Assembly: GCA_020849655.1 (NCBI GenBank)
Contig: JADLFU010000257.1
Location: 1-38,590 of the forward strand
Source of the DNA: Polyangiaceae bacterium
GTDB lineage: Bacteria > Myxococcota_A > Polyangia > Polyangiales > Polyangiaceae
DNA: 38,590 bases
Direction: 5' to 3'
In this document: in pieces, positions 1 to 38,590 of the stretch
Position numbering within the stretch: the first letter of the stretch is position 1
Layout of the letters: each line of letters begins with the position of its first letter
Notes under the pieces: generated by a model
The model's input: the letters and a program-made list of their open reading frames with translations, nothing else
The model's database searches: none
Told to the model about the DNA's origin: nothing
Position numbers and translations under genes: made by a program

Positions 1-106
1 CCGTGCCGGTCATCCCGCCGGACTCGGCGTCGTCACAGGCCACCGCGAACGTCGCGGCGACCGCGCACAGGCTCACCCCCAGCAGAAACTTCTTGTTCAA
101 GTTCAT
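1..106 (-). CDS. Lipoprotein, N-terminal part only (runs off the left edge)
   Basis: The first 35 codons of a minus-strand gene are visible; the rest lies outside the window. The peptide begins MNLNKKFLLGVSLCAVAATF and continues AVACDDAESGG. That is a basic n-region, a hydrophobic core and a lipobox-like AVAC with Cys24, followed by acidic and small residues, as expected for an exported lipoprotein kept in the outer membrane. The ATG at 106 is preceded on the minus strand by GGAG and AGGA, a purine-rich ribosome site. Function cannot be read from so short a piece. The signal peptide call is firm; the mature identity is unknown. Confidence 0.75.
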   Translation of the reverse strand, partial: MNLNKKFLLGVSLCAVAATFAVACDDAESGGMTGT

Positions 107-161
107 TCCTAAAATCTCCAACGAGGTTCAGAGCCACGATCAGGTGCGCGACGCCGTGGGG

Positions 162-443
162 ATGTTCCAGATGGCGCGGGATCCTTCGGAGGGGCAGCGG
201 TGGTCGGCGCTGGTCGCGTGGTCGCGCGCCGCGCGCGCGGGGCTCCTGGTCGCGGAAGCTCCGACGACCGGCGGCACGCTGCGGGACGCCGCCGCTCGGC
301 TCGCGCAGGTGATCGCGGGGTACGGGCCCCGCGGCGACGACCGGGTCGCGCGCGTCTTCGGGGGCGCGCTGCGAGCGACTTGGCGAGGCCCAGCTCACGC
401 GGCGTTGAGGACGCCTCGCCGAGGGCGCTGCCGGGCTGGGTGA
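162..443 (+). CDS. Doubtful small ORF, possible gene fragment
   Basis: A 93-residue frame beginning MFQMARDPSEGQRWSALVAW reads with mostly G/C third positions up to about 390, then turns arginine-rich and ends without a recognisable fold. An alternative GTG lies at 144. There is no clear ribosome site and no family is recognised. The 5' half has the composition of real coding sequence, so it may be a remnant of a gene broken by the rearrangements evident nearby. It could equally be a chance frame in GC-rich DNA. Confidence 0.25.
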   Translation: MFQMARDPSEGQRWSALVAWSRAARAGLLVAEAPTTGGTLRDAAARLAQVIAGYGPRGDDRVARVFGGALRATWRGPAHAALRTPRRGRCRAG

Positions 444-644
444 GCGCCGCGGGTGGAGAGGGGCCAGGTGCACGGCCGCATTCCACCACACCGGGCAGGG
501 GGCGCAAGGGATGTGGCGCGCTCGACGGCGCCCAGGCCGCCGCGGTGCGCCTGCTCGTGTTCGCCCGCAGCCCCCGACCTGCGGGCGGTGGCCACTCCGA
601 TCGGCGACCGTCCCCACGCGCCGGGTGAGGGTGTCTCGGCCGTC
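444..644. other. Stretch without a supported gene
   Basis: Between the doubtful ORF and the DUF416-like pseudogene, all frames give arginine/proline-rich translations typical of non-coding GC-rich DNA. No strong hairpin, repeat or RNA gene was seen. Together with 107-161 it is probably degraded sequence downstream of the toxin/immunity remnants. Confidence 0.4.
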
Positions 645-1267
645 TCATCCTGCAGTGGCGGCAACGAAGAAGGCTGGAGCCTCTGCCGCGGCGCGAGCAC
701 GAAGTCGCAACGCAACTCGGTGGAGGTCCACACGCACCGCGTCGGTGACATCGTCCAGGTCTCGACGCTGGCGCGCGAGCTCGGCTTGCACAACCGGGTG
801 CGCCACGACGCGCTCCTCCGCTGCGGGATGGGTCGTGTCAACTCCCTCTTGGTTGACTACGTGGTGGTCGGCGGCTTCGTATGCACGTCGGGCGCACCAA
901 GCCGCATCTTGTGGCGTCCCGCTCTGCCTGCATCGTATCGCGAAGGCCACCGCTGCGCCCGCATCCTCCGCGGCAGCCTGTTCAGGCACCCACCGGCCGT
1001 CATCCTCCTGCGGAATCAACGCCAGACACGCTTCAAGCATTGACTGCAGTCCCGGTCTTGTATTCTGTCGCCCCCAAGGTCGTCCCACAGCCGATCCAAA
1101 ATGGATCTCAATGCGGTCGAGTCTCCCCGTGTCGAGCAGCTTGAGAATGCGACATACGCAGGGAACAGGCGCTCCGCGCATGTCGCGGCAAAGTCCACCA
1201 TGTGATCCCGCGGGAGCTTCCCGAGCTTCCTTGCCAGATGGGCGTCGTCGAATCCGGGTGTCTCCAT
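645..1267 (-). pseudogene. DUF416-like protein, probable immunity gene, one frameshift
   Basis: The ATG at 1267 follows GGAGG with 5-nt spacing. The first frame carries MVDFAATCAERLFPAYVAFS and a following helix with RSILDRLWDDLGG, then runs to a stop at 1016. The expected continuation, MLEACLALIPQEDDGRWVPE through AAAEDAGAAVAFAIRCRQSG and AHPVVQAELARQRRDLDDV, lies in another frame ending at 645. Adding one base in the C run at 1071-1075 joins the frames and gives a continuous helical protein of about 207 residues resembling the DUF416 (YjaG) family. It starts 9 bp after the stop of a toxin-tip remnant, the usual place for a cognate immunity gene. The DUF416 call rests on remembered family pattern; the immunity role is inferred from position. 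The break may be real decay or a base-calling error. Confidence 0.65.
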
Positions 1268-1276
1268 GGTTGCCTC

Positions 1277-1733
1277 CTACTCCAGCCACACCGCAGTAGT
1301 CGAGCTGGTCACTGTTCCTCCGCTTGCCTCGATCACTGCGATGCACTGCGGGCAAATGGATCTGGTCACTGCCATCGATCGAAGCGTCGTCCCAAGATCT
1401 CGGGCCGTCTGGATAGCCGTTACCTCCGCATGAGCCCCAGGAGGCCTGCAGCTACTTCTCCCGGTAGCAGCGAAGCCCGCTGGAGGGACCATGCGCATCC
1501 CGTCCAGGCACAGCGGGTCGTTGCCGTCGTAGCGGGGGGCAAGGGAGACGCCGTCGAGGATCAGCGTGCGCGCACAGGGGGCGATGTGAGACAGGCCCGC
1601 GAGGTGCATGCACGACCCACCAGGCCGTTGGGACTGTCGCTATCGTACTCGAGGGACAGGGTCGGCTTCATGCCCCGCCGGCGGGGGGCAGATCGAAACT
1701 CATCGTGTAGCGCGCGGAGCCCCGGTTCGTCAC
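1277..1733 (-). pseudogene. SpvB/RHS-type toxin remnant with deaminase-like C-terminal tip
   Basis: Three successive minus-strand frames give parts of one protein: VTNRGSARYTMSFDLPPA (to 1668), MKPTLSLEYDSDSPNGLVGR (from 1671) and GLSHIAPCARTLILDGVSL with RYDGNDPLCLDGMRMV (frame beginning at 1609). Together they match the SpvB/TcaC-like N-terminal signature of RHS-type toxins: a GxAxY strand, a PPG-like turn, P-x-LSL-x-YxS, NGL-x-G and GLS-x-I. One added base near 1671-1690 and one near 1611 restore a single frame. The third frame then passes straight to GAHAEVTAIQ and ICPQCIAVIEASGGTVTS, an HAE plus CxxC zinc-deaminase pattern, ending at 1277. The long RHS repeat body is absent. Base composition is visibly less GC-rich than the neighbours, suggesting transfer. 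Deaminase activity is inferred from motif only. Confidence 0.7.
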
Positions 1734-2363
1734 GTGAACCTGTGGCAGGCAGACGTCGTCCGCGTCGAGGAGCGCGACCTCGTCGTCGTGTTCGACGGGG
1801 ACACCGACGAGGCCAAGGTGCCGTCCGACCGCGTGGCGCGCCTTCCCGACGGGTTCTGCGATCCGCTCGCGGGCTGTCGGGGTTCGGGGGGACACCAGCG
1901 GGACGCGAACGGCGGGAAGGGCGTGGGCGCCCCCGTGGAGCAAGACCCGGAGAAGGCGTTCGCCAAGTCGCTGAAGGTCGGCGATACGGCGCTCTTCAAG
2001 GCGAAGGAGTTCGGCGCGTCGAACCACTACCAGTGGACGAAGGCGACGGTCTCAGGGCGCAACGGCGATGCGCTGATCGTCAAGGTCTCGCCGGAGACGG
2101 AGGCGAGGAACGCCTTCCCCAGTGATCTTCGCCCGCTGCGCGCGCTGAAGCGGGCCGTGAAGATGGGGACGCTGGCGCTCTGGGAGGACCAGCCCGAGCG
2201 CTGGGTCGGGGTCTGGGTCGCCGACGCCACCGCGGAGGACGGTTCGCTGGAGGTCACCGTCCACGGCGATCCGAAGGCTCGTGGCGGCGAAGGCGGCGAG
2301 AAGGCGACGCTCACGAAGGAGCAGGCCGCGAAGCTCTCGCGGTTCGCCCCCGCGGACCTCTGA
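1734..2363 (+). CDS. Fragment of an uncharacterised protein with three barrel-like repeats
   Basis: A plus-strand frame from GTG 1734 encodes about 209 residues. Three similar segments can be seen: LWQADVVRVEERDLVVVFDG ending in PSDRVARL, then HYQWTKATVSGRNGDALIVK ending in PSDLRPL, then RWVGVWVADATAEDGSLEVT ending in KLSRFAPADL. Each has an aromatic-rich strand, a charged turn, a valine-rich strand and a closing Leu-rich edge, like small SH3/Tudor/Agenet-type barrels. The region between the first two repeats (FCDPLAGC through GAPVEQD) looks odd and may hold another lesion. No signal peptide remains. Upstream sequence immediately becomes the toxin remnant on the other strand, so the gene is probably 5'-truncated by rearrangement. 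Function is unknown. Confidence 0.5.
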   Translation: MNLWQADVVRVEERDLVVVFDGDTDEAKVPSDRVARLPDGFCDPLAGCRGSGGHQRDANGGKGVGAPVEQDPEKAFAKSLKVGDTALFKAKEFGASNHYQWTKATVSGRNGDALIVKVSPETEARNAFPSDLRPLRALKRAVKMGTLALWEDQPERWVGVWVADATAEDGSLEVTVHGDPKARGGEGGEKATLTKEQAAKLSRFAPADL

Positions 2364-2429
2364 CGCTCACGGCGGGGTGCTCCACTCCCGCGCAGCCATC
2401 GTCGGGACGAGGTGGGTGCGTGGACGGAC

Positions 2430-2435
2430 TACCCT
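2430..2435 (+). promoter_or_regulatory. -10-like TACCCT close to the GTG start
   Basis: TACCCT fits the TAnnnT pattern and ends 6 nt before the GTG at 2442, so a transcript would begin at or next to the start codon. No good -35 box is visible. This site, together with the lack of a Shine-Dalgarno sequence, favours GTG 2442 over the in-frame GTG at 2412. Confidence 0.4.
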
Positions 2436-2441
2436 GGTCGC

Positions 2442-3158
2442 GTGACCCCGCCGCTCCCGATCGCCGTCCTGACCTGCGCGTCCTGCGGCGCGCCGCTCGC
2501 GGTGACCGACGCGCCGAGCGCAGAGTGCCGCGCCTGCGGTCATGCGATGCCGCTCCCCGAGGCCTACGTGGCGCTGCGTCGCTACGGCCACGAGGCGCGT
2601 GCGGCCCGGCGCGAAGCGGAGAGGCTCTACTCCAAGCTCGTCACCTCGGCGCCTCCGGAGCTCGTCGCGACCCGCTTCGCGAGGTTCGGGATCCCTGCGT
2701 TGATCGTGCTCTCCCCGACCTTCCTCTACCTCACGCAGCGCCTCGTCGGCTGGGGCCCCCGCACGTGGATCGCGTTCGGGGTCTTCGTCCCGCCGATCGT
2801 CGGCATCCTCGTCTACGTCGGGCTCGTCGGCCGCGCGAATCCGCTCGCCTATCTCCACGCGGTCGGCGGCCGCATCCAGCCCGGGATCCCGACGTCGACC
2901 GGGGAGCCGACCTGCGGCGCCTGCGGCGCGCCGCTCGCGCCCGAGCCGGACTCGCTCGCCGCGACGTGCGACTACTGCCTCGCCGACAGCTGGCTCGTCG
3001 ACGTCCCCGAGGGCCACGTCGCGTCCACGAACCGCGCCCGAGACAACCTGGCGAACCTGATGCTCGCGGGCGAGCTCCACAGGTTCGAGCTCTGGACCCT
3101 CGCGATCGTCTCGTTCGTAGTCGTCGGCGGGCTCGTGCTCGCGATCTACCTGATCTGA
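2442..3158 (+). CDS. Zinc-ribbon membrane protein of unknown function
   Basis: The 238-residue protein has two zinc-ribbon-like cysteine sets: Cys12, 15, 29 and 32 near the N-terminus, and Cys158, 161, 176 and 179 in the second half. Between them lie a charged helix and two membrane segments (about 82-98 and 108-128); a third lies at the extreme C-terminus (217-237). The two ribbons share the CGAPLA sequence, suggesting internal duplication, and would sit on the cytoplasmic side if zinc is bound there. An in-frame GTG at 2412 would add 10 residues that look unlike a protein start. Transcribed alone and away from the Nudix gene. No specific family is recognised; a sensor or assembly role would be speculation. 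Confidence 0.8.
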   Translation: MTPPLPIAVLTCASCGAPLAVTDAPSAECRACGHAMPLPEAYVALRRYGHEARAARREAERLYSKLVTSAPPELVATRFARFGIPALIVLSPTFLYLTQRLVGWGPRTWIAFGVFVPPIVGILVYVGLVGRANPLAYLHAVGGRIQPGIPTSTGEPTCGACGAPLAPEPDSLAATCDYCLADSWLVDVPEGHVASTNRARDNLANLMLAGELHRFELWTLAIVSFVVVGGLVLAIYLI

Positions 3159-3221
3159 AGGGTTCGCTGGATGGTTCGCACACTCTCCGCGAGCTCCTCG
3201 GGCACGACACGCGCGGCGCGG

Positions 3222-3701
3222 CTACTCGAACACCGGGCGCGAGGCGCGCTCGGCGGCCAGAAAATCGTCGCAGCCCATCGCGAGCGCGCGCGGCAGCTCG
3301 CCCGCCGCGAAGAACCTCGCCTCGCGGATCTCGAGGGCGTTCTTCGGCCCGCGCGCGACGTCCTCGACGGTGGCGGCGACGACCGTGGTGACGGCGTGAA
3401 ACCGCGGATCGCGGTCGGGACGGGAGAACACGCCGAGCACGGGGCCGAGCGCGACGACGCGCGCGCCCGCCTCCTCGTCGAGCTCGCGGTGCAACGTGGA
3501 GACGAGCGTCTCGCCCCACTCGACCGTCCCGCCGGGGAGCGCCCACGTGCCGGTGTCGGCGCGACGGATGAGCAAGAGATCGCCGTTCGCGCGTCGCGCG
3601 ACGACGCACAGCCCGACGACAGGCCTCCGCAAGAGGTGCCGCGCGACCTCCTTCGCGAGCGTGAGCGCGCCGCTCGGCAGGAGCGTCAGCGGGCCAGGCA
3701 C
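3222..3701 (-). CDS. Nudix hydrolase
   Basis: A Nudix box is intact at residues 58-80: Gly58, Glu64, Arg72-Glu73 and Glu76-Glu77, within GGTVEWGETL and HRELDEEAGA. It is preceded by RRADTGTWALP, the common substrate-side strand. Such enzymes hydrolyse nucleoside diphosphates linked to another group using Mg2+ bound by the REXXEE glutamates; the substrate cannot be told from sequence. At 159 residues it is a single-domain cytosolic protein. It starts with GTG at 3701, inside the last codons of the upstream exbD (16-bp overlap), so it is translationally coupled to the ExbB/ExbD operon. That coupling is unusual, and the functional link is unknown. Confidence 0.88.
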   Translation of the reverse strand: MPGPLTLLPSGALTLAKEVARHLLRRPVVGLCVVARRANGDLLLIRRADTGTWALPGGTVEWGETLVSTLHRELDEEAGARVVALGPVLGVFSRPDRDPRFHAVTTVVAATVEDVARGPKNALEIREARFFAAGELPRALAMGCDDFLAAERASRPVFE

Positions 3702-4342
3702 GGGCCCGCAGCTAACTTGCCGGCCGCGGCGTTCGAGCCGGCGCCGGTCATCACCATCAGGTGGAACTTGCCGAACTGCGACTGACCGAGCGTGTACAGC
3801 ACCTCGAGCAGCAGGCGGTACGGCGTGCTCGCGTCGGCGATGATGATCGCCTCGCTCTTGTCGTCGAGGCCCTTCGCCTTGCGCACCTGCTTGTCGACCT
3901 CGCGCACCGACTGCAGCGCGTTGCGGAGCGGGATGATCTCGAGCGAGTTCGGGCTCGGCTTGTGGCGCGCGTCCACCCCCGACTGCGCGAGCGCCTCGCG
4001 GCTCGGCAGCATCAGGATGGGGTTCGGATCGTCGCCGACGAGGATCTGGCTCTTCGAGATCATGACGGCGATGCCCTCCTCCTTGGGCTGCGACGTCATC
4101 ACCGACTTCGGGAGCTTCAGATCCTCGCTCTGCGGCGGCGCCGCCTGCGAGGACGACATGCTCTTCAGGAGGAACACCAGGATGATGGTCATCATGTCCA
4201 TCATCGCGGTGATGTTGAGAAAGTCGATCTCGGGATCCTTCGCGTTGCGCCGGATCGACTTGCGCAGCTCGGCCTTGAACTTGACGACCGACGCGGCCTC
4301 CACCTTCTTCGGCCGACCTCCCGGGGATCCTTGCTGGCTCAT
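3686..4342 (-). CDS. exbD: ExbD/TolR-family protein (second copy)
   Basis: A 218-residue inner-membrane protein with a cytoplasmic basic N-terminus (KFKAELRKSIRRN), one membrane helix at about 41-62 (FLNITAMMDMMTIILVFLLK) and a periplasmic domain ending in a TolR-like strand-helix unit. Asp49 in the helix matches the proton-path aspartate of ExbD/TolR/MotB proteins. With the ExbB homologue it should use the proton gradient to do work at the outer membrane or in motility. GAGGAC before the ATG is a fair ribosome site. It lies 15 bp downstream of the other exbD, and its 3' end overlaps the Nudix start. The C-terminal tail after VMTGAGSN is poor in recognisable structure. Confidence 0.9.
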   Translation of the reverse strand: MSQQGSPGGRPKKVEAASVVKFKAELRKSIRRNAKDPEIDFLNITAMMDMMTIILVFLLKSMSSSQAAPPQSEDLKLPKSVMTSQPKEEGIAVMISKSQILVGDDPNPILMLPSREALAQSGVDARHKPSPNSLEIIPLRNALQSVREVDKQVRKAKGLDDKSEAIIIADASTPYRLLLEVLYTLGQSQFGKFHLMVMTGAGSNAAAGKLAAGPCLAR

Positions 4343-4357
4343 GTCGTCCTCAAAGGC

Positions 4358-4915
4358 TCACTTCGCGACGCCGAAATTCACGTCGGGGAACAGCGGCTCG
4401 GGGTTCTCGCCCTCGGTCTCGCGCATCGCGTCCATCGCGCCGACCACGGTCTGGTAGTCGATGCCTGGCTCCGCGATGATCTGGACGTTCGACTCCTCCT
4501 TGAAGTCGGAGGAGGCGTCCTTCAGCTTCTTCGCGCAGGCCTTCAGCGCGGCCCAGTCGTACTTGCCGTCGCGCTTCGCGACCGTGAGCCCCGCGCCGAT
4601 CTCGCAGCCGGGGCCGACGTTGCCGCCCGACGCCTTCAGCGAGACGCCGTCGGCGACGATGAGCAAGGAGAGGTTCAGGCTGTTCTTCTCCTTCGCGCGG
4701 GTGCCGGCGCCGCCGCTCGACGGAGGGTTCGACTCGATCGTCGAGGTGAACACGGCGGGGATCGTCGCGAGCACGAACATCAGGACGTTCGTCACGATGT
4801 CGAGGAACGGCACGATGTTGAGCTCGCCCCCGGCCTCGGCCGGATCGTGCTCGTGCGGCTGCGAGAGGCGCCGGATCTTCGAGCGCTGCGCGGGGGAGAG
4901 CGGGGCGTCGGCCAT
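4358..4915 (-). CDS. exbD: ExbD/TolR-family protein (first copy)
   Basis: A 185-residue single-pass protein. The helix ELNIVPFLDIVTNVLMFVLA (31-50) contains Asp39, the expected ion-path residue. A serine/glycine linker follows (NPPSSGGAGT), then a periplasmic domain with Cys residues at CEIG and KACAKK. It differs strongly from the other ExbD, so the two probably form a mixed stator with one ExbB channel. Such ExbB-ExbD-ExbD' triplets are common in myxobacteria and some belong to gliding/adhesion machinery; which job applies here cannot be read from this window. It sits 24 bp after exbB in the same transcript. Confidence 0.9.
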   Translation of the reverse strand: MADAPLSPAQRSKIRRLSQPHEHDPAEAGGELNIVPFLDIVTNVLMFVLATIPAVFTSTIESNPPSSGGAGTRAKEKNSLNLSLLIVADGVSLKASGGNVGPGCEIGAGLTVAKRDGKYDWAALKACAKKLKDASSDFKEESNVQIIAEPGIDYQTVVGAMDAMRETEGENPEPLFPDVNFGVAK

Positions 4916-4939
4916 GTGGGTTCCGCTTTCGAGCCGCGC

Positions 4940-5626
4940 TCAGTAGTTCGGCTTGTTCGTGATCGTGAGCAAGTTGAACGTGCGCTCGGTGATGCTCTCG
5001 AGGTCGTGCTGGATGTTCTTCGCACGCGTGTGGAGCAGGACGTGCGTGATCATACAGAACACGGCGATGCCGAGGCCGAGCGCCGTGTTGTACATGGCCT
5101 CTGCGATGCCGAGCGAGAGCAGGCGCTGCTTGTCCGCGGCCGAGAGGCCGGGGCGGCCGACGGCGGCGAACGTGCCGATCAGACCGGAGACGGTGCCGAG
5201 CAGACCGATCAGCGTCGCGATGTTCGCGAGCGACCAGAGCGCGCCGATGCGCTTCTCCGCGGCGGGCTTCAGCTCGGAGAGCTTCTCGCTGAGCGCCGCG
5301 TCGATCTCGCTCTCGCCCTTGTTCGCGTGGGTCAGGCCCGACTTGACGAGCTGCAGGATGGGGAAGTCGCTCGCCTCGCAGAGCTTGATCGCGCGGTCGA
5401 TGTTCCCGGCCGCGACGAGCTTCTTCACCTGCGCGAAGAACTCCTTCGAGTTCACGCGGTACTTGGTCATCTGAAAGATGAACCGCTCGACGACGATGGT
5501 GAGCACGATGGCCGAGACGACGAGGTTCCCGGCCAGGAAGACCGGGTTCTCCTTCATCGCCGCGGTGAACGAGACATCGGTACCGCCGCTCGACGCCGCC
5601 GCCGCGGCCAGCATCAACAGGTTCAT
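4940..5626 (-). CDS. exbB: MotA/TolQ/ExbB proton channel family protein
   Basis: A 228-residue polytopic inner-membrane protein. Membrane segments lie near 28-50, 128-155 and 170-195. The signature of the family is in the last two: NIATLIGLLGTVSGLIGTFA and GIAEAMYNTALGLGIAVF. A large cytoplasmic helical loop (about 55-125) separates TM1 from TM2, as usual. The start is ATG 5626, preceded by AAAGGAA; a longer in-frame start upstream would add an arginine-rich non-protein-like extension. First gene of the exbB-exbD-exbD-Nudix operon, with a candidate promoter at 5738-5767. It should form the pentameric channel around which the two ExbD proteins work. Confidence 0.92.
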   Translation of the reverse strand: MNLLMLAAAAASSGGTDVSFTAAMKENPVFLAGNLVVSAIVLTIVVERFIFQMTKYRVNSKEFFAQVKKLVAAGNIDRAIKLCEASDFPILQLVKSGLTHANKGESEIDAALSEKLSELKPAAEKRIGALWSLANIATLIGLLGTVSGLIGTFAAVGRPGLSAADKQRLLSLGIAEAMYNTALGLGIAVFCMITHVLLHTRAKNIQHDLESITERTFNLLTITNKPNY

Positions 5627-5737
5627 CTGGTGAGATTCCTTTCGTACGATCCGAGACCCGCGACGACCCGCGTGACTCCACACACTCCGAACAGCGCCCC
5701 CGCGGCGGATCACTCCGACCTGGCGAGACGGGCACGG

Positions 5738-5767
5738 AGACTACCCGGCCCCTCGTGGCGACCGCAA
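5738..5767 (-). promoter_or_regulatory. Candidate sigma70-type promoter of the exb operon
   Basis: On the minus strand TTGCGG and TAGTCT are separated by 18 nt, about 110 nt before the exbB ATG. This is the best match in the 163-bp gap between parE and exbB. The -35 box is only partly consensus. Confidence 0.35.
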
Positions 5768-5789
5768 GCCGAATCCGTGCGCCTGGAAA

Positions 5790-10045
<4,256 letters not shown>

Positions 10046-10232
10046 GGAAGGGGGATCTCCTGCCCCGCCGGAGGGGCCGAACGAGAGGGGAAGCTGACGG
10101 GGACGCGCCACTCGCAGGCCTCGACGACGGACGGTGGCCCGCCGAGACGGAACGTCGGTTCAGTGCCGGGCGGGAGACGCCGCGTGTAGCGGGCGGCACG
10201 GCGACGGTCAAGGGTCGACCGCCGCGCGCGCG

Positions 10233-11129
10233 TCAGCCTGCGTCCTTGCAGCAGCGAAACCCTGCCTCGTAGCCGTAGTCGCCCTCCTTGTGGAACGTGA
10301 CCGTCGGCCGGCAGCGGCTGCGCACGGGGCCCCACCAGCCGCCCTTCAGGCCGCTGCGGTTCGGCGGCTTCTTGCCCGGGAGCTCGACCCACTCGTTCGC
10401 GTTGCCGTTGAGATCGTAGACCCCGGCCCACGACACGCAGCTCGTGCGCTCGCCGATCTTCTCGCGCTGGTCGAGGCGCGCGAGCTCCTCCTGGCAGCGC
10501 GGCGTCTCGAGGCACTTGTCGTAGGTGGGCAGCACCTTCGAGTGGTCGGGGTACCGGTACTCCTTGTCGATGTTGCAGGTCGAGGCGTCGCGGACGAGGC
10601 CGTAGACGTACGGCCGCATCTCGGGCCCCTCGCACGCGAAGTTGAATTCGTCCTCGGTGCACAGGCGCTTGCCGGAGGCCTCGCACGCCTTCTTCGCCTG
10701 CGCCCACGAGGTCAGCACGCGCGGCAGCTCGCCCACCACGTTCGGGTACTCGAAGCGGTCGACGCAGACGGCGACGTGCTTGCGCTCCTTGCTGAGGCAC
10801 CTCGACGGCTCGTAGCGGAGGCAGCGCTCGCTGACGTTCTTGTCGGATTTGTTCGCGCGGTACTCCTTGTGGTGCTCGACGCAGTTCTGGATGACCGCGG
10901 GGCAATACTCGCCCTCCACGCGCACCATCCCGTCGGGGCACCCGCGCGTGTCGGCGGCGACGGGGAACCTCGGCTCGCTCGACGACGAAGGCGCGGCCGA
11001 GGGCGCGGGCGCGGGGCCGAGCGACGCCGCGGCCGAGGGAGACGGCGTGGACGCGGCGGGCGCGGGCGCGTCGGTCGCTGGTGAGCGGCACCCCGCGACG
11101 GCGAGGCAAAGGACGAGCGCGGCGCGCAT
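10233..11129 (-). CDS. FGE/SUMF1-like lipoprotein, probably not catalytic
   Basis: The ATG at 11129 gives a lipoprotein signal, MRAALVLCLAVAGC with Cys14, followed by a Pro/Ala/Ser linker to about residue 65. The rest (from GCPDGMVRVEGEYC) is a formylglycine-generating-enzyme-like fold: EASGKRLCTEDEFNFAC, VYDLNGNANEWVE, GGWWGPVRSRCRPT and a final GFRCC. True FGEs use a cysteine pair just before the last strand; only one cysteine (SRC) is present there, so formylglycine synthesis is unlikely. Many other cysteines suggest disulfides in an exported domain. Such SUMF1-like lipoproteins are numerous in myxobacteria. A longer start at 11165 would hide the signal peptide and was rejected. Confidence 0.85.
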   Translation of the reverse strand: MRAALVLCLAVAGCRSPATDAPAPAASTPSPSAAASLGPAPAPSAAPSSSSEPRFPVAADTRGCPDGMVRVEGEYCPAVIQNCVEHHKEYRANKSDKNVSERCLRYEPSRCLSKERKHVAVCVDRFEYPNVVGELPRVLTSWAQAKKACEASGKRLCTEDEFNFACEGPEMRPYVYGLVRDASTCNIDKEYRYPDHSKVLPTYDKCLETPRCQEELARLDQREKIGERTSCVSWAGVYDLNGNANEWVELPGKKPPNRSGLKGGWWGPVRSRCRPTVTFHKEGDYGYEAGFRCCKDAG

Positions 11130-11193
11130 CGGGCGCTCATCACCGCGCGGGCGCGCCGGGGCCAAAATTTCTGCCCATTCTCCGGGCTAAGGG

Positions 11194-11199
11194 TACGTT
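11194..11199 (+). promoter_or_regulatory. -10-like TACGTT just before the start codon
   Basis: TACGTT (TAnnnT) ends 6 nt before the ATG at 11206, a distance that would place the transcript start at the ATG. The region just upstream is AT-rich for this genome (around 11164-11170). No convincing -35 box. Confidence 0.35.
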
Positions 11200-11205
11200 G
11201 GTTTC

Positions 11206-12327
11206 ATGCGTCCTCGGCGAGCAGGTGGGGGGGTGGCGCTGATCGGGGCGGCGTGCGCGCTCGCCTTCGCGTGCGGAGAGGACGTGAAGCCCAGGGCGCC
11301 GCCGCTCACGAGCGGGCCCGTCGACGCGGGCACCGACGCGTCGATGTTCGACCCGGACGACTACGATCACGACGGGTTCACGCCGGCGACGGGCGACTGC
11401 GACGAGCGCGATCCGCTGAAGAACCCGGGCGCGTTCGAGCACGTGGGCAACGCCATCGACGACGACTGCGATGGGCTCGTCGACGAGGCCCCGACGGACT
11501 GCGACGCGGTCGTCGGCGCCGATCCGGGCGATCCGACGCAGCTCGCGGCGGCGATGAACCTCTGCGACGTGGGCACGTTCCTCGTCGAGGCGAAGTTCGC
11601 CGAGATGAACACCCGCGCCGATCAGCGGGCCATCCGCGCGACGCTCGGCCCGATCAAGGCGAGGGCCGGCAAGTCGTTCGTGATGCTGTCGAACGGCGTC
11701 GCCGCCGCGCCGAAGGAGCAAGGCTTCGCCGAGCCCGGCGTGGGGACGAGCATCGGGACACAGTCACCGCGCCCCGCGCCCTACGCCGACAACCCGAAGT
11801 GCCCGAAGGCGACGGAGGCGATGGTCCACGATCTCGCGGACCTGCAGCTGAAGCTGAAGGCGCCGACGAACGCGCGCTCGTTCAAGATCAGCTTTCGGTT
11901 CCTCAGCGGCGAGTACCCGCAGTACTACTGCTCGCCGTACAACGACGCGTTCGCCGCGGTGATGCGCTCGAGCCGCTACCCCGGCAAGACGGGCAAGAAC
12001 GTCGCGCACGATGAGAACGGCGAGTTCCTCGGGGTGAACGTGGCCTTCTGGACGATCTGCGCGAGCGGCGACAAGTACAAGGGCTGCACGGCCGATCCGG
12101 CGACCATGAACGGCACCGGCTACGGCAAGGGCGACGCGGGCGGCCCCCACGGCGCGACCGAGTGGGTCACGACGACCGTGCCGGTGACGCCGGGCGAGAC
12201 GTTCACGCTGCGGCTCGCCATCTGGGACGAGTCCGACGCGGTGCTCGACAGCGCCGTCTTGATCGACGATTTTCGCTGGGAGATCGAGCCGACCGACCAG
12301 GAGAACACGAGCGTCGACCCGAAGTGA
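11206..12327 (+). CDS. Lipoprotein with MopE-like motif and choice-of-anchor-L domain
   Basis: 373 residues with a lipoprotein signal (Cys23 in LAFAC). Residues about 48-93 carry a MopE/thrombospondin-like acidic repeat: DDYDHDGFTPATGDCDERDP, then NPGAFEHVGN and IDDDCDGLVDE, predicted to bind Ca2+ or other metal. From about residue 120 a choice-of-anchor-L-type beta-sandwich follows, with TLGPIKARAGKSFVMLSNG, SFKISFRFLSGEYPQYYCSP, GVNVAFWTIC and the closing LRLAIWDESDAVLDSAVLID. These domains occur in secreted or surface proteins of myxobacteria; the ligand is unknown. It stands alone, diverging from the FGE-like gene and followed by the pseudopilin gene after 66 bp. Confidence 0.85.
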   Translation: MRPRRAGGGVALIGAACALAFACGEDVKPRAPPLTSGPVDAGTDASMFDPDDYDHDGFTPATGDCDERDPLKNPGAFEHVGNAIDDDCDGLVDEAPTDCDAVVGADPGDPTQLAAAMNLCDVGTFLVEAKFAEMNTRADQRAIRATLGPIKARAGKSFVMLSNGVAAAPKEQGFAEPGVGTSIGTQSPRPAPYADNPKCPKATEAMVHDLADLQLKLKAPTNARSFKISFRFLSGEYPQYYCSPYNDAFAAVMRSSRYPGKTGKNVAHDENGEFLGVNVAFWTICASGDKYKGCTADPATMNGTGYGKGDAGGPHGATEWVTTTVPVTPGETFTLRLAIWDESDAVLDSAVLIDDFRWEIEPTDQENTSVDPK

Positions 12328-12353
12328 GCGGGGCGCGGAATCGGTCATCGAGG

Positions 12354-12382
12354 TTGAAGGTTCGCCGGGTGCCCTGTAGGAA
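12354..12382 (+). promoter_or_regulatory. Candidate sigma70-type promoter of the pseudopilin gene
   Basis: TTGAAG and TAGGAA are separated by 17 nt, and the -10 box ends 11 nt before the ATG at 12394. This is the best complete promoter match in the window for a gene with a very short leader. No Shine-Dalgarno sequence is seen. Confidence 0.5.
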
Positions 12383-12393
12383 GGCCCACCCAG

Positions 12394-12801
12394 ATGCGTC
12401 ACCCCGTCTCCACGAAGCTCGCGCGGGCGGCCCTCCGAGGCGTCACGCTGATCGAGGTCCTCATCGTCGTCGCCATCCTGAGCCTCATCGCCGCGGGCGT
12501 GACGGTGGCCGTGCTGCCGAAGTTCCAGGAGGCGCAGGTGAAGACGTCGGAGCAGAACGCCCGCGGCATCCGCGACGCCGTGCAGCGCTGGAGGGGCCTG
12601 AAGGGCGGCACCGACTGCCCGACGATCTCGCAGCTCGTCCAGGACAAGGAGATCGACAGCGCCTCGAAGACCGACGACGCGTGGGGCACGGCCTACAAGA
12701 TCCAGTGCACCGAGGACGACGTCATCGTGATGTCCGCGGGCCCCGACAAGAAAGAGGGCACGAAGGACGACATCGTCGTGCCGAAGGGCGTGAAGCCCTG
12801 A
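12394..12801 (+). CDS. GspG-like pseudopilin (type II secretion family), orphan
   Basis: A 135-residue type IV pilin-like protein. The prepilin peptidase site is Gly16 followed by VTLIEVLIVVAILSLIAAGV, with Glu21 at the expected +5 position; the +1 residue is Val rather than Phe/Met. The C-terminal part resembles the major pseudopilin GspG: DDAWGTAYKIQC and VMSAGPDKKEGTKDDIVV, the last being the calcium-loop region. The two cysteines (TDCPT, QCTED) may form a disulfide. No other secretion genes are nearby, so it would depend on an apparatus encoded elsewhere. It would be cleaved at the inner membrane and polymerise in the periplasm. Confidence 0.85.
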   Translation: MRHPVSTKLARAALRGVTLIEVLIVVAILSLIAAGVTVAVLPKFQEAQVKTSEQNARGIRDAVQRWRGLKGGTDCPTISQLVQDKEIDSASKTDDAWGTAYKIQCTEDDVIVMSAGPDKKEGTKDDIVVPKGVKP

Positions 12802-12829
12802 GCCGCTCGGCCGGCGCCGCGAGGCGAGC

Positions 12830-12835
12830 TATAGA
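12830..12835 (+). promoter_or_regulatory. -10 box TATAGA placed for a leaderless start
   Basis: TATAGA is near-consensus and stands out in this GC-rich sequence. It ends 6 nt before the ATG at 12842, so transcription would start at the first codon. The -35 region is not recognisable. Confidence 0.45.
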
Positions 12836-12841
12836 CGGCCG

Positions 12842-13227
<386 letters not shown>

Positions 13228-13231
<4 letters not shown>

Positions 13232-13881
13232 CCCGCGGGCCGCGCGCGCGCGAGCCCGTGGCGCCGCGCACGCGAGAGCAGCAGAAGCACGAGACCCGCG
13301 AGCGTGTCTTCACGACCGCGATGCGCCTCTTCGACGCGCGCGGCTACGAGCAGACGAGCGTCGACGACGGCGTGCGCGCGACAGGGCTCGCGCGCGGCAC
13401 GGTCTACTTTCACGTCCCGACCAAGGACGACGTCCTGCTCGAGGCCGTGAGGCGCGGCGAGGCGCTCATCCTGCTGCGCGTGGGCGCCCTCGGGGAGTCG
13501 GCGCGGCTCCGGCGCGTGCTCGAGGCGACGATCGACGCGTTCCTCGAGGCGTGGGAGGCGCGGCGCGCGCTCCTGCCGTACGCGGGGGCGGTGTCGCTGC
13601 GCAGGATCGCCGGTGTCCGCGAGGCGAGCGAAGGAGATCCGCTGCGCCTCGAGCTCGGGCGGCGCGTGACGCTCGCGGCGGGCCGCGGCGAGCTGTCGTC
13701 GCCGCTGCCCGGGCCGATGCTCGCGGACGTGTTCCTGCTGCAGGTGTTCGCGGCGCTGATGACGTGGTCGACGACGGGCGCGCCGAGCGTCGAGGTGCTG
13801 CGCGCGGGGCTCGTCGAGCTGTTCTTCCACGGCGTCGGCGGCGCCACGCGCACGAGGACGCGGGCTACGCGCGAGGGCTGA
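13228..13881 (+). CDS. TetR/AcrR-family transcriptional regulator
   Basis: 217 residues. The N-terminal DNA-binding domain is typical: RERVFTTAMRLFDARGYEQT, SVDDGVRATGLARGTVYFHV and PTKDDVLLEAV, at about residues 25-75. The rest is the helical ligand and dimer domain. It begins with TTG overlapping the upstream stop (or GTG at 13258, which would remove ten basic residues). It converges on a fatty acid hydroxylase gene, and the last 17 bp overlap. A TGACA-TT-TGTCA dyad just upstream of that hydroxylase is a plausible target, so the regulator may sense a lipid. That link is inferred. Confidence 0.9.
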
Positions 13882-14707
13882 TCTCCGCGCGCGCGACCGC
13901 GTCGGCGCGGCGGCCGTAGTCCCACGGCTCGTCATTGGCGCCGCCCCCCTCGCCCGCGCCGCCGAAGACCGCGGCGCCGTACCTGCGGTTCTTCCGCCTC
14001 ATCGTGCCGAACACGCGGTCCCACAGCGGGAAGGTCTGGCCGTAGTTCACGTGGAAGTGCGCGTGGTGATCGTCATGAAACTGGGTCGGCGCGACGAACG
14101 GCAGCCACGAGTGCAGCCGCACGCCGGAGTGATCGACGAGCGCGTAGTAGTTCGTGAAGAGCAGCGTGAAGATCACGGCGCCGACGTGCACCGGCAGGAA
14201 GAACAGCGGCGCGGCCATGATCGACTGGTACGTCGCCCACTCGACCGGGTGCATCGCCATCGCGGTGAACACCGTCGGCGAGGTCCACCGGTGGTGCGTC
14301 CTGTGGACGAGCCGGTACAGCGTCGGCGTGTGGTACGCGCGGTGCGCGAGGTAGAGCGCGAGGTCCGTCCCCAGCAGGTACGCGAGGCCCGTCGCGACGG
14401 TGAACGCGACGCCGCGCTCCGCGACCGAGAAGTACATCGTCGTCGCGCCGCCCTTCGACACCCAGTAGACGAAGCACCCCGACGCGATCGAGCCCACGGT
14501 CATGTTCGCGGAGCCGAGCAGGATCTCGCGCCGGCGCGCGGCGGGCGACGGCCAGCGCTTCGGCTGGCACTTCCACTCGGCGGCCTCGGTGCGCCGCCGG
14601 TAGTAGAGCCGCTCGAACAGCAGGCCCACGCCCCAGTACATGCCGAGGCCGCCGGCGACCGACATCGCGATGAACCTCGAGAGCGCGGGGACGTCGAGCG
14701 GCTGCAT
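13865..14707 (-). CDS. Fatty acid hydroxylase / sterol desaturase family protein
   Basis: A 280-residue membrane di-iron enzyme. Histidine clusters are visible in order: HRAYH, HRTHH, a later DHSG and HDDHHAHFH, matching the family's iron-binding boxes. Hydrophobic segments precede and separate them (VAGGLGMYWGVGLLFERLYY, FTVATGLAYLLGTDLALYLA, SIMAAPLFFLPVHVGAVIFT). Such enzymes oxidise acyl chains or sterols at the membrane using O2. I took ATG 14707; a TTG at 14716 is also in frame. The C-terminal 30 residues (glycine-rich, then DEPWDYGRRAD) are not typical of the family. It lies 31 bp after the trmY-like gene, with a TetR-like dyad between. Confidence 0.88.
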   Translation of the reverse strand: MQPLDVPALSRFIAMSVAGGLGMYWGVGLLFERLYYRRRTEAAEWKCQPKRWPSPAARRREILLGSANMTVGSIASGCFVYWVSKGGATTMYFSVAERGVAFTVATGLAYLLGTDLALYLAHRAYHTPTLYRLVHRTHHRWTSPTVFTAMAMHPVEWATYQSIMAAPLFFLPVHVGAVIFTLLFTNYYALVDHSGVRLHSWLPFVAPTQFHDDHHAHFHVNYGQTFPLWDRVFGTMRRKNRRYGAAVFGGAGEGGGANDEPWDYGRRADAVARAEISPRA

Positions 14708-14729
14708 CGACGCCAAGGTCGCACTTCGC

Positions 14730-14741
14730 TGACATTTGTCA
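14730..14741. promoter_or_regulatory. TetR-type operator dyad TGACA-TT-TGTCA
   Basis: A perfect inverted repeat with 5-bp arms and a 2-bp centre lies 23-34 bp upstream of the hydroxylase ATG and covers the trmY stop codon. On the minus strand its flank provides a consensus TTGACA -35 box, so a bound repressor would block a hydroxylase promoter; no clear -10 box is seen. The spacing and sequence resemble known TetR-family sites, and a tetR gene is adjacent. Confidence 0.5.
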
Positions 14742-15335
14742 ACGAAACTTCGCGCGGCGCCGGTCGAGCTCGTTGATGACGAGGGTGAGCGCGTCCTCCG
14801 CGTGCACGCTGACCGGGCCCACCGACAGCGGCCCGGGCGCGAGCGGCGCGAGCGTGGCCCGCGCGGCGTCGTCGAGCCCGAGGTGATCGCCGCAGAAGAA
14901 CACCGGATCCGCGAGCGACAGCGCGGCGTCGCGGACGTCGAGGCCCCCCTCGTCGAGCACGTACGGCGTCGCGGGCCCGAGGTCCGACAGCACGACGTCG
15001 AGCCCTCCCTGTGCGACCGCGATCCCCTGGCGCAGCTCGACGAAGCCCTCCCTGTCGGTGACGCGCGCGAGCGACTTCTGCACGAGGACCGCGAGGTTGC
15101 GCTCGTCGGGCCGGACGTACTGGGCGAGCGCGCCGTCGATGCGCAGCGCCCGCGGCGGGCCGCCGAGCATCACGAGGTACACGACCGTGTCGTCGCGGAT
15201 GGTGTGCGAGCAGAGCAGGGCGGCGCGTACGCAGCGCACGAGCACGTCGAGGCGCCCGCTCGTGCCCGGGAGATCTTGCAGCTTGAACTCGGGCGTCGAG
15301 CGCGCTGTGCGGCCGACGACGACGAACCTCCGCAC
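14739..15335 (-). CDS. TrmY-like SPOUT RNA methyltransferase (DUF358/COG1901)
   Basis: A 198-residue protein matching the TrmY family over its whole length: MRRFVVVGRTARSTPEFKLQ, DLPGTSGRLDVLVRCVRAAL, YVRPDERNLAVLVQKSL, then the SPOUT knot residues FFCGDHLGL (147-154) and LSVGPVSVHAEDALTLVINE. In archaea TrmY makes N1-methylpseudouridine at tRNA position 54 using SAM; bacterial homologues exist but their substrate is less clear, since bacteria normally carry m5U54. The start is GTG 15335, 3 bp downstream of the preceding gene's stop, so it lies in an operon with a lipoprotein and a flavoprotein. Activity is inferred from the fold. Confidence 0.82.
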   Translation of the reverse strand: MRRFVVVGRTARSTPEFKLQDLPGTSGRLDVLVRCVRAALLCSHTIRDDTVVYLVMLGGPPRALRIDGALAQYVRPDERNLAVLVQKSLARVTDREGFVELRQGIAVAQGGLDVVLSDLGPATPYVLDEGGLDVRDAALSLADPVFFCGDHLGLDDAARATLAPLAPGPLSVGPVSVHAEDALTLVINELDRRRAKFR

Positions 15336-15338
15336 GCG

Positions 15339-15842
15339 CTAGATCGTCCCGGGCGGCGGCTCGAACGACTGGGGCGGCGTGGGCGCGGCGGGCGCGGGCG
15401 GCTGGCCGGGGCGCGCGGTCGGCCGCACCGACGGCGCGGGCACCGGCGCGGGCGTGAGCCGGGAGAGGCGGGTGGCGAGCCGACGGTGGACGTCGTCCTC
15501 ATCGAACGGAGTGAACACGCTCGTCGCGACCCGCCGCCTCACGACGACGGTCACGCGCGTCGTGAAGGGGCCGGTGGGCTCGATGAAGAGCGCGCCCACC
15601 GCGCCCCAGCTGAGCAGGGTCACGCCGGTCTCCGCGGTGACGTGGGTCGGGTACTCGCGCACCTCCTCGGCGCCCGCCTCGAGCAGCGCCGGGCGCGCCT
15701 CGGCGTACACGACCTGCGCAGGGGCGGCGTACACGCGCGCCGTGCCTCCGCCCTCGTCGCGCTCCGCGATCACGTCGGACATCGTCGCGCAGCCGAGCGA
15801 CGCGGTCGCCGAGACGAGCAGCGCGGCCGTGCGCGCGAGCAT
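15339..15842 (-). CDS. Lipoprotein of unknown function
   Basis: 167 residues with a signal peptide and Cys18 (TASLGC). The mature part reads ATMSDVIAERDEGGGTARVY, a helix-strand unit (VVYAEARPALLEAGAEEVRE), a strand pair around VTLLSWGAVGALFIEPTGPF and VTVVVRRRVATSVFTPFDED, then a Pro/Ala-rich tail. This resembles small exported alpha/beta lipoproteins, but no family is recognised. The ATG overlaps the last base of the flavoprotein stop codon, and the trmY-like gene follows after 3 bp, so all three are cotranscribed. Confidence 0.75.
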   Translation of the reverse strand: MLARTAALLVSATASLGCATMSDVIAERDEGGGTARVYAAPAQVVYAEARPALLEAGAEEVREYPTHVTAETGVTLLSWGAVGALFIEPTGPFTTRVTVVVRRRVATSVFTPFDEDDVHRRLATRLSRLTPAPVPAPSVRPTARPGQPPAPAAPTPPQSFEPPPGTI

Positions 15843-17305
15843 CAGCCGTCCCCCACGCGCAGGAGCTCCTCGCCGAACACCTCGCACTTGTGGATCGAGC
15901 GCCCGAGCAGCAGGCGCGCGCACTCCTGGACCCCCTCGGTGATCGCGGGGTGCGGGTGCACGCAGTGATCGATGTCGGAGATGGTGCCGCCCTTGTCGAT
16001 GAGGAACGCGATCCCCTGCGCGGCGCTCGACGCCTCGGGCCCGACGACGCGCAGCCCGAGGATGCGCCCCTCCGGCGACGCGAGCAGCTTCGCGAAGCCG
16101 CCCGTCTGGCGCATCGCGATGTTGCGGTTCACGAGCGCGTTGCACACCTTGCCGGCGCGGTAGTGCACCCCCGCTTTCTTCGCCTGCGTCTCGTTCAGGC
16201 CGACCGACGCCACCTCCGGCGACAGGAACATGATCGCCGAGAGGGCCTCGTAGCGGATGGGCTGCGGGCCGAGGCCGAACATCGCCTCGACCGCGTGGCG
16301 GGCCTCGAGCTCCGCGACGTTCGCGAGCGCGATGTCCATCGTCACGTCGCCGGCCGCGTGGATGTGCGGCACGGTGCTCCGCGTGTGCTCGACGACCACG
16401 CCGCCGGACCTGTCGAGCTCCACGCCGATGTCGCGCAGGCCGAGCCCCTCGGTGTTCGGCGCGCGACCGACCGAGACGAGCGCGCGCTCCACGTGGAGCG
16501 TCTCGGTCGCGCCGCCGGGCGACGAGATCACGTACTCGACCCCGCCGTCGCGTGCCCGCAGGCTCTCGAGCTTCGCCTCGCGGTGGATGCGCACGCCGAG
16601 GCGCTCGAAGTTCCTGGCGATGACGTCGGCGACGTCCTCGTCCTCGAAGGGCAGGATGCGCGGCTGCCGATCGAGGATCGAGATCCGGCTCCGCCCGAAG
16701 TTCGCGAAGATGGTCGCGTACTCGCAGCCGATCACGCCCGCGCCGACGACGACCATGCTCTCCGGAAAATCGGGCAGCGCCTCGATGTGATCGCTCGTGA
16801 TGACGCGCTCGCCGTCGATCTCGAGGCCGGGCGGGGTGCGCGGCCGCGAGCCGGTCGCGACGAGGAAGTGGTCGGCCTCGAGCAGCCTCTGCGCGCCGTC
16901 GGCCGCCGTCACCTCGACGGCGTGCGGCGACACGAACCTCGCGGCCCCCGCGACGAGCTCGACGGTGCCGCCCCGCGCGCTCGGCGCCGCGAGCCTCGAC
17001 AGCTGGTACGTCAAGGTCGCGCGGCGCTCGTCGACCGCGCCGCGCACGGCGTCGAGCACGGCGCGGTACGACAGCTCGACGTCGCCGGCGCGGTACCCTC
17101 TGTCGACCCGCCTGACGGTCGCGAAGTCGTTCGACAGGTGCCACATGGTCTTCGACGAGAGCGCGCCGGCGTGGATGCCCGTGCCTCCCACGCGCGCTCG
17201 CTCGACGAGCAGCGCCCGCTTGCCGAGATCGTGGGCGCGCATCGCCGCCGCGTACCCGGCCGGGCCGGCGCCGAGGATGGCGACGTCGTAGCGTGCTTCG
17301 GTCAT
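15842..17305 (-). CDS. SthA/Lpd-like FAD pyridine-nucleotide oxidoreductase without redox cysteines
   Basis: 487 residues with the class I disulfide-reductase layout: FAD motif GAGPAGYAA (12-20), NAD(P) motif VVVGAGVIGCEYATIF, the GD motif VPHIHAAGDVT and a dimer domain with His452 and Glu457 in HPHPAITE. The active disulfide motif (GGTCxNxGCxPSK in dihydrolipoamide dehydrogenase) reads VGGTGIHAGALSSK, so the two cysteines are Gly43 and Ala48. This excludes dithiol chemistry and points to a soluble transhydrogenase-like or quinone/acceptor reductase role; SthA also has a changed motif. AGGAG stands 7 nt before the ATG. Head of a three-gene operon. Confidence 0.88.
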   Translation of the reverse strand: MTEARYDVAILGAGPAGYAAAMRAHDLGKRALLVERARVGGTGIHAGALSSKTMWHLSNDFATVRRVDRGYRAGDVELSYRAVLDAVRGAVDERRATLTYQLSRLAAPSARGGTVELVAGAARFVSPHAVEVTAADGAQRLLEADHFLVATGSRPRTPPGLEIDGERVITSDHIEALPDFPESMVVVGAGVIGCEYATIFANFGRSRISILDRQPRILPFEDEDVADVIARNFERLGVRIHREAKLESLRARDGGVEYVISSPGGATETLHVERALVSVGRAPNTEGLGLRDIGVELDRSGGVVVEHTRSTVPHIHAAGDVTMDIALANVAELEARHAVEAMFGLGPQPIRYEALSAIMFLSPEVASVGLNETQAKKAGVHYRAGKVCNALVNRNIAMRQTGGFAKLLASPEGRILGLRVVGPEASSAAQGIAFLIDKGGTISDIDHCVHPHPAITEGVQECARLLLGRSIHKCEVFGEELLRVGDG

Positions 17306-17368
17306 GGGGGTCTCCTCACGTTCGCAATTTTCACCATCGCCGAGCGAGGGTCGACGATAACGGGGTTC

Positions 17369-18013
17369 GTGGGCACTCGAAATGGGCTGATCTCGATCGC
17401 CGTCCTGTCGCTCACCTTCGCGTGCGGCGGGGGCGCGGGCCGCGCAGAGGCGCCGCGAGCGCGCGGCTGTCCGGCCGACACCGTCGAGATCGCCGGCGTG
17501 AAGGGCGCGCTCTGCGTCGACCGCGCCGAGGTCACGCTCGGCGCGTACCTTGAGTGCGTCGGCAAGGCGGAGTGCACGAGCCCGGGCGAGGGCCGGGGCT
17601 GCAACAAGGACACGCTCGAGGGCCAGGCTCAGCCCGTCAACTGCGTGGATCTGAAGCAGGCCGAGTCCTTCTGCGCGTCGCGGGGCGCGCGCCTGCCGAC
17701 CGACGCCGAGTGGAGCGCGGTCGCCGCGGGGGCGAAGCGAGACCACGAGGGCGCCTGCTCGTCGATCGGGCTCCCGCGCCAGGGCACGTGCTCGACCGCG
17801 CGGCGAGACGTCGACGACGACGGGCGCGGCCTGCTCGATCTGCACGGCAACGTCGCCGAGTGGACGTCGAGCGGCGACGAGCGATCGCGCGTCGCGCGGG
17901 GAGGCTCGTGGCAGGCGACGAGCGCGGTCGAGCTGGGCGTGGAGGCGCGGCGAGCGGTCTCCGAGGGGACGCGCCACCCCGCGCTCGGGCTGAGGTGCGT
18001 GCGCGAGCGATGA
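17369..18013 (+). CDS. FGE/SUMF1-like lipoprotein, probably not catalytic
   Basis: 214 residues from GTG 17369, with a signal peptide ending at Cys19 (SLTFAC). The domain starts at RGCPADTVEIAGVKGALCVD and keeps FGE landmarks: FCASRGARLPTDAEW, GLLDLHGNVAEWTS, RVARGGSW and the final LGLRC. The catalytic cysteine pair of FGEs is missing from the stretch before LGLRC (EARRAVSEGTRHPA), so it is probably a binding or structural domain. It is shorter than the other FGE-like lipoprotein in this window. A GATAAC box ends 7 nt before the GTG (17356-17361), with no ribosome site. Confidence 0.8.
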   Translation: MGTRNGLISIAVLSLTFACGGGAGRAEAPRARGCPADTVEIAGVKGALCVDRAEVTLGAYLECVGKAECTSPGEGRGCNKDTLEGQAQPVNCVDLKQAESFCASRGARLPTDAEWSAVAAGAKRDHEGACSSIGLPRQGTCSTARRDVDDDGRGLLDLHGNVAEWTSSGDERSRVARGGSWQATSAVELGVEARRAVSEGTRHPALGLRCVRER

Positions 18014-18049
18014 GGCGCGCGCACCGTCATTCGTCGCGTTCCTGTCTCT

Positions 18050-18895
18050 TCACCGTGGGGGTCGTCGCCTGCGCGGTGACTCGCGGCGACGGGCGGTGAA
18101 GATCATCACGTCGCTGTGACGCGTGAGCGGCTCGCCGCCGAACCCGCCCTCGACGCGCGTCACCTCGAACCCGTTGTAATGCAACAAAGCTGACAGCTCC
18201 TCGGGGAAGAACTGCCGATGCGCGAGCGGCACCGCGAAGCCGGGCGCGCCGTCGACCGGCTCGAACTCGCTGGTCACGAACAGGATCTGGCGGGCCGCGT
18301 CGTAGTCGAAGCGCTCGCCATAGCGCACGAGCTGCCCCGTGGTCGGGTGGCGCAGGCGCGGGGCGCGGTAGAGCCTCTCCGGGTCGCGCGACAGATCCCC
18401 AGGGTGCGGCACGCTGACGTCGAGGACGAGCGAGCCCCGGGGCGCGAGGTGCCGGCGCGCGCGCGCGAGGAAGCGCTCGACGTCGTCCCGCGTGTACAGG
18501 TGCAGGAACGTGTTGAAGGTGACGAGCACGAGGTCGAAGCGCGCGCGGAGGGCCACCTCGCGCATGTCGCCGTGCACCGCGCGCACGCGGGCGCGCACCT
18601 CCGCGGGCTCGCGGGCGAGGCGGCGCCCCAGATCGTCGAGCATCGGGCGCGACCAGTCGACGCCGACGACGCGCGCGCCGCGGCGGGCGAGCGGCACGGC
18701 GATGCGGCCCGCCCCCACCCCGACCTCGAGCACGCGGAGCCCGGGCGCGCCGGCGAGCGCCTCGTAGTAGCGGACGTCGTCGACGCGGGTCGCGTACGTC
18801 TTCGCGTAGTACGCGGGATCGTCGAAGTGCGCGCGCGCGCCGGCGACGAGCGCGCGGTCCACCCTCGCCTGCGGCGCCTTCGGCCTCGGTGACAT
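18050..18895 (-). CDS. Class I SAM-dependent methyltransferase
   Basis: 281 residues. Motif I is VLEVGVGAGRIAVPLA (55-70), followed by the acidic end of strand 2 in VVGVDWSRPMLDDL, and motif-IV-like FDLVLVTFNTFLHLYT with FLHL replacing the usual DPPY of nucleic-acid enzymes, which suggests a small-molecule substrate. A C-terminal beta region (LYRAPRLRHPTTGQLVRYGE, HRQFFPEELSALLHYNGFEV) is common in methyltransferases of this group. The first gene of the pair is rpoZ, 24 bp upstream. The substrate is unknown. The tail is arginine-rich. Confidence 0.87.
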   Translation of the reverse strand: MSPRPKAPQARVDRALVAGARAHFDDPAYYAKTYATRVDDVRYYEALAGAPGLRVLEVGVGAGRIAVPLARRGARVVGVDWSRPMLDDLGRRLAREPAEVRARVRAVHGDMREVALRARFDLVLVTFNTFLHLYTRDDVERFLARARRHLAPRGSLVLDVSVPHPGDLSRDPERLYRAPRLRHPTTGQLVRYGERFDYDAARQILFVTSEFEPVDGAPGFAVPLAHRQFFPEELSALLHYNGFEVTRVEGGFGGEPLTRHSDVMIFTARRRESPRRRRPPR

Positions 18896-18919
18896 CCGCG
18901 GCGTGGCCGGCCGGCGCGA

Positions 18920-19159
18920 TCAGCGCTCGGCGGGGTGCGTCTCGCGGATCCAGTCGTCGACGATCTCCTGCGAGTCCTTGTTCCAGTGCACCTTGCCGTT
19001 CGCGATCTCGCGCAGGGCCATCACGGCGGCCTTGTTCTTCCCGGGGACCAGCGTCGCGGCGCCCTTCATGATCTGGCGGGTGCGCTGCGCTGCGAGCACG
19101 ACGAGCGCGAACCGGTTCTCTTCACGCTCCAGGCAATCTTCGACGGTGACGCGGGCCAT
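18920..19159 (-). CDS. rpoZ: RNA polymerase omega subunit
   Basis: 79 residues: [20 protein letters not shown], then [20 protein letters not shown] and [16 protein letters not shown]. This matches the omega family, which clamps the beta-prime C-terminus and helps polymerase assembly. The start is fixed by the family N-terminus and a GGAGAGGA ribosome site. A good promoter lies at 19188-19216. A methyltransferase gene follows closely on the same transcript. Confidence 0.93.
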
Positions 19160-19187
19160 GCGATCCTCTCCAGAAAAGGGGGCGGCG

Positions 19188-19216
19188 CTCATAGACGGAT
19201 CCCGCGCCACGCGCAA
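19188..19216 (-). promoter_or_regulatory. Candidate sigma70-type promoter of rpoZ
   Basis: On the minus strand TTGCGC and TATGAG are separated by exactly 17 nt, and the -10 ends 28 nt before the rpoZ ATG, leaving room for the GGAGAGGA ribosome site. Confidence 0.5.
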
Positions 19217-19325
19217 GTCGCCTTCGGCCGGATCGGCGCGCCGAGCGCCTGGAGTCGGGGAGCAGACCGCAGGGCTCCACGCTCCGCGTGCGGCGACGCG
19301 CGCCAGGTGTCGTAGGTTCGCCCGC

Positions 19326-19868
19326 ATGAACCTCGCGTTCCTCGATCCGGCCTCGGTCTCGCGCGGCGAGCGCAACGCCATCCGTGACATGTGGGATCGG
19401 CTCCACGGCGTGCCCGGCGGCAAGGCGCTGTTCTCGCTCGCGATCGGCAAGATGGCGCCGTACAGCGGCACCGTCGGCGCGAGCGTCGAGGTGCTGCGCG
19501 ACGGCTACAGCGAGGTCACGATGAGGGACCGCCGCGCCGTGCGGAACCACCTCGACTGCGTGCACGCGATCGCGCTCGTGAACCTCGCCGAGATCACCGG
19601 CAACCTCGCGCTCGGCTACTCGCTGGCGCCCGACGCGCGCTTCATCGTGGCGGGCCTCTCGATCGACTACCGGAAGAAGGCGCGCGGCACGATCAGGGGC
19701 GTCTGCGAGTGCCCGCCGATCGAGGGGTCCGCGAGGAGGGAGATCGCGGTGCCGGTGAGGATGCTCGATCCCGGCGGAGAGCTGGTGGCCGAGGCGATCT
19801 TGCGGACGCTGGTGGGGCCGAAGGAGCGGGCAGCCCGCGGCGCGCGACGCGCCAGCGCACCTCGGTGA
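19326..19868 (+). CDS. DUF4442-type hotdog-fold protein (thioesterase-like)
   Basis: 180 residues. The sequence follows the DUF4442 pattern: [60 protein letters not shown] and a strand [20 protein letters not shown]. In hotdog thioesterases the segment around [11 protein letters not shown] holds the active-site helix; a catalytic residue cannot be fixed here. Likely acts on acyl-CoA in the cytosol. A TAGGTT -10-like box ends 7 nt before the ATG (19313-19318) and no ribosome site is visible. The basic C-terminal tail is extra. Confidence 0.82.
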
Positions 19869-19964
19869 AGCGCCCCCCCGGAGCTGCGGAGAGGTCCGCG
19901 ACGGTGATCCCCCGGCGCTCGTCCGGGCTGGCCATCCTCCCCGCGACGCGCGACCCTCCGCGCG

Positions 19965-21803
19965 ATGCGCGTCGCGCTCCTCTACCCCCCGCCGTGGAAG
20001 CTGCCGGACGACGGCGAGGCGCCCGATCCCGCCGACGGTCCCCCGCCGGGGTACCAGCGCGGCGATCTCGACGCGGATTTCTACCAGACCCCGTACGGGC
20101 TGTTCTCGCTGGGCGCGCAGGCGCGACGCGCGGGGCATCAGGTCAAGGTGCTGAACCTCTCGGCCTTCACGTGGTCGAAGGTCGACGAGGTGCTCCGCGC
20201 GCTCGACGCGGACGTGTACGGGATGTCGTGCTGGACGGCGACCCGCCGCGGCGTCGCGCTCTCTGCCGCGCGCCTGAAGGAGCTGCGGCCGCGCGCGCAC
20301 GTCACCGTCGGCGGCCCGCACGCGACGCCCCTCGCCGAGCAGATGCTCCGCCACCACCCGGCGATCGACACGGTGTGCGTCGGGGAGAGCGACGTCACGT
20401 TCCTCGAGCTCCTCGCCAGGCTCGCCGCGGGCGAGGGCGTCGCGGGCACGGCGGGTGTCGTCTGGCGCGGCGCGCGAGGCGAGCCCACGCGCGGCCCGGA
20501 GCGCGAGGCCATCGCGCGGCTCGACGAGCTCGCGTGCCCGCACCACGCGTTCTCCACGCACATCCTGATGACCGCGCGCGGGTGCCCGTGGGCCTGCACG
20601 TTCTGCGGCGCGGAGACGAGCTGGGGCCGGGGGTTCCGCTCGCAGTCGGTCGACTACGTGCTCGACGCCATCGAGGCCGCGCTGCCGAAGCTCCCCGTCA
20701 GGATGCTGCAGATCAAGGACGACACGTTCACGACGAACAAGAAGCGCGTGACGCAGATCTGCGAGGGCATCCTCGACCGCGGGCTCAGGTTCGTCTGGAG
20801 CTGCGACACGCGCGTCGATCTGCTGACCGAGCCGCTCTTGCGGGTGATGCGCCTCGCGGGGTGCCAGCGGTTGTCGCTCGGGGTCGAGTCGGGCTCGCAG
20901 CGCATCCTCGACGCCATCGACAAGAAGATCACCGTCGACGAGATCCTGACGTCGACGCGCCTCGCGAAGGAGGCGGGCATCAAGGTCCGCTACTACATGA
21001 TGCTCGGCAACCGCGGCGAGACGCGGGAGACGTTCGAGGAGACGCTCTCGTTCCTCGAGCGCGCGCGGCCGCACGAGTACCTGTTCTCGTGCCTCTCGGT
21101 GTACCCGGGCACCATCGACTACCGCGACGCCGTCGCCGGCGGCTGGCTCGCCCCGGAGATCGACTGTCGCGAGCGGTTCCAGGAGCTGAAGACGCCGTTC
21201 GACGCGTCGCCGGAGGACACCGCGCTGATGAACGCGTGGTTCCACGAGCACACCGGGCTGCAGCCGATGCACGTCGACGGCGTCGCCGAGTACCGCGCGA
21301 TCCTCGAGCGCCTCGGCGACCACGACGGCGCGCACCTCGATCTCGGCGCGGCGTACTACCGGGAGGGAGAGCTCGAGCTCGCCGACCACCACGTCACGCG
21401 CGCGCTCGAGCTCGGCTACCCGCTGCCCGGCCTCGCCTACAACCACAAGGCCTGCATCGCGAAGGCGCGCGGCGATCTCGACGCGATGATGAGCCACTTC
21501 TCGACCGCGGCGCGGGTCGATCCCCAGCACTGGGTGCTCATCCAGAACGTCAACGCCGCGCGCGCGTGGTTCGCCGCCGACGGGCCGCGGCGCGGGCTGC
21601 CGCTCGAGCTGTCCGCGCGCCATGATTTCCAGCTGCTCGAGCGCACCGCGCAGCCGACGCTGCCAGGCCCGCTCGCGGAAGACTTCGCGACGTGGGGCGA
21701 CGCGGATCTCGCCGCGCAGCCAGCCGGCGACTACCTGCGCTTGCCCGGTCAGGAGGGCAGCCGGCGCGATCTCGGGGACAAGCGCAGGCTGCGGACCGTG
21801 TGA
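19965..21803 (+). CDS. B12-binding-domain radical SAM protein with C-terminal TPR-like region
   Basis: 612 residues. The N-terminal part (1-190) is a cobalamin-binding-type Rossmann domain (MRVALLYPPP, ADVYGMSCWTATRRGV, VTVGGPHATPLAEQML, VCVGESDVTFLEL). The radical SAM core follows with the cluster cysteines Cys207, 211 and 214 in RGCPWACTFCG, then IKDDTFTTNKKR, VWSCDTRVDLLTE and LSLGVESGSQRIL. From about 440 two TPR-like helical repeats appear (AHLDLGAAYYREGELELADH, KACIAKARGDLDAMMSHFST). The substrate is unknown; the domain layout is that of the large BchE-like class, which includes methyltransferases and cyclases. It stands as a single gene. No ribosome site is obvious at the ATG. Confidence 0.88.
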   Translation: MRVALLYPPPWKLPDDGEAPDPADGPPPGYQRGDLDADFYQTPYGLFSLGAQARRAGHQVKVLNLSAFTWSKVDEVLRALDADVYGMSCWTATRRGVALSAARLKELRPRAHVTVGGPHATPLAEQMLRHHPAIDTVCVGESDVTFLELLARLAAGEGVAGTAGVVWRGARGEPTRGPEREAIARLDELACPHHAFSTHILMTARGCPWACTFCGAETSWGRGFRSQSVDYVLDAIEAALPKLPVRMLQIKDDTFTTNKKRVTQICEGILDRGLRFVWSCDTRVDLLTEPLLRVMRLAGCQRLSLGVESGSQRILDAIDKKITVDEILTSTRLAKEAGIKVRYYMMLGNRGETRETFEETLSFLERARPHEYLFSCLSVYPGTIDYRDAVAGGWLAPEIDCRERFQELKTPFDASPEDTALMNAWFHEHTGLQPMHVDGVAEYRAILERLGDHDGAHLDLGAAYYREGELELADHHVTRALELGYPLPGLAYNHKACIAKARGDLDAMMSHFSTAARVDPQHWVLIQNVNAARAWFAADGPRRGLPLELSARHDFQLLERTAQPTLPGPLAEDFATWGDADLAAQPAGDYLRLPGQEGSRRDLGDKRRLRTV

Positions 21804-21830
21804 GCGCGCGGCCCCCGCAGCTCACCACGC

Positions 21831-22397
21831 TCAGCGGCTCCACACGAACACGAGCGGCAGCTTCAGCATCAGCCCCGCGGTGAAGGCGGTGCCCTCGCCG
21901 AGCGTCGTCGTCGTGCGCACGTAGAGCGGTCCGTAGAACCCGGTCACCTGGGGCCCGCTGCCGACGCCCGGCCGGACCGACCACCCCGCCGCGACGCCCG
22001 ACAGCTCGTCGCGCACCTGGGCCTCGGCGTAGAGCGCGGGCCTCGACGAGAAGGCGCCCTGCTCCACGGGGACGACGCCGAGGTTCAGGCCGTACGCGCG
22101 CGTCGGGAGGACCATGAGATCGTCGCGGTGGCTGCGCTCGTTCGCGCCGTACGAGACCGCGAGCTCCGCGCCGACCCGCGAGACGCCCACGCCCGACTGC
22201 GTGCTCCCGCCGCCGACGAAGGGCCCGGGCGACACCGTGACGAGGTGCTCGCCCGGATCGTCGGGGAGGGTGAGCTGCTCGGCGGTCAGATCGGCCGGCG
22301 GCTCCGCGGGGCGCGCCACGCCCGGCGCGTTCGCCTGTCCGTGCCACACGACGCAGCCCTGCGACAGACACGCGGCGAGGATCGCGACGCGCCTCAC
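21831..22397 (-). CDS. Lipoprotein of unknown function, possibly barrel-like
   Basis: 188 residues with a short lipoprotein signal, MRRVAILAACLSQGC (Cys15). The mature part has a Pro-rich linker, then alternating strands with glycine turns: HLVTVSPGPFVGGGS, VGAELAVSYGANER, AYGLNLGVVPVEQG, ALYAEAQVRDELSGVAAGWS and FTAGLMLKLPLVFVWSR. The pattern resembles a small outer-membrane beta structure. Its ATG overlaps the stop of the upstream membrane-protein gene by 4 nt, so the two are coupled. Confidence 0.75.
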   Translation of the reverse strand: MRRVAILAACLSQGCVVWHGQANAPGVARPAEPPADLTAEQLTLPDDPGEHLVTVSPGPFVGGGSTQSGVGVSRVGAELAVSYGANERSHRDDLMVLPTRAYGLNLGVVPVEQGAFSSRPALYAEAQVRDELSGVAAGWSVRPGVGSGPQVTGFYGPLYVRTTTTLGEGTAFTAGLMLKLPLVFVWSR

Positions 22398-23332
22398 CGC
22401 GCCACCTCGAGCGTCTTCGCCGAGGGCGCGCGGGGCGCCGCGGCGCCCTGATCACGACGCACCCAGGGGTGCTCGCCCTCGTGCACGTAGCGCAGCGGCA
22501 GCGAGATCGTGGCGTCGCCCGTCGCCGAGCGCACGCGGAGCTCGAGCTCACCGTCGCGCACGCCGGAGTTCCACAGCGCCTCGTCGTCGAACAGGAACGG
22601 CAGGTAGCCGTGGCCCGGCGCCGTCACCGTGATCTCCGGCTCGCTCGCGAACACGCGGCCGCCCGCGCGCAGCACGCCCGACACCGACACCGCGCACGCG
22701 CGCTCGAGCGAGGCCACGCGGAGCCCGACGCCGAGGCCCTCCTTCCCTGACTTCGCGACGAAGGGCGTCACGCGCGCGCAGCCCGCCGGGCGCTCCTGCC
22801 TGTCGAGCTGCCACACCGCGAACCCGCGGCGCGTGTGCGCGGGCGACGTCGCGATCGACGCCGCCGCCGACGCGAGCACCACCGCGGCCTGCACGGCGCG
22901 CGGCGCAGGAAGCACCGGCGGCGCCAGGAGGTGGTGGAGCGCGAGCAGGAGCGCCGGCAGCGCGACGAGATCCGTCGGGTCGAGCGCGACCGAGCCCCAC
23001 GCCGCGTTCGCGAGCGCGTTCGCCGCGGGCCACGTCTTCAGCAGCGAGAAGACGAGCCCGGTCGCGAGCGCGCTCCCGAGCGCCACCACGAGCCTGCGCG
23101 GCGCGCGAGGGTGCAGCTCGACGAGCGTCGTCAGCAGCACCGGGAACAGCGCGAGCCCCGCGAAATCGGACAGCTTGCCCGTGAGCCACCCGGGGAGCAC
23201 GCCCGCGCCCTTCAGCGCGTGATCGTTCAGCAAGAGGACGGCGAGCGCGACGAGAGGGGTCGGGTGCACGAGCCCGCGGGGGCGCGCGCCGTTCGCCGCC
23301 CGAGCCTCAGCCGCCGACCCCGCCCCCTGCAC
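22394..23332 (-). CDS. Membrane protein with C-terminal soluble domain, unknown function
   Basis: 312 residues from GTG 23332. The N-terminal half has four to five membrane segments. The first region holds the striking motif LNDHALKGAGVLPGWLTGKL followed by SDFAGLALFPVLL. Later segments are LVVALGSALATGLVFSLL, LVALPALLLALHHLLAPPV and AAVVLASAAASI. The C-terminal half (from about 165) is a predicted exported beta domain with two cysteines, GCARVTPF and RACAVSV. It is downstream of rng and pilZ with 12-bp spacing and upstream of the lipoprotein. Role unknown; a partner for the lipoprotein is likely from the coupling. Confidence 0.75.
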   Translation of the reverse strand: MQGAGSAAEARAANGARPRGLVHPTPLVALAVLLLNDHALKGAGVLPGWLTGKLSDFAGLALFPVLLTTLVELHPRAPRRLVVALGSALATGLVFSLLKTWPAANALANAAWGSVALDPTDLVALPALLLALHHLLAPPVLPAPRAVQAAVVLASAAASIATSPAHTRRGFAVWQLDRQERPAGCARVTPFVAKSGKEGLGVGLRVASLERACAVSVSGVLRAGGRVFASEPEITVTAPGHGYLPFLFDDEALWNSGVRDGELELRVRSATGDATISLPLRYVHEGEHPWVRRDQGAAAPRAPSAKTLEVAR

Positions 23333-23344
23333 CCTCTCGACCCT

Positions 23345-23644
23345 TCAGGGCTTCGCGATCAGCAGCCGATCGAGGATGGCCTTCGACGCGGAGCCGACCT
23401 CGCGGAACACCACGCCCATCCCGCCCTCCTCGACGCGCACGACCTCGCCCTCTCCCTCGATGGTCTCGATGTCGTCCATGATGACGGTGAACATCAGCCG
23501 CACCTTCGTGCCGATCGGCAGCGGGGACTTCGACCGGATGAACGCGCCGGTGCGCGAGATGTTGGTGACGTACTCCTCCAGGAAGGCGTCGAACGAGGCG
23601 AATTCCTTGTTGATCGTGACGCGCTCGTCCTTGCGATCGGTCAT
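23345..23644 (-). CDS. PilZ-domain protein
   Basis: 99 residues, a single PilZ domain. The c-di-GMP motif is present: RxxxR in RKDER (Arg4-Arg8) and NISRTGAFI in the (D/N)xSxxG position. The later strand LPIGTKVRLMF and GMGVVFREV fit the barrel. It would bind c-di-GMP and pass the signal to a partner. The gene begins 4 bp after the rng stop, so it belongs to the rng operon, where any link between c-di-GMP and RNA decay is unproven. Confidence 0.88.
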   Translation of the reverse strand: MTDRKDERVTINKEFASFDAFLEEYVTNISRTGAFIRSKSPLPIGTKVRLMFTVIMDDIETIEGEGEVVRVEEGGMGVVFREVGSASKAILDRLLIAKP

Positions 23645-23648
23645 CGGC

Positions 23649-25751
23649 TCACTTCCCCTGGAGGTCGAATTTCTCTACGTGGTAGCCCTTCTGCGGGACG
23701 AGATCGATGCGGCGCTCGGTGCGACGCTCCGCCTCCTTCAGCGACTCGCGCTCCTCGATCTTCAGGTGCGCGCAGACGTCGGGGTGCGCGTTGACGAGGA
23801 TGGTGTACCCCGGCAGCGACGCGCGCTCGCGGCGGATGGCGCGGAGGATCTCGTACGACACCGTCTGCTTGCTCATCACGCGGCCCGCGCCCTCGCAGTA
23901 CGGGCAGGGCTCGTGCGTGGCGCGGCCGAGGCTCTCGCGGGTGCGCTTGCGGGTCATCTCGATGAGGCCGAGCTCGCTGATGCGGTTCAGCGAGGTCTTC
24001 GCCTTGTCCTTCAGCAGCAGCTCCTCGAGGCGCCGGCGCACCTGCTCGCGCGAGCTCGCGCGCTCCATGTCGATGAGGTCGAGCACGATGAGCCCGCCGA
24101 GGTTGCGGAACCTGAGCTGGTACGCGATCTCCTCGACCGCCTCGAGGTTGGTCTTGAGGATGGTCTCCTCGTGGTCCTTCGAGCCCTTGCCGACGAAGCG
24201 GCCGGTGTTCACGTCGATGGCCGTCAGCGCCTCGGCCTCGTCGATGATGAGGTACCCGCCGGACTGGAGCGGCACCTTGCGCGCCAGGGCGCGCGTGATC
24301 TCCTCCTCGAGGCCGTAGCCGTCGAAGATGGGCTCGTCGCCCGCGTACAGCTCGATGTCCTTCACGCGCTCCGGCATGAACATCTCGACGAAGCGGACGA
24401 GGCGGTCGTACTGGTGCCGATCGTCGATGACGATCTTCTCGACGTCGTCGCCGAACATGTCGCGCGCGACCTTGAGCACGATGTCGAGCTCCTCGTAGAG
24501 GTTGGTCGGCGCCTTCGCGCCCTCCTTCTTCTTCGCGATCTCGCCCCAGAGCCGCACGAGGTAGCCGACGTCGGCCTTCAGCTGCTTCTTCGTGAGGCCC
24601 TCGGCGAGCGTGCGGATGATGATGCCGCCGGTGGGCGGGCGCATCCCCTCGATGGCCTCGCGCAGGCGCTGGCGCTCCTTGTCGTTGCCGATGCGCTTCG
24701 AGACGCCGACGTAGTCGACCGTCGGCATGTAGACGACGTACCGCCCGGGCAGCGAGACGTGGCTGGTGACGCGCGCGCCCTTGCTGCCGATGGGCTCCTT
24801 CGAGATCTGGACGAGCACCTCCTGTCCCTCGCGGACGACGTCGCGGATGGGGGTGTTCTTGTCGATGCGGGGCGCGCCCTTCTTGCGGTCGTCGCGCTTC
24901 GGCTGCGGCTGGGCCTCCGCGCGGCGGGCCTCTGGCTCGGACGCGCCTCCGCCACCTCCGCCTCCCCCCCCACCACCTCGACGGCGACGGCGACGACGAC
25001 GGGGCGATCCTCCGCGCTCCTCGGCCGCCGCCTCGCCCGGCGCGCCCTCGGCCGCCGCGGGCCCGTCGGCGCCGTCAGCGACGTCCTCGTCGTCGTCTCC
25101 GTCCGCGTCGTCGCCCACGACCTCCTCCGCGGCCGCGGGCGCGTCGTCGGTCACCGCCTCCTCGGCGGCCGCGGGCGCGTCGGCGCCCCCCATGGGCGCG
25201 GCCTCGGCGACGGGCGCCTCGGCCTCGGGCTCCTCGTCGGAGACGTCGGTCGACGGGACCTCCGGCGGGATCGCGCCGGTGTCGACCGCCGGGGGAGGCT
25301 CGATCGCGGTGGCCTCGGCGGGCGCGGGCGCCTCCGGGGCGACCGCCTCGACCACGGCGCGCGGCTGGGCCTCGCGGGCGGCCTTCGGCGGTGGCTGGGA
25401 GCGACGCCCGCGACCTCGCGACGGGCTCGGCGCGTCGGACGCGGCGGCGTCCTCGGGCGGGGTGTCGTCCTCGCCGCGGTCGTTCTTCTTCTTGCCCGAG
25501 AGGTACGCGTCGAGATCGTCGGGGCGGATGAGGTCCTCGACGTGGAGGAAGGCGGCCTTGTCGAGGCCGACGTCGATGAACGCGGCCTGCATCCCCGGCA
25601 GCACGCGGGTCACGCGGCCGAGCACGACGTTGCCGAGGCACTTCTCGCGGCTCTGCCGCTCCATGTGGAGTTCGGCGATGATGCCGTCCTCGATGAGCGC
25701 GACGCGCGTCTCGCCGATTTCGCAATTGATGACGATGAGGTTCTTGGCCAT
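23649..25751 (-). CDS. rng: RNase E/G-family ribonuclease with a large insertion in the S1 domain
   Basis: 700 residues. The core is RNase E/G: KNLIVINCEIGETRVALIED, the S1 part GRVTRVLPGMQAAFIDVGLD, then IRDVVREGQEVLVQISKEP, and the DNase-I-like domain with catalytic Asp513 (AIDVNTGRF) and Asp558 (LIVLDLIDMER). The zinc link is Cys616 and Cys619 in EPCPYCEG. Between residues about 86 and 296, inside the S1 barrel, lies a low-complexity insertion: acidic and Ala/Pro-rich, ending with eight Arg and eleven Gly. The C-terminal scaffold of RNase E is absent, so by core length it is closer to RNase G. It should cut single-stranded AU-rich RNA and help rRNA maturation. Confidence 0.92.
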   Translation of the reverse strand: MAKNLIVINCEIGETRVALIEDGIIAELHMERQSREKCLGNVVLGRVTRVLPGMQAAFIDVGLDKAAFLHVEDLIRPDDLDAYLSGKKKNDRGEDDTPPEDAAASDAPSPSRGRGRRSQPPPKAAREAQPRAVVEAVAPEAPAPAEATAIEPPPAVDTGAIPPEVPSTDVSDEEPEAEAPVAEAAPMGGADAPAAAEEAVTDDAPAAAEEVVGDDADGDDDEDVADGADGPAAAEGAPGEAAAEERGGSPRRRRRRRRGGGGGGGGGGGASEPEARRAEAQPQPKRDDRKKGAPRIDKNTPIRDVVREGQEVLVQISKEPIGSKGARVTSHVSLPGRYVVYMPTVDYVGVSKRIGNDKERQRLREAIEGMRPPTGGIIIRTLAEGLTKKQLKADVGYLVRLWGEIAKKKEGAKAPTNLYEELDIVLKVARDMFGDDVEKIVIDDRHQYDRLVRFVEMFMPERVKDIELYAGDEPIFDGYGLEEEITRALARKVPLQSGGYLIIDEAEALTAIDVNTGRFVGKGSKDHEETILKTNLEAVEEIAYQLRFRNLGGLIVLDLIDMERASSREQVRRRLEELLLKDKAKTSLNRISELGLIEMTRKRTRESLGRATHEPCPYCEGAGRVMSKQTVSYEILRAIRRERASLPGYTILVNAHPDVCAHLKIEERESLKEAERRTERRIDLVPQKGYHVEKFDLQGK

Positions 25752-25844
25752 GGGCTCGCTGCGGCCCTCCGCGGAGTCTGTGGTCCGTGTGTGGCTGCGA
25801 CCGAAAAATTGGGCGCCACGACAGGAACGGATGTTTAGTTGCCC

Positions 25845-25873
25845 GATGTAACGGGGCCGCGGAGCGCAGGCAA
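25845..25873 (-). promoter_or_regulatory. Candidate sigma70-type promoter of rng
   Basis: On the minus strand TTGCCT and TACATC are separated by 17 nt, giving a leader of about 90 nt before the rng ATG. It lies in the 187-bp divergent gap shared with the MFS gene. Confidence 0.35.
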
Positions 25874-25893
25874 GCAGAAGGGGCTGGCGGGGT

Positions 25894-25910
25894 TGATTTC
25901 GACGAAATCA
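25894..25910. promoter_or_regulatory. Perfect 17-bp palindrome, candidate operator
   Basis: TGATTTCGACGAAATCA is a perfect dyad with 8-bp arms and a 1-bp centre, AT-rich in a very GC-rich context. It ends 28 bp before the MFS transporter ATG and overlaps no gene, just upstream of the rng promoter candidate on the other strand. The symmetry suits a dimeric repressor. Which regulator binds cannot be told, because none is encoded beside it. Confidence 0.55.
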
Positions 25911-25938
25911 GCGGGATTGGTGGCATCCTCGCGGGCGA

Positions 25939-27342
25939 ATGCCGAACTGGGTCAGCGAGCTCGCGTCGATCGTCGCGCTCCTCGTCGTCGTGGCGGTCGT
26001 CGTCGGCCGGCTGCCGAAGGTCGACCTCGGCCACTCGCGCGCGTTCGTCCGGCGCCGCGCGATGAACTGGCTGCCGGTGGGGCTGACGTACGCGTTCCTC
26101 TACATGGGACGCTACAACCTGAACGCGGCCGTCGGCGACGGGCCGGCGTTCCTGTTCGACAAGCAACAGTACGGGACCATCTCCGCGTTCGGGACGCTGA
26201 CGTACGGCGTCTCGTTCGTCATCAACGGGCCGCTCACCGACAAGCTCGGAGGCAAGAAGACGATCGTCCTCTCGGCGGTGGGCGCGGGGCTCTCGAACCT
26301 CGCCACCGCGGCGCTCGTGTGGGCGGCGATGGACGGCGCGCTCGTGCCCCCAGAGAAGCGGGCATCGCTCGTCGCGCCGCTCTCGGCCCTCTACGCGGCG
26401 AACATGTACTTCCAGAGCTTCGGCGCCGTCTCGATCGTGAAGGTGAACTCCGCGTGGTTCCACCGGCGCGAGCGCGGCACGTTCGGCGGCATCTTCGGCA
26501 TCCTGATCTCGCTCGGCCTGTACTTCGCGTACGACTGGGGCGGGCTCATCAAGAAGAGCGCGCCGCTGCCGTTCCTGTTCATCGTGCCGGCGATCATCCT
26601 GCTCGCGTTCGCGGCGCTCGACGTGTGGCTCGTGGCGGACACGCCGGGCCAGGCCGGCCACGAGGACTTCGACCTCGACGACGCCACGCAGACGAGCGGC
26701 GAGAAGCTCCCGATGTCGAAGGTCGCGCTCATGATGCTGAAGAACCCCGCGATCGTGACGATCGCGCTCGTGGAGTTCTGCAGCGGCGCGCTCCGGACGG
26801 GCATCCTGCAGTGGTACAAGCCGTTCACGAACGATCTCGGCCGCAAGGCCGACTTCGTCGCCGGGCACTGGGGCGCGCTCAACTGCGCGGCGGGGATCCT
26901 CGGCGGCATCCTCGCTGGCGTGCTGAGCGACCGGCTGTTCCAGTCGAGGCGCGGGCCGATGGCGGGCGTCCTGTACGGCGCGATGATCGCGGGGTGCGTC
27001 GTGATGTACGTCGCCTTGCCGACGGCGTGGGTGGGCTGGGTCGTCGTGCTGATGTCGCTCGCGGTGATCGGCGTGCACGGGATGCTCTCGGGCACGGCGA
27101 GCATGGACTTCGGCGGCAAGGAGAACGTCGGCCTCGTCGTCGGGGTGATCGACGGGTTCGTCTACCTCGGCATCACGCTCGGGTTCGTGATGGGCCGCCT
27201 CCTGCCGAAGAAGCCCGAGTCGGCCGATCCGCACGCGTGGTGGGTCTGGCCGGCCGGGATGCTCCCGATCGCGATCGTGGGGTTCTTGCTGTCCCTGCGG
27301 GTGTGGAACGCGACGCCGACGCGCGGCGGCGGCGGACACTAG
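25939..27342 (+). CDS. MFS transporter, organophosphate:phosphate antiporter-like
   Basis: 467 residues with about 12 membrane segments plus a leading N-terminal helix (LASIVALLVVVAVVVG). After RRAMNWLPVGLTYAFLYMGR YN, the start of the OPA/GlpT/UhpT type, come INGPLTDKLGGKKT (MFS loop 2-3 motif) and a second-half copy LAGVLSDRLF. The late segment MLSGTASMDFGGKENVGLVV is the GlpT-like helix-11 region. It should exchange a phosphorylated or organic anion across the inner membrane; the substrate is unknown. It converges on the CoA-transferase gene with the stop codons next to each other. Confidence 0.87.
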   Translation: MPNWVSELASIVALLVVVAVVVGRLPKVDLGHSRAFVRRRAMNWLPVGLTYAFLYMGRYNLNAAVGDGPAFLFDKQQYGTISAFGTLTYGVSFVINGPLTDKLGGKKTIVLSAVGAGLSNLATAALVWAAMDGALVPPEKRASLVAPLSALYAANMYFQSFGAVSIVKVNSAWFHRRERGTFGGIFGILISLGLYFAYDWGGLIKKSAPLPFLFIVPAIILLAFAALDVWLVADTPGQAGHEDFDLDDATQTSGEKLPMSKVALMMLKNPAIVTIALVEFCSGALRTGILQWYKPFTNDLGRKADFVAGHWGALNCAAGILGGILAGVLSDRLFQSRRGPMAGVLYGAMIAGCVVMYVALPTAWVGWVVVLMSLAVIGVHGMLSGTASMDFGGKENVGLVVGVIDGFVYLGITLGFVMGRLLPKKPESADPHAWWVWPAGMLPIAIVGFLLSLRVWNATPTRGGGGH

Positions 27343-28500
<1,158 letters not shown>

Positions 28501-28538
28501 GGCGCGCGCAGCCTACGCGGCCGGCGCACAAACGCGAA

Positions 28539-28567
28539 GAGCCCCGGACCGGCGTGGCCCGGGGCTC
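28539..28567 (-). terminator. Hairpin terminator after the SCP2 gene
   Basis: GAGCCCCGG and CCGGGGCTC form a perfect 9-bp stem with an 11-nt loop, 22 bp past the SCP2 stop on the minus strand. A short T-containing stretch follows. It separates SCP2 from the CoA-transferase gene. Confidence 0.6.
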
Positions 28568-28588
28568 CGCACCCTCGCGCGGGGGAGC

Positions 28589-28921
28589 TCAGCCCTTCAG
28601 CGCGAAGAGCTTCTGGAGCTTCATCGCGAGCATCGGGTTGCCCGCGACCTTGAGCTTGCCGCTCATGTAGAGCTGCATGCCGTTCGCCTGGGGGTTCTCG
28701 AAGAGCTTCTGGAAATCCTCGTCGGCGATCGTGAGCGTGCAGTCGGCGGCCTCGTTGCCGGCCTTGCAGCTCGGGCCGCTCTCGGAGACGTCGATGAACC
28801 ACTCGCCGACGCCGGTGATGTTCATCTGGTACTTCGCGCCGATCTCCTTCGCGCCGTCGGGGTTACCGGCGATCGCGGCGGGGATTTCCTCGTCAAAGAG
28901 CTTCTTCGTGTCGACGGCCAT
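28589..28921 (-). CDS. SCP2 sterol-carrier-domain protein
   Basis: 110 residues forming one SCP2 domain: MAVDTKKLFDEEIPAAIAGN, YQMNITGVGEWFIDVSESGP, ADCTLTIADEDFQKLFENPQ and the closing YMSGKLKVAGNPMLAMKLQK. Such proteins bind lipids or acyl-CoA in a hydrophobic tunnel. Two cysteines lie in the sheet. GGAGGAA sits 6 nt before the ATG, a strong ribosome site, and a partial -35 TTGACG is seen at 28985-28990 (minus strand). Divergent from the Omp85 gene; the AMACR-like gene follows downstream. Confidence 0.9.
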   Translation of the reverse strand: MAVDTKKLFDEEIPAAIAGNPDGAKEIGAKYQMNITGVGEWFIDVSESGPSCKAGNEAADCTLTIADEDFQKLFENPQANGMQLYMSGKLKVAGNPMLAMKLQKLFALKG

Positions 28922-29094
28922 CGTTGATTCCTCCGGGCGAGACCTCGTGTCTCGGCGCGCACGAGAACTCGACCTCGCGCGGCGCGTCAAGGCAGTTCGG
29001 CGCAGACGCTGCGCTCCGTCGGATCGCCGCACGCAGCAGGGAACGCGGCGCTTTGACGCGAACGCGCGGACGCGCGAAGTCGCGGTGTCCGTTG

Positions 29095-32000
29095 ATGCCC
29101 TCCGCCCGACGAGCCCTGCGCCGTGCGTGCGCGCTGTCGCTCGCGCTGGGCGGGGGCGCCGCGTGGGCCCAGGATCTGCCTGCGCCCGCGCCATACGTCG
29201 ACGCGGGGACGGCCGGGCTGCCGATCACGCGCATCGAGATCGTGTCGAGCGATCCATCGTGGGCCCTCCCGGCCTTCGTCATCGGGCTCGCCCCCGATGA
29301 CGCCTTCGACGCGGCGCTCGCGCGGCGCGCGGCGCGGGAGCTGGTCGAGACGGGCGCCGTCGCCGACGTCGTCATCGACGCCGAGCGAGAGGCGGGGGGC
29401 GTGCGCGTGAGGTTCGTGGTCGAGCCGCGCCGGGTGCTCGCGGAGGTGAACGTACGCGGCGATCTCGCGGTCACCGAGGAGGTGCTGCGCGACCTCTCGC
29501 TGGAGCGGGGGCGCGCGGTCACGCCCGGCAAGCTGGCGCAGGCGCGGACGGCCCTGCTCTCGCGCGCGCGGGCGCGAGGGTTTCCGCGGGCGACGGTGAC
29601 GATGGAGAGCCGCGCGACCGACGACCGGCGCAAGATCGTGCTCATCGTCGACGCGCGCGCGGGCGCGCCGCAGGCGCTGTCGGGCGTGCGCCTCGAGGTC
29701 GCCGCGCACAAGCTCGCCCCCGAGCTGCGCGTGCTGCTCGAGACGATCGGCGTGTCGCGCGGCGACCGCGCCGATGACGAGGCGCTCGCGGCGAGGATGA
29801 CGGCGCTCACCGAGAAGGTGCGGCGCGGCGGCTTCTTCCGCGCGACGGCGGCGCACCGGCTCTACGAGGTGGGCGGCCGCACCTACGCGCTCGTCACGGT
29901 GACCCCCGGCCCGCGCGTCCGCGTGAAGTACGAGGGCAACTACAGCGTCGACGCGGTCGACCTCGACGACGCGGTCGACCTCGAGAAGGAGAGCGAGCGC
30001 TCGCCCGCGCGCGTGGCGAGCAAGGTCGCGGCCGAGTACCGCAAGCTCGGCTTCCTCGACGTCGAGGTCAGCGCGGAGCTGCGCGGCGCGCCGCGCGACG
30101 AGATCAACGATCTCGTCGTCACGGTCCGCGAGCACGCGCGCGTGCGCGTCGTCGCGCGGCGCTACCCGTGCCTCTCGGGCCCGCGGCGCGCGCGCGAGCT
30201 CGGCAGCGAGATCGACAGCTTCCTCGAGGAGGAGCTGCCGGGCGCGACGCTGCTCGGGCCCGTGGAGGACGCGGTCGTCGACGGCGCCTTCGGCCCGAAG
30301 GGCAACGCGGGCACCCGGACTCCCCCGCTCGCGCTCGCGCCGGCCTCGGTGTTCTCGAGGGAGACCTACGACCGCGCGCTCCAGCACCTGCAGGATCTCT
30401 ACCGCGCGGACGGCTACCTGACGGCGACGGTCGGGCCGCTGTCGGTGGTGCGCCGCACGTGCGATCCGCGATCGAAGCCGGGCACCTGCGCGCCCTTGCC
30501 GCTCGTCGAGCCGGAGCCGCGCTGCGCCGTCGACCAGGAGGGCGTGCCCGCGCGCGAGCCGCCGCTGCCGCGCGAGCTCGAGTGCAGGCCCGATCCGAGG
30601 AAGGGCGTCAGCTGCGAGCCGCGCGTGACGCTGCGGATCCCCGTGCAGGCGGGGCCGCGCGCGACGCTCTACGACGTCGTGTTCGACGGCGCGGTGGCGG
30701 TGCCGGAGCCGCGCCTGCTCGAGGAGAGCGAGCTGTCGATGGGCAGCCCCGCGTCGAACACCAAGATCGAGGAGGGGCGCCGCAAGGTGCTCGATCTCTA
30801 CCGCGATCTCGGGTTCGCCTTCGCCGAGGTCGCGGCGCACGTCGAGCTGTCTCCCGACAAGCAGCGCGCGCGCGTGCGGTTCGCGGTGGTCGAGCGGCGG
30901 CGCGTGACGATCGACGGCGTCGTCATCCGCGGCAACGAGCTGACGAAGGAGCGCGTCGTGCGCGAGCGCCTCCGCTTCAAGGAGGGCGACGTCTACAGCC
31001 AGCGCGACGTCCGGCGGAGCGAGGAGCTGCTGGCGACGCTCGGCACGTTCTCGAGCGTGACGATCGGGTTCGAGGATCCGGGGCTCGTCGCGTCCCGCAA
31101 GACCGTCGTCGTCACGGTCGTCGAGCGCGATCCGCAGTACCTCGAGCTGCGCCCTGGCGTCGCGACGGGCGAGGGCATCCGCGGCCTCTTCGAGTACGGG
31201 CACCGCAACATCGCCGGGCAGGCGATCGCGTTCACCACCCGCGTCCAGCTCAACTACCTGCCGTCGTTCCTCATCCCCGACGACCGCGTGCGAGGGAACT
31301 TCGAGCGGCTCCCGCTCAGCCAGCGCCTCGAGCGCCGCAACTCGGTGGGGTTCGTCATCCCCAACGTGTTTCACCCCACGGTGCGGCTGGGCCTCGACGT
31401 CATCGACGTCCGCAGCAACTCGCGCGACTTCGGGATGACCAAGGAGGCCGTGTTGCCCGCGCTGTCGTGGAGCCCCATGCGCCAGCTGACGGGCACGCTC
31501 GGCGGCTCGGTCGAGCTGAACAACGTCGGGATCTTCTCCGGTGACACCATCGAGGCCTACCTCCGGCAGTCGGGCATCAGCAACGACCTGTCACGGCTGC
31601 TGCGCGTGCCGGACGGCGCGACCGCGGCCGTCTCCCAGCGCGTGACGGCCGTGTGGGACAGGCGTGACAACCCGCTCGGCGCGACGCGAGGCACGCTGGT
31701 CGCCGGCAGCGTGGAGCACGTGCACGCCTACCCGCTCGAGGACAATCCCAACACCACCGCGAGCGATTTCCTCCGCGTCTCGGGGCGCGCGGGCGCGTAC
31801 GCGCGGCTGTCGAAGCGGGGCGTGGCGGTCGCGTTCCTGGCGGCGGCCGGGTACAACCAGCAGCTCATCGCGGGCTCGAAGACCTACCCGGATCGGCTGT
31901 TCTTCCTCGGGGGCGTCGACACGGTGCGGGGGTTCATGAGGGACTCGCTGGTGCCTCAGGACGTGGCGGACAGGCTGCAGAGCGACGCGACGAAGCCCAG

Positions 32001-32304
32001 CAGCGATCCCACGAAGCTCTCGATCGGACAGGTCGCCATCCGCGGCGGCGACGTGTACCTGAACCCCCGGACGGAGCTGCGCATCCCCGTGCGCGGCGCG
32101 CTCGAGACGGCGCTGTTCGTCGACGGCGGCAACCTGTGGGTCGATCCGACGCGCATCGAGCCGTACCGCCTGCGCTACGCGGGCGGCACCGGGGTGCGCT
32201 TCGCGACGCCGATCGGGCCCATCGCGTTCGACTACGGCGTGAACCTCACCCGGCGCGCGTGGGAGGACTTCGGCGCGTTTCACTTCAGCGTCGGGCTGTT
32301 CTAG
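29095..32304 (+). CDS. Omp85-family outer membrane protein with many POTRA domains (BamA/TamA-like)
   Basis: 1069 residues. A signal peptide ends at AAWA (about residue 25). The periplasmic part is a chain of POTRA-like units: ITRIEIVSSDP, RVLAEVNVRGDLAVTEEVLR, RVRVKYEGNYSVDAVDLDD, ATLYDVVFDGAVAVPEPRLL and VTIDGVVIRGNELTKERVVR. The C-terminal third is a 16-strand Omp85-type barrel with VTAVWDRRDNPLGATRGTLV, the conserved GGVDTVRGFMRDSL loop and FAFDYG-like final strands ending in the terminal Phe of FHFSVGLF. Between the fourth and fifth units is a proline-rich region with five cysteines. It should insert barrel proteins or move substrates across the outer membrane. It is not obviously the main BamA, as no bam/lpx neighbours are seen. 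Confidence 0.88.
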   Translation: MPSARRALRRACALSLALGGGAAWAQDLPAPAPYVDAGTAGLPITRIEIVSSDPSWALPAFVIGLAPDDAFDAALARRAARELVETGAVADVVIDAEREAGGVRVRFVVEPRRVLAEVNVRGDLAVTEEVLRDLSLERGRAVTPGKLAQARTALLSRARARGFPRATVTMESRATDDRRKIVLIVDARAGAPQALSGVRLEVAAHKLAPELRVLLETIGVSRGDRADDEALAARMTALTEKVRRGGFFRATAAHRLYEVGGRTYALVTVTPGPRVRVKYEGNYSVDAVDLDDAVDLEKESERSPARVASKVAAEYRKLGFLDVEVSAELRGAPRDEINDLVVTVREHARVRVVARRYPCLSGPRRARELGSEIDSFLEEELPGATLLGPVEDAVVDGAFGPKGNAGTRTPPLALAPASVFSRETYDRALQHLQDLYRADGYLTATVGPLSVVRRTCDPRSKPGTCAPLPLVEPEPRCAVDQEGVPAREPPLPRELECRPDPRKGVSCEPRVTLRIPVQAGPRATLYDVVFDGAVAVPEPRLLEESELSMGSPASNTKIEEGRRKVLDLYRDLGFAFAEVAAHVELSPDKQRARVRFAVVERRRVTIDGVVIRGNELTKERVVRERLRFKEGDVYSQRDVRRSEELLATLGTFSSVTIGFEDPGLVASRKTVVVTVVERDPQYLELRPGVATGEGIRGLFEYGHRNIAGQAIAFTTRVQLNYLPSFLIPDDRVRGNFERLPLSQRLERRNSVGFVIPNVFHPTVRLGLDVIDVRSNSRDFGMTKEAVLPALSWSPMRQLTGTLGGSVELNNVGIFSGDTIEAYLRQSGISNDLSRLLRVPDGATAAVSQRVTAVWDRRDNPLGATRGTLVAGSVEHVHAYPLEDNPNTTASDFLRVSGRAGAYARLSKRGVAVAFLAAAGYNQQLIAGSKTYPDRLFFLGGVDTVRGFMRDSLVPQDVADRLQSDATKPSSDPTKLSIGQVAIRGGDVYLNPRTELRIPVRGALETALFVDGGNLWVDPTRIEPYRLRYAGGTGVRFATPIGPIAFDYGVNLTRRAWEDFGAFHFSVGLF

Positions 32305-32313
32305 CGCGCTCGA

Positions 32314-32853
32314 TCAACGCAGGCAGCCGCCCACCGTCACGCCCGAGCCCATCGTGACGGCGCGGCAGCGCGTCCCCTTCGCGCACTCGGCGTCGCTGAC
32401 GCACGCGACGACGTCGGCGCCTGCGCACGCCGCGCGGGGCATGCAGCTCGCGCGGTCCCACGGGCCGGGGACGCCGTCCGCGCGGAAGCCGTCGTCGGTC
32501 AGGCAGCAGACGACGTCGCGCCCCTTGTCGACGGCCGTGCAGTCCGCGGTCTCGTTGCACGACAGCATGCCGGAGTAGCGAAAGTGCGTCGCTTGCCCGC
32601 ACTTGTCCGCGGCCTTGCAGGTCGGCGGGACGCCGGGCGCGTTGCAGCAGACGCGGCGCGCGCTCTTCACCACCGGGCACGCCTCCTTGTCACCGCACGG
32701 GACGGCGCCGGGCGTCGGCTGCGCCGCGAACGCGACCGCGGAGCTGACGGTCGCAGCCGACACCTTCGCCGCCGCCGGCGCGTCTCCGGGCGCCTTGCAG
32801 CCAGCGATCAGCAGGGCGGCGACCAGCGGGAGCAGCTCTCGTGCGCGCGACAT
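32314..32853 (-). CDS. Cysteine-rich lipoprotein
   Basis: 179 residues from ATG 32853, signal peptide ending at Cys19 (LLIAGC). The mature protein has 16 more cysteines, many in spaced pairs: RVCCNAPGVPPTC, VVCCLTDDGF, ACVSDAECAKGTRC. This suggests a disulfide-knotted exported domain. Its 3' end is 9 bp from the end of the convergent Omp85 gene, and its start diverges from dnaX. An earlier start at 32889 would hide the signal. No family or function is recognised. Confidence 0.8.
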   Translation of the reverse strand: MSRARELLPLVAALLIAGCKAPGDAPAAAKVSAATVSSAVAFAAQPTPGAVPCGDKEACPVVKSARRVCCNAPGVPPTCKAADKCGQATHFRYSGMLSCNETADCTAVDKGRDVVCCLTDDGFRADGVPGPWDRASCMPRAACAGADVVACVSDAECAKGTRCRAVTMGSGVTVGGCLR

Positions 32854-32941
32854 GGGGCTCGCGTACCGACCGCGCGCGCGGGAGGCCAAGTTCTCGACGG
32901 CGCGCCTTCCCGGCGACGGTGCGTGGTGGTACCGCGACCGG

Positions 32942-34864
32942 GTGAGCTACCTCGTCCTCGCGCGGAAGTGGCGCCCGCAGACGTTCTCGGATCTCGTGGG
33001 GCAGGAGCACGTCAAGCGCACGCTCGAGAACGCGATCGCGCAGGACAGGGTCGCGCACGCGTTCCTCTTCACGGGCGTCCGCGGCGTCGGCAAGACGACG
33101 AGCGCGCGCATCCTCGCGAAGGCGCTGTGCTGCGAGCGCGGGCCGACCGCGTCGCCGTGCCTCGCGTGCGCGCCGTGCCTCGAGATCGCCGCGGGGCAAG
33201 ATCTCGACGTCCAGGAGATCGACGGCGCGAGCTACAACGGCGTCGACGAGGTGCGGCGGTTGCAGGAGGGCCTGCCGTTCCGCCCGCAGCGCGACAGGTT
33301 CAAGGTCTTCATCATCGACGAGGTGCACATGCTCTCGGCGGCGGCGTGGAACGCCTTCCTGAAGACGCTCGAGGAGCCGCCGCCGCACGTGAAGTTCATC
33401 TTCGCGACGACCGAGGTGCACAAGGTGCCGGTCACCATCCTGTCGCGCTGCCAGCGCTACGATTTCCGCATGATCTCGGCGGCGACGATCGCGGCGCGGC
33501 TGCGGTTCGTGCTCGGCGAGGAGCGGCTCGTCGCGGACGACGCGGCCGTGTCGCTGCTCGCCCGCGAGGCGCGAGGGAGCATGCGCGACGCGATGAGCCT
33601 GCTCGATCAGGCGATCGCGTGGTCGGGCGAGGCGCTGGTGGGCGAGGAGGTCGCGCGCGTGCTCGGCGTCGCGTCGCGCGCGGCGCTGCTCGAGCTCACC
33701 GCGGCGGTGATCGAGGGCGATCCCGCCGCCGCGCTCGCGAAGGTGGCGGCGCTCGTCGAGAGCGGGCACGATCTCACGCACGTCGCGCGCGATCTGCTCG
33801 GCGTGCTGCGCGACGTGGTCGTCTCGAAGGTCGCGCCCGCGTCGCAGACGCTGCTGGAGCTCGCGCCGGAGGAGCGCGAGGCCACGGCGCGCGTCGCCAT
33901 GACCCCGTCGGCCGAGGATCTCGTCCGCGTGCACCAGGGCCTCTCTCGCGCGCTCGACGAGACCGTGCGGAGCGGCCTGCCGCGCGCGTCGCTCGAGGTC
34001 GCGCTCGTGCGGCTCGCGCTCCGACCGCCGCTCACGCCGCTCGACGGCATCGTGGCGCGGCTCGCCGAGCTGGAGCGCAGGCTGGGAGGCGGCGCGCCTC
34101 CGCGGGGAGGAGGAGGTGGTGGTGGTGGCGCGAGGCCGCAGGGCGGACCTCCGGCGCGCCCCCAGGCTCCTCCGCCCCCGCGACACGGCGGCGGCCCGCA
34201 GGCCGTCGGCCTCGACGCCCCGATCGCGGTCGCCGGCAACACGGCGCTCTCGATCGCGCGGGTGATCCCGATCCGGCCGCTTCCGCCGCCGCCCGCGCGG
34301 CCGGCCCCGGAGCCCGCGCGCGTCCCCGGCCGCCCGTCCGAGGCGCCGCCTCGCCCCGGCGCTGCGCGGGCGCAGGCGCGCACGATCGATCCCTCCGCGC
34401 CGCTGCCGCCCGTCCCCGAGGGCGTCGACGTCGCGGCCGTGCGCGCGCTCACCGCCGCGCTCGCAGAAGAGAGCCGCCCGTACGCGTCGGCGATCGAGCA
34501 CGGCGCGATGCGCGCGGCGAACCCGCGCGAGCTCGCGCTGGTGTTCCCCGAGGGATCGTTCCTGGTGCAGCAGGCGCGCGATCCCGACGGGCTCCTTGCC
34601 CTCTCGCGCGCCGCCCGGGCGGCGCTCGGCGAGGGCGTGGTCGTGTCGATCGAGGAGGGCGCGCTCGGCAACACGGGCCTCACCGTCGCGAAGCTCACGG
34701 CGCGCGAGGCCTGGGAGCGCCGCGAGGCGGCCCGCGCGGTGCTCCTCGCGCACCCGGCCGTGGCGGCGGCGATCGAGGGCCTCGGCGCGAGCGTGCTCGA
34801 CGTCCGCCTCGACGACCCGCGCTTGCAAGACGGCCCGGCGTCGGGCAACAAGGAGCGAGCATGA
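32942..34864 (+). CDS. dnaX: DNA polymerase III subunit gamma/tau
   Basis: 640 residues from GTG 32942, giving VSYLVLARKWRPQTFSDLVG, the usual DnaX start. Walker A is GVRGVGKTT (45-53), the zinc cysteines are Cys64, 73, 76 and 79, Walker B is FIIDEVHMLS and the SRC motif is ILSRCQRYDF. Domain III is followed by a long Gly/Pro-rich linker (about 385-490, with nine Gly) and a C-terminal domain from EGVDVAAVRALTAALAEES. It loads the sliding clamp and joins the replicase halves. No poly-A slippery run is seen, so a frameshifted gamma form is not predicted. The ybaB start overlaps its stop by 4 nt. Confidence 0.94.
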   Translation: MSYLVLARKWRPQTFSDLVGQEHVKRTLENAIAQDRVAHAFLFTGVRGVGKTTSARILAKALCCERGPTASPCLACAPCLEIAAGQDLDVQEIDGASYNGVDEVRRLQEGLPFRPQRDRFKVFIIDEVHMLSAAAWNAFLKTLEEPPPHVKFIFATTEVHKVPVTILSRCQRYDFRMISAATIAARLRFVLGEERLVADDAAVSLLAREARGSMRDAMSLLDQAIAWSGEALVGEEVARVLGVASRAALLELTAAVIEGDPAAALAKVAALVESGHDLTHVARDLLGVLRDVVVSKVAPASQTLLELAPEEREATARVAMTPSAEDLVRVHQGLSRALDETVRSGLPRASLEVALVRLALRPPLTPLDGIVARLAELERRLGGGAPPRGGGGGGGGARPQGGPPARPQAPPPPRHGGGPQAVGLDAPIAVAGNTALSIARVIPIRPLPPPPARPAPEPARVPGRPSEAPPRPGAARAQARTIDPSAPLPPVPEGVDVAAVRALTAALAEESRPYASAIEHGAMRAANPRELALVFPEGSFLVQQARDPDGLLALSRAARAALGEGVVVSIEEGALGNTGLTVAKLTAREAWERREAARAVLLAHPAVAAAIEGLGASVLDVRLDDPRLQDGPASGNKERA

Positions 34865-35178
34865 AGGGCTTCGGCGGTGGAGTGAACGAGCTCGTCCGGC
34901 AGGCTGCGCGCACGCAGCGCCGCGTCGAGGAGGCGAAGAAGCAGATCAAGGACGTCGAGGTGAGCGCCAGCGCCGCCGACGGCAAGGTGACCGCGGTCGT
35001 CACCTGCGAGGGGCGGGTCGTGCGGATCGACGTCGACGCCGATTTCGCCGCGTCCGAGGGCCTGTCGATGGCGCTCGACGCCGCCGTGGGCGCGCTGAAC
35101 GCCGCGCTCGCGCAGGCCGACAAGGCCGTCGACGACGCGGTCGCGAAGGCCACCGGCGGGCTGAAGCTCCCCGGCTGA
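34861..35178 (+). CDS. YbaB/EbfC-family nucleoid-associated protein
   Basis: 105 residues: GFGGGVNELVRQAARTQRRV and EEAKKQIKDVEVSASAADGK, then VTAVVTCEGRVVRIDVDADF. This is the helix-strand-strand-helix fold of YbaB/EbfC, a small DNA-binding dimer. The typical Met-rich start is replaced by a glycine run. The dnaX-ybaB-recR order is the classic one. The ATG overlaps the dnaX stop and the TGA overlaps the recR ATG by one base, so the three are translated together. Confidence 0.93.
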   Translation: MKGFGGGVNELVRQAARTQRRVEEAKKQIKDVEVSASAADGKVTAVVTCEGRVVRIDVDADFAASEGLSMALDAAVGALNAALAQADKAVDDAVAKATGGLKLPG

Positions 35179-35792
35179 TGTCCGGCGCGCTGCCGTCGGG
35201 CCTCCGCCGCGCGATCGAGCTATTTTCGCGGCTCCCAGGCGTCGGAGACAAGACGGCGGCGCGGTTCGCGATGCACCTGCTCTCGGGCGATCGGGCGCTC
35301 GCGCGAGCGCTCGGCGAGGCGCTCCTCGACCTCGACGCCGCGGTCGTCACCTGCGAGCGGTGCGGCTACTTCGCCGACGCGAGCGAAGGCCGCGCGACGT
35401 GCGCCATCTGCGCCGATCCGCGCCGAGACGACCGCGTGCTCTGCGTGGTCGCGCGCGTCCAGGATCTGCTCGGGTTCGAGCGCAGCGGCGCGATGCGCGG
35501 GCGGTATTTCGTGCTCCACAAGCTGCTCTCGCCGCTCGACGGCGTGTCGCCCGCCGATCTGCCGATGCAGGCGCTCGTCGCGCGCGTCGCCGACGGCGTC
35601 GAGGAGGTCATCGTGGCCACCCCGCCGACGGTCGACGGCGAGGCGACGGCGCTCTACCTCGCGCGGGAGCTGCGCCCGAGCGGCGCTCGCGTCACGAGGC
35701 TCGCGAGCGGCGTGCCGCACGGCGGCGATCTCGAATTCGCCGACCAGATCACGCTCGGCCGCGCGCTCGAAGGCCGCCGCGCGATCGAGTAA
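35178..35792 (+). CDS. recR: Recombination mediator RecR, altered Toprim motif
   Basis: 204 residues. The helix-hairpin-helix is LFSRLPGVGDKTAARFAMHL (15-34) and the zinc finger is Cys59, 62, 75 and 78. The Toprim domain and the Walker-B-like tail (ALYLARELRPSGARVTRLAS, GVPHGGDLEFAD) are present. In the Toprim segment the usual CVVESPxD reads CVVARVQD, so the conserved Glu is Ala92 while Asp96 is kept. RecR with RecO loads RecA on gapped DNA; the exchanged Glu may change nucleotide or metal contacts but the protein is otherwise normal. Confidence 0.93.
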   Translation: MSGALPSGLRRAIELFSRLPGVGDKTAARFAMHLLSGDRALARALGEALLDLDAAVVTCERCGYFADASEGRATCAICADPRRDDRVLCVVARVQDLLGFERSGAMRGRYFVLHKLLSPLDGVSPADLPMQALVARVADGVEEVIVATPPTVDGEATALYLARELRPSGARVTRLASGVPHGGDLEFADQITLGRALEGRRAIE

Positions 35793-35802
35793 GACCGCGC
35801 GC

Positions 35803-36189
35803 ATGCCGAAGACGCAGATCAGCACCACCGACGCCCCGGGCGCCATCGGGCCCTACTCGCAGGCGACGCGCGCGGGAGACTTCATCTTCCTCTCAGGTCA
35901 GATCCCCATCGACCCCGCGACCGGCCAGCTCGTCGCGGGCGACGTGCGCGCGGAGACGACCCGCGTGATGCAGAACCTCGAGGCCGTGCTCCGCGCGGCG
36001 GGCGCGACGTTCGCGGACGTCGTCAAGACGACGATCTTCCTGACCGACATGGGCGATTTCGGGGCCGTAAACGAGGTATATGGCGCGCACTTCCCCACCC
36101 TTCCCCCCGCGCGCGCGACGGTCCAGGTCGCGGCGCTGCCGCGAGGCGTGCGCGTCGAGATCGACGCGGTCGCCTACGTCGGGCACTGA
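35803..36189 (+). CDS. ridA: RidA-family enamine/imine deaminase
   Basis: 128 residues: TTDAPGAIGPYSQATRAGDF, then SGQIPIDPATGQLVAGDVRA and NLEAVLRAAGATFADVVKTT. The catalytic arginine is Arg104 in PPARATVQVAALPRG, with Glu120 in VEIDAVAY. It hydrolyses reactive enamines from PLP enzymes such as threonine dehydratase, forming a trimer. It follows recR by 10 bp, so it probably shares the operon, an unusual partner for replication and repair genes. Confidence 0.93.
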   Translation: MPKTQISTTDAPGAIGPYSQATRAGDFIFLSGQIPIDPATGQLVAGDVRAETTRVMQNLEAVLRAAGATFADVVKTTIFLTDMGDFGAVNEVYGAHFPTLPPARATVQVAALPRGVRVEIDAVAYVGH

Positions 36190-36203
36190 CCGAGGAGCCC
36201 CAG

Positions 36204-37400
36204 ATGACCACCCAGTTCTCCGCAGATGTCCTCCACGCGAGCGCCGACCGCGCGCTCGTCGCCGTCGCCTCGGTCGGCGCCGACGAGCAGGCCGACCTCG
36301 TCGACGCCTGGCTGAAGTCGCAGAACGTCGCCGCGATCGCGGCCGTCGCCCGCGAAGACGACGCGCCCGCCCCCGCGCGCAAGGCCGCGCGCCGCGCGTT
36401 GAACGTGCTCAAATCTCGCGGCGTCGCGCTGCCGGACGCGCGCGCCGTCTCGAAGCCGCTGGCAGGCGCCGCGGTCGAGCGGCGGGTCGAGGCGCGCATG
36501 CAGCCGCTCGACTCGTCGGGTCAGCAGGTGTTCACGCTGCTGTCGATCGCAGACGGCAAGGAGACGCGCGTGGTCGACGTCGTGTGCGCGCCGGGCGCGG
36601 GCGTGCTGCGGGTCTCGGGCGGGGAGCTGTCTCCCTCGAAGTACCGCGAGTGGGAGAAGTCGTCGCGGCAGCGCCGCGGCTTCGCGCCGACGCCGGTCTC
36701 GCCCGAGTACGCGAGGTTCCGCGTCGCCGGGGCGCGCGCGGAGAACGCGAAGAGCGGCGCGCTCCTGCCGCTCGAGCTCGCGCACTTCGACGATCTGCTC
36801 GCCGGCGCGCCGGACACCGAGCCTCCGCACCCGGTCGTCGCGGCCGGGCTGCCGCTCGAGCCGGCGGGCTGGAAGGCCCTGCTCGACGACAGCGGCGATC
36901 TGCACCGCGAGCCCGAGCTCGCGTGGGTGCTCCCGACCCAGGAGGCCTTCCAGGAGCTGCTCGTGAAGCTCGGGGAGCGGGTCGCCGCGGCCGGCGGCAA
37001 GGAGCCCGACGCGGACACGTTCAGCGCGTACCTGCGCGAGGAGATCGCCGCTGCGACGGACAGGTTCTTCACCGTCGAGCTCCGGGAGCTCCTCGGGCAG
37101 CGCCTCCTCGACGCCGCCGCGAGCGTGCTCCACCGCGCGGGTCGGGCGCCGGCCGAGCGCGTGCTCGCGGTGCGCCACGGCGTGCTCTCTGCGGGCCTCG
37201 TGACCGACTCCCCCCGCGAGATCGGCTTCCTTCGCGGCGCGTTCGAGAAGACCTTCGCGGCCATGGTGCGCCAGTCGGGCGGCCAGATCTCGCTCCCGCT
37301 GCCGCGCTCCGCCGAGGACGGCGGCACCAGGCTGAGCGCCGAGCAGCTCGCGGCGATCGACGCGGCGAAGACCGAGGCCGCCGCGGCAGACCCCGCGTGA
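36204..37400 (+). CDS. Uncharacterised protein with a HEAT-like N-terminus
   Basis: 398 residues behind a GAGGAG ribosome site. The N-terminus has helical pairs resembling HEAT repeats: VAAIAAVAREDDAPAPARKA and ARRALNVLKSRGVALPDARA. The middle (about 90-200) is predicted beta-rich: VFTLLSIADGKETRVVDVVC, GVLRVSGGELSPSKYREWEK. The C-terminus is helical again (QRLLDAAASVLHRAGRAPAE, FLRGAFEKTFAAMVRQSGGQ). No signal, membrane segment or known catalytic motif is seen. It is the last gene of the dnaX operon and is followed by a strong hairpin. It might be a scaffold; function unknown. Confidence 0.82.
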   Translation: MTTQFSADVLHASADRALVAVASVGADEQADLVDAWLKSQNVAAIAAVAREDDAPAPARKAARRALNVLKSRGVALPDARAVSKPLAGAAVERRVEARMQPLDSSGQQVFTLLSIADGKETRVVDVVCAPGAGVLRVSGGELSPSKYREWEKSSRQRRGFAPTPVSPEYARFRVAGARAENAKSGALLPLELAHFDDLLAGAPDTEPPHPVVAAGLPLEPAGWKALLDDSGDLHREPELAWVLPTQEAFQELLVKLGERVAAAGGKEPDADTFSAYLREEIAAATDRFFTVELRELLGQRLLDAAASVLHRAGRAPAERVLAVRHGVLSAGLVTDSPREIGFLRGAFEKTFAAMVRQSGGQISLPLPRSAEDGGTRLSAEQLAAIDAAKTEAAAADPA

Positions 37401-37419
37401 GCTGCTGACGTCGCGTGCC

Positions 37420-37444
37420 GGGGCCTCGTGCCGCGCGAGGCCCC
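37420..37444. terminator. Strong bidirectional hairpin terminator
   Basis: GGGGCCTCG and CGAGGCCCC make a perfect 9-bp stem with a 7-nt loop between two convergent genes (stops at 37400 and 37458). It can end transcription of both the dnaX operon and the lipoprotein gene. No long T run is present on either side, as is usual in GC-rich genomes. Confidence 0.65.
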
Positions 37445-37457
37445 CACGCCGACGAGG

Positions 37458-38276
37458 TCAGTGCAGCGCGATGGTCACGTCGAACGTCGCCTGCACCTGC
37501 CACGGCGTCGAGCCGCCCGCGTTCGCGGTGAAGCTCATCGAGCTCGGCGAGGCCTCGCTCTTGACCCAGGTGGCGGGCAGCGGGTTCGGGTACGCGATGG
37601 GCTGCAGATCGCCGCTCTGCACCTGCAGGCCGAGCGACGAGCGCTGATCGAAGTCGACGTAGACCTTGTTGCCCTTCATCAGCCCCGAGTCGCTGGCGGC
37701 GACCGGGCCCGCGAACAGCACGGTCACCTCGCCGCTCGTGGTCGCGGTGACGCCGCGCTGCACGTTCTCGATGTAGATGTCGCCCGAGGGCGAGACCGCG
37801 GAGAGCGCGCCCGCGAAGTCGTCCGGCACGAACAGATCGACGCGCGCGGTGAGCGCGGAGCTGACGGTGCCCGTGCGCGTGACGGAGATGGCCACGCCGC
37901 TCGCGTCGGCGTTCACGCCGAGCGAGAGGTTCTCGTTCATCTGCCGGATGGCCTTGTCCTTGTTCTCCGCGGTCTCCGCGTTGAGCGGGGTGAAGCGCAC
38001 GGTGACCGTGCCGGCGGGCGCGCCGCGCTTGACGACGATCGACTGGGCCGCGGTCGATCCGAGGCGGACGTTGCCGCCCTCGACCTTGATGTTGATGGGC
38101 GTCCCGGCCGTGTACGCGTACGACTGCTCGACGGTGGAGCCCACGTACTGGGTGACCGTCTCGGTCACGCACTCGGTCCCCCCGCTCTCGTTGTCCTTGC
38201 AGACGGTCTTGCAGCCAGCGGTGATGGCGCCGACCAGCACGGTCGCGGCGAGGAGGGAGGCGAAGGTCTTGTTCAT
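37458..38276 (-). CDS. Lipoprotein with DUF4097-like beta-helix region
   Basis: 272 residues with signal and Cys22 (GAITAGC). After a cysteine-containing segment (CKTVCKDNESGGTECVTE) comes a repetitive beta region of the adhesin/DUF4097 kind: NIKVEGGNVRLGST, ARVDLFVPDDFAGALSAVSP, SGDIYIENVQRGVTATTSGE and VQSGDLQPIAYP. These form right-handed parallel strands. The C-terminal part (SMSFTANAGGSTPWQVQATF) is another small beta unit. It is surface- or periplasm-facing; ligand unknown. A TAGAGA box ends 8 nt before the ATG and overlaps the upstream gene's TAG. Confidence 0.78.
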   Translation of the reverse strand: MNKTFASLLAATVLVGAITAGCKTVCKDNESGGTECVTETVTQYVGSTVEQSYAYTAGTPINIKVEGGNVRLGSTAAQSIVVKRGAPAGTVTVRFTPLNAETAENKDKAIRQMNENLSLGVNADASGVAISVTRTGTVSSALTARVDLFVPDDFAGALSAVSPSGDIYIENVQRGVTATTSGEVTVLFAGPVAASDSGLMKGNKVYVDFDQRSSLGLQVQSGDLQPIAYPNPLPATWVKSEASPSSMSFTANAGGSTPWQVQATFDVTIALH

Positions 38277-38287
38277 GGCGTGAGTCT

Positions 38288-38590
38288 CTACGGGGTGGCG
38301 GGGGGGTCTCTTCCCTCCGGGTCATGGGCGTCGTCACCGGGGCCGGGGGCGCGCGAGACGGGATCGTACGCCGCGAGCAGCCGCCCGAGCAACGGGGGCG
38401 GCGGCAGCGGGGCGCCATCGAGGGCCGCGAGCGCGGCGAGCCCGCGCCTCGTCGAGGTGACGAACCCCCCGCGCGCGACGAGCCGGGCGACGCTCGGCCG
38501 CGCGAACTCGACGTCCACCCCGAGGCGCGCGGCCGCGTCGAGCACGAGGCGGCGCGTGATCCCGGCGAGGATGGTCCCGTCGTCCGGGGC
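38288..38590 (-). CDS. Class IV PLP aminotransferase, C-terminal end only
   Basis: The last 100 codons of a minus-strand gene that begins outside the window. DDGTILAGITRRLVLDAAAR is the fold-type IV motif (G-I-T-R after the hinge), followed by LARG GFVTSTRRGLAALAALDG, the position of the PLP-phosphate loop. Members include branched-chain aminotransferase, D-amino acid aminotransferase and 4-amino-4-deoxychorismate lyase; the last is often found as a short single gene, but the specificity cannot be read here. The tail after LLAAYDP is proline/aspartate-rich. The next gene starts 11 bp downstream. Confidence 0.75.
   Translation of the reverse strand, partial: APDDGTILAGITRRLVLDAAARLGVDVEFARPSVARLVARGGFVTSTRRGLAALAALDGAPLPPPPLLGRLLAAYDPVSRAPGPGDDAHDPEGRDPPATP

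Follow-up and report, generated by a model that had tools for sequence, protein, structure and literature searches.

A long disordered insert within the S1 domain of RNase E/G is a trait of Polyangiaceae and their sister family

RNase E scaffolds are usually thought of as C-terminal tails. Polyangiaceae are a family of soil and water bacteria, and the 38,590-nt stretch of their DNA analyzed here (contig JADLFU010000257.1, hereafter the window) codes for an RNase E/G that carries a long disordered segment inside its S1 domain, which raises the question of whether this segment is genuine, how far it extends among relatives and what it could do for an enzyme that has no such tail. The gene (23649..25751, minus strand, as are all features below) codes in a single open frame for a protein of 700 aa, the sole PF10150 member found in its genome. 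The protein scores above the cut-offs of the Rne/Rng family TIGR00757 (481.7 bits, cut-off 325.95) and of PF10150 (335.2, cut-off 25.5), and below the curated cut-off of the RNase G equivalog PRK11712 (507.1 bits, cut-off 594) and that of RNase E PRK10811 (296 bits, cut-off 908), with a C-terminal tail of 0 residues. The RNase_E_G catalytic region (PF10150, residues 333-604, 23940..24755) includes D513 and D558, which we take to be the metal-binding aspartates. Only 3 residues follow the RNase_E_G_Thio C-terminal domain (PF20833, residues 615-697, 23661..23909), in agreement with the initial annotation, which had noted that the C-terminal scaffold is missing. Positions F58, F68, K324, R380, T381, D513, N515, D558, C616 and C619 are invariant among 70 aligned proteins; judging from the roles of their E. 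coli counterparts, we take them to be RNA- or metal-contact positions, C616 and C619 being presumably the zinc-link residues of the Rne/Rng family. Since the residues contacting RNA and metal in E. coli are invariant in 70/70 proteins, the enzyme should be catalytically active.

The first half of the S1 barrel (residues 36-84, 25500..25646) was delimited from predicted secondary structure, and the second half (residues 300-340, 24732..24854) from PDB alignment, predicted structure and structural comparison. Between them lie about 215 residues (approximately residues 85-299, 24855..25499), delimited from the sequence, linker measurement, alignment with a relative and AlphaFold2, in nearly the place where an insertion of about 210 disordered residues had been reported (24860-25500). 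In the AlphaFold2 model, built on a 70-sequence alignment, strands 42-51, 56-60 and 67-70 precede the insert and strands 311-318 and 327-329 follow it, which places it in the β3-β4 loop of S1, between strands 67-70 and 311-318. A short helix (77-84) closes the first S1 half, and its motif VEDLIRPDD[FL]xxYL undergoes only small changes across the inserted clade. Most of the core is modeled at pLDDT above 90 with the barrel folded on both sides of the insert, whereas the insert itself is left unfolded (block means of about 36-52 over residues 91-290), which bears out the disorder initially assumed. The possibility that the insert is a folded extra domain was rejected on the same grounds, the model containing no helix or strand within it. 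Structural comparison matched the model to E. coli RNase E (2bx2_L; Z 27.4, 390 residues, 4.6 Å), confirming an RNase E fold, and to the isolated E. coli S1 domain (1smx_A; Z 8.7, 84 residues, 3.4 Å) over model residues 40-339, spanning the insert.

The insert begins with an acidic, Ala- and Pro-rich part (Ala, Asp, Glu, Pro), continues with an Arg/Gly-rich part and finishes with a mixed basic stretch. The Arg/Gly-rich part contains eight consecutive Arg (R8, residues 251-258, 24978..25001) and eleven consecutive Gly (G11, residues 259-269, 24945..24977). Both runs are as first described, but they do not form the very end of the insert: about 30 more residues, mostly polar and rich in Lys and Arg, follow G11 before S1 restarts around residue 300.

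Low-complexity DNA with a GC content above 80%, as found here, is where an assembly error or a frameshift could create a spurious insert, and a relative (L176) does have a frameshift inside its Arg/Gly region. We nevertheless regard such an artefact as vanishingly improbable. The insert is read in a single open frame, and a second species of the same genus (L027 and L031, identical proteins) can be aligned along its whole length, with R8 and G11 both retained through synonymous codon changes. Sorangium cellulosum So0157-2 (L033), whose genome is complete, and Polyangium fumosum (L036) share this architecture. Because a second species of the genus and 40 of 41 family genomes have a long linker, misassembly or a chance frame was ruled out, and the insert is not absent from close relatives, either of which would have undermined the initial annotation. 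For the window protein and this same-genus relative, a single species pair, dN/dS was 0.256 over 184 aligned insert codons, 0.066 over 405 core codons and 0.048 over the first 80, indicating that the insert is under purifying selection though evolving faster than the core. A single open frame, recurrence throughout the family and conservation against the same-genus relative thus confirm that the insert is a real, conserved feature, beyond chance. The L176 frameshift itself probably reflects erroneous sequencing of low-complexity DNA.

To describe its distribution, we took as the linker the span between two alignment anchors of our own choice, the AAFLH and REGQ motifs, and examined 245 loci. 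Nine of them (L010, L021, L037, L038, L039, L131, L140, L145 and L176) yielded no linker length and are excluded from the counts; most begin at a contig end, and L176 is frameshifted. The sampled regions were hand-chosen, with a bias toward family f1, taken as Polyangiaceae, and toward long open frames; some 16 other f1 genomes that also gave a match lie outside the sample (f1, f6 and f8 are the database's own labels). The window linker spans 236 residues, compared with about 20-60 in the usual RNase E/G. Of the 41 Polyangiaceae genomes in which it was measured, 40 carry a linker of 116-448 residues; the exception, G016, has 64 and can thus do without a long arm. Named relatives with long linkers include S. 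cellulosum So0157-2 (468), P. fumosum (285) and a Byssovorax (374).

We inferred a maximum-likelihood tree by a quick search from 223 joined core sequences of Myxococcota and neighbours, identical proteins such as L027 and L031 being collapsed. Polyangiaceae and a sister family (f8) form a 49-tip clade (SH-aLRT 97) in which 48 members have a linker of at least 116 residues (116-468), and the linkers of its 44-tip main clade measure 141-468. Elsewhere, 31 other Polyangiales, including Sandaracinaceae, form a clade with linkers of 36-70, one further Myxococcota family has graded linkers of 67-191, and the remaining Myxococcota measured have linkers of about 25-77. A linker of at least 100 residues requires approximately five changes on this tree, one Nitrospirota protein (129) included. 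The long insert characterizes Polyangiaceae and their sister family and is partly paralleled in another family. Alignment with other Myxococcota and other phyla, which the initial annotation had called for, upholds its conservation within Polyangiaceae; it is not typical of Myxococcota, and its site was already known (see below). Outside Myxococcota, isolated linker expansions in a Nitrospirota protein (L076, 129 residues) and a Desulfamplus protein (L094, 88 residues) are acidic and have no Arg/Gly tracts. In five other loci (L110, L129, L220, L222 and L223), the open frame of RNase E/G would extend the protein at its N-terminus by 234-478 residues relative to the usual start.

Despite its variable length, the insert has a recurrent composition. 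In 48/49 clade members, the 40-residue segment of lowest net charge lies ahead of the one of highest net charge, the shortest insert being too short to score, and the acid-to-base order exceeds that of residue shuffles at p<0.01 in 39/49. A 40-residue stretch with a net charge of −8 or lower occurs in 48/49. By a cruder split of 58 long linkers, near-copies and identical proteins included, the first 60% is net negative in 58/58 and the last 40% net positive in 41/58. In the window's own insert, the order was not significant against residue shuffles (p=0.24), because a basic patch lies near the start of the insert. Short motifs are conserved within sub-lineages. PGFT, within [LM]PGFT[IVM][ST][DE], is present in 11/11 aligned members of one sub-lineage, surrounded by sequence that cannot be aligned; it sits at the acid/basic junction and is duplicated in tandem in L170. 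The motifs LPTAL[DE] and RVRRS[GR] mark the Polyangium/Sorangium sub-lineage. The window protein contains neither PGFT nor LPTAL[DE]/RVRRS[GR]. AlphaFold2 modeling of a PGFT-bearing relative, from an alignment of 11 sequences only, gave a mean pLDDT of 42.8, too low to place the motif.

C-terminal tails of 60-285 residues occur in 25 of the 223 tree proteins (e.g. L208, L213, L214, L221, L224 and L225), and those of L213, L214 and L225 contain Arg/Gly tracts of their own. None of the 223 proteins, from Myxococcota and neighbours, combines a linker of at least 100 residues with a tail of at least 60. We do not offer this exclusivity as a rule, since the long-linker state changes only about five times on the tree and since Caulobacter RNase E, according to the available text of PMC4245959, carries both an S1 insert and a C-terminal tail; the Caulobacter-like proteins measured here likewise have sequence beyond the core. 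Near the tail end of L233, L234, L235, L238 and L239, we also observed an ESxIL-like motif, a possible partner-binding site.

The genomic setting bears on the role of the enzyme. The source genome (6.56 Mb, 97% complete) contains one PF10150 protein, a PNPase (1009 bits) and an RNase J-type protein (404 bits, cut-off 400), and no match to RNase Y was found in it, so the window RNase E/G is probably the main decay-initiating endonuclease of its organism. PNPase and RNase J, the two other enzymes examined, align with their family models over the full length, with no large insertion. Downstream, and no part of the insert, is the gene for a small PilZ-domain protein (23345..23644), separated from the RNase E/G stop codon by 4 bases. 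Among loci with at least 500 bases of downstream sequence, 110/214 have a same-strand PilZ relative no more than 500 bases downstream of the RNase gene: 56/63 with a linker of at least 100 residues and 54/151 with a shorter one, a group that includes other phyla. PilZ thus also accompanies RNases without the insert, and its adjacency is not specific to the arm. The RxxxR and [DN]xSxxG motifs of PilZ domains bind c-di-GMP; both are present in 107 of 123 PilZ matches, and the neighbouring PilZ protein of the window retains a c-di-GMP-type motif. This adjacency, widespread in Myxococcota, suggests that c-di-GMP may be linked to RNA decay there. A literature search combining PilZ, RNase E, c-di-GMP and degradosome returned no paper on the pairing, judging by titles and the beginnings of abstracts.

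What could the insert do? We favour, at roughly even chances, the idea that it is an internal arm tethering RNA and partners and thereby standing in for the missing tail. In Polyangiaceae, the S1 β3-β4 loop has expanded by roughly 100-430 residues to form a disordered arm, whose Arg/Gly block would capture RNA beside the S1/5′-sensor entry, whose charge blocks could allow multivalent contacts with RNA and with other copies of the arm, perhaps to the point of forming condensates, and whose short sub-lineage-conserved motifs might recruit partners such as an exonuclease or a helicase. At S1, the arm would take the part played by the disordered tail of the Escherichia coli and Caulobacter enzymes. 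This idea is consistent with the lineage-wide presence of the insert, the invariant RNA and metal positions, the acid-before-basic order, the insert dN/dS of 0.256, the PGFT, LPTAL[DE] and RVRRS motifs, and a genome with PNPase and RNase J and no RNase Y match. Two precedents can be added from the available text of published studies: the Caulobacter helicase RhlB binds a fragment of RNase E (1-274) that contains the S1 insert (PMC4245959), and charge-patterned RNase E tails drive condensates in Caulobacter and Sinorhizobium (PMC12691583). Counted against the idea are the window insert itself, with its p=0.24 and neither PGFT nor LPTAL, and the 64-residue linker of G016, while its tail-replacing part is further weakened by the coexistence of arm and tail in Caulobacter and by the sequence after the core of Caulobacter-like proteins. 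Taken more loosely, as the RNA- or partner-binding platform or condensate driver first proposed, the function is a reasonable one to suggest from the charge blocks, the Arg/Gly tract and the short conserved motifs.

Tolerated growth of low-complexity sequence is a somewhat unlikely alternative, whereby slippage and duplication would extend an exposed loop in high-GC genomes under no constraint other than solubility and disorder. Linkers ranging from 64 to 468 residues, mostly unalignable, the repeats such as DSDED and REGREA that are obvious in some members, and the faster evolution of the insert relative to the core are what such growth would leave, yet R8 and G11 are retained with different synonymous codons, the acid-then-basic order recurs, PGFT is invariant in its sub-lineage and tandemly repeated in L170, and neither PNPase nor RNase J, encoded in the same genome, has a large insertion. 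An electrostatic gate, in which the acidic part mimics RNA in the S1/5′-sensor groove until displaced by substrate or a partner and mainly restrains activity, strikes us as distinctly unlikely. It would fit the stretch of net charge −8 or lower in 48/49 clade members and the Caulobacter insert, a helix of which protrudes into the predicted RNA site with acidic side chains that could mimic RNA, as the available text of PMC4245959 describes. However, no helix is predicted within the window's insert, the Arg/Gly block points to RNA binding rather than exclusion, and deletion of the insert of Arabidopsis RNase E, as cited in the same text, lowers activity instead of raising it. The tethering arm can be extended to the bolder proposal that Polyangiaceae moved a degradosome or condensate scaffold from the tail into the S1 loop, one arm capturing RNA at the catalytic entrance and recruiting partners via lineage-specific motifs, the neighbouring PilZ protein maybe among them; we consider this full scenario doubtful.

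S1 inserts have been described before, so the Polyangiaceae architecture is not without precedent. According to the available text of PMC4245959 (2014), RNase E of alpha-proteobacteria and plants carries S1-domain insertions of about 50-150 residues that are charged and predicted to be disordered. The Polyangiaceae arm shares with those of Caulobacter and plants the same S1 loop, charge, predicted disorder and variable length; window residues 1-77 and 288-423 align to residues 21-96 and 153-290 of the Caulobacter crescentus structure 4OXP. For comparison, we sampled 299 Pseudomonadota genomes and examined 50 loci, the best 30 matches plus 20 chosen. By their linker ends, 9/50 are Caulobacter-like, with linkers of 83-252 residues, and the other 41 have linkers of 19-51; the alpha-proteobacterial label of the nine is inferred, one of them having matched 4OXP in the PDB (E 5e-15). 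As the Caulobacter-like linkers reach 252 residues, the published range of about 50-150 is too narrow, and length is a weak criterion, which also applies to the window linker of 236 residues, outside that range. The Polyangiaceae arm is nonetheless longer in most cases (141-468 in the 44-tip clade), has Arg/Gly tracts and comes without a C-terminal scaffold, and its acid-then-basic order reaches p<0.01 in 39/49 clade members versus 1/9 Caulobacter-like proteins. Our literature search on myxobacteria found no paper describing an RNase E/G S1 insert. The location of the insert is thus known, while its length, its mostly charge-ordered acid-then-Arg/Gly blocks, its lineage motifs and the absence of a C-terminal tail set the Polyangiaceae version apart. 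By sequence comparison, disordered arms appear to have expanded repeatedly from the S1 loop, in lineages as distant as alpha-proteobacteria, plants and Polyangiaceae.

The folded part of the window protein resembles RNase G in size, domain set and protein end, but the protein differs from RNase G in its score below the equivalog cut-off (507 against 594 bits), in its insert and in that no second E/G enzyme was found in its genome. With the C-terminal RNase E scaffolds of the E. coli degradosome and of Caulobacter and Sinorhizobium BR-bodies, the arm shares, by description, disorder, alternating charge, Arg-rich segments of RNA-binding type and short conserved motifs; in Pseudomonas, Arg-rich tail motifs of RNase E have been studied as RNA-binding elements, as the available text of PMC11964227 reports. 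The position differs, the arm lying within S1 and the scaffold at the C-terminus, so that a tail-less family with a larger S1 arm offers a natural test of how the position of a scaffold matters for RNA capture, partner recruitment and condensates.
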